A stretch of DNA of 64,000 bases from Siphonodentalium dalli. Taxonomy: Eukaryota > Mollusca > Scaphopoda > Gadilida > Siphonodentaliidae. Positions 1 through 64,000 of this stretch are shown here, piece after piece. A program made the translations under genes and the position numbers. Position 1 is the stretch's first letter. The number at the start of each line of letters is the position of its first letter. Where the stretch lies: contig CP136066.1 of NCBI GenBank assembly GCA_032622095.1, positions 12,299,784 to 12,363,783 of the forward strand, in the 5' to 3' direction. The notes under the pieces are model-generated. The model was given only the letters and a program-made list of their open reading frames with translations. It was not told where the DNA came from and searched no databases.

Positions 1-90
1 TGGCCGATACAGACCCTGGTTGATACGGACCCTGGATGATACGGGCACTGTAATATACAGACCCTGGTTGATACGGACCCTGGTTGATGA
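1..90. repeat. Short tandem repeat at the left edge
   Basis: Degenerate copies of GTTGATACGGACCCTG are cut by the window start. The array presumably continues to the left. Confidence 0.7.
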
Positions 91-1175
91 AAGCCTGTGT
101 CCATAAAGAAGTATATATTATAATGGGCATTTAAAATATTATGAATCACAGTAATTGTCAGTCCTGACTTCTCTCACTGCATCAGTGCAAAGCCTCTATG
201 ACACATATAACATCAAGGCCAGGAAAGAATATGTAGAAATACAAGGTAATATTTCCTATAAAAGCTCATGACACACACATATTTCATGAGATTATGGAGA
301 ACTGTAAGAATGTTTGAGAATACTACCAAATATTTCGGCACAAATATGGACTCATTGTTTTTGGAGTAAAATTGGTTACATGCTTGTCGTCATAAATTTA
401 TGTCCTTTATATGAAATTACCTAGTTTTTTTCTATATATCTTTAAAATCTGACAACTTTAGACTGCTAGAATTATGACAGTGAACATTTCCTTTTTAAAT
501 AATAAAATAAAATCACCATTTACCAATAAATAAATAGAGGACATATGGACAAATGTGCATTAAGACCATGTCAAGTAAATTCTCTGAATCCCGGACAAAT
601 TAATATATCAGGGAAAATTTGAGTCGGTATGAAATAATTATGGTATGTTATTTTATACAAACATGCACTGAAATGAGATCAAGCAGACCCATTTCCTGGT
701 TCAGATTTCCAATTCATTACTGTAATTGGTAACTGTGTTCAAACATACGTTAAAATGTGAAGAATAGCCACAACAATCTCAGTTAAAAATATGTCAGTGA
801 TGCTTGATTGGTTGATTAAATATGTCAGTGATATTTGATTGGGTGATTAAATATGTCAGTGATATTTGATTGGTTGAATTGGACAAAACAGATCACATGG
901 AATCTTATCAACAAACCTTTAACAGAAAATTAGGGAAAATATTGTCAACTGTAATTAAACTTGGAGTTGGCCGATGGGGAGGTGAAATGCTATGTTGGCG
1001 TGTGCCCCAGAAACAAAATGTTTTGGCCTGAGGAACGAGAAATTGACTTTGCATGGTCTAAAATGATATGAAGCAAATTAGTTTGATTCCTCAGCGCTTC
1101 TACAGCACTGACAGTACTAAATAAAAAGTTAATGGTTAATTAGTGCATGTTTACATCATGATGAGGTATGATATG
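91..1175. other. AT-rich non-coding stretch with a 31-bp triplet
   Basis: No gene seen. Three copies of a 31-bp unit (TATGTCAGTGATATTTGATT plus GGTTGATTAAA) lie at about 789-881. The rest is AT-rich and without recognisable elements. Confidence 0.6.
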
Positions 1176-1392
1176 TACAGTAATGCCCTAAGTAATCGAC
1201 TCCATAACCACAGCAGAATTATGGGTAACGTTTCAGGATTTAGTCGGATATATGGCTTGTTGCCATTCATCGGAAAGCTCTTCCCGAGAGCTTTCCGATG
1301 AATGGCAACAAGCCATATTTCTGACTAAATCCTGAAAAGTTACCCATAATTCTGCTGTGGTTATGGAGTCGATTACTTAGGGCATTACTGTA
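1176..1392. mobile_element. Foldback MITE, TA-CAGTAATGCCCTAA family
   Basis: A palindromic element of about 217 bp between TA dinucleotides. The arms run from CAGTAATGCCCTAAGTAATC inward to a small GAGAGCTTTCC loop. Open frames inside are reading through the palindrome and are not genes. Confidence 0.88.
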
Positions 1393-1449
1393 GTTGAATT
1401 GACAACGTTCACATAGTTCCATTCATTAGGGTACACAGGATCTCCTAAA

Positions 1450-2075
1450 TGTTAATAATGGTACCCAGGATGTCGATGTCCAAAGTGTTAATTAGGGTAC
1501 CCAGGATGTCCAAAGTGCTAATTAGGGTACCCAGGATGTCCAAAGTGTTAATTAGGGTACCAAGGATGTCCTGAGCGTTTGCGATGACTTTCGGAGTATC
1601 TAAATTACTATTCGTTGTTTCAAAGTCAAATTGAATTTCAATTGAATGTCGAGGTCGAATCGAATAGCAAAACGAATATTGAATATTCAAAGGGCCTTTG
1701 ACTAGAGTACCCAGAAATTACAAAGCATTTATTAGTGTACCCAGGATTTCTAAATGTTGATTAATATACCAAGGATCTCTAAATATTGACTTAGTATCCA
1801 GAAATTACAAAGCACAGATTAGTAAATCCAGGATCTTGAAATGTTGATTAGTGTACCTGGGATCTCTAAATGTTGATAGTACCCAGAAATACAAAGTATT
1901 GATTAAAATACCCAGGATATCTAAATGTTGATTGATATACCAAGGATCCCTAAATGTTGATTAGTGTACCCGGGATCTCTAAATGTTGACTTAGTACCCA
2001 GAAATAACGAAGCGTTGATTAGTAAATCCATGATTTCTAAATGTTGACTAGGATAGGCAGAATCTCCTAAATAAT
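1450..2075. repeat. Degenerate 30-bp tandem region
   Basis: Regular 30-bp units (GTACCCAGGATGTCCAAAGT plus GTTAATTAGG) at about 1461-1570 pass into looser copies of CCAGGATCTCTAAATGTTGA to about 2070. A small minus-strand open frame over the regular part is a product of the repeat. Confidence 0.8.
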
Positions 2076-2356
2076 ACTGTAATTGAAACAACAATTGTAT
2101 ATAGTTTACTGTTACATGTAGACCCTGGGCACTCTAATATACGCAACCGTGAGAATGTGATCAATTCAGTAGATAACAAGGGTTTCCAGCATGAGTGAGA
2201 ACAGGTTGGTAAACTCTAACTGTATGATTCCACAGCCAGTCATAGGCGGCACATTACAGTTGCTAGGAGATGTCTACTAGAATGTGGAGTTGTTTTATCA
2301 CAGTTTGTATGGTATCAGTCCCTTTGAAAAGCCGACGAAAATCCTATCAGATGTAC

Positions 2357-2781
2357 TGTTGGGCTCCAAATAAAAGTGCAGGCCCAAATAATAGTGCAGG
2401 GGGTAAATTTCGTTGAAAGTTAATAAACGTGCAGACCCAAATAATAGTGCAGGGGGAACTCTGAGCAAAACAACATATTAACTGTGATTAAACAAAGTAT
2501 TTTTATTGTACTAGTTAGTGGGTCAAGTATAGGAATAAAGACAGTATGTGTCATGTGATGTTTTATTCAATATTTAAATGTTCACATGTATGCCATAAGT
2601 ATACATGTACATGCATAAAGTTATACCGGTAAGCTGAACATTTTGATATCGGAATCATATACAAATCTTGAGTTTGTGTTGATTTCAATTTTCATAGCCT
2701 CAAAAATTAGTCAAAATTAATAAATGTGCAGACCCAAATAAGCACTGTTCAAGGGGGGGCATGTTTATTTGGAGCCCAAGA
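2357..2781. mobile_element. Foldback element with 4-bp GTAC duplication
   Basis: The terminal arms TGTTGGGCTCCAAATAAA and TTTATTTGGAGCCCAAGA are flanked by GTAC on both sides (2353-2356, 2782-2785). The uninterrupted site is visible in the opposite arm of the host element (ACGTACATCTGATAGG at about 3588), which confirms the insertion point. Inside are repeated GTGCAGACCCAAATAATAG motifs. The superfamily is not assigned. Confidence 0.75.
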
Positions 2782-3039
2782 GTACGTCTCTAAACATGTG
2801 AATTAAAATTGATGGGATTCCCTCCATTTCATTGGTGAGTGGCGTAGATTGCGCACGATTGCGTTGGTTAATGACATGACAGATCACTTCACAGATCAGA
2901 GGTCAATGACATATTGACAATTTTCCCACGCATTGTCAAAAACAACTAATGCTGTAAAACTGAATACAGGCGATATATCCATAATTCATTATACTCTGAC
3001 ATCGCAATATAGGAGACATCAACTTCAAGTTTTTATCAG

Positions 3040-3409
3040 TTAACCCTTTACCCAACAAACCGGCCAAAAACGCCCAAATAAAGCTGCAACAGCCTGTATT
3101 ATCTTGGGTCTGTCTCAATAAAACCATACAAATATGGATATCATTGGAACCGGCTCATTGACCACATTGTGATGGTTACAGTTATGCCCTGTGCCAATGC
3201 ATTCTCTTATATATGCGAGTCGACCATAGGTCACCTCGCTTATATAAGAGAATGCATTGGCCTATTTTTTCTTACATTCTTTAACAATTTTATAATTTTT
3301 AATGTGTTAAGCCAATGCATTCTCTTATATATGCGAGGCGACCTATGGTCGACTCGCATATATAAGAGAATGCATTGGCACAGGGCCGTTCTGTTGGGTA
3401 AAGGGTTAA
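3040..3409. mobile_element. piggyBac-like MITE (TTAA-CCCTTTACCCAACA family)
   Basis: Flanked by TTAA on both sides. The TIR is CCCTTTACCCAACA, followed by AACCGGCC or GAACGGCC. Two internal hairpins of the GTGCCAATGCATTCTC cassette. CCC-starting ends with TTAA sites are typical of piggyBac elements. There is no coding capacity; the open frame across it reads through palindromes. Confidence 0.85.
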
Positions 3410-3674
3410 TAATAATCACTGATTATTATTTCGCATCTTGTTGTATTTATAACTACTTCTAAATACTACGATTCTCACAAACATTTACTACGCCAGGAAT
3501 GCACTCCATATTTGGAAACGGTTTATTACGACATGTTTGGAATGCCGCATCGTCATAGAAATGATATATAATCGAGAAATCGAGAGACGTACATCTGATA
3601 GGATTTTCATCAGCTTTTCAAAGGGACTGGTGTTGCATGTATTTAGTATTATAATCTTTGATTTGTTGCACTAA

Positions 3675-4105
3675 CAAGCCTGAGTTTAGTGTGCCTGTCA
3701 TTTGCAGAATGAGGTCCCCAGAGGGTGAATTTAGTGATGCTATCCTGCAGAGCTGGCTAGCATCACTAAATTAACCCTCTGGGGACCTCATTCTGCTAAG
3801 GCTTCATCTTCTATAGAAATTTCTTCACATTTGTTCTATTTCTTTTTTAGGTTAATTTTTCTATATCCCTAAATTGGCAGACGACACATCGCATAATCAA
3901 GGTTCCCAATGCGTGTACATCACAATATTCAATATTTGGGAACCTCAATCTGAGTCTATGTCTCCCATAGCAGAATGAGGTCATGCAGAATGAGGTCCCC
4001 AGAGGGTGAATTTGGTGATCTAGCCCACTATGCTGCATAGCGTCACTAAATTCACCTTCTGGGGACCTCATTCTGCAAATGACATGCACACTAAACTCAG
4101 GCTTG
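3675..4105. mobile_element. Hairpin MITE (CAAGCCTGAGTTTAGTGTGCC ends)
   Basis: The outer arms CAAGCCTGAGTTTAGTG / CACTAAACTCAGGCTTG enclose two hairpins with GAATGAGGTCCCCAGAGG stems, separated by a spacer of low complexity. The same architecture recurs at 24818, about 30915, 55866, 59680 and 60623. Confidence 0.85.
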
Positions 4106-4548
4106 TGCGCTAAACATTGGAAAATTGTCAAACTGGAAACCTTGTATTATGACTGAGATCATATAAGAATTAAACAATGACTTTAAAAAATTTGAAAACA
4201 TAACCACCATTGAAGAAATACGGTAAACATAATCAAGCAGTCACCCATATTAAACTCAGCTTACCTGTATGTTACATTAGTAGAGCATACTAGCAGAGAC
4301 GAGGGTACATGTGATGCACTCGCACTGTCATCATCTTTGACCTACTTAGGGCCAAATAAAAAATATTATTTGACTCTCAGACACTGTCGCATTGAAATAA
4401 ATGGCCCGCATTGGACGTTTTATTTTTTATTTTTGATATTATGACAAAAAATGGAAAAATAAAATTAAAAAAAAGAATTTATTCAGAAAAAAAATGTCTG
4501 AGACTCAAATGTTTATTTTTTGCCTTACTATGCTCTAAATATCTGAGC

Positions 4549-4765
4549 TACAGTAATGCCCTAAATAATCGACTCCTTAACCACAGCAGAATTATGGGTA
4601 ACTTTTCAGGATTTAGTCGGAAATATGGCTTGTTGCCATTCATCGGAAAGCTCTCCCCGAGAGCTTTCCGATGAATGGCAACAAGCCATATTTCCGACTA
4701 AATCCTGAAAAGTTACCCATAATTCAGCTGTGGTTAAGGAGTCGATTACTTAGGGCATTACTGTA
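4549..4765. mobile_element. Foldback MITE, TA-CAGTAATGCCCTAA family
   Basis: A 217-bp palindrome between TA sites, very close in sequence to the copies at 1176 and 14504. It accounts for the apparent open frame at 4411-4674. Confidence 0.88.
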
Positions 4766-4997
4766 TAGGAGTAAAGAGATGATATGATGTTGCCTCTCAG
4801 AGAAGTGATAATGTTGATACCTCCTTCAGCTCCATTCTAGCACCAAGGAATTATTGTTGGTGTTAGCGCTTCATTATGGCACCAAAGAATTTTTGCTGGA
4901 GTTATATCTGCACTTGGCACCAAGGAATTTTTGCTGGCGTTAGCTCTTCAGAAATTGAGTTACCTAAATAAAGAGATAGAAATGAAGAAGATTTAAG

Positions 4998-5300
4998 CTT
5001 GAAAGCGATTGGACAAATTATGAGGATTTAAGTTTGAAACCAATTGGACAAATTATGGAGATTTAAGTTTGAAACCAATTGGACAAATTATGGAGATTTA
5101 AGTTTGAATCAAATTGGACAAATTATGGAGATTTAAGTTTGAAACCAATTGGACAGATTTATGAAGATTTAAGTTTGAAACCAATTGGACAAATGATGAA
5201 GATTTAATTTTGAAACCAATTGGACAAATTATGGAGATTTAAGTTTGAATCAAATTGGACAAATTATGGAGATTTAAGTTTGAATCAAATTGGAAAAATG
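4998..5300. repeat. 35-bp tandem repeat with a GACAGACGGACGGAC tail
   Basis: About nine copies of a 35-bp unit (TTTGAAACCAATTGGACA, AATTATGGAGATTTAAG). A CAGACATACCGACAGACGG stretch follows at about 5333, as in the tails of the modular short elements near 36.5-38.9 kb. It could be a relative of that class, without the usual head. Confidence 0.75.
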
Positions 5301-5429
5301 AGTTATCGCATTACACGTAAAGTGTCTACGGGCAGACATACCGACAGACGGACGGACAAACGAGGAGTGGTCAATCCAGACGTCGACACTACTAGTATGT
5401 GTACCATACTATGGTATGGGTACACATAA

Positions 5430-6279
5430 AAATTATGATATAAATTTTGGTGAATGACCGTTCTTCTTCACCATTGCTGTCTACATACATGTAGTTAATA
5501 TTTGCACAGATTAAGAAATGAGAGGATTGGGGTCAAATTAAAATGTTTAATTTGAGTGTGGCATGTTTATGAGACGATGCACGTGGCATGTTCATTAATA
5601 TGTTTCAAGACAGGTGAGAGCGACTTTGATTGATGTGTCCAATTAATAGTGATCGGTGGGCCAGATTATGTTTGTGTCCGTGTCATATCATGATAGCATT
5701 GTTTCATGCAGCTGTTCTGATGTTTTGCAGTCACGATAGGTGGGGTAGAAATATGCCCCTTATAGAAATGATGTGATGAAGTAATGGCTATAAGGTATGA
5801 TTTGATAAATTCGGAGCGTGCATATACTGAGGTTATATATTACCATCTATTATATCATTTATTATATTGTTCAATGTACAACGTACAACTATATGTTATT
5901 ATGTTTGCATACTGTCCTTATACGGATGTTTTGTCAATTAAACTTATCTTATCTTATCTTATCTATCTTATTTGACATATGGCATATCAATTAAAGCCGA
6001 TATAATTGGCATCAGTTAATAGATTTCAATCTTATTAATATTAGACATGAATGTGGCCTCATTTAGTCTTATCGAACCCATGTGTGATGAGTCATTTAAG
6101 TATGTGTTCCTGGCGTGATATTTTGTTCCTGTATGGGGACGAATTATATCGTTTGTATTCCATTAGTCCTGGTGGAACAAACTGATGAGTGTCTGCATGT
6201 GAGAGTTGGGTGAATATGTTCACTATGTGCCTTTCTTGCAATGAGTTGTCATGACGACGGTAGTGATTTTGACCTGAGC
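5430..6279. other. AT-rich non-coding stretch
   Basis: No gene or element recognised. A short TTATCTTATCTTATC microsatellite lies near 5943-5970. Confidence 0.55.
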
Positions 6280-6496
6280 TACAGTAATGCTCTAATTAGT
6301 CGACCTCTTAACCACAGCAGAATTATGGGTAACTTTTCAGGATTTAGTCGGAAATATGGCTTGTTGCCATTCATAGGAAAGCTCTCGTCGAGAGCTTTCC
6401 GATGAATGGCAACAAGCCATATTTCCGACTAAATCCTGAAAAGTTACCCATAATTATGCTGTGGTTAAGAGGTCGATTAATTAGAGCGTTACTGTA
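6280..6496. mobile_element. Foldback MITE, TA-CAGTAATGC family
   Basis: A 217-bp palindrome between TA sites. The arms carry shared variants (CTCTAATTAGTCGACCTC) also seen at 54703, suggesting a sub-family. Confidence 0.85.
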
Positions 6497-6737
6497 ATGG
6501 GTAACAAGTGACTTAGATGGGTTTAGATGAATCCGAATGCCGAGGTTTTTCTCTGCAGGTGGGAGAAGGACTTCATACTTGTAACTTCTTGCAATAGATG
6601 TAATGTGAAAAGTGATATTTGAAAGAATATCTCTGGCTGATCGCAAAATCGGTGAAAATAAAGAGAGGTTCCATATGAAATGATAATTTTCTGATAATGA
6701 TTAGAGAAATATAATAACAAAGTCTGTGAATAATAAG

Positions 6738-6843
6738 GAGAGCTTTCCGGTGAATGGCAACAAGCCATATTTCCGACTAAATCCTGAAAAGTTACTCATA
6801 ATTCTGCTGTGGTTAAGGAGTGATTATTTAGAGCATTACTGTA
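6738..6843. mobile_element. Half-copy of the TA-CAGTAATGC foldback MITE
   Basis: Only the right arm remains, from the loop GAGAGCTTTCC to ATTACTGTA. The left arm is missing, which shows loss of one palindrome arm. Confidence 0.8.
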
Positions 6844-7229
6844 AGTAATGGATATCAAGTAATTTAGAGTTTAAAGTGTAGGTTGATATGCTATAGGCAG
6901 CATTGAGTTGAGCATAAACAGCTGGTAAATGATAGTAGGGAAGATATGTGTTATTTAATGGTTATGTTTGTTAATATCACTATGACGCGGTGGCAATGTG
7001 ATTGTAGGGATAGCCATTGATAGCGAGATTTGGGTCTGAAGCGAATCAAAAATTCCTGTTATTTTGGAAAGAGGAAGGTTTAAAAATTGGTAAAAGTTGA
7101 GATGTTAAATTGTAAGAATTTATCTTTTTATAAGGGGAAAATCTATAAATTGCTAAGTTGGTGGCAAATTGGAATTGTTGTCCGCTAAGGAGCAATGGTA
7201 ATGATAACAGCTAAGGATTTTTGTCTTAT

Positions 7230-7928
7230 GATGAAAAACAGTGTGTTTAGGCACATGGGTCAATAATTGTTGACTGATTATAAACAGTGTGTTTAGGCAC
7301 ATGGGTCAATAATTGTTGACTGATTATAAACAGTGTGTTTAGGCACATGGGTCAATAATTGTTGACTGATTATAAACTGTGTTTAGGCACATGGGGTCAA
7401 TAATTGTTGAATGATTATAAACAATGTGTTTAGGCACATGGGTCAATAATTGTTGACTGATTATAAACAGTGTGTTTAGGAACATGGGTCAATAATTATT
7501 GACTGATTATAAACAGTGTGTTTAGGCACATGGGTCAATAATTGTTGACTGATTATAAACAGTGTGTTTAGGCACATGGGTCAATAATTGTTGACTGATT
7601 ATAAACAGTGTGTTTAGGCACGTGGGTCAATAATTATTGACTGATTATAAACAGTGTGTTTAGGCACATGGGTCAATAATTGTTGACTGATTATAAACAG
7701 TGTGTTTAGGCACGTGGGTCCATAATTGTTGACTGATTATAAACAGTGTGTTTAGGCGCATGGGTCCATAATTGTTGACTGATTATAAACAGTGTGTTTA
7801 GGCACATGGGTCAATAATTATTGACTGATTATAAACAGTGTGTTTAGGCACGTGGGTCAATAATTGTTGACTGATTATAAACAGTGTGTTTAGGCACATG
7901 GGTCAATAATTGTTGACTGATTATAAAC
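7230..7928. repeat. 46-bp VNTR, block 1
   Basis: About 15 copies of a 46-bp unit (CAGTGTGTTTAGGCACATGG, GTCAATAATTGTTGACTGAT, TATAAA). Variants such as CACGTGGGTCC and GCGCATGG occur in the same order in the later blocks. Confidence 0.92.
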
Positions 7929-8533
7929 ATGGGTTTTCACATATTAAGTTCTGGTTTCAATTGGGGCTTCTAATATATGTGACCCGCCATATCAAATCCA
8001 GTCGTAAGTCGGGATTTATTTACCCTGTGCCAATGCATTCTCTTATATATGCAAGTCGACCATAGGTCGCCTCGGATATATAAGAGAATGCATTGGCCTA
8101 ACAATTTTTTACAATTTTAATAATTTTTTAACAGAAATAATTTGTATTTATTTAATTTTTTGTTTCAAATTAGTTACGCTTATTGAATTTTAAGAGGGCT
8201 GTTTTATTGCCTGTGAATGGCCTGTAAATGATAGTAGGGAAGATATGTGTTATTTAATGGTTATGTTTGTTAATATCACTATGACGCGGTGGCAATGTGA
8301 TTGTAGGGATAGCCATTGATAGCGAGATTTGGGTCTGAAGCGAATCAAAAATTCCTGTTATTTTGGAAAGAGGAAGGTTTAAAAATTGGTAAAAGTTGAG
8401 ATGTTAAATTGTAAGAATTTATCTTTTTATAAGGGGAAAATCTATAAATTGCTAAGTTGGTGGCAAATTGGAATTGTTGTCCGCTAAGGAGCAATGGTAA
8501 TGATAACAGCTAAGGATTTTTGTCTTATGATGA

Positions 8534-9135
8534 AAAACAGTGTGTTTAGGCACATGGGTCAATAATTGTTGACTGATTATAAACTGTGTTTAGGCACATG
8601 GGGTCAATAATTGTTGAATGATTATAAACAATGTGTTTAGGCACATGGGTCAATAATTGTTGACTGATTATAAACAGTGTGTTTAGGAACATGGGTCAAT
8701 AATTATTGACTGATTATAAACAGTGTGTTTAGGCACATGGGTCAATAATTGTTGACTGATTATAAACAGTGTGTTTAGGCACATGGGTCAATAATTGTTG
8801 ACTGATTATAAACAGTGTGTTTAGGCACGTGGGTCAATAATTATTGACTGATTATAAACAGTGTGTTTAGGCACATGGGTCAATAATTGTTGACTGATTA
8901 TAAACAGTGTGTTTAGGCACGTGGGTCCATAATTGTTGACTGATTATAAACAGTGTGTTTAGGCGCATGGGTCCATAATTGTTGACTGATTATAAACAGT
9001 GTGTTTAGGCACATGGGTCAATAATTATTGACTGATTATAAACAGTGTGTTTAGGCACGTGGGTCAATAATTGTTGACTGATTATAAACAGTGTGTTTAG
9101 GCACATGGGTCAATAATTGTTGACTGATTATAAAC
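8534..9135. repeat. 46-bp VNTR, block 2
   Basis: About 13 copies of the same unit, with the same ordered variants as block 1 but fewer copies at the left end. Confidence 0.92.
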
Positions 9136-9742
9136 ATGGGTTTTCACATATTAAGTTCTGGTTTCAATTGGGGCTTCTAATATATGTGACCCGCCATATC
9201 AAATCCAGTCGTAAGTCGGGATTTATTTACCCTGTGCCAATGCATTCTCTTATATATGCAAGTCGACCATAGGTCGCCTCGGATATATAAGAGAATGCAT
9301 TGGCCTAACAATTTTTTACAATTTTAATAATTTTTTAACAGAAATAATTTGTATTTATTTAATTTTTTGTTTCAAATTAGTTACGCTTATTGAATTTTAA
9401 GAGGGCTGTTTTATTGCCTGTGAATGGCCTGTAAATGATAGTAGGGAAGATATGTGTTATTTAATGGTTATGTTTGTTAATATCACTATGACGCGGTGGC
9501 AATGTGATTGTAGGGATAGCCATTGATAGCGAGATTTGGGTCTGAAGCGAATCAAAAATTCCTGTTATTTTGGAAAGAGGAAGGTTTAAAAATTGGTAAA
9601 AGTTGAGATGTTAAATTGTAAGAATTTATCTTTTTATAAGGGGAAAATCTATAAATTGCTAAGTTGGTGGCAAATTGGAATTGTTGTCCGCTAAGGAGCA
9701 ATGGTAATGATAACAGCTAAGGATTTTTGTCTTATGATGAAA

Positions 9743-10567
9743 AACAGTGTGTTTAGGCACATGGGTCAATAATTGTTGACTGATTATAAACAGTGTGTTT
9801 AGGCACATGGGTCAATAATTGTTGACTGATTATAAACTGTGTTTAGGCACATGGGGTCAATAATTGTTGAATGATTATAAACAGTGTGTTTAGGCACATG
9901 GGTCAATAATTGTTGACTGATTATAAACAGTGTGTTTAGGCACATGGGTCAATAATTGTTGACTGATTATAAACTGTGTTTAGGCACATGGGGTCAATAA
10001 TTGTTGAATGATTATAAACAATGTGTTTAGGCACATGGGTCAATAATTGTTGACTGATTATAAACAGTGTGTTTAGGAACATGGGTCAATAATTATTGAC
10101 TGATTATAAACAGTGTGTTTAGGCACATGGGTCAATAATTGTTGACTGATTATAAACAGTGTGTTTAGGCACATGGGTCAATAATTGTTGACTGATTATA
10201 AACAGTGTGTTTAGGCACGTGGGTCAATAATTATTGACTGATTATAAACTGTGTTTAGGCACGTGGGTCCATAATTGTTGACTGATTATAAACAGTGTTT
10301 AGGCACATGGGTCAATAATTGTTGACTGATTATAAACAGTGTGTTTAGGCACGTGGGTCCATAATTGTTGACTGATTATAAACAGTGTGTTTAGGCGCAT
10401 GGGTCCATAATTGTTGACTGATTATAAACAGTGTGTTTAGGCACATGGGTCAATAATTATTGACTGATTATAAACAGTGTGTTTAGGCACGTGGGTCAAT
10501 AATTGTTGACTGATTATAAACAGTGTGTTTAGGCACATGGGTCAATAATTGTTGACTGATTATAAAC
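9743..10567. repeat. 46-bp VNTR, block 3
   Basis: About 18 copies. It includes an extra internal duplication of several units (two AAACTGTGTTTAGG short units), so this block expanded after the triplication. Confidence 0.92.
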
Positions 10568-10857
10568 ATGGGTTTTCACATATTAAGTTCTGGTTTCAAT
10601 TGGGGCTTCTAATATATGTGACCCGCCATATCAAATCCAGTCGTAAGTCGGGATTTATTTACCCTGTGCCAATGCATTCTCTTATATATGCAAGTCGACC
10701 ATAGGTCGCCTCGGATATATAAGAGAATGCATTGGCCTAACAATATTTTACAATTTTAATAATTTTTTAACAGAAATAATTTGTATTTATTTAATTTTTT
10801 GTTTCAAATTAGTTACACTTATTGAATTTTAAGAGGGCTGTTTTATTGCCTGTGAAT

Positions 10858-11158
10858 GGCATGTGTGTATATGTGTGTATATGTGTGTATATGTTGCATG
10901 TGTGTATATGTTGCATGTGTGTATATGTTGCATGTGTGTATATGTTGCATGTGTGTATATGTTGCATGTGTGTATATGTTTTATTGCCTGTGAATGGCAT
11001 GTGTGTATATGTTGCACATCGTGTGAATGGCATGTGTGTATATGTTGCACATCGTGTGAATGGCATGTGTGTATATGTTGCACATCGTGTGAATGGCATG
11101 TGTGTATATGTTGCACATCGTGTGAATGGCATGTGTGTATATGTTGCACATCGTGTTG
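10858..11158. repeat. 17-bp and 33-bp tandem repeats
   Basis: A 17-bp unit (ATGTTGCATGTGTGTAT) is followed by five copies of a 33-bp unit (GAATGGCATGTGTGTATATG, TTGCACATCGTGT). Because 33 is divisible by three, all frames stay open and give false repeat proteins on both strands. Confidence 0.92.
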
Positions 11159-11224
11159 AACATTGTTTAAGACATTAAAGTCCAGTTCACATGTTAGTTG
11201 TGTCCAGTTTGCATGTTGGTTGTG

Positions 11225-11604
11225 TTAACCCTTTACCCAACAGAAGGGCCCTGTGCCAATGCATTCTCTTATATATGCGAGTCGACCATAGGTCGCCTCG
11301 CATATATAAGAGAATGCATTGGCTTAACACATTAAAAATTATAAAATTGTTAAAGAATGTAAGAAAAAATGGTAAAAAGAAGATTTTTTTAGGCCAATGC
11401 ATTCTCTTATATATGCGAGGCGACCTATGGTCAACTCGCATATATAAGAGAATGAATTGGCACAGGGCATAACTGTAACTATCACAATGTGGTCAAGGAG
11501 CCGGTTCCAATGATATCCATATTTGTATGGTTCTATTGAGACAGACCGAAGATATTTTAGGCTGTTGAAGCTTTATTTGGCCGGTTTGTTGGGTGAAGGG
11601 TTAC
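11225..11604. mobile_element. piggyBac-like MITE, inverted copy
   Basis: The same family as 3040-3409 but in reverse orientation. TTAA is intact at the left (11225-11228). The right end is GGGTTACC, so the second TTAA has mutated. Confidence 0.8.
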
Positions 11605-11656
11605 CGTAATGCGATGGCTTAAATGAAGAGCGTTTGTTGTTTGAGATAATTATATT

Positions 11657-11931
11657 GGTTTCTTATCGCATGGTGTAGCTGTGTTGTGGATGGGGCGGTA
11701 TATGTTGTGATGGTTTCTTATCGCATGGTGTAGCTGTGTTGTGGATGGGGCGGTATATGTTGTGATGGTTTCTTATCGCATGGTGTAGCTGTGTTGTGGA
11801 TGGGGCGGTATATGTTGTGATGGTTTCTTATCGCATGGTGTAGCTGTGTTGTGGATGGGGCGGTATATGTTGTGATGGTTTCTTATCGCATGGTGTAGCT
11901 GTGTTGTGGATGGGGCGGTATATGTTGTGAT
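11657..11931. repeat. 55-bp tandem repeat, five copies
   Basis: Five virtually identical copies of a 55-bp unit (TTTCTTATCGCATGGTGTAG, CTGTGTTGTGGATGGGGCGG, TATATGTTGTGATG). Perfect homogeneity suggests very recent amplification. Confidence 0.92.
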
Positions 11932-11974
11932 TTAATAAAGAGCATATAATGGAGAATAGTTTGTTATCTTGTAT

Positions 11975-12439
11975 TTAACCCTTTACCCAACAAACCGGCC
12001 AAAAACGCCCAAATAAAGCTTCAACAGCCTAAAATATCTTCGGTCTGTCTCAATAACACCATACAAATATGGATATCATTGGAACCGGTTCATCGACCAC
12101 ATTGTGATGGTTACAGTTATGCCCTGTGCCAATGCATTCTCTTATATATGCGAGTCGACCATAGGTCGCCTCGCATATATAAGAGAATGCATTGGCCTAA
12201 AAAAAATATTTTTTTAACACTTTTTACCTTTTTTTCTTACATTCTTTAACAATTTTATAATTTTTTCTTACATTTTTTAACAATTTTTATAATATTTTTC
12301 TACATTCTTTGACAATTTTATCATTTTTAATATGTGTTAAGCCAATGCATTCTCTTATATATGCGAGGCGACCTATGGTCGACTCGCATATATAAGAGAA
12401 TGCATTGGCACAGGGCCGTTCTGTTGGGTAAAGGGTTAA
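11975..12439. mobile_element. piggyBac-like MITE (CCCTTTACCCAACA family)
   Basis: TTAA on both sides. Longer than its relatives because the spacer between the two hairpins has a repeated TTTTTCTTACATTCTTTAAC stretch. Confidence 0.85.
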
Positions 12440-12662
12440 GGTATATTATTGCAATACCCCGGTATGTCTGGCTATCAGATTAATTTTTGGTGGTTGAATG
12501 TTGTGGAATTGTTATATCATTGTATTAATGAGTATTTGGTATACATGAATATGTTATGAAATATTAATTACAAAGAATATTGTGGTGGCACAATATATGT
12601 CTTTGTTTTTAGCACAAATACAGGCAGATTGAATAGCAAATTTTTTCAATGCGAATGGGGTT

Positions 12663-12932
12663 GCAGTATTTAACCAGTTGTGGTGATAAATGGAGTTGTT
12701 GAAGTAATGTGCATTTACAATAAGTTTTTAAATGGACTCTGGAGTGCGGGATGGGAGAAATGGGTTGATTTCTTTTGATGCCCAATTATCATAGGCTGCA
12801 GTATTTAACCAGTTGTGGTGATAAATGGAGTTGTTGAAGTAATGTGCATTTACAATAAGTTTTTAAATGGACTCTGGAGTGCGGGATGGGAGAAATGGGT
12901 TGATTTCTTTTTATGCCCAATTATCATAGGCT
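12663..12932. repeat. 135-bp direct duplication
   Basis: Two adjacent copies of a 135-bp segment starting GCAGTATTTAACCAGTTGTG that differ at about one base (TTTTGATG/TTTTTATG). No coding sense seen. Confidence 0.85.
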
Positions 12933-13181
12933 GTGGGTCAAAACATTTAGTTGTAAAATCACAGGATGAATGTCCATAAAACGTAAACCGTGAAAAGGTA
13001 TTGAAATAGTAGGGGTATTTGAAAGGGATGTGCAAAGTGTTGGCAGAAATGACAAAGAAAGTGGTCACTCACCCGGCTGCCAAGAATTAACACAAGTCTG
13101 GAAATATTATCGTCAATAGTTAGTCTTTTGGGTGAGTACAATTAGTGTATTCTGTTCTTGAGTGGTATGTCTGCAGTGCTC

Positions 13182-13581
13182 TTAATCCTTTACCCAACAA
13201 ACCGGCCAAAACCGGCCAAATAAAGCTTCAACAGCCTAAAATATCTTCGGTCTGTCTCAATAAAACCATACAAATATGGATATCATTGGAACCGGCTCCT
13301 TGACCACATTGTGATAGTTACAGTTATGCCCTGTGCCAATGCATTCTCTTATATATGCGAGTCGACCATAGGTCGCCTCGCATATATAAGAGAATGCATT
13401 GGCCTAAACAAAATCTTTTTTTAACACTTTTTACCATTTTTTCTTACATTCTTTAACAATTTTATAATTTTTAATGTGTTAAGCCAATGCATTCTCTTAT
13501 ATATGCGAGGCGACCTATGGTCGACTCGCATATATAAGAGAATGCATTGGCACAGGGCCATTCTGTTGGGTAAAGGGTTAA
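13182..13581. mobile_element. piggyBac-like MITE (CCCTTTACCCAACA family)
   Basis: TTAA at both sides; the left end reads TTAATCCTTTACCC (one change). Two GTGCCAATGCATTCTC hairpins. Confidence 0.85.
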
Positions 13582-13661
13582 TTCAGATAGTTTGACCATC
13601 AGAAATATGCTACCGCAACCCTTTGCCATGGCCCAGTTTCCTTCAGCAAATGGCTTTGGCA

Positions 13662-13800
13662 TTGACCCGCCATATAAAATCCAGTCGTAAACGTGTCGGG
13701 ATTTTTTTACCCTGTGCCAATGCATTCTCTTATATATGCGAGTCGACCATAGGTCGCCTCGCATATATAAGAGAATGCATTGGCCTAACAATTTTTTACA
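13662..13800. mobile_element. Truncated GACCCGCCATA MITE
   Basis: The left half of the family whose full copy is at 55284-55716: GACCCGCCATATAAAATCC, CGGGATTTTTTTACCCTG, then one GTGCCAATGCATTCTC hairpin. The following 13845-13935 contains the inner GAGCCCCAGACAAACATGAG hairpin of the same element, with its right end missing. Confidence 0.7.
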
Positions 13801-13935
13801 ATTTTAATAATTTGTTCTTGTATTCTTTAACAATTTTATAATTTCACCCATACAGAGCCCCAGACAAACATGAGCAGACTACACTCTTCTATATGCTTCT
13901 ATATATGTCTGGGGCTTCCTGCAGGGTAATGGATG

Positions 13936-14503
13936 TTTTTTATTTTATGTCCTTGGCATTATGAGCGCTGTGTATGGGAAGTGTGATGTGCTGCTCCGAA
14001 AATGATGAAGGCAAGGTCTGGAGGCGTTAGTGTCTATAGTATGGATATAGGGTGGATATGCTTTGGTATAGATTTGTGAAGCTGTATCTCGGAAAGTGTG
14101 GTTGAAACTATGAGTGTCTGTGTCCTATCGATGTCCTAGTTTGGGAAAATAATGTTGAGAAATAGTGTTTAATGCGAGATCTGGCAATGTCTTCAGTCTG
14201 TGTTCCCGTGGTTGAGTCATGGTTGAGGTTGTCTGATTTGTTGGCCGTTGATAGATGCATTATCTAGTGTGTCCCTTGACTGTGGTCATCTGGCGGCTGA
14301 GACTTCAAGTAATACTCATTGGCACCATAAATACTATGTGAGGTATAGGTATGAATCTTTAATAAGTCAAATTAGTGAATAATATAGATGCGGTGTATAC
14401 AAATGTGGAAGACCGATGACTATATTATCAGAATAGTTGAGCCTCTATAGACTAGAGGCTCGGAGTTTGAACCGGACAAGCATAATATATGGGGAACTGT
14501 AAC
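13936..14503. other. Non-coding stretch
   Basis: No gene or repeat recognised. A GAGTTTGAACCGG near 14464 resembles a tRNA B box but has no matching A box. Confidence 0.5.
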
Positions 14504-14720
14504 TACAGTAATGCCCTAAATAATCGACTCCTTATCCACAGCAGAATTATGAGTAACTTTTCAGGATTTAGTCGGAAATATGGCTTGTTGCCATTTATCG
14601 CAAAACTCTCACTGAGAGCTTTCCGATGAATGGCAACAAGCCATATTTCCGACTAAATCCTGAAAAGTTACTCATAATTCTGCTGTTGTTAAGGAGTCGA
14701 TCATTTAGGGCATTACTGTA
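14504..14720. mobile_element. Foldback MITE, TA-CAGTAATGCCCTAA family
   Basis: A 217-bp palindrome between TA sites. The loop region is slightly diverged (CGCAAAACTCTCACTGAGAG). Confidence 0.87.
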
Positions 14721-15203
14721 CATACTATTTGAGGTGATAATAAATGAGGAGTTTGGTAATGCACATTGAGATTAGCCCTGCTGTTTTGGTCATACCCTAT
14801 GACCATATTTGGTCATACCCTATGACCATATTTGGGAGCCGACTTCATTATGTGCAGTCCTTGGCTGGGAGTAAGATGTGTGAGGTTTCTGTAAGGAACC
14901 GAGCACTGATATTCGAGTTTGGATTCTACCTATATGAATACTGGTATAATATACAAGTAGTGTCATATGTCCTTGAATCAAGTTGTGGGAATCTAATGGG
15001 CATGGGTAGTTATGTCACATAGCCCGCTGTGCAAAAAATGGGTCAGTCGGTCAGACGGGAGGAACAAACAATCTAAAAATTTAATCCCCCCAATTTTCCA
15101 ATTTAAAAAAAAAAATCTGATGATATTCTCGCTATTTATTTTTTATGACCTTGGACATGCCACAATTCCTGTTCCTACTAGTAGTATTATATAGATAATA
15201 AAT

Positions 15204-15322
15204 GGCTTGTCATTGACTATGCCAAAATAGTGGTCTGAGAGGAGGAATAGTCCACAAGCCGCAGGCGAGTCGACTATTCCTCCTCGAGGACCACTATTTT
15301 GGCATAGTCAACGACAAGACAT
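15204..15322. repeat. Long hairpin, ~50-bp arms
   Basis: The arms GCCAAAATAGTGGTC...GAGGAGGAATAGTC and the reverse are separated by about 20 bp (ACAAGCCGCAGGCGAGTCGA). It could be a small foldback element; no clear duplication. It lies downstream of synthase exon 3. Confidence 0.75.
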
Positions 15323-15946
15323 TCACTATTTATTATATCGAACATTGGTGCCAATCTTCACACATTTCTGTGTCTTATTTTGTCACATTTTTATTTACAT
15401 TGAATTTTGGAAATCGGTCTCAGATTTTAAATTTTACGGCAATCTATTGACGATGGCATGGGAGCATAACTATGTTATTAGTTACATCTAACAGCATCTC
15501 TTCATGCATTTATTTCTATAAATATGTCATTAGCAGACATTTTGGCAAAATTTTAGAAGTTAACTGACTTAACTTCGATTAAAACGTAAAAGGAAGTTAT
15601 AAATAACGTCCACTGGCATTACAAAATTAGAACTGGCCGCTTGCCAACTTAACGGACAAACTGTTAAATACATCGGATAGCTATGACCGGACATTTGTAA
15701 GATCATTACAATTCACCAATAAATCTAATGATATACCGATATTGTAACAACTATCGTACAAGGTTTTAGTTTAAGATTGGACGTATCTTCAGGTGGCAAC
15801 CCGTTTTCACGAAATGAGTTTGTTACTATAAATAGGAAAATAATAGTAGGCATGTTGGAATCCTACTGGGGTACTATTGTAAAATAGTATAGCAGTGAGC
15901 AGCCAATCAGAATGCGAGAAAGTCACATGAGATATAATATACTTAC

Positions 15947-16027
15947 ATAGTATATGTGTATCTGAGTTATCATAAATATAGCAAGGAGAACAGCGAATCC
16001 GAGGTATTGAAGAAACGTCACAAACTC
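15947..16027 (-). CDS. CPES: Ceramide phosphoethanolamine synthase-like protein, exon 3
   Basis: This 27-codon, phase-0 exon is flanked by an acceptor ending in TTTTTAG and a GTAAGT donor (15946-15941). It encodes one clear transmembrane helix beginning E-F-V-T-F-L-Q-Y and ending near I-H-I-Y-Y. With exons 1 and 2 it gives 332 residues, most of the expected enzyme. Because a donor follows, at least one more exon, holding the C-terminus and stop, should lie at lower coordinates or beyond the left edge. It was not identified. A short open stretch with splice-like borders at 4262-4346 is a weak candidate. Confidence 0.75.
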
Positions 16028-16852
16028 CTAAAAATAAAATCATGTTAGTTAGGCCAAACAAAAAAATAGTTTTAGTTCTCGTTCTCTATGTAGAGGGAAC
16101 TGTTATGCATATAAACTCATTTAATCTTATATACAAATGACATTGTACTACCAGTGTAAGACTGGGATTACCTAACATTATATATTGCCCCTGACATTCA
16201 CCATTGTTGTTGTCTAAAAACTTATACCTCCCCATTCTAATATGTGATCCTGAATTTAATCCTGTGCCTTTCAACTGTATGGAGTTACAATTAGTGTAAG
16301 TTAGATCACAATGACTAATTGTAAGAAGAGCATGTGGATCAGCTGATCATTTTCTTAATTGTAGTCATCTACTTCATGTTGTAAACATGCACGTAACTTT
16401 TTAGCACATTACATGTTAGAACTCAATGCACACTAATATTCAACACATATCTACTATGGACATGTTTATGAAATTAAAAAAAACAAAAACAAAATTTCGT
16501 AAGTTTTTTATGTCATAACATCAGGCATTGCAATAAAAAGTCCTAATGTGGCCCTTTTTATTCAATGCAGCGGGGCCTGAGAACCAAAACTCTTCTTTTT
16601 TTTGGCCTTAGTCTAAGCATATCACAAACTCATAATCTTAACACAACAACCATGGGAATTTGCCAACCGCATAAGAAAAATAATTTCCGATAGTGAACAA
16701 CCCTCCCAAACTTGCTGTCAGTCATCTGATACCGCCCAAATTTTGATAGAATAGTAGTTGCTGTAGGCCAAACATTGATCAATTGGAATGCCATTCAACC
16801 AACCATCAGTTTTCAAGGAAAATTGCTCACAAGGGATTTTACAATTTTCAAG

Positions 16853-18085
16853 TAGGGCTGGGCGATATTGGCCTAAAAAAATATCGGTGACAACATCGCG
16901 ATAAACGATATTATTTCATGAACAAATTTGCACAATACAACCATATGTTTTATTTACAATTTGTGGGCCAAGCGAGGTTGAGTAAATGTTTTTTGAAAAT
17001 TTATTGTGCATTAGTAACATCACAGTATAATGACCACTCGTCTGTTACAATTGACAGTTTGCCGACGACGAACACAAAAACTTTCAACTCCTTTCTAATT
17101 TGGTCAGGCATCATATAAACTGTAATCAGTGTTCAAAGCACAGTTTCGTTGACACATTGCCAAAATTAGTGAACGGTGATAACTGATAATAAATACTGTT
17201 CAAACAACCACGAATACTCATGCATGTGTTATTGTTGCCATGTGTGAGATGTCAGGCAGATGAGCTGCATGTTTATAAACACCTGTCGGCTTATTTGAAT
17301 CTTTAATAGGGGAATGCGTAGTTCTCACCTCCCTACATGTATACAGCATGCACCTATTACTGACATGTAACATGAACCAGTGATTGAGAGTTAAGCATCC
17401 GCATATGGGTTGAAACAAAGGGATATAATCATAATATAAATATGCAGCAGCCATGGAAATTAGTGTCAGCAATGGGCAGTGCCGAGGCAAAAGCCGACAT
17501 GAAATGAATTTGCGTTGGCAATTTTTTAGCCGAGGAAAAACGATATAGACATGTTCAATTAGTTTGTGAAATGGACGTTTGTTTAAGCGCTAGCAATGCC
17601 ATGACCCATACAGCACATGTCCACAAATCATTTTACTCGCAATTTGCACACATTGACACAATCAGCTAGTGGGGTCAATATAAAATCTGACATGGTAATC
17701 CGTCAAGCAACCGGTTAAGTTGACAGAGCAAGCTGCACCAACTTGAAAGGAGGTCATTGTGCCAGTCGCATTCGCGCGACATACCAATTATCTCACATTG
17801 TAGCCAACTGAAGCACTTTGATGTTTCCGAAGAAACATATCCAACTTGACAAGCACGTGCTCCGATGTTTTAAAACTTTTTCGACTGCGTGTTTCCGGGA
17901 AGTTTGGGACTATTATACTTACTCTAACTTCCCTGTTTGTTTGGACCATGTGATTGGTTTCAACCTGCATGGAGAATATTACAACTTGGGACGGTATTAC
18001 GATGTTTTTACTTCAGACGATATTATTGACAATATCAAAATTAAAACCGGCTATACATGATATATCATCATATCGCTCAACACTA
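16853..18085. mobile_element. hAT-like non-autonomous element in synthase intron 2
   Basis: A 1233-bp element with imperfect terminal inverted repeats: TAGGGCTGGGCGATAT at the left and a matching ATATCGCTCAACACTA at the right. It is flanked by a perfect 8-bp duplication, TTTTCAAG (16845-16852 and 18086-18093). The 8-bp duplication and the TIR style are those of hAT transposons. No transposase-like reading frame was recognised inside. Small open frames near 17218-17490 and 17818-18060 look like chance. Confidence 0.85.
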
Positions 18086-18235
18086 TTTTCAAGGGCCTAC
18101 AACTGCATCAATTTAAAGGGATTTTCTACCTAACACCCGGTTTATACGTCGTGCAAGATAGCAGTTGGCACGTTGCTGACACATGTTTACCCAATTTGAT
18201 TTGTACGAATATACATCGTGTTAAGTAACATATGT

Positions 18236-19318
18236 CTGGCCCATGTATACTGATTAATAGAGTTATGTCCCTGGTTCCTGTATACTGATTAATAGAGTTA
18301 TGTCCCTGGCTCCCGTATACTGATTAATAGAGTTATGTCCCTGGCTCCCGTATACTGATTAATAGAGTTATGTCCCTGGCTCCCGTATACTGATTAATAA
18401 AGTTATGTCCCTGGCTCCCGTATACTGATTAATAGAGTTATGTCCCTGGCTCCTGATTAATAGAGTTATGTCCCTGGTTCCCGTATACTGATTAATAGAG
18501 TTATGTCCCTGGCTCCCGTATACTGATTAATAGTTATGTCCCTGGCTCCCGTATACTGATTAATAGAGTTATGTCCCTGGCTCCCGTATACTGATTAATA
18601 GAGTTATGTCCCTGGCTCCCGTATACTGATTAATAGAGTTATGTCCCTGGCTCCCGTATACTGATTAATAGAGTTATGTCCCTGGCTCCCGTATACTGAT
18701 TAATAGAGTTATGTCCCTGGCTCCCGTATACTGATTAATAGAGTTATGTCCCTGGCTCCCGTATACTGATTAATAGAGTTATGTCCCTGGCTCCCGTATA
18801 CTGATTAATAGAGTTATGTCCCTGGCTCCCGTATACTGATTAATAGAGTTATGTCCCTGGCTCCCGTATACTGATTAATAGAGTTATGTCCCTGGCTCCC
18901 GTATACTGATTAATCGAGTTATGTCCCTGGCTCCCGTATACTGATTAATCGAGTTATGTCCCTGGCTCCCGTATACTGATTAATAGAGTTATGTCCCTGG
19001 CTCCCGTATACTGATTAATAGAGTTATGTCCCTGGCTCCCGTATACTGATTAATAGAGTTATGTCCCTGGCTCCCGTATACTGATTAATCGAGTTATGTC
19101 CCTGGCTCCCGTATACTGATTAATCGAGTTATGTCCCTGGCTCCCGTATACTGATTAATAGAGTTATGTCCCTGGCTCCCGTATACTGATTAATAGAGTT
19201 ATGTCCCTGGCTCCCGTATACTGATTAATAGAGTTACGTCCCTGGCTCCCGTATACTGATTAATAGAGTTATGTCCCTGGCTCCCGTATACTGATTAATA
19301 GAGTTATGTCCCTGGCTC
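18236..19318. repeat. 35-bp minisatellite in synthase intron 2
   Basis: About 30 direct copies of a 35-bp unit (CTGATTAATAGAGTTATG, TCCCTGGCTCCCGTATA). It is highly homogeneous, with an occasional AATCGAG variant and a few short units near 18450 and 18530. It sits in the intron between exons 2 and 3. Such uniformity points to recent expansion or gene conversion. Confidence 0.92.
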
Positions 19319-19710
19319 CATGAGGATCCTGCACCTCAACCTAAATCCACAATCCGTGTGCTTATAAATTCATGAGGATCCTGCACAGGAACCAACAACA
19401 CAGATACCGAATAATAAAAAATTTAAGGATGACGTCTGCTATTAACACAAGCGACATTTAGTAGTTTCAAAATTAATTTATATGCGAAATCAGAGACTCC
19501 AAAGGAATGCTGCGATTCTCGTCATTCTCAGTCGGAATTTACTCATACGTCATTCAAAAGACGTGTCAAACAAGATTTGTGTGTGATCAAATAATAAGTT
19601 TATGATTGCTCATGTGAAGCACGTCATATAAAACCATTTTTCACTTCAAATTTACAGTATCTCGTGTCAACACGGATCTCAGACACAATAACATATATTA
19701 CTGAACATAC

Positions 19711-19833
19711 CCAGCACTTGTCGATGAAAATGAAATACATCATATAATGCATTAATATCTGTCCTTGGAAATAGCGCCATATCCACATGACAAAGAACGT
19801 ACTGGTTTTATGGAGAGCTTCTACTTGCAAAGC
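19711..19833 (-). CDS. CPES: Ceramide phosphoethanolamine synthase-like protein, exon 2
   Basis: This is a 41-codon exon, phase 0 at both ends. The acceptor is a T-rich tract ending in TTTTTCAG and the donor is GTATGT (19710-19705). It encodes a short amphipathic start followed by an aromatic, hydrophobic segment with a W-x-W-R motif and many Met, Phe and Tyr, as expected for a membrane helix of this multi-pass enzyme. Its phase continues exon 1 directly. The intron between exons 1 and 2 is about 3.9 kb and contains two minisatellites. One of them (19846-21150) touches this acceptor and resembles the junction sequence. The assignment to the same gene rests on strand, phase, splice sites and composition. 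Confidence 0.82.
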
Positions 19834-19839
19834 CTGAAA

Positions 19840-21150
19840 AATAATAACAATTCAATTTATCCATCACTGATTACTTCTACAAAGGCCTCAAAATAATAAC
19901 AATTCAAAATATCCATCACTGATTACTTCTACATACAGAGGCCTCAAAATAATAACAATTCAATTTATCCATCACTGATTACTTCTACATAAAGAGGCCT
20001 CAAAATAATAACAATTCAAAATATCCATCACAGATTACTTCTACAAAGGCCTCAAAATAATAACAATTCAAAATATCCATCACTGATTACTTCTACATAC
20101 AGAGGCCTCAAAATAATAACAATTCAAAATATCCATCACTGATTACTTCTACATACAGAGGCCTCAAAATAATAACAATTCAATTTATCCATCACTGATT
20201 ACTTCTACATAAAGAGGCCTCAAAATAATAACAATTCAAAATATCCATCACTGATTACTTCTACAGATGACTCAAAATGATAACAATTCAATTTATCCAT
20301 CACTGATTACTTCTACATAAAGAGGCCTCAAAATGATAACAATTCAATTTATCCATCACTGATTACTTCTACATAAAGAGGCCAAAAATAATAACAATTC
20401 AAAATATCCATCACTGATTACTTCTACAGAGGCCTCAAAATGATAACAATTCAATTTATCCATCACTGATTACTTCTACATAAAGAAGCCTCAAAATAAT
20501 AACAATTCAAAATATCCATCACTGATTACTTCTACAGATGACTCAAAATGATAACAATTCAATTTATCCATCACTGATTACTTCTACATAAAGAGGCCTC
20601 AAAATGATAACAATTCAATTTATCCATCACTGATTACTTCTACATAAAGAGGCCTCAAAATAATAACAATTCAATTTATCCATCACTGATTACTTCTACA
20701 GATGACTCAAAATGATAACAATTTAATTTATCCATCACTGATTACTTCTACATAAAGAGGCCTCAAAATAATAACAATTCAATTTATCCATCACTGATTA
20801 CTTCTACAGAAAGAGGCCTCAAAATAATAACAATTCAATTTATCCATCACTGATTACTTCTACATAAAGAAGCCTCAAAATAATAACAATTCAATTTATC
20901 CATCACTGATTACTTCTACATAAAGAAGCCTCAAAATAATAACAATTCAATTTATCCATCACTGATTACTTCTACAGAGGCCTCAAAATAATAACAATTC
21001 AATTTATCCATAACTGATTACTTCTACATACAGAGGCCTCAAAATAATAACAATTCAATTTATCCATAACTGATTACTTCTACATACAGAGGCCTCAAAA
21101 TAATAACAATTCAATTTATCCATCACTGATTACTTCTACATAAAGAGGCC
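19840..21150. repeat. ~56-bp minisatellite abutting the synthase exon 2 acceptor
   Basis: More than 20 copies of a unit of about 50-57 bp (AATAACAATTCAATTTATCC, ATCACTGATTACTTCTACA, TAAAGAGGCCTCAAAAT) lie in intron 1. On the gene strand each unit has a T-rich tract, then GAGGCC and TAGAAG. The real junction reads T-rich, then CAG|GCTTTGCAAGTAGAAG. Units vary at AAAATAT/AATTTAT and in the length between TCTACA and GAGGCC. Confidence 0.85.
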
Positions 21151-21156
21151 GCAATA

Positions 21157-21527
21157 TATGGTGCTGGACATTTGCAGAATAAGGTCCCCAGAAGGTGAAT
21201 TTAGTGTTGGTACCCAGCACAGCAGGCTAGCACAACCAATTTCATCCCCTGGGGACCTCATTTTGAACATTGGCCTCATCTGGTAGACCTAGACAGATTT
21301 TAGTTCCCAGATGATGAAGATGGTGATGTGCACCCATTGGGCACCTCGTGTGTCATCTGTCAATTTGGGTATGAAGAGAAACTAAACTAAAAAAATTAAA
21401 ATCTTATGAGGCCTAAGCAGAATGAGGTACCCAGAGGGTGAATTTAGTGATGCTAGCATGTTGTGCAGGATAGAGTCACTAAATTCAGTCTGGAGACCAC
21501 GTTCTGTAAAAATGTCCAGAACCATAT
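21157..21527. mobile_element. Hairpin MITE (GAGGTCCCCAGAGGGTGAA family), synthase intron 1
   Basis: An inverted-repeat element with two internal hairpins. Each pairs an AGAATGAGGTCCCCAGA-type stretch with its complement. Its outer arms differ from the common GCCTGAGTTTAGTGTGCC ends (here TGCTGGACATTT / AAATGTCCAGA). It is joined directly to the end of the 56-bp minisatellite. Confidence 0.7.
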
Positions 21528-21556
21528 TTTGAGGCCTGTACAGTATACATAAAGCC

Positions 21557-21773
21557 TACAGTAACGCCCTAAATAATCGACTCCTTAACCACAGCAGAAT
21601 TATGGGTAATTTTTCAGGATATAGTCGGATATATGGCTTGTTGCCATTCATCGGAAAGCTCTCACTGAGAGCTTTCTGATGAATGGCAACAAGCGATATA
21701 TCCGACTAAATTCTGAAAAGTTACCCATAATTCTGCTGTGGTTAAGGAGTCAATTTTTTACGGCATTACTGTA
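21557..21773. mobile_element. Foldback MITE, TA-CAGTAATGCCCTAA family, copy in synthase intron 1
   Basis: A near-perfect palindrome of about 217 bp with ends TACAGTAACGCCCTAA and a matching right end, flanked by TA. It belongs to the same family as the copies at 1176, 4549, 6280, 14504, 52199 and 54703. TA target sites suggest a Tc1/mariner-type transposase; this is an inference. Confidence 0.85.
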
Positions 21774-21794
21774 CTTGATAAAAAGTTATGTTTA

Positions 21795-21950
21795 TTTATG
21801 TCGATATAGCTTTATTAGGTCAATGTAGCTTTATTAGGTCAATGTAGGTTTATTAGGTCAACGTAGCTTTATTAGGTCAATGTAGCTTTATTAGGACAAT
21901 ATAGGTTTATTAGGTAAATGTCAGTTTCAATGTAGCTTTATTAGGTTAGT
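21795..21950. repeat. 19-bp tandem repeat
   Basis: About eight degenerate copies of TAGCTTTATTAGGTCAATG lie next to the foldback MITE in synthase intron 1. Confidence 0.8.
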
Positions 21951-22134
21951 ATTACTTTCATGACATAATTATATCTGCAAGTTGTGCAGGTAGCTAGGGA
22001 CAATGTTAACTGACTTAAATTACGTCTTGTGATTTTGGAACATTTTCTTGTCCCTAATTCACTGCAACTGATATAAAATGTGATAATACCCTTTTATTAA
22101 TCATTCCATGACTGGAGCTTCCTGTAATTTTGTG

Positions 22135-22370
22135 AAAACCCTGTGCCAATGCATTCTCTTATATATGCGAGTCTCCCATATGGAGCCTCGCATATATAAG
22201 AGAATACATTGGCCTATCATTATTTACCTTGACCTTGTAAGCCAGTGATTCTCTTATATATGTGAGGCTCCCTGTGGGAGACTTGCATACATGTATATAA
22301 GGGAATGCACTGGCACAGGATCATTAATGTTGCACCAGCGCAGCTCCCGTCATGAAAGGGTTAAAGACAT
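22135..22370. mobile_element. MITE with paired GTGCCAATGCATTCTC hairpins, diverged family
   Basis: Two hairpins of the GTGCCAATGCATTCTC cassette (loop TCTCCCATATGGAGCC) are joined by a short AT-rich spacer and followed by GCACAGGATCATTAATG and a GGGTTAA end. The tail GCACCAGCGCAGCTCCCGTC matches the element at 31345-31575. It is a distinct family from the CCCTTTACCC elements. Confidence 0.65.
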
Positions 22371-22681
22371 ATTATGGACTTGTTCGGGTGCGTGAAACTG
22401 ATTATAAGTTAGTACTCAGGCCTTATGCAACCTGGGGAATGTAGCATTCTACTAACATCGCCGAAACTTTCAAAGAAATTGACCATACCACTCCATAGAA
22501 AACATCGCCTGAACTACACTCAATTGTAAATATTTAAATCTCGATTCGGGATGCAACTATCGATGATAAACACACACACAAAATGACTTCGCCATCGAGA
22601 GTCATTGCATTTTAATTCATATATCAGAATGACGGTGTGTGTTGTCAATTTGGATTAATATTCATAAAAATAACTACCTTG

Positions 22682-23625
22682 AGCAAGATTATTCTCCATT
22701 TCTATTTGATCACCCTACCAGAGTGTTTCACATCACTTTAAGATTATTCTCCATTTATATTTTATCACCCTACCGGAGTGTTTAACATCACTTTAAGATT
22801 ATTCTCCATTTCTATTTGATCACCCTACCGGAGTGTTTCACATCAATTTAAGATTATACTCCATTTCTATTTGATCACCCTACCGGAGTGTTTCACATCA
22901 CTTTAAGATTATTCTCCATTTCTATTCGATCACCCTACCGGAGTGTTTCACATCACTTTAAGATTATACTCCATTTCTATTTGATCACCCTACCGGAGTG
23001 TTTCACATCACTATAAGATTATTCTCCATTTCTATTTGATTACCCTACCGGAGTGTTTCACATCAATTTAAGATTATTCTCCATTTCTATTTGATCACCC
23101 TACCGGAGTGTTTCACATCACTTTAAGATTATACTCCATTTCTATTTGATCACCCAACCGGAGTGTTTCACATCAATTTAAGATTATTCTCCATTTCTAT
23201 TTGATTACCCTACCGGAGTGTTTCACATCAATTTAAGATTATTCTCCATTTCTATTTGATTACCCTACCAGAGTGTTTCACATCAATTTAAGATTATTCT
23301 CCATTTCTATTTGATCACCCTACCGGAGTGTTTCACATCACTTTAAGATTATACTCCATTTCTATTTGATCACCCAACCGGAGTGTTTCACATCACTTTA
23401 AGATTATACTCCATTTCTATTTGATCACCCAACCGGAGTGTTTCACATCAATTTAAGATTATTCTCCATTTCTATTTGATCACCCTACCAGAGTGTTTCA
23501 CATCAATTTAAGATTATTGTCCATTTCTATTTGATCACCCTACCGGAGTGTTTCACATCACTTTAAGATTATTCTCCATTTCTATTTGATCACCCTACCG
23601 GAGTGTTTCACATCACTTTAAGTTT
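22682..23625. repeat. 55-bp minisatellite in synthase intron 1
   Basis: About 17 direct copies of a 55-bp unit (AGATTATTCTCCATTTCTAT, TTGATCACCCTACCGGAGTG, TTTCACATCACTTTA). It ends about 70 bp from the exon 1 donor. Differences are scattered single bases (ATTCT/ATACT, CACTTTA/CAATTTA), arranged in runs that suggest amplification of multi-unit blocks. Confidence 0.9.
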
Positions 23626-23703
23626 ATTTTCATGGGGTGGATAACATTAGTAGAAGCGAAGGTCTGGTTACCAGAAACATCACTATTCTTTTTTTAGACT
23701 TAC

Positions 23704-24495
23704 CTCAATTTTTTGATCTTTTGAATTTGTTTGCAGTAACTCTTGTAGTCGAATAATAGAAAGGTCCCATAAAGTAGACGATAGGAAGACGAGGAAACCA
23801 ACACATAAAAATCGCCAGAAAATAAATTTCTTGCTCGGCATCTTTGGCTTCGCAGGTAAAATTTCGTCAGCATCCGACGTAATCCATCCACATCCAGGGA
23901 ACCAGTCTAAATGTGTCTTGGGCAGCGACTTAAAGTAGTAAAACAGCATGCCAAAAAATGCACCAAAACATCCGATAATGTCCGTTCCTTGGTCGACATA
24001 TGATCCTAAATCACCCCGATGCGACGCATATAATGGGTCGTCAGATCTCGCTCTGGCTACAACTCCATCCAAGACATCCAACGCTGCTCTAATTAGATAT
24101 AAAATTATTCCAATTTGGCGATACTTAAGTTCTTCAGAGGCAAAGAATTTCAAGGAAACTAATCCAACGATTAAATGCGAGGCACTTATCATGTTGGGGG
24201 TTATAAATTTAAAAATTTGACTGAATCTTGTGAACACATTGAAGTCTGTAACGATCAGATTTAGTACATAATGGTCAACAGGGTCTGTCATAATCAATTT
24301 AATGGAGAGCGGAGAGTACGGGTCGTAGTAGGTTCCTTTTGGCGGCAACTTCTGGCGTAATAAGTTAGTGTTTTGAACACGGAAATACAGGACTACATCC
24401 ATCACGAAGAACAGGAATAGAAGAAACATAGTAATAGGCATCAGACATCCCGATTCCTTCCTCAACGTTGCGATAGCAGATTGCCTAAATGCCAT
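23704..24495 (-). CDS. CPES: Ceramide phosphoethanolamine synthase-like protein, exon 1
   Basis: This exon encodes residues 1-264 of a membrane CDP-alcohol phosphatidyltransferase. The family signature is visible as D140-x2-D143-G144-x2-A147-R148, then 15 residues, then G164-x3-D168-x3-D172. The aspartates bind the metal and the CDP-alcohol. The long 15-residue gap is typical of ceramide phosphoethanolamine synthases (8-16 allowed) rather than ordinary family members (8). The known role is transfer of phosphoethanolamine from CDP-ethanolamine to ceramide in the Golgi lumen. A hydrophobic segment lies at about residues 20-38, with more hydrophobic stretches at about 100-118, 129-138, 173-188 and 226-242. 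The start ATG has A at -3 and G at +4. The open frame runs six codons past the exon, but a strong GTAAGT donor (23703-23698) ends it in phase 0, matching exon 2. The family call is strong; the exact substrate is inferred. Confidence 0.9.
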
Positions 24496-24668
24496 GGTTA
24501 CAGAAGACTAAAAACAGCACTTGAGTTTTGTAAAACTGTTTTTGAGTTGATAATACTTTTTAGAAATTTCTTGAGAAATGTCCTTTTTTTATTTAAAACA
24601 ATTTTGTCCTTTGAACAAGCATCAGCAGTCCTTTAATCAGATCATCTTCACCTGAAATAGAGAGTGGA

Positions 24669-24793
24669 CAAGCCTGAGTTTAGTGTGCCTAACCCATAGA
24701 GAGCCCCACACAGACTGGAGCAGACGACACTCTGCAGTGCATGCTTCCATCTGGGGGAGGCTCCCTGCGGGTTAAACATTAAACTTAGGTTTG
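24669..24793. mobile_element. Short MITE with CAAGCCTGAGTTTAGTGTGCC end
   Basis: It has the same outer arms as the hairpin MITE family. The interior is one hairpin of the GAGAGCCCCACACAGACTGG type, like that inside the 55284 element. It lies about 175 bp upstream of the synthase start codon. Confidence 0.7.
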
Positions 24794-24817
24794 AGATGGA
24801 TGTCTTACATTACTGAC

Positions 24818-25216
24818 CAAGCCTGAGTTTAGTGTGCCTGTCATTTCAGAATGAGGTCCCCAGAGGGTGAATTTAGTGATGCTATCCTGCACAGTGGGCT
24901 AGCATCACCAAATTCACCCTCTGGGGACCTCATTCTGCATGTCCTCATCTGCTATGGGAGACATATGAGACTAAGATTGAAGTTCCCAAATTGTGAATAT
25001 TGTGATGTACACACATAGGGAACCTCGATTATGAAATGTGCTGTCTGCCAATTTGGTGATATAGAGAGACTAAACTAAAAATAAAAATCTAAGTTTCTAT
25101 AGAAAAAGAAACTTTCCAGAGAAGATGAGACCTAAGCAGAATGAGGTTCCCAGAGGGTGAATTGACCATCTGGGGACCTCATTCCGCAAATGACAGACAC
25201 ACTATATTCAGGCTTG
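24818..25216. mobile_element. Hairpin MITE (CAAGCCTGAGTTTAGTGTGCC ends)
   Basis: A full copy with two GAATGAGGTCCCCAGAGG hairpins, the second shortened. A further fragment of the same family follows at about 25228-25280. Confidence 0.82.
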
Positions 25217-25289
25217 TATAGGATATAGTGTGTGACATTTGTAGAATGAGGTCCCCAGAGGGTGAATTTGGTGATTACTAGTACATTAC

Positions 25290-26551
25290 TAGAATAAATG
25301 TTTAGATAAAAGAATCTATTACTAAAATTTTCCCACCAAATATTATGAATTGAACTGAACAAACTTTAAACTGTTTGGCGAGTCTGTTATCTTATTGTCA
25401 GCGAGCCAGGCCACTCACTACCTTACTCGTATTTAAATTCGCGCATTACTATTTTTCGCTCAGTTTTCAATTTGCACACCTTAAATTCGCGCATCTATCT
25501 GCGCGAATTCAGAGCTGACAAAAATAATTTTGAAAAAGTCTTGGATCTGATGAAAGTTTCAGTTCTCAGTCGTTTTCGAAGATATATTTGTATAATAAAT
25601 ACGACCATGCCGGATTTGCATCATGTAGATCATAACAGCTTCGTCATTCTGTTGCGATGATTGATGTTAATGCCCCGAACAGAAGAAATATATCTTGAAG
25701 TTTGAAAGCCATCTCCATTGCTCATTTGTTTGTCAACAGCCGTATTATGCAGAATTTTGTACATTGATCTTGGTAAACCATTATCCACTTGTAGTTAGAA
25801 ATCTCCAAGGACTGGATATAAATCAGCTCTCCTTGAAAACCTCCTCTTTGTTAACACGACGCCATGTCAGAATGAAGATGGTGGTATTACAAACAGTCAA
25901 GTATTTTGTTAACACAACATCCATCATTTCAATTTAACTCAAGTGATTAAAATAATCAAATTCCATAGGCTCAGTTGGTTGTTAGAATGTAACAAATCCA
26001 ACAGAGAAGCTGATTATGCAATGCAGACAAATTGCCTGAGCTTATAACATATAAAGTAGCTACTCTTGGGTGCCAAATAAACATGCTGGCACGCTTATTA
26101 ATTTTGGAAGAATATGCTGGCCATCACTATTATTTGATCATGATATATATAGTGAAAATGCCAGCACTATTAATAATTTTAGGGGTAAATCTAAGCCAGC
26201 ACGTTTATTCAGCCATCACGTTTATTTGGCACCTGAGAGTAGGGAAAGTCTAAAAACACATTGCACTTCTTTACTGAAACCCAAACAGTAAATATATGTA
26301 AAATCAACGAACAGATTTCAGTGATTTCGCGTAATCCCTGGATACTTTTAGTGGTTTCAAGAGATCCCTGATACTTTCAGTATTTATGTGGAATCTCTGG
26401 GCCAGTTTAGTGATTTCTCTAGGCACAAAATGTTTCCTGTTTATATGTAGGTCACATATTTATAGCACTTACTGGTACAGAATTATTCCTGTTTACATGT
26501 AGGTCATGTATTTATAGCACTTGCTCGTACAGAATGATTCCTGTTTACATG
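25290..26551. other. Non-coding stretch
   Basis: No gene recognised. Direct repeats of CCTGTTTACATGTAGGTCA-TATTTATAGCACTT occur at about 26440-26550 and resume after the large insertion at 30472. Confidence 0.5.
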
Positions 26552-26553
26552 TA

Positions 26554-29500
26554 CAGACCTTCTCAAAATAAGTGGCCCTTTTAACGCGGTCCTCAACGTG
26601 GTCGTAACGCGGTCGTAACGCCAACGTAACGCGGTTTTTGCGTTGATAACGCGTTGGTGATACGTTATGACCGCGTTGACAATCAACGGACCGCGTTGAA
26701 TTTTAACGCAGACTGCGTTGAAGTTTAACGCAGACTGCGTTTACATTAAACACGTTGCGCTAATGATCAACGCACAGTCGCACACGTTTTCAAATGTATA
26801 TGTTTTGTTTTTAAATATTTGATGAGGACACATAAAGAAACTGAATTTCAGTGATTTAATTCTGGTGAGAAAAACAGAATTTAACTGAATTATTAAACTT
26901 ATATATACTACTAGTACGGTAAAAAGTAAGTTAATATTTACCATACATGTATGCTTGCCAATACAATAGCGGACAATTACTGAAACATGTAACGTCTCTT
27001 CGAAGCAAACGTTGAGTAAGTTTATTTCATCATCGTGAAAGCGACACGGCCTCATTGAGTGATCATTGTGGCACACGATGTCCGCTAGCCAATCAAAACA
27101 GACAAAGTTATGCTTGCACGTGTCAAGTCGAGAATTCTGTGTTTGAATCACAGTCAATCAATACAGAATACAAGCTGGTAGGAGGAGTCATCTTCACAAA
27201 GTTGCTACATGGTATAAAAATATCTTGCAGAAATTCCTTTGATCTAAATTTAATAATAACTTCAAATAACGAGACAATGTCACCATTCAGCAGCGTACGT
27301 GGTCCAATAGAGGTTCGCGATGGGGAAGTTATGTTTTCCTTGTATTAAAGGGGCACTGATATCTGGATAATATTTTACGAAATACCGACGAGAGGCTAAT
27401 GCAAGTCCGAATAATCAAGTCATGGTATTCTTCGACATAATTCACAAATCGTGTTTATTTTATAATGATTATTGGTTTATTTAATGCTATACATGCACGT
27501 GTATAGTGGTATACATAACGAGCGTCGTGAACATTTCTGGAATTTTTCATGGCGTTTGTTTATGGCGTATATAAACGCGCTTTATTGTTTCATACAGTTT
27601 CGGCCGACATCGGAACTGACACAATACCCTTGGTCTACACATGAGCGTACAGGTAATCAACATTTAAACGGATATGACGCTGAATATTAAATATTCAAAT
27701 AACACACCTGTATACATGTACATGTACATAGCGACGTGACATCAATATGTTTTGTTTGTTAGCAGTCTCGATTACGTTTCCATTAATTCGTGCAGCGCGA
27801 TCAACGTGATTTACATTAATTTATTATTTTTTCCCGGAAAAAATCTAAATGTGGGCCAATATGTAAAACATTTTAACACAAATCTATCATGCATTTCTCC
27901 CATCACGTTAACAACATTGTATTATTTTGGAAACGTTCCATTTCGTTGATGGTTATCTCGACTGCGTTTGTTGCGTAACGGTTTACTCGACCGCGTTGTG
28001 ATCAACGTGATCTACATTTATTTATTAGTTTTTTTCCCGGAAAAATCTAAATGTGGGCCTATATGTAAAACATTTTAACACAAATCTATCATGCATTTCT
28101 CCCATCACGTTAACAACATTGTATTATTTTGGAAACGTTCCATTTCGTTGATGGTTATCTCGACTGCGTTTGTTGCGTAACGGTTTACTCGACCGCGTTG
28201 TGATCAACGTGATCTACATTTATTTATTAGTTTTTTTCCCGGAAAAATCTAAATGTGGGCCTATATGTAAAACATTTAACACTAATCAGAATGCATTACT
28301 CTCGTCACGCAAACAACATTGTATTATTTTGGAAACATTCCATTTCGTTGACGGTTATCTCGACTGCGTTTGTTGCGTTGACGGTTAACTTTTTTGACCG
28401 CGTTTGTTGCGTTGGCGGTCATGTCGATTTTTACATAATGCATGTATTATTGTATATCTATGTTTTATATTATATGTTATATGCTTGCAACTGCCCATTG
28501 AGGTGTTATTGCAATAAAATCTTGTATCTTGTATCTTGTACAAATATCAATCAATTTTCAAATATGGGTGGAGTTACAGAAAATTATCTGGTGGTGGTGT
28601 GTTTTTTTTTTAGCGGGACATTAAATTACCGTATATATTTTGTCCGGCATCGACGTTTGAAATCAAATGGGTAAGCCATTATGTGTCGACTGTAGACTTG
28701 TGATTTGAATTGTTAATATTTTACGATGTACTTGTCAGTAGAAATTATAACGAATTTCGGAGAATACTGTAAATATATGTGCAAAAGAACTTTTTATTAT
28801 ATGAGGTTTTGATGACTAGATATCGGCTTTCAAGAGAATACATTTAACTCACTTGTTGTCAGTCTTGCAAAAAAATTCAAATTATCGCTTCTAATAAAGA
28901 GCGTCCATGTTTACACCGAAATGTGGTATGTAATAAAGAGCGTTTATATTATGATAGTTTGTACACGTTTTCAATGTAAAACCACAAACGTATGTAGATA
29001 TAGATCGATAATAAAACGGTGGACATGTGTGGTGTTTTTTTTGCGATTTCTGTGACATAATAATTGATGGTGACTATATTAAAGTTTTCTTTTATAACCC
29101 GGAAATCTAGAAAAAAACAATTTTGTCTAATTTGGTATCGTCGGACGGCGCTTGGATCTTCAAATGTACATTGTACATTGTTTTCAAATATTCGATGAAG
29201 ACAAATAAATAATTGAATTGCAGTGATTTAATTCCGGTGAAAAAAAAACTGAAGTTAACAATATTATTCAACTTATATATCCTACGGTAAAAAGAAAGTT
29301 AATATTTATCATATGCTTGCCTACACAATAGCGGATTATACATTGTTGGTCTCTTCGAAGCACCATTGAATACGAATGATGTCGTTATTTCATCATCAAT
29401 GAATTAAGTAACACCTGAACAAGACTTCATCGAGTGCATGGTCACTAGCCAATCAAAACCGACGAAGTTATGACAGCACGTTTTCAATCGAAAATTCCGT

Positions 29501-30469
29501 TTTAGTGACATGGTATCACTCTCCACTTACCGAAGACACGCCCCGTATTGCATTTGCGTCTATTGACACCGCTGTCAATCATTCGCGGCATGCTTTTGAT
29601 CCGCGGTCTGTTGGTTAAAGTGACAAATCACTGGTAACCAAATCTGAGCGCTGTTTGTTTTACATGTATTTCACAACACATGGATAATTAATATTCTAAA
29701 TTATTTGCATCACTGTACATGTATATCCATGTGTCAATTACGAACGTGCGTGTAAATGTAGATGTGTGTTTTATCGTACCCTCACGAAGATTTCAAATGA
29801 CATCGGACCCTTGGCGTACAGGTTATTGACCTTTATTAGGAGGTGACACTGAATATTAAATATTCAAAGAATACATGTACATTGCGACGTGAACTCAAAG
29901 TTTTTTGTTTGTTAGAAATCTCAATTGCATCTCTATTAATAAGTGCAGCGCGATCGATGTGATCTGCATTTATTTATAATTTTTTTCCAGAAAAATTATA
30001 AATGTTAAATGTAAAACATCACCAATAAAGCATGCATCACACAAGCCAAACACACGGTCACCGTCTCGATTGATTACAACACTTCGTTCTGTTTCCTATC
30101 AGAAAATTGTATGAAACTAAAATTGGTGGCCGTCGTTCATTTTCTCTTTTCAATTTAATGTTTTTTTTAATAAAATGAGTTCATGTCTCAAAGTTCATGT
30201 TTACAATGTTATTCAATAATTATTATTACAGTTGATAAGCTATTCTCCCGACCTCGTTTGTTGCGTTGACGGTTATCTCGACCGCGTTTGTTGCGTTGGT
30301 GGTCATGCCGACCGCGTTATGTTGCGTTGGCGGTTTCCTCGACCGCGTTTGAGTAACGTTACGACCGCGTTGGAGTAACGCTACGACCGCGTTGGATCAA
30401 CGCGGTCGTAACGTTACTCCAACGCGGTCATAACGCGGTCGGGAGGGCCATTACTTTTGAGAAGGTCTG
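26554..30469. mobile_element. Large (3.9 kb) inverted-repeat element with AACGCGGTC subterminal repeats
   Basis: The ends CAGACCTTCTCAAAA and TTTTGAGAAGGTCTG are flanked by TA (26552-26553, 30470-30471). They interrupt a host repeat (TTACATGTAGGTCAC) whose intact copies lie nearby. Both subterminal regions hold many GACCGCGTT/AACGCGGTC motifs in both orientations. The interior has two diverged direct copies of about 0.9 kb (about 26780-27950 and 29150-30000) and a 190-bp triplicate. No transposase is seen. The longest open frame (26741-27157, minus) has no recognisable domain. Confidence 0.82.
27757..28392. repeat. ~190-200-bp tandem triplicate inside the large element
   Basis: Three direct copies carrying CATTTCGTTGATGGTTATCT, GACCGCGTTGTGATCAACGT and AAATCTAAATGTGGGCC. 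The second and third are almost identical. Confidence 0.8.
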
Positions 30470-30471
30470 TA

Positions 30472-30900
30472 GGTCACATATTTATAGCACTTACTGGCAC
30501 AGAATGATTCCTGTTTACATGTAGGTCACATATTTATAGCACTTACTGGTACAAAATGTTTCTCGTTTCCTGCTTATATGTAGATCACGTATTTGCAGCC
30601 CCATATAACTTGTTTCCTCTACCACAGAGCTAGCTGAGTAGTCTTCCCTTGTTTCCCGTAACAGAGCTAGCTGTGCAGACTTCCCTTTCTCATATTGAAT
30701 CTTGAACTGTCTACCTCATCGTTTCTTCCATTTAGCATGTGATCTGTATTTCCACCTTTTGTTTATCACCCTGTCGTTACAATCTGGAACAAAAATAATT
30801 AAACTCATTATAAATCTCTTGAGTGTGTTTCTATACTATATAATTATGGATGAGTAGTTATTCCTTAGGAAAAATGTTCAGATAATAAGTTGAACAAATG
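30472..30900. other. Non-coding stretch
   Basis: Holds host repeats TTTATAGCACTTACTGG-CAGAATG; nothing coding seen. Confidence 0.5.
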
Positions 30901-30914
30901 TCCATTCACATAGA

Positions 30915-31187
30915 TTCTATTTTTTATTTAGTTTAGTTTCTATTATATCCCCAAATTGGCATGCAACACATTGCATAATCAAGGTTCCCAATGGGTGTAC
31001 ATCACAATATTCACCATTTGGGAACTTCAATCTGAGTCTATATCTCCCATATCAGATGTGGCCATGCAGAATGAGGTCCCCAGAGGGTGAATTTAGTGAA
31101 GCTAGCCTGCTATGCGGGATGGCATCACTAAATTCACCCTCTGGGGACCTCATTCTGAAAATGACAGGCACACTAAACTCAGGCTTG
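30915..31187. mobile_element. Hairpin MITE (ends ...CACTAAACTCAGGCTTG), left end degraded
   Basis: The right end and one full GAATGAGGTCCCCAGAGG hairpin are clear. The left arm is missing or diverged. Confidence 0.75.
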
Positions 31188-31344
31188 TCTAGATGCTAGG
31201 ATTTTTCAGTTTTCTGACAATTTCAGATTTAAAAATGTTCTCTCACCGGGCCGAACCATGGTCGGCCCAGTGGGTCTTCTTCCCTTCCAGGTAATGAGTC
31301 AAAGACTAATAATTAACTAAAAAATAACCAATATCAATGCAGTG

Positions 31345-31575
31345 ATGTGCCGATGCATTCTCTTACATGTATATATGTGAGTTTCCCATAGGGAGCCTCA
31401 TATATAGAAGAAAATACATTGGCCTAACAATATCTTTACATTTACCTTGTACATGTAAGCCAGTGCATTCGCTTATATACTAGTATGAGTTGCTCCATAT
31501 GGGAGACTCACATATAAGAGAATGCAATGGCACAGGATCTTTAATGCTGCACCAGCACATCTCCCGTCACCAAAA
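31345..31575. mobile_element. MITE, diverged hairpin-cassette family (as 22135)
   Basis: Two GATGCATTCTCTTACATG-like hairpins and a GCACAGGATCTTTAATGCTG tail with GCACCAGCACATCTCCCGTC, matching the copy at 22135-22370. Confidence 0.65.
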
Positions 31576-31904
31576 CAAAGATTTATAACATATTTGAAGA
31601 GATTCCTGCTATATTGGAGAAACATATTTGAATAACGAATTAGCTTTCGGTACTTTTTCAACAAACGGTGTAGGTATTCCAAATATTTATTGAATTACAG
31701 CTATACTTAAAGTAATTAACGTGGTGTCACCCCAGTAATACTGTGGTATTATACTGCGGTAACCTCCAACACTGCGGTAAGGTTACCGCTTCAACACTGC
31801 GCATACTGCAGTTATACCACGATGCATGTGCTCACGGTTCTGAGGCATGAAAATAAAATACAGTGATTCTCCTTGTATTATACTAGTACTAGTATCTGCG
31901 GAAC

Positions 31905-32304
31905 TTAACCCTTTACCCAACAAACCGGCCAAAACCGGCCAAATAAAGCTTCAACAGCCTAAAATATCTTCGGTCTGTCTCAATAGAACCATACAAATAT
32001 GGATATCATTGGAACCGGCTCCTTGACCACATTGTGATAGTTACAGTTATGCCCTGTGCCAATGCATTCTCTTATATATGCGAGTCGACCATAGGTCGCC
32101 TCGCATATATAAGAGAATGCATTGGCCTAAAAAAAATCTTTTTTTAACACTTTTTACCATTTTTTCTTATATTCTTTAACAATTTTATAATTTTTAATGT
32201 GTTAAGCCAATGCATTCTCTTATATATGCGAGGCGACCTATGGTCGACTCGCATATATAAGAGAATGCATTGGCACAGGGACCTTCTGTTGGGTAAAGGG
32301 TTAA
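31905..32304. mobile_element. piggyBac-like MITE (CCCTTTACCCAACA family)
   Basis: TTAA on both sides, two intact cassette hairpins. Nearly the same as 13182-13581 over its whole length, including the AAAACCGGCCAAATAAAGC stretch. Confidence 0.87.
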
Positions 32305-32399
32305 CATGATCCTCATGGATGTATTATTTTCTTCAATATTTGGTGTGACGACCTACTAATAGATTGCGGTATCATAAGCGCACAGTACCATAACTCCAG

Positions 32400-32875
32400 C
32401 TGATGGGGTCATCGTCACAAGGAATCGATCACATTCATAGCCAGCTTTTCAAATCGATCACAAATGTAGCCAGCTTTTCTATGCCGACCACATTTGTAGC
32501 CAACTTTTCATATTCAAGCGAGCCTCATTGCTGCCTCAATGAACAAGATTAGGTTCATCTCATTTTTCTGAGTTGAAGGATGAAAAACAACTTGAATTTT
32601 AATTTGATATTAGTTCATCTAATAACCTGAGGTTTCCGATCAATGTTGCTAGAATTCTCGAATTATATTCCAGTCAGTTTTGGAGCATGACGTCGACAAT
32701 TTAATCACGAACATGATGATGTCATATTTTACGCCATATAAAGCAAGGAATTAGAAAATATGGCTACGAATGTGATCGCCGTTGAAAAGCTGGCTACATT
32801 TGTGATCCATATAAAAAAGCTGGCCTCGAATGTGATCAGAGCCTTGTGACAATGACCCCATTGTGGTGACTCCAC
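32400..32875. mobile_element. Foldback element with GATCACA/TAGCCAGC repeats
   Basis: The left arm (ATGGGGTCATCGTCACAAGG, then repeated GATCACAAATGTAGCCAGC) is matched inverted at about 32755-32875. The interior is AT-rich with no gene. Flanking CTGCGGTA/CTGTGGTA repeats at about 31730-31830 and 32880-32935 may be an outer, degraded element. Confidence 0.7.
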
Positions 32876-32931
32876 CCCATTGACCGTCTGGATACTGCTG
32901 TTGATACCGTAGTACATGTAATACTGTGGTA

Positions 32932-33005
32932 AGGCCCAAAAAAAAAATGCAAAAAAAAAAACATGCTCGTTTCCGATTAGTTGGCTGAAAAATTGCAGGT
33001 AGGTA
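32932..33005. mobile_element. Relic end of the Harbinger-like element
   Basis: TAAGGCCC, a poly-A stretch, then GTTTCCGATTAGTTGGCTG and TGCAGGTAGGTAC align with the left end of the copy at 47891. The rest is missing. Confidence 0.55.
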
Positions 33006-33361
33006 CATTCAGAGTGACAATGTTCCAGAAATGTATGTAAGATATTGACTTTTGGTTGAAAACCAAGTCCTCATTGTTTAATTTGGTATTTATTGTCTTA
33101 TATTATACTAATCACCACTTTCTATCCACAAGAAAGGCAAATATGTGGATATGGTCAAATGAGATAACATATTGTACTTTATTTTATAGTGATAGTTCCA
33201 AAACTTCCATTACATGTATACATTGGTGCATATTAAAAGCACACACTGTAAAATAACTTTTAAATAAGTCATTATTATAGCAATAACACATATCTATTTG
33301 TTCATTTTGATGAGAAGAAACAACATGTACTATTATATTGCATGTATATTCTAACATGTAC

Positions 33362-34345
33362 TATTACTAGTATATTGCGTGTATATTATTTGTACTATTA
33401 TATTGCGTGTATATTATTTGTACTATTATATTGCGTGTATATTATTTGTACTATTATATTGCGTGTATATTATGTGTACTATTATATTGCGTGTATATTA
33501 TTTGTACTATTATATTGCGTGTATATTATTTGTACTATTATATTGCGTGTATATTATTTGTACTATTATATTGCGTGTATATTATTTGTACTATTATATT
33601 GCGTGTATATATTATTTGTACTATTATATTGCGTGTATATTATTTGTACTATTATATTGCGTGTATATTACTTGTACTATTATATTGCGTGTATATTATT
33701 TGTACTATTATATTGCGTGTATATTATTTGTACTATTATATTGCGTGTACCGGTATATTATTTGTACTATTATATTGCGTGTACCGGTATATTATTTGTA
33801 CTATTATATTGAGTGTACCGGTATATTATTTGTACTATTATATTGCGTGTATATTATTTGTACTATTATATTGCGTGTATATTATTTGTACTATTATATT
33901 GCGTGTACCGGTATATTATTTGTACTATTATATTGCGTGTACCGGTATATTATTTGTACTATTATATTGAGAGTACCGGTATATTATTTGTACTATTATA
34001 TTGCGTGTATATTATTTGTACTATTATATTGCGTGTATATTATTTGTACTATTATATTGCGTGTATATTATTTGTACTATTATATTGCGTGTACCGGTAT
34101 ATTATTTGTACTATTATATTGAGTGTACCGGTATATTATTTGTACTATTATATTGCGTGTATATTACTTGTACTATTATACTGCGTGTATATTATTTGTA
34201 CTATTATATTGCATGTATATTATTTGTACTATTAAATTGCGTGTACCGGTATATTATTTGTACTATTATATTGAGTGTACCGGTATATTATTTGTACTAT
34301 TATATTGCGTGTATATTATTTGTACTATTATATTGCATGTATATT
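33362..34345. repeat. 28/32-bp minisatellite
   Basis: About 34 copies of a 28-bp unit (TATTATTTGTACTATTATAT, TGCGTGTA). Some have a 4-bp CCGG insertion giving GTACCGGTATATT (32 bp). All plus-strand frames stay open for long runs and give false Tyr/Leu-rich repeat proteins. Confidence 0.93.
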
Positions 34346-34349
34346 CTAG

Positions 34350-35040
34350 TCCACTGTAACATGCCCTGCCCTCCCAAATTTAACAATTAAACACTGATTA
34401 AACTTGGAAGATTCTTTCATGAATGTTTCTAAAAATTTGAAAATGATAGAATTAAAGATGGATTATCTCTTCATTTAACAATTTTGAAATAGTTTTGCGG
34501 GTATAAAATAATAAATATGAATCGAAGACCGATGTCCTGAAATGCTTTTATCAATTAATATTGATTTTATTTCAAATATTTAAGTATAAAATGAGATGAT
34601 TAAATGGGACACTTTATTGTTCTATTTTTAGAACAGACCATTCAGGCGATAACATAGAGCAATAGAGATCATTAGGGTGTTCCCATAGCTATGCTCCGAG
34701 CATAAAATATCCCAGATTGATTATTTGTATTGTTTTATTACATAGTTATAAGCGATAATGAGTCTAAATTAACATTTATTTGTGACAAAATTACACAATA
34801 ATATTAATGGTCTCTGTTCATAGTAACCACCATCGTTCCATAGTTAAATGGCTGTAGAAGTTTGAAGAAGATTACAAAACTGTCCCAAATTATGGCCAAA
34901 GTAATCATCAATCATGGGACAGTTTTGTAATCTTCTTCAAACTTCATAAAATCACTTTATTTTGGAAACTGATTGTCCCCAGCATCAATTGTTATCAAAA
35001 GATAAAGAAATAACCAACTGAATTTCAAAAGAAATGGTAT
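34350..35040. other. Non-coding stretch with one hairpin
   Basis: A hairpin at about 34857-34946 (GTTTGAAGAAGATTACAAAA arms, CTGTCCCA) is the only structure seen. Confidence 0.55.
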
Positions 35041-35133
35041 TTGGTAAAATTAGAAAAATTTCATACCAAAACTGTACATCTCGATTTGCACATTATGTGC
35101 AGATCAGACTATATAGTCAGATTTGCACATGAG

Positions 35134-36171
35134 CCAGACTTGCAAAGAGATCTACAATGCCTAGAGAATTGGGAATCCACATGGCAGATGTCATTCCACC
35201 CTCAAAAGTGCAACATCTTCCACATTACCAACAAAAAACATCCCATGTTAACAGACTACAAATTGCATGGTCACACTCTGGAAACAGTAACAAACAGCAA
35301 GTACCTGGGAGTAGTGATCAATAACCAACTGCGATGGGGACCTCACACTGACCTCATAACATCCAAGCCACAGCGGTCGCTTGGATTCCTTAGAAGAAAT
35401 ATGCGAGGCTGTAGGAAAGAAGTTAACCCTTTGAGTGCCAGGTCGATTTTTGTATCAACCCATATACCCTGTGCCAATGCATTCTCTTAAATATGCGAGG
35501 CGACCATAGGTCGCCTCGCATATATAAGAGAATGCATTGGCCTAACAAGATTTTTTTTTTTTTTTTTTTTTTTTTTACAATTTTAATAATTTATTCTTAT
35601 ATTCTTAACAGACTTATGTTGTAGGTTTAGGGCCGATGAGATCGGCCCCTGGCACTCAAAGGGTTAAGGCAGCAGCATAGTCAGCCATTGTCAGACCTAT
35701 CCTGGAGTATGCCTCCACTGTTTGGGTCCCAGTTGGTAATTACTCAACTAGAACGAGTCCAATGCAGACCGCCCTATTTACTACCAGCCACTATTGGTCC
35801 AGAACACCAGGAGCAATGACTGACATGCTAGGGGACCTGCATTGGGAATCTCTCCATCACAGAAGAGCGAAAGACCGCCTTACGATTCTCAGGATAATTA
35901 AGGATAGAGTGGTCGACATCAATCCACACTCATACATCAGGTAAGGTGATGAAAGGACATGGGGCAAACACAAACTACATGTATATCAAAGCACCATTGG
36001 GATCGACGTATACTACCAGTCGTTTTTTCCACATATACCACCAGACAGTGGAACAAACTGTCCCAGGAAACATGCACAACAGAATTGGACACAAAGAGTT
36101 TCAGAGTGGAGTTGGACAAGCTGCCGGCCAGCCACCCAGCATTCACCACTGACAACAAAAAGAATAAGTAA
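35134..36171 (+). pseudogene. Non-LTR retrotransposon reverse transcriptase C-terminal part, broken
   Basis: The translated blocks match the region after the catalytic FADD box of jockey-like reverse transcriptases: L-x2-W...W-x-M-x-F-x3-K-C, then Y-K-L-H-G-H, Y-L-G-V-x-I, L-G-F-L-R-R-N, then R-P-I-L-E-Y-A-S-x-V-W, then H-W-E-S-L-x2-R-R and a W-N-K-L tail. It is 5'-truncated, lacks the catalytic box and is interrupted by a TTAA-flanked MITE (35423-35667). It also has an in-frame TAG just after the insertion and at least two frameshifts, near 35750 and 35945. It is a dead copy; the clade is inferred from motif order. Confidence 0.85.
35423..35667. mobile_element. TTAA MITE with CCCTTTGAGTGCCAG ends, inside the reverse transcriptase
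   Basis: The TIRs CCCTTTGAGTGCCAG / CTGGCACTCAAAGGG are flanked by TTAA on both sides. It contains one GTGCCAATGCATTCTC hairpin cassette and a long poly-T. Reading the host frame across a single TTAA joins the two halves in frame, which fits a piggyBac-type insertion. Confidence 0.87.
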
Positions 36172-36483
36172 CTCCGGAGCTGTTTTTAACTGTATATACA
36201 TATTTCAACTGTTTTTATCATGCATGCGCCAGGCTTTAAACACTCTTATACCCCTAAGAGATTTGCCTTATGCGGAAGAAGAAGTCCATTTTTGGTGTAC
36301 CCTGCTGGACAAAACAAGGGCCCACTTAACCTGTTGGGAAATATTGAATATTCTCATATTATTAACATATTGAAATCAAACATTAGGTGACAGAAATAAT
36401 TATGATCTTTGTACTAATAAAATCTGATGATAAACTGATATAGCTCGATTTGGACATTATATGTGCAAATCGGACTATATAGA

Positions 36484-36998
36484 CTACTAGCTGGTGGGCC
36501 CGACTACGTCTGGGCTGTTTCCCCTCTGCTTTCATACGGACCTAACATCGAAATCTGTCGAAAGGCGCGATTTGACCTTGAATTGACCATTTTGAAGGTC
36601 AAGGTCATGTCGGGGTCACAATTTGACCCGTCCAAAACACTCCCCGGACAAAAGTACCCCTAGGTATCAAATGTCTTCGAAATCCATCCGTTTTACCCGA
36701 TTTGACCTTGAATTGACCATTTTGAAGGTCAAGTCGGGGTCACGATTTGACCCGTCCAAAACACGAGTTCCCCGGACAAAAGTACTCCTAGGTATCAAAT
36801 TTCGTCGAAGTCCGTCCGTTTTACCCGATTTGACCTTGAATTGACCATTTTGAAGGTCAAGGTCAGGTCGGGGTTACGATTTGACCCGTCCAGAACACTC
36901 CCGCGGACAAAAGTATCCCCGCATATCAAATTTCGTTGAAATCCGTCCTGCAGTTTTCCCGGCCATTGCTAACAGACAGACAGTCCCAAAATATATAG
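36484..36998. mobile_element. Modular short element, ~128-bp internal units
   Basis: The head is CTAGCTGGTGGGCCCGACTA. Three internal copies follow of a ~128-bp module (GATTTGACCTTGAATTGACC, AGGTCAAGGTCA, TTTGACCCGTCC, AAATTTCGTCGAAGTCCGTC). The tail is ACAGACAGACAG and ATATATAGTAGA. The head and tail match those at 37008 and 52398. It looks like a short retroelement or the 3' part of one; no protein is encoded. Confidence 0.7.
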
Positions 36999-37090
36999 TA
37001 GACTAGCCGATGAGCCCGACGTTGTCCGGGCTATTCAAAAACCATTTCAAGTCGATAGCTCCACCCGTTTCCGAGATCTGGACTGCGCAT

Positions 37091-38150
37091 TAGGCTTGCC
37101 GCGATTTTGGGAATAATCGAACAATCGTCAGTGGTGCCGATTAATCGATTTTCATTTTGAAAATCGACTTTTTTAGTTCAAATAACAATGCATATTATAC
37201 AACAACACAAGAACGCTGGCATACAGCGTATTTGCAAAGAACTTATCTCAACTTAAGAGGCAATATTTTGCACCGTATTTACAGCACTAATCTAACCCAG
37301 AAACCCACCCACACAGACATTTGTGACAATGTAACTTTCAGTTGCGGTGTCTTTTGAGATCGGGCCGACAGAGTAATCTAGTTCCGTCTTGGTTTCACGT
37401 TACGGCGTTTTTTTCTTTTAATGTGCCGACGCATGTGTATACTCCACGGCACGCGTGATAGCAGAGGTTCTGCGGTCACGTGCTATTCCGCTTTTGAAGT
37501 TTTCAATTGGTTATGGCGAATTTCTCAGTCAAAATGGGCGTGTCAATTGGAAACTGACAAAATAATTTTTTATATTTTCCCGTCAAACTGGCACCCGGTG
37601 CAAATCATCACGATGTCCCAACAAAAAAAGTCAGACATATGGAAGCATTTTACGAAGATAAACGAAAAAAGAGTTTCATGTAATACATGCAAAAAAACAT
37701 TTGCATTCCACGGATCGACAACGACGATGTTCACACATTTACGAGCGATCCACAGCGGTGTATTAGGCCCCAAATTCACGAACAGTCTCACGAAGCACGT
37801 GGCCCGACGAGAGTTGGGAGTATTTTTCCGATTACTGAATCGGCTTAGTGCTTACATAAAGTTCATAAACTATGAGTAATTATTTTGTTTTTATTGTTTA
37901 ATAGAGGCATTTGAATTTATATGGGAGCAAATTCTCAGAACTAATGCCCTTCATTTCCGACGTGCGGTGCCCGTAAAACGGGAGTTATACTTACCATCTT
38001 ACACTTACCAGATTTACCTCTTAATAGTCTCTTTTTTGGCATCTATTTACTACAATTTGATATTTAATTTCATGGGTAGAAAAATCGATTAATCGTCGAT
38101 TATAGCCACTGATTAATCGATTTTGAAAATCCAAAATCGCGGCAAGCCTA
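37091..38150. mobile_element. hAT element with BED finger remnant
   Basis: A 1060-bp element with TIR TAGGCTTGCCGCGATTTTGG at both ends and a perfect 8-bp duplication CTGCGCAT (37083-37090, 38151-38158). It carries only the N-terminal BED part of a transposase. The catalytic part is absent, so it cannot move by itself. Confidence 0.93.
37613..37879 (+). pseudogene. BED-type zinc finger, N-terminus of a hAT transposase
   Basis: An 89-codon open frame starting M-S-Q-Q-K-K-S-D. A BED finger is visible: W-K-H-F at residues 10-13, then C-N-T-C (two cysteines spaced by two) at about 23-26, and H-L-x3-H at about 42-47. This is the DNA-binding domain that precedes the RNase H-like catalytic domain in hAT transposases. 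Here the frame stops soon after, with no catalytic region before the element end. It is a deletion derivative, or a small DNA-binding protein if expressed. Confidence 0.82.
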
Positions 38151-38999
38151 CTGCGCATGCGCGAAGCTTGCGTCGCACGGGCTCGGCGACCCGATAAAAA
38201 TCGTATCCGGGGCAAGATACATTCACATAGCAAATTTCAAGTCGATAGCTCCACCCGTTTCCGAGATCACGTCTGCGCATGCGCGAAGCTGACGTCGCAC
38301 GGGCTCGCCGACCCGATAAAATTCGTATCCGGGGCAAGATACATTCACATAGCAAATTTCAAGTCGATAGCTCCACCCGTTTCCGAGATCTCGTCTGCGC
38401 ATGCGCGAAGCTGGCATCACACGGGCTCGGCGACCCTATAGAATTCGTATCCAGGGCAAGATACATTCACATACCAAATTTCAAGTCGATAGATCCACCC
38501 GTTCCCGAGATCTCGTCTGCGCAAGCGCGAAGCTGGCGTCGCACGGGCTCGGCGACCCAATAAAATTTGTATCAGGGGCAAGATACATTCACATACCAAA
38601 TTTCAAGTTGATAGCTCCACCCGTTTCCGAGATCTCGTCTGCGCATGCGCGAAGCTGGCGTCGCACGGGCTCGGCGACCCGATAAAATTCGTATTCGGGG
38701 CAAGATACATACCAAATTTCAAGTCGATAGCTCCACCCGTTGCTGAGATCTCGTCTGCGCATGCGCTGCACAGGCGTCGCACGGGCTCGCCAATACGAAA
38801 ACGATCACGGCCTGGTCAAACTACACACACGTACCAAGTTTTGTCCCGATCGGTTGAGAATCGTAGATTTGTATTAATGACAGACAAACAGACAGACAGA
38901 CAGAGGTCTTCAAAATATATATGAGATAGACTAGTCAGATCTGCACATGAGCCAGACCTGTCGACTTCTTCAAATAAGAAAAAAAGCTGAGGGTAGTAC

Positions 39000-39983
39000 T
39001 GGAAGGGCAAGAAGACTCGGAAGAGGTGGACGTGCTCTCAGGTGTACCTCAGGGAACAGTACTGGGACCACTTCTCTTTCTGTGTCATATCAACGACCTG
39101 CCGGACACAGTGAAGTCACAAGTTAGGCTGTTCGCAGATGACTGCTTACTCTACCGCCAGATCAACAGCTACAAGGACCATGAAATATTGCAAGAAGACC
39201 TCCACAAACTAGAACAGTGGGCTTTAAAGTGGGGAATGTGCTTTAATCCATCGAAGTGTTATATCATGAGCATCAAACAGAAGACCCAGCGATACTACCA
39301 GGACAGATATTAAAAGAGGTTACGAACAACCCATACCTCAGAATTCAGTTCTCCAACGATATGACATGGTCCCACCATATCAATTCCATCACGAAGAAAG
39401 CAAATTCCACCCTAGGCTTCCTTCGAAGAAACATACCATACTATCCAACCAATTTCAGGAAAACAGCATACATAGCGCTAGTCCGTCCCCAAATAGAATA
39501 CGCCGCCACAATATGGGACCCATACCACGAGAAGGATAAATCGAAGCTAGAGAGAGTCCAACGGAAAGCGGCACGCTTCGTCAATCAGGACTATCGGTCA
39601 AGAGAGAAGGGACACGTAACATCGATGCTGAAAGAACTAGAGCTAACATCCCTAGAATCGAGAAGGAAAGAACAACGACTGGCATTACTGTACAAAGTGG
39701 TTAAGGGGTCGGCCCCGGGCATAAAAAGCGAGCATTACCTGAGAAACTATCGCCCGAAAAGAAAAAGGTACCAAAAAAGTTTGTGGGCTACATCAGCAGC
39801 AACTTTGTGGAAAACCTGGTGACGAACAACAAAAGCAGCTTCGAACTCATTAAAACTGACACAGACCGGTTCAAAAATTCATTCTTTACAGGAACAATAA
39901 TAGAGTGGAACAAACTGGATGACAATACAGTCAATGCCGCTGATTTGGAATCATTCAAAGCGGCTCTGGGAGACCTAAATTAG
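39000..39983 (+). pseudogene. Non-LTR retrotransposon reverse transcriptase, jockey-like, 5'-truncated
   Basis: The translation shows S-G-V-P-Q-G-T-V-L-G-P (motif before the catalytic box), then L-F-A-D-D (catalytic aspartates), then L-x2-W...W-x-M-x-F-x3-K-C, L-G-F-L-R-R-N and R-P-x-I-E-Y-A-A. It continues through the connection region to a W-N-K-L and a final D-L-x-S-F-K-A-A-L. Frameshifts occur near 39300 and 39815. The 5' endonuclease and early palm are missing. The stop is TAG at 39981. It is a dead element that once encoded the enzyme copying its own RNA into DNA. Confidence 0.9.
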
Positions 39984-40039
39984 CACTCCTCCCACTGTCC
40001 TGCAAAAACCAGATTGGGATCTAGGACGTATATGATTGA

Positions 40040-40080
40040 TAGTAATGATACAGATACAGATACAGATACAGACAGATCTG
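40040..40080. repeat. GATACA microsatellite tail of the retrotransposon
   Basis: Tandem GATACA units follow the reverse transcriptase stop by about 60 bp. This is a common 3' tail of non-LTR elements and probably marks its end. Confidence 0.7.
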
Positions 40081-40689
40081 TAGATATTACAGTGCAGGAA
40101 CCAATTCTGGTTGTAAACGCACTGGTCCAGGTGCTACCACGGCCGAGTAACTTTATAATCCTGTGGCGACTCCACTCACTCCAGTAGCGTTCTTTAACGT
40201 GCACACACCAAGGCATGTACACGGGTCAGCCATTAATGTCCGCGTCCGATCGGACAGCGTACTGCACCCACGACAACATACCTGGACAAGTGTTGTAATG
40301 GGGGGGGGGAAGTCGGCATTTTGCATTCGGATCTTTATTCAGTGATCTCGAATGAGACTTTTCAGCCTGACAAACTGGTACCCTGCTGGACAAAACAAGT
40401 GTTCAGTGCTGAAAGCCCATATTTGGACCCTATGTAAGAGTGCTGGAAGCCCAGATATGGGCTTTGGCAATGACACTGTCTTGTTTAGTCAACTCTTGTT
40501 TAGTTTAATCATTTAAATAGCGTTTGTCAGGTAATATTTCAGAAATATTGTTACATATATAATTAAATTGGGACATTGTGAAGTTTGAATGGATGCCGAC
40601 CAATAAAATTGTCAGAAAAGGTACTTATATTGCGAAAAGTTTGAGAAAAATTACAAATGTTTTGCCCTAAGGGCGGCCGACAACCAAGC

Positions 40690-41035
40690 TCATAACCATA
40701 ACCTAATCAGACATCCAGGCTGATATCGATAACCTAATTTGACAAACAGACAACCAGGCTCATAACCATAGCCTAATGAGACATCCCGGCTCATAACCAT
40801 TGCCTAATGAGACATCCAGACTCATAATCATTGCCTAATGAGACATCCAGACCCATATAAACCATAGTCTAATGAGACATCAAGGCTCATAACCATAGCC
40901 TAATGGCTAATGAGACATCCAGGCCCATAGGCATAGCCATAGCCTAATGAGACACCCAGACTCATAACCATAGCCCATTGAGACATCCAAGCTCATAACC
41001 ATAGCCTAGTGAGACATCCAGGCTCATAACATAAT
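40690..41035. repeat. ~31-bp tandem repeat
   Basis: About ten degenerate copies of GAGACATCCAGGCTCATAAC-CATAGCCTAAT. Confidence 0.88.
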
Positions 41036-41193
41036 CACAAATGTATATATATGGGGGTCAAATTTGAGAAAAGAGTGCAAATTATCAAATGCGAGTATAA
41101 AATTCTATAATTTTCTGTTTGTTGAAATATATATACGCATTTTATTACGTGTATGTAGGATATTTAGCAGCGAACCAGTTTCAGCGGTGCGGT

Positions 41194-42535
41194 TAGTCCA
41201 AGTCTTCTTGTACTAAAACCAGCTAAGATATTGGGATGGCGATGCTGGCGTTTAGTCCAAGACCGCCCTATATGCTCGCTTATGACACGGCTTAAGTGTT
41301 AGTGACCCGCTCAAATAAAACCACAATTATATGAAATAAAATATCACAATTGCGACAATAAACGGATATTTTCCGCAGAAGACATGCTATTTTATCTGAA
41401 ACCCACATCAGTTGTGAATTTAAAACGGTAATTTAATGCGAAAAGAGACATTTACCTCAATGTTTACAATTTTTTTAAAGTATGCGAACTCGGTTGACCT
41501 CGCGAACTGTGTTCGGCATTTTCCGTTGAAAATATTCCGTAGATTTTGGACAACAACGCAAATTACGAAGAATTCTCCATTGTAATCGTAATTATGTGTG
41601 TCAATAAATAAAATAATAAATAGATTAATTAAACATTGAAGATATAAATGTAATACATTAAATAAATTACGGGGAATTACAACCCTCTCAAAGTTTATTA
41701 GAATAAATAATATGGTGCTACATTTCCCACATTTGGTGGACTTCGGCGAAATTAAGATATATACTAAGCGAACAGAGCAATATACTGCTCTTGTTAAGCA
41801 CACAAAAAATCAAACAAAATTTGTATAAATTTTTAACCTTAAGTTTGAAAAGTCCCACTAAAACGGAAGAACTATATTTCGAAACTGTGTGATTCGGTAC
41901 TCCGATTATTTTATCAACACAAAAGTCAAAATGCACATGGATGAAAATCACACGGATGGAAAGTCAGACACAAGAGTTCTAATTTGCTCCAATTTTGACA
42001 AGTTGCTTGCGAAAATTGTCAACAAAATTACCGTTCTGATCCTCCATTATGTCATTAAGTTTTTAGTGCGGGAATTGTTCTGAAAGCACATAGAAAACTG
42101 GACTTTCGGGCGATCGGTTTTCGCTATTTTTGTTCGGAAAACCCGCGCTATATATAGAAACGGAAAGTAGAATTCCCAGAACAAACAGCGGATTATGCCG
42201 AACTTATTCGGACCACTTCGGCTTTCGGTTAAAACGTAAACAAACAGAGAAACAAATCGATGTTTATGGCAATCAACCGGAATATTCTATGTGTAATTTA
42301 ACATTAAAGTTAGATTATTATACACCATTGTGACCATAAGATGTAAGCCTTTCCGATGTATATAGCATCATGTATTGATTTGCTAGGTAAATCGAGTAAA
42401 ATACACCACAGATTCCCGCCACAGATCGTGGGCGTAAGTCGTGTGGTAGGATTGGTATGCAAGCGGGCTTGGACTAAACGCCAGCATCGCCATCCCAATA
42501 TCTTAGCTGGTTTTAGTACAAGAAGACTTGGACTA
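41194..42535. mobile_element. Mutator-like element with long TIRs and 9-bp duplication
   Basis: Terminal repeats of 68 bp, identical by eye, start TAGTCCAAGTCTTCTTGTAC at the left and inverted at the right. A 9-bp duplication CGGTGCGGT flanks it (41185-41193, 42536-42544). Long TIRs with 9-bp duplications are typical of Mutator-like elements. The interior is AT-rich with no transposase seen, so it is non-autonomous. Confidence 0.82.
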
Positions 42536-42884
42536 CGGTGCGGTTAGCGTTGCCACCGCGGCCGAAATACAACTACACCACGGCTCCACTGGATAACTAC
42601 AGTTGGGCTGCGGTGTACTTGCCATTTGGCATGGTGTAGTTGCCGCGGTGTACTTTCCTTAAACTGAAAAAAGACGATACAAACCAGAAATCTAACCACA
42701 GTGTACATGTCATTCGGCCGCGAGGGTTAGGGTAGTTGTCGTTCGGCCGCAGTGAACTTGCCGTATGGCCGCAGTGTACTTGCCGTTTGGCCGCGGTGCT
42801 CAACTGCAGTTACAAACTCTGACACCGCGGCCGAACGGCAACCGCGGTGCCAATGGACACTTGTTTTGTCCAGCGGGGTATCTG

Positions 42885-42986
42885 ACCGAGTTCTGATTTT
42901 TGTCAGAATACCCTGACTAGGTTGCGACCCTGGGTGCGCTAACACGAGAGACCAGTACGCTACCACTCGGCTACCGACTTCCCGAG
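42885..42986 (-). mobile_element. tRNA-derived SINE head (partial)
   Basis: On the minus strand an A-box-like TAGCCGAGTGGTAGCG is followed about 35 bp later by a B-box-like GGGTCGCAACC, the spacing of a polymerase III promoter. The pieces on either side of the hAT at 42987-44385 form one sequence once the 8-bp duplication is counted once. It does not fold convincingly as a working tRNA. Confidence 0.5.
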
Positions 42987-43286
42987 TAGGGTCCGGCGAA
43001 GCTTCGAGATTCGATTCGATTCGAAATCGTCTTACTGATTCGATTCGAAATCGATCGTGTGATTTGAATGTAGTTCGAATCACAATATTAACCTCATTCT
43101 GTACGTGTCCTACAAAAGCTGTAAAACAAACGCACGCAGATGTCGTTGCGAACGCCGTTGGTGCACGAGATGCGGTCCTGTTTCGTTCAGTAAATTATTG
43201 CTCTTGGGTCGTCGCGGCAGCGAAATATCCATATCATCGATCCATCTCTTGTGCCCTTCCCTACTTTTTATTTATCCAAAGTTATA

Positions 43287-43534
43287 ATGGCGGAAATTAA
43301 AAGTTATTTTGAATGCAGCGTTGACAAATTCAGGTGCAAATTGTGCACGACTGTACTATCAGTTCAAAAAACGGGCACTACCTCCCACTTATGGGCACAC
43401 CTTTAATAGCCGCAGTCATCCTGAAATCCACCATAAGGGCAAAAGAAAAGACTCAACACGAAAATTAACCGGCAACACGTCTAGTAGTAGCGGCGATGCG
43501 GGCGAGCCCCTAAAAAGAAACAGTTGTCACTAGC
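43287..43534 (+). pseudogene. BED zinc finger of a hAT transposase, frameshifted
   Basis: Begins M-A-E-I-K-S-Y-F. C-K-L-C and H-L-W-A-H appear in one frame, which hits TAA right after A-H-L. The likely continuation (S-H-P-E-I-H, then a Lys/Ser-rich linker) is in another frame, so a frameshift lies near 43400. No catalytic domain follows before the element end. Confidence 0.75.
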
Positions 43535-43697
43535 CACCTTTACGATGAAGAAAGAATTGGGCCCCGATGAAAAAAAAAGTACGACAGAGTACGATTTATC
43601 TCGTCATATTTTCATGTGCCGTTCTCAACAATTTTTATTGTGACGCAGGTCCACACGGCAAGCTGCCAAACACGCACAGGTGATGGTATGGGGAGAT

Positions 43698-43800
43698 TTA
43701 AGCCAATGCATTCTCTTATATATGCGAGGCGACCTATGGTCGACTCGCATATATAAGAGAATGCATTGGCACAGGGTCCTTCTGTTGGGTAAAGGGTTAA
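43698..43800. mobile_element. Solo hairpin cassette between TTAA sites
   Basis: One GCCAATGCATTCTCTTATAT hairpin followed by the CTGTTGGGTAAAGGG end of the piggyBac-like family, with TTAA at both sides. It is a half-element, but one bounded exactly by TTAA, so it may have inserted in this form. Confidence 0.75.
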
Positions 43801-44385
43801 TAGTCTGGAGTTATTGGGTGTTTTTCATAGTATATATAAAGCTGTAATATACGACATATTCTACTGTAATAACTGTTGTAAAATATAGAGATCCGGGGGG
43901 GCTGGGAACACCACAGAATACAAGGGTAAACCTGTCTTCGGTAACATGGACAAAGGTGATCATTATCTAGGTACACATTCCGAAGCGCCACTTGGACAAT
44001 TCCATAGTCAGTAAAATTAAAAACAGGAGCATAATAGAGGTATGCCTGGTGTTTTGAAATTTGGAAAATATAGGTATACATATGACAGAGTATGCGTACC
44101 AGTATCGTAGAATCACGCACTATCATAAATGAACTAGTTATACGTAGAGTATTAAAATATTCTTAAGTTTCATGATTGTCCCATACCGGTAGTTTCAGTA
44201 AAACATGGGAGCGTGGTACATAGTTATACACTCGCGCTGCAGCGGGATCGCCGACATAAATCTAGTTCTTGTCGATTTACCACGGGGAGTAAGATTCGAT
44301 TCGAGATTCGATTCGATGTGAAATCCGTGTGTCTGATTCGATTCAAGATTCGATTCGAACAAAATCGCTGATTCGCCGGACCCTA

Positions 44386-45121
44386 TTCCCGAGATACTTC
44401 AAGTTGAGCTGAAATAGCTATGCAACAGCTTGCAACGTTGCTTATTTCCGATGCAAACAGTGAAAACACTGATGAATTTGGTATAGACCTATAGTATAAT
44501 AGTTGAATATAACTATTATAATTGAATCCACGATGTGCCACACCTATTTACAATTACAATTTGCATTCATGATTCAATGATTAAATTTCAAAAACAACTT
44601 TCATTAGCAACAAACAACTTTTACAAGTATCACCTGATCAGTGATTTTCTTGGGCTGAAGTGAAATGTCACGAATTACGGACTACACGACACGAACTATG
44701 ACCTAAGCCTACAACATACTCACAATCTATAAATAATGCTTCTCAATTAAATTTTTTAACTGATAAACGAGAAAGCAATCTTATCCAATGATCGGTGTAC
44801 TCGATTTCGATAAGAATAGACATTTCCTGTTTATTTACGCTGGAGTTATTTGCTCGGTGCAAAGTCTATTCAGAGATCGAGTACACCTGTTTACAAGGTA
44901 AACAAGCTTTAACAAGACACGTTTAATTCCAGTGATTTAAACAGTAAAACATTTCTTTTTTGTCTGTATATATTTCAAAATTAACAAAATATTTAATACA
45001 TTGCTGAATATTCATCTTTGAAGGAAGAATGTCATCCAATTAGTTGTAAGATGTAAGACTAAGATAGCAGGGGCGGCTCGAGAAAATTTGAAAGGGGGGC
45101 GCCATTGAATGATTGATATAG
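44386..45121. other. Non-coding stretch
   Basis: No gene. A weak inverted repeat (GATCGGTGTACTCGAT / ATCGAGTACACC) lies at about 44790-44890. ATTCCACGATGTGCCACACCT-like sequence near 44525 resembles the end of the 52837 element family. Confidence 0.45.
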
Positions 45122-48100
45122 GCATATCCCTTACCGAGCATGAAGGCTTAATAAGCCTTCAACAAGGATTCGCCAAGGATTCGAGTGCTTATGTCAATCA
45201 CAATAAGCATTCGCTTAGGACTCGAGTGCTTATATCGATCACAATAAGCACTCGCTTAGGACTTGAGTGCTTATATCGATCACAGTAAGCACTCGCTTAG
45301 GACTCGAATGCATCGCTTAGGACTTGAGTGATTAAGATGCAGTGCAGGTATAAGCACTCGATAAGGAATCGAATCCTTAGGTCTCCCACATAAGCACTCT
45401 GGAAAATGAGGGCTTGTGGCGAAGGCTAACATTTTCTGTTAACTAATAAAATTTAGACTTCAGCCAGACATATGACTCTAAAATCAGCATTCAAATTAAG
45501 GCTTCAATATATTGTTGGCCTCTTAGCCCTCGATGCTCGACTTAGAATATTTCAATACAAAACTGTTCTGAATCTGAAGCTGCAAATTAACCAAGTCCAA
45601 CATGGAGAAATATATGGAAAAATTAATAATTATATGGCAAATTTGTAGTTTTAACAATTTGTTTGGCAATATACATTTGAAAATATTCAGAATTTGTCAA
45701 GTTTCACATGGTGTAAATATTGTGGTTTAATCCGAATTTTAATAAATTAAAATTAATTAAATAATTAATACAATTAATAATTTTTCAACTTGTAGGACCC
45801 CATATGGAAATGTCATTTAGGAACCTATAGGAAATTCATATTGGAAATGACGATTCACATTAGGAAAATTATAGGACCGTATTTCCTATAGGAAAATTGC
45901 CATGGATAAGAACATTTTGAGACAACCTAAAGCAATAAATAATTTTATAGGAGATTTTGCAATTTTCTCAAGATCTCTATATTTTTCTCAAGATGTGTTG
46001 GCCCACTGATAATTCAGAACAGCTAGTCTATATCATCCAAGGTACCAATGGAGACCCTCTACCACATCCCTGTATAAGTCTGATTCATCTCATTGCCAGT
46101 AATAAATCACTTTAACATTGTAATCAATCCTACTATTTAATTGGGACAACTGCTTCACTTGATCTATCTGTGTCTATGAGTACCTGTTATGTAATCACCC
46201 TGACTTTCCCTCAATGCAAATTGAGACCAGATGGAATTTTCTCAAATTTCACAAACTTTGGATGGCTCACAATGGGAAGTCATGGTTTATATTGGTTTTC
46301 TTTATGTCACATGCAGGATTATTTACTTATAGTTTAAATTCAGGTGAGAAAATACTTTGCATTTATTTTATCAAATTATAACATGTAGGATGATGTTTAT
46401 ATTTATACTTTATTCGTAATTTAAGTATTATAAATCACTGGCAATTTAATTTATAGTTAATAACATTTTAAATTGACAGGTCTCCAAAAAATATGAAATT
46501 TTGCTGAGGTTGCCTGACAGATACAGGTCAATTAATTGTCAGCATTACAATTTGCATGGAGTTACAAAAATAATGTTGGGGTCAGCAAAGAAAATAATTA
46601 TACCATCTATTTAACTGTTATTTTAAAAATTCAGCATTAAATAGATGCATGGTATCATAATTTTTCTTTAATATAACTGCTCAATTTTGTGCATTGATTT
46701 TTAAACTGACAATCTCCATCTGTTGACAATTAACTGCATGAATTGATATTTGGGTAAATACTAAAAAGGTTGTGTGGACTTCTGGTGTTTTATGAATTTT
46801 CAGTGTACATAATCTATTTATTATTCATAATTAATTAATTATTAGTATATGCATGGTAACATCAATTTCAGAGGAAGATAATGTTGGCATATTGAACAAG
46901 TACATTATACACGTCTTGTTTGAACCTATGGTAATTTAAATGCAGGGGAGCCAATGGGTTCCAAAACTAGTAATATAGAGCGTTCTTAATCACGTGATTG
47001 GATACGGGACGCGCCGCCATGTTGGATGTATATCCTATAGGAGCAATATTGATATAGGAACCTATATGAGACCATATCGCTGCATGGTCCAATGATTTCC
47101 TATTTAACAAGAAAATGACAGCAAAGGGCATTAATGCAAAAAGTAAGTTATTAGCATTGTAAAACTAGCATTATATTATAAATTGGATATCTTATTTTCT
47201 TATTATTTGAACCATTTCCTTCCAGTTAATGCACACATTTAGAATATCTAATCAGCTATCTAATCTCAATTTTGGATATGCCTGCATTTTGATATCATAA
47301 ACTGAGTATCACTCAAAGGTTGGTTTATCAGATGTTAAATCCACAAAAAACATCACCAATATCATTTTTTGGGCATTTTAATAGTTCAATGCTAGCTAAA
47401 AATATTAATATTCAGTCCAATACAATTTTGATATATTTACAAACAACTGTATCATTCACATAACTCATTTTCTGAAACAAATAATATCATTTCAGTTATT
47501 TCTGATGTAAACATAATTTAAAATTTGTTTACTATTTCTCATTTCAGAATTTGAAAACGACTCCCAGAAAAGAAGACTGAGACTACATGCATCGCCAGTG
47601 GAATTGACATATATCCTAAACAATTTATTAGCTTAAGGGGCGACCTACACGGAGCCTGAGAGTACAGAAATCAAATTGCATTAAACATGGACATGATAGT
47701 GACAGCTAACATAAATTCTTGATATACATATATACTCAAAATTGTTCATTTCACAAATATAAAATTGTTATCACTTCATAATTGTTTTGTTATTTCTAGC
47801 ATCTCCAGAATGGATATCCAATTTTGATGACACCACCCATATTCCCATGCATCCTGCATAGAGTTATCCCTCATTTCCATGCAGTATAGGTAAGGCCAAA
47901 AAAAATAAATATTTGTTTCCTATTACGGTGCCAAAAAATTCCAGGTAGGTAGGTAGGGATTTATTTTTTTTTGGTAATATTTTTTTATTTTTTCCCCGAA
48001 CAGTTAAGAAGTACATTAATGCTTACTCTTTATACTTGTGTTAAGGCTGTCCATGTATATTGCAAGTAAACAGTTAATGTAGCACAATAATATGATAAGT

Positions 48101-49484
48101 ATTGTCAATGTGAACAAACAAATGCCACCCAGGCACTCAATTATGCAGCTCTCTTGTAATTATTCTCTCAGTTTAGATTGTGGTGGCACATCTTTCTCAG
48201 AGCACAATATTGACATATCAACAGGCCCAAGACATACACTATTACTTTATAATAACATAACTTGTATGATATTAATTCAAACCTCACTTAATTATTTGGT
48301 CATACACCTCAGGACCTAAGACACATATCTCACATGCACCTCAGACACATTGCACAGGGTGTAAATGTTCCTCAGACATCCCTCAACTGCACTGAAATAT
48401 AAAGTCCCACACCACACTGAAAATGGTACCACAGGCCACACCTTGACTGAGGTACCACACCTCAGCATTCAAATTGGCATATGCATGCTTGTAAGTTTTA
48501 TATACCCAAACAAACCAGTAGATAATTTCATGTGCTTTTTAGTGCCCATCCCAGAAGGGTGTTTGATTTGGTAGACATGCAGTCATCGTTATACTGTCTG
48601 TATACATACTAGTAACTATGCCTGAACACTATGAATCCTTGATTGACTGGGGAGAGGAACTTTAAATTCTGATATAGAAAGTCTTCTACATGTATATTGC
48701 TCTCTAGCAGATAAGACTTCTTCCCATAAGACATGGGAGTTGAACAAACAAGATTACCACAGGCAGGTTTTTAAAGACTGCAGATTTATTGGTGAGATTG
48801 GGATTCATCTGCAACCACAAATGGACATGTATTTTAATAGAAGTAAATTGTTTTTGAAAATTCCATCTAAAATTATTGCTGCTTAATGTAAACATAGTAT
48901 ATAGTATATATTTAACGATTTTGATGTGTTTACATGCCAATGACATGCATTAAAAAAAAAATTCCCAATTTCGGCAGGTCGGTCGGGTAACCGGAAACAC
49001 AGATGTTTTTTTTTTTTGGCCTAACTCTATGAAAACAGGCCATCATTTCACCATAATCTTTAGCATTCGGGGACCAATTTAAGGATTCGAGACATGGTTC
49101 GTAAGGCTTCATTTAAGCCTTCATCATTTGCATATAAGGCTTCAAAGCCTTAAATATAAGCCTTCGAAGCCTTATATGCAAATTATGAAGTCTTATTTAG
49201 CCTTCGAGTGCTTACGGGAACCAACAAGCCTTCTATAGGGCCGACTTATTTCAATGAGCTAAACCCTCGAAGGCTTAATAAGCCTTCGAGTGCTTATGTG
49301 AGTACTTAGCTCATTTAAATAAGTCGGCCCTATTGAGGGCTAAATTCTGTTTCGAGTGCTTATTTTGCCTGTAACTGGCCCATTGCATTGATTGAGATAA
49401 GGATTCATTTAAGTCTTCATTTGTAAGCATTCGAATCCTTCCTGAATGCTTACCGAGGGCTTGTGATTTCGGTAAGGGATATGA
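45122..49484. mobile_element. Large inverted-repeat element with AAGCACTCG/AAGGCTTAATAAGCCTT motifs
   Basis: The ends ATATCCCTTACCGA and TCGGTAAGGGATAT are inverted. Both subterminal regions (45130-45420 and 49080-49480) hold many copies of AGGATTCG, GAGTGCTTA and AAGGCTTAATAAGCCTTC in both orientations. The interior (45420-47890) is AT-rich without recognisable genes. A Harbinger-like element is nested at 47891-49024. No target duplication was confirmed. Confidence 0.65.
47891..49024. mobile_element. PIF/Harbinger-like non-autonomous element, copy 1
   Basis: The ends GGCCAAAAAAAATAAA and TTTTTTTTTTTGGCC are flanked by TAA on both sides (47891-47893, 49022-49024). A three-base TWA duplication with GGCC-type ends fits Harbinger. 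The internal sequence matches, in reverse orientation, the copy at 57799-59131 along most of its length (for example CATCCCAGAAGGGTGTTTGA). No transposase seen. Confidence 0.82.
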
Positions 49485-49499
49485 TGCGTAGCATCATCC

Positions 49500-49992
49500 G
49501 AGCCGTGAAGCGGTGAGTGTGTGAGAGCACGTGAGGCCCCACCCCCTCTCGTAGATGGGGGGGGGGTACGGGAGACATCCCCCTTTAAATATTTGGATAC
49601 TACATTCAAAACGACTCGTTTTCCTGTGCCCTGTGACCATTGAAAAACCAATCGGATACTCATATTAAAATAACTAAAAAAGGAATAATATTGAGTTACA
49701 TATATAAATTTGATATGTTCCAATCTGGGTATGCACACATAAAACTATACTACGAATTAGTCAGCTTATAATTATATACATGTACCGGTAGCTGCATGCA
49801 TGCTTACAGCTAGTTCAATTTGTGCCATGAATGGGTTTGGGCCGGTGCATTGGATACATAATTCAATTCAATCCTGGCTTCTATAGATGCGTTTGGGCTG
49901 ATAAAACAATGTCTTTATCCAAACGCTTTCCTCCATTAATGTTCATGCTGCCGTTTTCATTTTTACTCATAATAGCCATCAGCTGCATGCAT
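49500..49992. other. Non-coding stretch
   Basis: No gene. It contains a GC-rich patch (CACCCCCTCTCGTAGATGGG) and AT-rich sequence; the short open frames are not convincing. Confidence 0.45.
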
Positions 49993-51135
49993 ATGGGAGG
50001 CCAAATTCACATTTAATAATGAATTGCGCTTAAGCGCAATCGATTGCGCTTAAGCGCAAATACCACATATTGTGCTTAATCACAAATAGAGCATTTACGC
50101 TTTTAAAAGCGTAATTGTGACTACTATCTAACCTACCCATAAACTATTGGCATGACCTGGTGTATCACCTAGCAACACAAGAGGGGCATTGGGCTAATTT
50201 TAACCTCTTTTAATTAGCCTTGATTTATTTTTGAGCCTGAGTACTCAACAGTCAACTGTGAGTATGTGTTCAACAATGATAATCCCTAATTACATATTAT
50301 CAGCATCCATACATGTATCATATCTAAAGAATTGATGTCTCCTTCCCGGAAGTAATTTTTTGTATGATGTTTTTTAATGTATTTTTTCACAGATTTGGGC
50401 CCTTACTATGGTCATATACTATAGCATGCATGTGGTGTCACTGCATGGGGGCTTGCTTACCTCATATGGTTTACTTATTGACTTAAATCAGGGGAAAAAA
50501 CCCTATTTTCATATTATCAGCATCCCTGTCCAAAATAATTGGTGTCTCATTCCTGGAGCTTTGGTGTCTCAGTCCTCGAGCTCTAGTTTTTTTTATTAAA
50601 TCAGCATCTATTGCACAAATCTATAGTATTTCCATGGTCATACAGTGTGAATGTGGTGTCACCGAGGGCTTGCTCTTCCTACTTGAAAATTGAAGAAAAT
50701 CAAAGTCGCCCCGACTAATACAGAAAGTAATGCTATTGCAAGTAGCCCCAACTAATATATACCGAAGATAATATAATGCTATCACGAGTCGCTCCAACTA
50801 AAACAGAAGGTGATACCATTGCGAGTCAGCCATTTTGATAAAGAAGTTGGGCTAGCTCCCTACCCATCCAAATCAATCAAACCAAGAGGCGATATGTCAA
50901 CATTTAGGAGTGAAGGTTAAGTTATGGATAAACCTATTTATTCACCAGAGGTGTTTAGTTACATATAACCATGAATTGATTGATTGATTGATTGCGCTTA
51001 AGCGCAAATAATTACGCTTAAGTGGAAATAATTACGCTTAAGCGCAATTAATTGCGCTTAAACGCAATGATTGCGCTTAAGCGCAATTGATCGCTTAAGC
51101 GCAATTAATTATTAACTGTGAATTTGGCCTCCCAT
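49993..51135. mobile_element. Inverted-repeat element with GCGCTTAAGCGC palindromes
   Basis: The TIRs ATGGGAGGCCAAATTCACA and TGTGAATTTGGCCTCCCAT are followed at both ends by clusters of the palindrome TTGCGCTTAAGCGCAA (about 50024-50110 and 50990-51110). The host sequence on both sides is GCATGCAT-like, so the duplication is unclear. The interior lacks a gene. Confidence 0.8.
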
Positions 51136-51139
51136 ACAT

Positions 51140-52198
51140 GCATGCTGTACCAGCGAAATGTAAGATAAGACATCAAAACAATGACAGTTTACGTATGTGT
51201 CGTAACCTCGCTGTCTTTTGTGCCACATTTGTTCCAACATGTGATCGAAATTATACCTTCGAAGTTATAGCCGATTCTAAATATCTATACAATTTGAAAC
51301 AAACCAGATCTTTATTTCTATACTGAAAAGACACTATATGTTTAATAGTATACCATAGTATGGCGTATGCCTATATATAATTTCTTTACGATGATATAAT
51401 GCCGTCAGTGCAGTTCGATGGTTTGATGTTCGATAGTCCGAGACAAACCTCCGTACTATATCAAATGCTCGGACTATATATATACGTTTGATAGGCTTAT
51501 CCCAAAGTGTAGCCGTCTCACTTCTACTGCTACATGTATATATAGATGGAATTTACATTTGACTCCACAGTTAGAATTGCTATATCTATGTTTATAGAAA
51601 AACTTCGGGCTCCTATACTTGGCGCCGGCCAGATATTTTCCGACGCCCAGAAACAAATTGTCGACAGAATTATTTTGCTCTGCATGGCGAAAATAGTTCG
51701 CGCAGGGCGCGCCCACATCGCGGGATGTTGGTTTCGCACTTGCATGGATATACATCCATTCACAGTTAAAATACTTGTACGTTTGAGTCAGATTAATGTA
51801 AAACGTGTAAACTGTTGTATATATATGCATATATATGTTAGCAATATTAGGTGCAGAAACTTTGGGTGCTCGGAGACAAATGGCGCCCGGACGCGTCCCA
51901 AAAATTCCTTGCTCTGGCAAAAATAGGGAGGGCACGTGCCAAGGGCGCCGGATGGTAGATCCGCCCTTGAGAGAGGGAACCCTAAATTTCTTGATTTGAA
52001 CAGTTGAAGTTGAATATTATTAGGGCCTAGCTACTATTAGGCCTACTAATAATTAGGCCTATCACTACCTATATTATTGAAATTTTGTTTGTTTGAAGAT
52101 TTGTAGTTGTACATGTTTACATTGAATATTCCCAGTAAATAATTATTCCGTGTCTTAAATTTCATTAGATTCAAAAGAAATCAGAATTAATTTTGTTC
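51140..52198. other. Non-coding stretch, possible end of a large element
   Basis: Opposite-strand open frames overlap at about 51474-51935, but neither has a recognisable domain. The right end CGCCGGATGGTAGATCCGCCCTTG at about 51938-51968 resembles, inverted, the CAGGGGCGGCTCGAG...GGGGGGCGCC at 45071. A 6.9-kb element is possible but no duplication was found. Confidence 0.4.
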
Positions 52199-52367
52199 TA
52201 CAGTAATGCCTTAATTAACCGACTCCATAACCACAGCAGAATTATGGGAGAGCTTTCCGATGAATGGCAACAAGCCATATTTACGACTAAATCCTGAAAA
52301 ATTCAGCTGAAAAATTACCCATAATTCTGCTGTGGTTATGGAGTCGATTAATTAGGGTATTACTGTA
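52199..52367. mobile_element. Foldback MITE, TA-CAGTAATGC family, deleted left arm
   Basis: TA at both ends. The left arm lacks the AACTTTTCAGGATTTAGTCG part and jumps from AATTATGGG to GAGAGCTTTCC. Confidence 0.82.
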
Positions 52368-52397
52368 AGTATTGGTTGAATGATAATTATAGAACAA

Positions 52398-52790
52398 CTA
52401 GCTGATGTGCCAGACTTCGTCTGGGCTATTTAGGGAACAACGTCCAGAAACATGCCTATATGAGCGAGGTCAATGTCAAGGACACGATCGCATGTGAAAT
52501 TGGACCCGCCCATATTGTTCCTGGGATCAAAGTACATGTAGTCCTATATACCAAATTTGAGTCGGATTGGTAGAGGTCCAGAAACATGCCTTTATGAGCT
52601 TATATGAGCAAGGTAAAGGCCAAGGACACTGGCGCACGTGAAATTGGACCTGCCCATATTGTTCCCGGGATCAAAGTAGGCCTACATACCAAATTTTAGT
52701 CCGATCGTTCGAGCAGTTTTCGAGTCTATAAGACACACACATACATACACACAGACAGACAGACAGAAATTCCAAATTATATAATAGATT
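52398..52790. mobile_element. Modular short element, ~125-bp internal units
   Basis: The head CTAGCTGATGTGCCAGACTT is followed by two modules (CCAGAAACATGCCTATATGA, CACGTGAAATTGGACC, ATTGTTCCCGGGATCAAAG), a CAAATTTTAGTCCGATCG stretch and a tail CAGACAGACAGACAGA with ATTATATAATAGA. It has the same head and tail but a different module from the two elements near 37 kb. Confidence 0.72.
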
Positions 52791-52836
52791 TAGTTGAGTG
52801 ACTCGATCCTTACCCCAGATGCATGCTGGCTGTGAA

Positions 52837-53916
52837 CAGGTCAGGCATATCCCAAATTCCACTACTAGTATTATAGTGGTATTCCACTATTATAGTAGTA
52901 TATACCATTACCGTTTTGTGAATTTGATAAAAGAGGGATAATCCAAAATCATATTTCACACAAATTATTCAAAATCAGCGTCCCACTAATCAGGTCTGGC
53001 AATTCCCAATTATAGCTACAATAGCTAATATTAGCTATATGCAGCTATGATTGACTAGCTACATTTGACTATAGTAAAACTATTTTTTACCAATTAGCAT
53101 TGCATGCATGCATTACCGCGAGCTGTTGCCAACTGAGGGTGAGGGGTATTATGTTGTTACAACTTATGAAATCACTACCAGTGACATTTCGGGTACCAGC
53201 TTGCGGAATATCAGAGAAGCATAGCTAAACACATGCATCTGTTTAGATATTGGTGATGCTATGTGATATGGGACTCAGATCCATCCATATGATCTATTCT
53301 TCTTCTATTTAGGTGTATACATTTGTCATGAAAAAGTAACAATATTGGAATAGTTTGTTAATTATACATGAACATTTCAAACAATATTACTAAGAGTATA
53401 ATGAAATCATGTTCTTGTTTATTTAAATGATTGTTTGTTGGATTGGGTTATCTCTCAGATTCATCCATCATCAATAGCCATATGTAGCTACAATAGCTAC
53501 ATATGGCTATTGTAACTATATTTGGAAATTGCCAGACCTGCTAATTCAGTATCAAACATATGTTTTGTCCAGGAGAATGATTAATCATGATGGCACATGA
53601 TAAGCAACTCAATTAGCCTTCAATTAGTTTAATGTTGTTATGAAGGAGCGATTGAGTCATCCTGTTATTGTCATTTAGAAAGGCATATATTAGCAATAGT
53701 ATTGAATAACAAAGCTGGCGCAAAAGATTGCATAACAAATTTTGTCGGAAGACTGCATGTTTATTCGCTGCAATATTGTTAAGAGTGAAATTAGGCAGTG
53801 CGCTGTCTTCTATTCCCGATGCAAATAAAGGAAACATGAATATGTTATAGTCATATACCACTATAATAGTTATGGAACACCACTATTATAGTGGAATTCA
53901 TGATGTGCCTGACCTG
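52837..53916. mobile_element. Inverted-repeat element, CAGGTCAGGCA ends, 5-bp GTGAA duplication
   Basis: The ends CAGGTCAGGCATAT and a matching ATGTGCCTGACCTG are followed inward by AATTCCACTATTATAGTGG. GTGAA flanks both sides (52832-52836, 53917-53921). It contains a nested relative at 52991-53540. Confidence 0.8.
52991..53540. mobile_element. Nested relative, CAGGTCTGGCAATT ends, 5-bp CTAAT duplication
   Basis: A 550-bp element with TIRs CAGGTCTGGCAATT / AATTGCCAGACCTG, subterminal ATAGCTACAATAGCTA palindromes and CTAAT on both sides (52986-52990, 53541-53545). The ends differ from the host element's by few bases, so both are probably moved by the same enzyme class. Confidence 0.82.
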
Positions 53917-53921
53917 GTGAA

Positions 53922-54702
53922 AAACCAATCGGGCTATTGTAATTTATAGATCGATGGGTGGTTCACCCAGACGTGTTCAAGTAATTTAAATTTTAATATA
54001 ATATTTAGTCACCAGAGGTAAACATCGCCTCTTTATAAAGTTACCATTTGACTTCCTAGCTATCTTTTAAGCTGTGTCCGTAAATCCCATGTAAATCCCA
54101 TGTATATTTAAAGTTTATGGAAATTTACGTGATCCGTATATTGCGTAAATATATACATTTAATGGAAAATACGTGATGTTTACATGAAATTAAATTCCGA
54201 ATTTTCGTGCAGTGTATGTTTACATGTATTAGGATTGGAATAAAAATATGTTTACACTAATATTTTTTTTATGAAAGTATTTTTGTATAGCTTAGACGGG
54301 CATGGATGCGTTAAATTTCTAATATATGTGCAATTTACGTGCATTTATATTCGAAATAACACATTTATGGAGGCCTTTTCTTTTCGATCACTGATGATTC
54401 ATAATTACTTGGATTTTTGAAAACCTTTGATAACATTAGTAAATGTCTGCCCATCACTTTCATGTTGTTCAAATGGATTTCCTGGCCTTTGCTATCAGTT
54501 TGCTGATAATTTTGCCATAAGAAAACACTAGTCCCAATAATTCCTTTTTTATGGCGCACCCCTCCATCCACACTGGACTATAAGATATTGATAAGAAAAT
54601 AGAGGGAAATATGTGAAGTTGGCACGATTTACAGTGGCCATGCATACACGGAATAACACAAACTGTGTACCCGGGTTGAAGACAATGTCTTACAAGAGAA
54701 TA
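53922..54702. other. Non-coding stretch
   Basis: AT-rich, with TTACGTG and AAATCCCATGTA repeats near 54080-54240; no gene seen. Confidence 0.45.
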
Positions 54703-54919
54703 TACAATAATGCTCTAATTAATCTACCTCTTAACCAAAGCAGAATTATGGGTAACTTTTCAGGATTTAGTCGGAAATATGGCTTGTTGCCATTCATCGG
54801 AAAGCTCTCCCCGAGAGCTTTCCGATGAATGGCAACAAGCCATATTTCCGACTAAATCCTGAAAAGTTACCCATAATTCTGCTTTGGTTAAGAGGTCGAT
54901 TAATTAGAGCATTACTGTA
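54703..54919. mobile_element. Foldback MITE, TA-CAGTAATGC family
   Basis: A 217-bp palindrome between TA sites, of the same variant group as 6280-6496. The apparent open frame at 54613-54828 is palindrome read-through. Confidence 0.86.
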
Positions 54920-55283
54920 CATGCATCATTTACCTCTGAAATTTGCCTATAATATCGCCCTTCTTGTGTCCATGCAAAAACAATAAATAAATGTTAATGA
55001 CTTATACACAGAAGAAATTACAATTAAATTCCACATTTTATGCAGTGTGTAGATTGCCTGGAAATTAGAAAGAGAAAATTTAAATTATACACATTATGTT
55101 AAAGTGATTCGTTCGACAGGGTAATGCAAAATGTGGCGCGGTGAGATGTTAGCAACTTGATAGGATTTGCCATATGTTGGGATTTAATTGGAATTTAAAG
55201 GCGATCAAACATGAAATATACAGTATTTACGTATTTAAGAATAAAAGGATCGTAAATCTCATGTATATCCGATACACGAAATA

Positions 55284-55716
55284 TATGTGACCCGCCATAC
55301 CAAATCCCGTCGTAAGTCGGGATTTTTTTACCCTGTGCCAATGCATTCTCTTTTATATGTCGCCTCGCATATATAAGAGAATGCATTGGCCTAACAATTT
55401 TTTATCATTTTTTAAAAATAAATGTTTCTTACAATTTTTACAAAATAAAAAACATCCATTACCCTGCAGGGAGCCCCACACATATATAGAAGCATATAGA
55501 AGAGTGTGGTCTGCTCATGTTTGTCTGGGGCTCTGTATGGGTGAAATTATAAAATTGTTAAAGAATACAAGAAAAATAATTAAAATTGTAAAAAATTGTT
55601 AGGCCAATGCATTCTCTTATATATGCGAGGCGACCTATCGCATATATAAGAGAATGCATTGGCACAGGGTAAAAAAATCCCGACTTACAACTGGATTTGA
55701 TATGGCGGGTCACATA
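55284..55716. mobile_element. Full-length GTGACCCGCCATA MITE
   Basis: The TIRs TATGTGACCCGCCATA and TATGGCGGGTCACATA enclose two GTGCCAATGCATTCTC cassettes, one at each end, with a GAGCCCCACACATATATAG hairpin in the middle. Truncated relatives lie at about 7980, 9185, 10618 and 13662. TA may be the target. Confidence 0.8.
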
Positions 55717-55865
55717 TGTGAAAACGCCATACTGGTATCTGTAAACCCCAAGGGCTTTTATTAAGTTTGCTCCCCAAAATATTCCCCCCCCCCCTCCACC
55801 CTGACCCTCGAAATTTGACAATGGAATTACTTTGACAACACAAATTTATGTTAGACCACACAATT

Positions 55866-56575
55866 AAATTCCTCATACCAAATTCACCCTCTGGTCACCT
55901 CATTCTGCTTTGGCCTCATCTTATCATTGTTTTTTGTTACTGTTTCCATTTTCCAGTTTCTATATCCCCTAATTTGCAGAAGATAAATTGATAATCGAGG
56001 TGACTAATGGGTGAACATCACTAGGCAACTTCAACTGAGGAACTACAATGTGATCTTAGGTCTCCCATAGCAGTTGATGCCTCAGCAGAGTGAGGTGCCC
56101 AGAGGGTGAATTTGGTGATGCTAGCACACCATGCCAGATAGCGTCACTAAATTCACCCTCTGGGGACCTCATTCTGCAAATGACAGGCACGCTGGGTGAA
56201 TTTAGTGATGCAATCCCACACAGCATCACCAAATTCACCCTCTGGAGACCTCATTCTGCTTAGGTCTCACCTTCTGGGAAGTATCTATAGTATTAAATTA
56301 ACATTGTTTTTAGTTACATTTCCCTTTTAGGAAGTATCTATATCCCCTAATTTGCAGAAGATAAAATTCATAATTGAGGTGCCCAATGAGTGAACATCAC
56401 CAACTTCAACTGGGGAACTTCAATCTTATCCTATGTCTGCCATAGCAGTTGAGGGCCTTAGCAAAATGAGGTCCACAGAGGGTGAATTTAGTGATGCTAG
56501 CCCACTATGCGGGATAGCATCACTAAATTCACCCTCTGGGGACCTCATTCTGCAAATGACAGGCACACTATTTCA
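55866..56575. mobile_element. Cluster of hairpin MITEs (GAATGAGGTCCCCAGAGG family)
   Basis: At least two partial copies are joined, with four half-hairpins and spacers reading TATATCCCCTAATTTGCAG. The ends are incomplete. It lies about 165 bp upstream of the macro-like gene start. Confidence 0.75.
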
Positions 56576-56739
56576 AGGATTGGCTATCATATGGTTTGCC
56601 ATTTTTCAGGTGTTCAAGGGAATTTTTAAATGACTATGAGAAGAACCATGGCTTTACATTACTAACTACAAGAATCGTCGTAACTTACTGACTACAAGAA
56701 TCATCGTTACTTATTGACTATACCGATACAAGAGACATC

Positions 56740-56875
56740 ATGGCTTTACGGTCTCTCAGTAAAATTGGTGTCAACACATTCTCTGGACTTTGTGAAATAG
56801 AGTTGATGTGCGGCGACATCACCAAGCTGAAACATGAAGATAAAGCTGACTTCATCATTATTTCTTCTTACCCAG
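56740..56875 (+). CDS. Macro-domain-like protein, exon 1 (start)
   Basis: This is a 45-codon first exon ending in phase 1 at a GTATGT donor (56876 onward). The ATG has A at -3 and G at +4. The peptide has a beta-strand-like segment followed by G25-D26-I27-T28, then a charged stretch and a hydrophobic strand D37-F-I-I-I. Macro domains start in the same order: strand, GDIT, then D-x-I-V-N-A-A-N. Here the asparagine-containing ADP-ribose loop is replaced by S-S-Y-P, so binding may be lost or changed. That likeness is inference; no known gene is recognised. The exon is hidden from simple ORF scans by its length. Its phase matches the exon at 61326. Confidence 0.7.
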
Positions 56876-56948
56876 GTATGTATTAAATGGACATGATTGG
56901 TTCGAACCCCAATATTATGTATACAATACTTTGTATACAAAACATACC

Positions 56949-57418
56949 TATAAGAGGATATCACCCCCCCCCCCCCCCTCCCCCTGAATCCTGAATACCA
57001 GTTAATTTTGGGGGGTGAGTCCTGAATACCAGTTAATTTTGTGGGGTGAATCCTGAATACATGTTAAGTAATAATATGCGATAAATGACATACAAATTGA
57101 CTGTTTTAATATCAGACAGATACAAGCAGAAGTTACATAGACACATTATGATGCCGGTCGCATTATGAGGCCGTTATGATACGATTAATGTTACTTTATG
57201 ATGGCATGGTGGTCGAATATGCCCAAGAAGCTATTCTACCCACTCATTCATACAGATAGCTAACACAAAATATTACTTTGCGCCATCAAAACCTGCGTCC
57301 AAGATGTTTTGCTTGAACCCGAATACCAGTTAATTCGGGGGTATGAATCCCGCGTACGGCTTCAAAACACCCTGAATCCCGCGTACCGAAAAGGGGGGGG
57401 GATACCCTCCTATACCCT
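56949..57418. mobile_element. Foldback element with CCCCCC ends in macro-like intron 1
   Basis: The ends TATAAGAGGATATCACCCCC and GGGGATACCCTCCTATA are inverted. Subterminal repeats GAATCCTGAATACCAGTTAA lie at the left, with inverted relatives at the right. No gene. Confidence 0.65.
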
Positions 57419-57472
57419 CGCGGAAGGATAGAACGAGAGGCGCTTTCTCCTCGAGTTCTATCCTTCCGCGAC
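57418..57472. repeat. GC-rich hairpin
   Basis: The arms TCGCGGAAGGATAGAAC and its complement have a loop of about 13 bp. It is more GC-rich than its surroundings and joined directly to the preceding element's end. Confidence 0.75.
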
Positions 57473-57668
57473 AGCACGAGTGCCGTATCGACAAACCCAT
57501 TTACACATTGTGTCGTTCTGTATTTATTACACGCTTCGCATCCTAGAATCCGTGCATTAAAAATACAGACTTAGAAGGTTTATTTAGGCACATAGAGGGC
57601 GTGTTTTGTCATGTGTGGTGATGCTTTTATTTTATAGTTCCGGTTTCATGGTTGAGGCGAACGTTATG

Positions 57669-59491
57669 TACTGTGATGCCCTAAGTAAATGACCCACTAA
57701 CTGGGGTTATAATCTGTTTATAACTGCGGTTAAACCGTAACCGGACCGCAGTTATGGGTAAGTAACTGCGGTGGCACCTCAGTTAACTGCGGTTTAGATA
57801 AGGCCAAAAAAAAAAAACATCTGTGTTTCCGGTTACCCGACCGACCTGCCGAAATTGGGCCGACCTGGACTTTTTTTTTCAAACTTCAACCAAAAAAAAT
57901 TTGTAAAATTAAAAACAAAATTTTTTTTTATTATAAATTTTGTTTAATGCATGTAATTGGCATGTAAACATCTATATCGTACTATATACTATGTTTACAT
58001 TAAGCAGCAATAATTTTAGATGGAATTTTCAAAAACAATTTACTTAAAATACATGTCCATTTGTGGTTGTGCATATGAATCCACATTCATGATTCAACAC
58101 CAATAAATCTGCAGTCTTTAAAATCTGCCTGTGGTAATATTGTTTGTTCAACTGATACTCCCATGTCTTATGGGAAGAAGTCTTATTTGTTAGAGAGCAA
58201 TATACATGTAGAAGACTTTCTATATCAGAATTTAGAGTTCCTCTTCCCAGTCAATCAAGGATTCATAGTGTTCATGCATAGTTACTAGTATGTATACAGA
58301 CAGTATAAAGCTGACTGCATGTCTACCATATCAAACACCCTTCTGGGATGGGCACTAAAAAAGCACATGAAATTATCTACTGGTTTGTTTGGGTGTATAA
58401 ACCTTATGTATGCTTTAATTGTTAACGCTGCAAATTAATGCAGAACATGGATATGTACATATATACAATATACATATATACATATATGCATATGCCAGTG
58501 TGTATAAGGAACTTCAAAGTAGGGGACAATTTTAATGCTGAGGTGTGGTATCTCAGTCAAGGTGTGGCCTGTGGTACCATTTTCAGTGTGGTGTGGGACT
58601 TTATATTTCAATGCAATTGAGGGGTGTCTGAGGAATATTTACACCCTGTGCAATGTGTCTGAGGCACATGTGAGATATCCTGACAGTGGAGGTGTGTCTT
58701 AGGTCCTGAGGCGTATGAACAAATATTTAAGTGAGGTTTGAATTAATAACATACAAGTTATGTTATTATAAAGTCATAGAAAAGCCCTATTATGGTGTTC
58801 GTCTTGGGCCTGTTGATATGTCAATATTGTGCTCTGAGGAAGATGTGCCACCACAAGCTAAACTGAGAGAATAATTACAATATAGCTGCATACATGTTGT
58901 TGAGTGCCTGGGAGGCATTTGTTTGTCCACATATTGTGCTACATTAACAGTTACTTGCAATATACATGGACAGCCTTAACACAAGTATAAAGAGTAAGCA
59001 TTAATGTACTTCTTAACTGTTTGGGGAAAAAATAAAAAAATATTACAAAAAAAAAAAAAATCCCTACCTACCTACCTGGAATTTTTTGGCTCCGTAATAG
59101 GAAACAAATAATATATTTTTTTTTGGCCTAACCGTAGTTATATCACTTGACTGCTGTTACACAGCACATAAATGCTGACATTCCTGTATTTGAATTGTGA
59201 TGGCGAAAAGACTAACCATGAGTGATGGATCTGTCAGTGGATGGTACATGTATGACCGTATACTTGACAAACAGTCATGGCAACTAAAACACGACACAAC
59301 AATACATAGTATACCATGTGCATGGTTGTTCCGCTGAAACAGATACCAGTTTAACCGTGAATCGTATGTTTTAAACGCACATTCAGCCAGTTGTGGAATA
59401 CGGTTTAACCCACGGTTAACATTAAACGAAACGCGGTTAAACTGGGGTGTGACCCCAGTTAGATGGGCCATTTACTTAGGGCAGTACAGTA
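57669..59491. mobile_element. TA-CTGTGATGCCCTAAGTAAATG element hosting a Harbinger copy
   Basis: TIRs of about 38 bp (CTGTGATGCCCTAAGTAAAT at the left, its complement at the right) between TA sites. The first 16 bases match the foldback MITE family ends. Inside, GGTTAAACCG and AACTGCGGT palindromic motifs flank a nested Harbinger-like element. Without that insertion the element would be about 490 bp. Confidence 0.78.
57799..59131. mobile_element. PIF/Harbinger-like non-autonomous element, copy 2
   Basis: GGCCAAAAAAAAAAAACATC and TTTTTTTTGGCC ends with TAA on both sides (57799-57801, 59129-59131). It is the reverse-orientation relative of 47891-49024 and slightly longer, with an extra stretch near 58390-58500 (TATACATATATACATATATG). 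Confidence 0.82.
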
Positions 59492-59570
59492 CGTCATTTT
59501 ACGTCGAGATGCATATGGTACGTACGTTCCATACGTATTTGTAATTATGGAACAGCAATATTAAACACTG

Positions 59571-59611
59571 TACAGCAATGCCCTAAGTCGATTACTTAGG
59601 GCATTACTGTA
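59571..59611. mobile_element. Minimal 41-bp foldback of the TA-CAGTAATGC family
   Basis: Only the two end motifs remain: TACAGCAATGCCCTAAGT directly followed by CGATTACTTAGGGCATTACTGTA-type sequence. It lies 80 bp from the right end of the larger relative. Confidence 0.8.
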
Positions 59612-59679
59612 CTTCTGGGAACAAGCGTGTAATAAAGACAGTTACAGCACTAGCAATCAAACATGGAAATAATGCATCT

Positions 59680-59880
59680 GCAATTTGCAGACTGAGGTCC
59701 CCAGAGGCTGAATTTAGTGACGCTACCCAGCACAGTGGGTTAGCATCACCAAATTCACCCTCTGGGGACATCATACTGCTTAGGCCTCATCTTCTGGGAA
59801 ATATCTATAGTCTAAAATTAACATTGTTTTTACGTAACTTTTTCCAATCTGTTCAGTTTCTATATCCCCTAATTTGGTAT
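59680..59880. mobile_element. Hairpin MITE fragment (GAGGTCCCCAGAGG family)
   Basis: One hairpin (GACTGAGGTCCCCAGAGG arms) plus the spacer TATATCCCCTAATTTGG. The ends are missing. Confidence 0.7.
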
Positions 59881-60094
59881 AAACTTAGGAGTCATCCTAC
59901 TTTTTGCTCAGTTTTAAATTTTCGCACCAACATGTGCGCAAAAAGTAGTACTGCGGGTAAATACGAGTAAGGTAGACTACTAATTTGAGTACCACCTAAT
60001 ACTATGTTCCGTGGTACTAAACACTCAGTACCGGTACCATTGAAATTGTACCAACGGTTCCGGTACCAATACTGGTACCGTTGTTACGTATAAT

Positions 60095-60601
60095 CAGTGT
60101 TCACGCTGACGGTAGCCAAATTGACCAATGGCCAATCTTTTTCGAATTTGGCTAATAAATATTTCATTTGGCTAAACATTTGGCTAAACTTGTTTTACCC
60201 CAATTGGAGACAGAAAGAAAGGAGCTGGAAAGCTAATCCACGATGAAAAATTCCTGACTTTGATTTTCTCCGGGCTTTTTGCATATGGTTCGATGTGAAA
60301 TCCCGCCGTATTTTGTATTTATACTTTACATGAATTGATGTGTCTGTGCGATATAACGCATACCTATGTTCGTATAATATTGTTTTTAAAGTTGTTTTTG
60401 TGTTGTTTTATTTATGTTTTTATTCTGAGTAACAACTAAAGTTTAAAACAAATATTTTAGTCATTAATTGTGAAGCGCCGAGAAAATGAGGATTAAATTT
60501 GGCCAAAAAACATCTGGCCAAAGTTTTTTTCATTTGGCTAATACAATTTTCATTTGGCTAAACTTTTGGCCGCAAAATATTTCGCTCCAGTGCGAACACT
60601 G
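60095..60601. mobile_element. hAT-like MITE, CAGTGTTCACGCT ends
   Basis: The TIR is CAGTGTTCACGCTGACGG at the left and CCAGTGCGAACACTG at the right. It is flanked by near-identical 8-bp sequences CGTATAAT (60087-60094) and CGTTTAAT (60602-60609). Repeated TTTGGCTAAACATTTGGCTAA motifs inside. Confidence 0.75.
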
Positions 60602-60622
60602 CGTTTAATTTTGAAATATACA

Positions 60623-60879
60623 GTCAAGCCTGATTATAGTGTGTCTATCATTAGTAGAATGAGGTTCCCAGAGGGTGAATTTAGTGACACTATCCTGCAA
60701 GGCGCGATAGCATCGGCAAATTCACCCTCTAGGGACCTCATTCTGCTTAGGCCTCAACTGCTATGGGAGAGCTAGGATCGGATTGAAGTTCCCCAGTTGA
60801 AGTTGGTGATGTTCACCCATTATTCACCTCATCCTCATTTATGCAATGTATCATCTTGTCAATTTGGGGATATAGAGAA
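60623..60879. mobile_element. Hairpin MITE (CAAGCCTGATTATAGTGTG end)
   Basis: The left arm and first GAATGAGGTTCCCAGAGG hairpin are intact. The right part stops at GGATATAGAGAAAC, where the exon-derived minisatellite starts. Confidence 0.75.
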
Positions 60880-61325
60880 ACCCGGGTCCCTAACGACCAC
60901 AGCATAACACCCGGGTCCCTAATGACCACAGCATAACACCCGGGTCCCTGATGACAACAGTATAACACCCGGGTCCCTAACGACCACAGCATAACACCCG
61001 GGTCCCTAATGACCACAGCATAACACCCGGGTCCCTAACGACCACAGCATAACACCTGGGTCCCTAACGACCACAACATAACACCCGGGTCCCTAACGAC
61101 CACAACATAACACCCGGGTTCCTAACGACCACAGCATAACACCCGGGTTCCTAATGACCACAGCATAACACCCGGGTCCCTAATGACCACAGCATAACAC
61201 CCGGGTCCCTAACGACCACAGCATAACACCCGGGTCCCTAATCGCTGCCTTATTTTAACCATTTGTAGACGACCACAGCATAACACCCGGGTCCCTAATT
61301 GCTGCCTTATTTTAACCATTTGTAG
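60878..61325. repeat. 29-bp minisatellite made of macro-like exon 2 start
   Basis: About 13 copies of a 29-bp unit (GACCACAGCATAACACC plus GGGTCCCTAACs) are followed by two 57-bp units that also carry the polypyrimidine acceptor tract. The unit equals the first bases of the real exon at 61326. The array is directly joined on its left to a hairpin MITE (60623-60879). Unit-to-unit differences are mostly C/T at one site (AACGACC versus AATGACC). Confidence 0.85.
61254..61325 (+). other. Duplicated splice acceptor before macro-like exon 2
   Basis: The tract TTATTTTAACCATTTGTAG occurs twice, 57 bp apart, ending at 61268 and 61325. Both are followed by the same exon start (GACCACAGC...). Use of the distal copy (61268) would read into an in-frame TAA inside the duplicated tract. 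Only the proximal one keeps the frame open. The distal site is therefore a decoy acceptor that would truncate the protein. Confidence 0.65.
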
Positions 61326-61500
61326 ATGACCACAGCATAACACCCGGGTCCCTAATCGCTGCCTTATATCACAACCTGGACATTGATGTTAAAGACTTAG
61401 CAGAATCAAAAGAAATGGACATGCGTACACACTTTCATTGCTGGATGTCAAAGTGTTTGCCTGAAAAGTTGCCATTTCAAAGGCTTGTTTGCTTTGAAAC
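61326..61500 (+). CDS. Macro-domain-like protein, exon 2
   Basis: This exon starts after an acceptor ending ACCATTTGTAG and begins with two bases that complete the GAT codon opened by exon 1. It then has 57 codons and two extra bases before a strong GTAAGTA donor at 61501. The joined product is about 103 residues. The exon peptide begins D-H-S-I-T-P-G-S-L-I, has an acidic, Lys-rich middle and ends H-C-W-M-S-K followed by a basic, hydrophobic strand (Q-R-L-V-C-F-E). In macro-like folds a glycine-containing loop and helix follow the second strand, which would fit P-G-S-L-I-A-A-L. A third exon must begin in phase 2 and was not found before 64000. The exon start is also the source of the minisatellite just upstream. 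Confidence 0.7.
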
Positions 61501-61599
61501 GTAAGTATGACACAATTATAGATCATCTTTAACTATTTCTATACTAAATGTCTCCATCTGTCAGGGACCAGTCTTGAAACCTTAAGGACCACCCATATA

Positions 61600-62290
61600 A
61601 AAATCCCCCTTGGTGCCACCATGGTAAAACACCACGGTAAACCATGGTAAAAAAACCGAGATATTTTGGACACCCATCGTGGTGTCACCATGGTGGTTTA
61701 CCATGGTGGTTTACCATGGTTTTACCGTGGTGGTAATACCGTGGTGGTTTACCGAGGTGTTACCATGGTGGTAAACCACCATGGTAAACCACCTTGGTAA
61801 ACCACCATGGTGACACCACGATAGGTGGCCAAAATATCTTGTTTTTTTTACCATGGTGTCACCATGGTGGTATACTTTGGTTTACCGTGGTGTTACCATG
61901 GTGGTGTACTGTGGTTTACCGTGGTGTTACCATGATGGTTTACTGTGGTGTTACCATGATGGTATACTGTGGTTTACCGTGGTGTTACCATGATGGTATA
62001 CTGTGGTTTACCGTGGTGTTACCATGGTGGTATACTGTGGTTTATCGTGGTGTTACCATGATGGTATACTGTGGTTTACCGTGGTGTTACCATGGTGGTA
62101 TACTGTGGTGTTACCATGGTGGTATACTTTGGTTTACCGTGGTGTTACCATGATGGTATACTGTGGTTTACCGTGGTGTTACCATGGTGGTATACTGTGG
62201 TTTACCATGGTGCTATACTTTGGTTTAACGTGGTGGTTTACACTTGTTAACCATGGTAATTTAATGTGGTTACCCATGGCAGTTTACTGC
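61600..62290. repeat. CCATGGTGGTTTACC palindromic and tandem region
   Basis: A palindromic part (61600-61830) made of ACCATGGTGGTTTACC in both orientations continues as about ten 33-34-bp units (GTTTACCGTGGTGTTACCAT, GATGGTATACTGTG) to about 62230. It lies just after the exon 2 donor of the macro-like gene. Open frames here are repeat artefacts. Confidence 0.88.
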
Positions 62291-62425
62291 AATATTGTAG
62301 AGAACCAAGCATATAGGTACTTAGCGGAGAACCTGCCCAGATACCAAGCACTCGAAAATGCGAAACATGACCGACGGCAAATATAACAAAGTGGCACATT
62401 AGATTCCAATGTTGCTATGGTGTTT

Positions 62426-62912
62426 AAAGGTACTCAATCCGTAAAGAGGGTCCCCATCTCAACAGATTCCAACAACAACAATCCAATCAGAGGGTCCTAT
62501 ATTACTATTTCTTTGGCTTTGGGGGTAAAAAATATTTGATTCGAGTCGAGGAACCCATCAAACAAAGCTCAGAGTTATTAGATATTGATTTTTGATAATT
62601 GTTAATTGCTCGAGATGAGTACTAATAACTGCCGTCAATTTGGTAACCTGCTCGAGATTTTACGCCAAAACTCTATTCAAACAGATAAGGATGGATAACT
62701 CTATAATCAAGTGGTAATAATAATGAAATTTTGACTGTCTTCTGGGCCAGAAAGAATTCCCGATAATGAAAAATAATAGATTTCTAAAATCGATATCTAA
62801 CAAATCTGAGCTTTGATGTGTGACTTCCTCGACTCGAATCAAATATATTTGACCCGCGAAGCCATTGAAATAGTAATTGAGAGGAGTTTTATCGGATTAA
62901 GTACCTTTAAAC
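62426..62912. mobile_element. Foldback element, TTTAAAGGTACT ends
   Basis: The arms TTTAAAGGTACTCAATCCG and CGGATTAAGTACCTTTAAA continue inward with matching TATTTGATTCGAGTCGAGGA and AAGCTCAGA stretches, about 170 bp per arm with an indel. The target duplication is unclear because the ends are symmetrical. Confidence 0.75.
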
Positions 62913-63149
62913 ATTGAATAAAGTACAAAACCACTCCATTGCATAGTGATAATGAAATAATCTGAATTATACATGCATTACTTTTATTAGTATAGAACCT
63001 TGATCGTGATTTTGTACTTAAATCAAAGTTTAAGTTCTCAATTTCGGGATTTCCTGTTCCCTGCATGTGCAGTAAAATTGGTCTGAATGTCCAAAAATAA
63101 TTTCTTAATTTGTGTGCAATAATAGTAGGTAAACATAAATCAAACATCT

Positions 63150-64000
63150 TGAAACTGGTCCGGATGAAACACCAATCGATCTAGAATAGCCCGATAAATA
63201 AAAAAAACTACCTTGCGATAAATCGTAAACCTTTGCGAATCGCAAACAACTTTGCAATAAGTACCGGTATATGTGATTTAGTGTAAAGGTTTTCGATTGA
63301 TTACAAAAGGTTTGCGATTAATCGCAATGGTTTGTGATTTATCGCAGATATATTTTCATGCATTGGCTTGGACCTTATAAATATAAATATAATCCGACAT
63401 CTTCAACAGGTCTGGGTAAACCACCAATCGATCTATAATAGCATGGTTGGGCTAAAATGGACCGATCGTTCTTTGACAGCCAGCATGCATGTGGATAAGG
63501 CGAGCAAACCTTCGCGATAAATCACAAAACAACTTTGCAAAAAATTACAAACACCTTTGCGATAACTCGCAAACCTTTACGATAAATCTCAAACATCTTT
63601 ACGATGACTCTCAGACTGCATACTGGGTGATTATATTTTGCGATTTATCGCAAACATGTTTGAAATTTGTGCTAAAAATTTCTTAATTTGTGTGTAAACA
63701 TTATAAATCAGCCATCTTAAACAGGTCTCCGTGAACAACCTATCAATTTATAATTGAACGGTCGGGCTAAAATAGACCGATCAGTCATTCACAGCCAGAT
63801 GCAAGAATGGTGAGAGGAGCAAAACTTTGTGAAAAATCACAAACACCTTCGCGATAACATGCAAACCATTACGATAAATCTCAAACATCTTTACGATAAA
63901 TCTCAGACTACATGTACGTACTGTGTGAATAAATTTTTTGATTTATCGCAAAGATGTATGAGATTTGTCGCAAAGGTTTTTTGGCACTAATGGGCTTCTG
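63150..64000. repeat. ~300-bp repeats with TTTGCGATAAATCGCAAAC motifs, to right edge
   Basis: Three related units begin near 63158, 63410 and 63724 (AGGTCTGGGTAAACCACCAATC). Each is followed by many copies of TTTGCGATAAATCGCAAAC in both orientations. It runs out of the window. Confidence 0.7.

Follow-up and report, generated by a model that had tools for sequence, protein, structure and literature searches.

An exon-derived minisatellite at an intron-exon junction of a TIR-domain gene in the scaphopod Siphonodentalium dalli

The TIR-domain gene and the array before exon 2

The window analysed here, a stretch of 64,000 nucleotides from the scaphopod mollusc Siphonodentalium dalli, belongs to a 2.2 Gb genome in nine sequences and covers the first two exons of a gene whose exons 3 to 5 lie downstream of it. 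Exon 1 (56740-56875) is in phase with exon 2 (61326-61500), and intron 1 between them contains, directly before exon 2, a tandem array that extends as a whole over 60880-61327. The features, with slashes marking splice junctions, are as follows.

56740-56875, + strand: coding part of exon 1, MALRSLSKIGVNTFSGLCEIELMCGDITKLKHEDKADFIIISSYP, donor G/GTATGT, phase 1 (translation; tblastn finds the homologous exon of paralog B)
60708-60883, + strand: part of an abundant dispersed element, abutting the array and truncated by it, the left border differing between the window and copy A (dozens of 84-93% matches genome-wide; copy alignment)
60880-61213, + strand: 29-bp minisatellite of one partial and 11 full units, exon-derived GACCACAGCATAACACCCGGGTCCCTAAY, acceptor-free (Tandem Repeats Finder, unit table, identity to the exon start)
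61214-61270, + strand: first 57-bp unit, in which an acceptor tract follows 40 nt of the exon start, with a decoy acceptor AG at 61267-61268
61271-61327, + strand: second 57-bp unit, whose acceptor AG at 61324-61325 is predicted to be the genuine one (paralog B agrees in exon start and phase)
61326-61500, + strand: exon 2 (175 nt), DDHSITPGSLIAALYHNLDIDVKDLAESKEMDMRTHFHCWMSKCLPEKLPFQRLVCFE, donor AC/GTAAGT (translation; own-genome search giving one copy at 98% identity and two at 55%)

As predicted from its sequence, the gene carrying the array is a TIR-domain, immune-type gene. The assembled protein of paralog B, a related gene on the same chromosome, exceeds the Pfam cut-offs for both PF13676 (TIR_2; 42.3 bits, cut-off 28) and PF01582 (TIR; 25.8 bits, cut-off 21.3), whereas the window copy, in which only the first TIR exon is readable, stays below the Pfam TIR cut-off. 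The initial annotation of this DNA had described the gene as macro-like; the N-terminal half does resemble a macro domain by eye, through its GDIT and PLLGTG motifs, but the assembled protein has no Pfam macro match, and searches of Pfam, NCBIfam and the PDB with the N-terminal half returned nothing usable.

Tandem Repeats Finder reports the array as two overlapping repeats, one of period 29 with 12.5 copies (60880-61241) and one of period 57 with 2.7 copies (61212-61367), and reading unit by unit places the 11 full 29-bp units at 60895-61213. These are identical to nucleotides 3-31 of exon 2 (GACCACAGCATAACACCCGGGTCCCTAAT) at 26-29 of 29 positions. The two 57-bp units, each of which contains ...TTATTTTAACCATTTGTAG, consist of the 40-nt exon start followed by the acceptor tract TTTTAACCATTTGTAG. 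The initial annotation had recognised the 29-bp unit as the start of the downstream exon and the last two units as 57-bp repeats carrying the acceptor tract, and both observations stand; its more general statement that the junction had been copied repeatedly applies to the two 57-bp units but not to the 29-bp ones, which hold exon sequence and no acceptor.

The acceptors at 61268 and 61325 lie 57 nt apart in near-identical local surroundings. From the downstream one, the frame is open from 61326 for 58 codons, up to the donor GTAAGT at 61501. From the upstream one, as had been noted earlier, the frame runs into a stop: beginning at 61269 it gives DDHSITPGSLIAALF*, with the in-frame stop after 15 codons, and the 57 nt that would be included by splicing at 61268 carry an in-frame TAA.

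Searched for across the 2.2 Gb genome, the array unit occurs outside the window only in one near-identical gene copy (copy A), with 0 matches for a reversed control pattern, which excludes chance, and this genome-wide search found no case of the unit without the exon. An identity of the unit with a dispersed repeat was rejected, as it is confined to two loci genome-wide. The element that does border the array, at 60625-60883, contains repeated inverted segments (AGAATGAGGTTCCCAGAGGGTGAATTT...) and has many copies elsewhere in the window (e.g. 3856-4105, 30936-31187, 55983-56571) and genome-wide. A TATAG immediately left of the array was considered as the original acceptor and discarded, its anchored alignment to the acceptor tract being equalled by 23% of TAGA-ending controls, and its flank being this same element. 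The left border falls inside this element, and a few bases plus an 8-bp indel set the window apart from copy A there; the intron sequence that originally preceded the array is therefore gone, presumably through deletion. On the other side of exon 2, in the intron directly behind it, palindromic units of the ACCATGGT type interlace in a long array at 61674-62280; copy A lacks about 8.6 kb of sequence here, the array included.

Copies of the locus and the direction of copying

The genome contains exon 2 four times, always on the same chromosome: in the window and at the following places.

C6:11597393, inverted: copy A, 764 kb away, with a protein 98% identical to that of the window
C6:12247279 and C6:12428093: paralog B, an inverted pair with 55% identical copies of exon 2

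Paralog B (L011/L012) has the same exon 2 start and phase as the window and no array. Since the exon start and phase are thus shared by an array-free relative, the exon is the older of the two and served as the source of the array. This direction, from exon to array, is shown by comparison of the loci and agrees with the initial annotation, as does the genome-wide restriction of the unit to places where the exon is present.

The window and copy A are approximately 96-98% identical, and the array of copy A has the same register and the variants CCTGGG, CAACATAAC and GGTTCC in identical order. Exon 2 differs between them at 5 sites, 4 of which are synonymous by codon reading, so that it behaves as coding. 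Copy number differs between them: copy A has one 57-bp unit and a single acceptor before exon 2, hence no decoy, as against two in the window, and 26 units as against 24 in a second array at exon 5. The window and copy A may be two alleles that the assembly has put at separate positions, in which case the difference of two acceptor units versus one would be allelic. Exons of CCT chaperonin genes also form pairs on the same chromosome (L021/L022, L029/L030, L032/L033, L034/L035, L041/L042 and L045/L048), with near-identical flanks, mostly at 93-99%, that contain indels, which suggests either that the assembly left haplotypes uncollapsed or that local duplications have recently been numerous.

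Duplicated junctions at other exons

Six further junction arrays occur in the TIR gene family, that is, in the window gene with its copy A and in paralog B. In the window gene, the acceptor of exon 4 has a 66-72 bp array of three units and its donor is duplicated in 2 copies, and the acceptor of exon 5, the TIR exon, has the largest array.

Approximately L018 6808-7964 (C6:12380591-12381747), downstream of the window: exon 5 acceptor array, 24 units of 48 bp

The units of this array carry TTTTAG/GTAATT or a close variant, so that a donor-like GT comes immediately after the acceptor. The one decoy among the 23 whose frame was checked, the last before the exon, leads to an in-frame TAG. There is no sign at exon 5 of selection removing decoy acceptors, the AG being kept in 23 of 23 decoys in the window gene and in all but 1-2 of 25 in copy A. 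Paralog B lacks the arrays of the window gene and has its own instead: an 85-bp array at the acceptor of exon 3, in which one decoy has mutated from AG to GG; a 25-bp unit, AGATGTATAAG/GTATGTTTCTGATC, present five times at the donor of exon 5 (L017, approximately C6:12251624-12251752); and a 96-bp unit containing GACTGTAG/GTAAGT, present twice at the donor of exon 6 (L017, approximately C6:12253944-12254151). As the junction arrays of the window gene and of paralog B are unrelated in sequence, they represent separate events.

The frequency of such duplications outside this family was estimated in the same genome from CCT (TCP-1) and kinesin genes, with 60 exon matches from which near-identical copies and two long open frames were removed. 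An edge was scored when a duplicated 24-mer lay nearby, edges being the ends of profile matches and not proven splice sites. By this measure 6 of 104 non-redundant exon edges are duplicated, and all six proved by eye to be duplications of the junction, at two acceptors (L025, L040) and four donors (L039, L043, L046, L078). The same measure applied to nearby intron intervals gives 249 of 1560 (16%), an edge-to-intron ratio of 0.36 (95% range 0.12-0.65). With the edge rate below the intron rate, junctions are not favoured targets in CCT and kinesin genes, and the idea that they are preferred sites of duplication was rejected for these housekeeping genes. Boundary minisatellites thus arise at junctions no more often than elsewhere, and the deficit at edges is what a genome-wide duplication process would be expected to leave after selection. 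Of the 20 edges in the window gene and paralog B together, 7 are duplicated, as against the 6 of 104 in CCT and kinesin genes and about 3.5 expected from the family's own intron background; as the TIR family was picked because of one junction array, no enrichment is claimed for this figure.

Three of the CCT and kinesin exons, L043 (1603-1712), L039 (1585-1705) and L078 (1594-1779), show 2-3 tandem copies of the exon end together with its donor. The copies in L043 and L039 are in frame and free of stops, so that alternative donors there would add protein repeats.

Origin of the array and competing explanations

Minisatellites at exon boundaries, termed mirages, have been described in amphioxus in Adh3, the globins BflGb6 and BflGb9, troponin C and PGBD5, with units of 10-160 bp in which 5' or 3' boundaries are duplicated and many of which keep the AG or GT; copy number varies between haplotypes, and regular splicing is undisturbed (PMC3087553; PMC3902484). 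The array described here fits this description in those features that can be read from sequence, in that its two 57-bp units (though not the 29-bp ones) span the intron-exon boundary, its units derive from an older junction, present in the array-free paralog B, and such duplications recur at unrelated junctions, both in the family and at the CCT and kinesin edges; the exception is allelic instability, which is indicated only indirectly. It differs in that the main unit is exon-only, and exon 5 has 24-26 junction copies as against 3-6 in BflGb6. The host genomes are also unlike in size, that of amphioxus comprising approximately 0.5 Gb and that of S. dalli 2.2 Gb. Boundary minisatellites, described as a recurrent system only for amphioxus in the literature found, are frequent in a second, very different genome.

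Two human systems are comparable in part. IFI6 (6-16, G1P3) is reported to have a minisatellite at an exon edge whose repeat units serve as alternative donors (Turri et al. 1995), so that repeated splice sites are supplied much as here, although in IFI6 they lie on the donor side and are used, whereas at exon 2 they lie on the acceptor side and are predicted from sequence. In human segmental duplications, genes are modified by variable internal tandem repeats that lie at exon-intron boundaries (Genome Biol. 2009, PMC2812944); the repeats likewise have units of about 30 bp in recently duplicated genes, but can create new introns with transcript support, whereas here an old intron has been lengthened. 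A search of the literature on tandem decoy acceptors returned nothing further.

The array is most likely a mirage of this kind, a near-neutral by-product of rampant local tandem duplication. A first duplication would have fused the 3' end of the intron with some 40 nt of exon 2 and so produced the 57-bp unit, from which a shorter duplication or a deletion may then have generated the 29-bp exon-only unit, and slippage or unequal exchange would have spread the latter to about a dozen copies. The array would stay intronic because the last junction keeps its place at the exon, so that the gene continues to function, and the extra copies would be selectively near-neutral. Under exon definition, the acceptor nearer to the downstream donor is usually preferred. 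As the two acceptors have near-identical surroundings, exon definition predicts the use of 61325, with some leak; splicing would thus occur mainly at 61325, and transcripts leaking into the 61268 decoy would decay. By analogy with amphioxus, normal splicing is to be expected. It counts against the mirage explanation, however, that nothing local explains why the upstream acceptor should be ignored; the higher proportion of duplicated edges in the TIR family than in housekeeping genes counts against it too, with the reservations on background and choice of family given above.

A more far-reaching proposal is that junction arrays constitute a genome-wide class in this animal, affecting about one in ten of the conserved exons sampled and including the more than 20 near-identical acceptors of exon 5, in which AG is immediately followed by GT. 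The spliceosome would then need to settle reliably on the last acceptor, through exon definition or a ratchet of recursive AG/GT sites, or else the arrays would meter the output of immune genes. This proposal is rather unlikely. Exon 2, with two acceptors 57 nt apart, and exon 5, with 24-26 acceptors 48 nt apart, offer ready-made tests of splice choice.

The initial annotation had suggested that the upstream acceptor acts as a regulated decoy or poison junction, 61268 competing with 61325 to yield a stop-bearing product and the choice between them tuning the output of the TIR protein. The near-identity of the acceptors, the in-frame TAA and the 23 further decoys of exon 5, of which the last also leads to a stop, are compatible with such a role. 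It is improbable nonetheless, and the suggestion finds no support: the exon 2 decoy is absent from copy A and from paralog B, unrelated arrays occur at many exon edges, those of housekeeping genes included, where some decoys are in frame without a stop, and amphioxus mirages yield no aberrant mRNA (PMC3087553; PMC3902484).

That the array or its copy-number difference is an assembly artefact, caused by collapsed or expanded repeats or by misplaced haplotypes, is very improbable. The 96-98% identity of the two loci and the near-identical CCT exon pairs, which suggest unpurged haplotypes, speak for it, as does the possible imprecision of the 29-bp repeat number, so that exact unit counts and the status of the two loci as paralogs or alleles are uncertain; the array itself is real, however, since two separately assembled loci share unit order and variants.

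The reverse direction, in which the minisatellite predated the exon start and gave rise to it through a shift of the acceptor, draws on the near-perfect identity of the exon start to the array consensus and is scarcely credible. The homologous exon start of paralog B is equally long, in the same phase and array-free, on which ground the array was rejected as the exon's source, and the array unit is absent elsewhere in the genome.

Least credible of all is an intermediate on the way to a new intron or exon under the Rogers model of tandem duplication, with a unit recruitable as a new exon, for which tandem junction copies are the raw material proposed by the amphioxus authors (PMC3087553): no new intron was seen, the units of exon 2 are not AG/GT units, and intron 1 is old, occurring in the same phase in paralog B.
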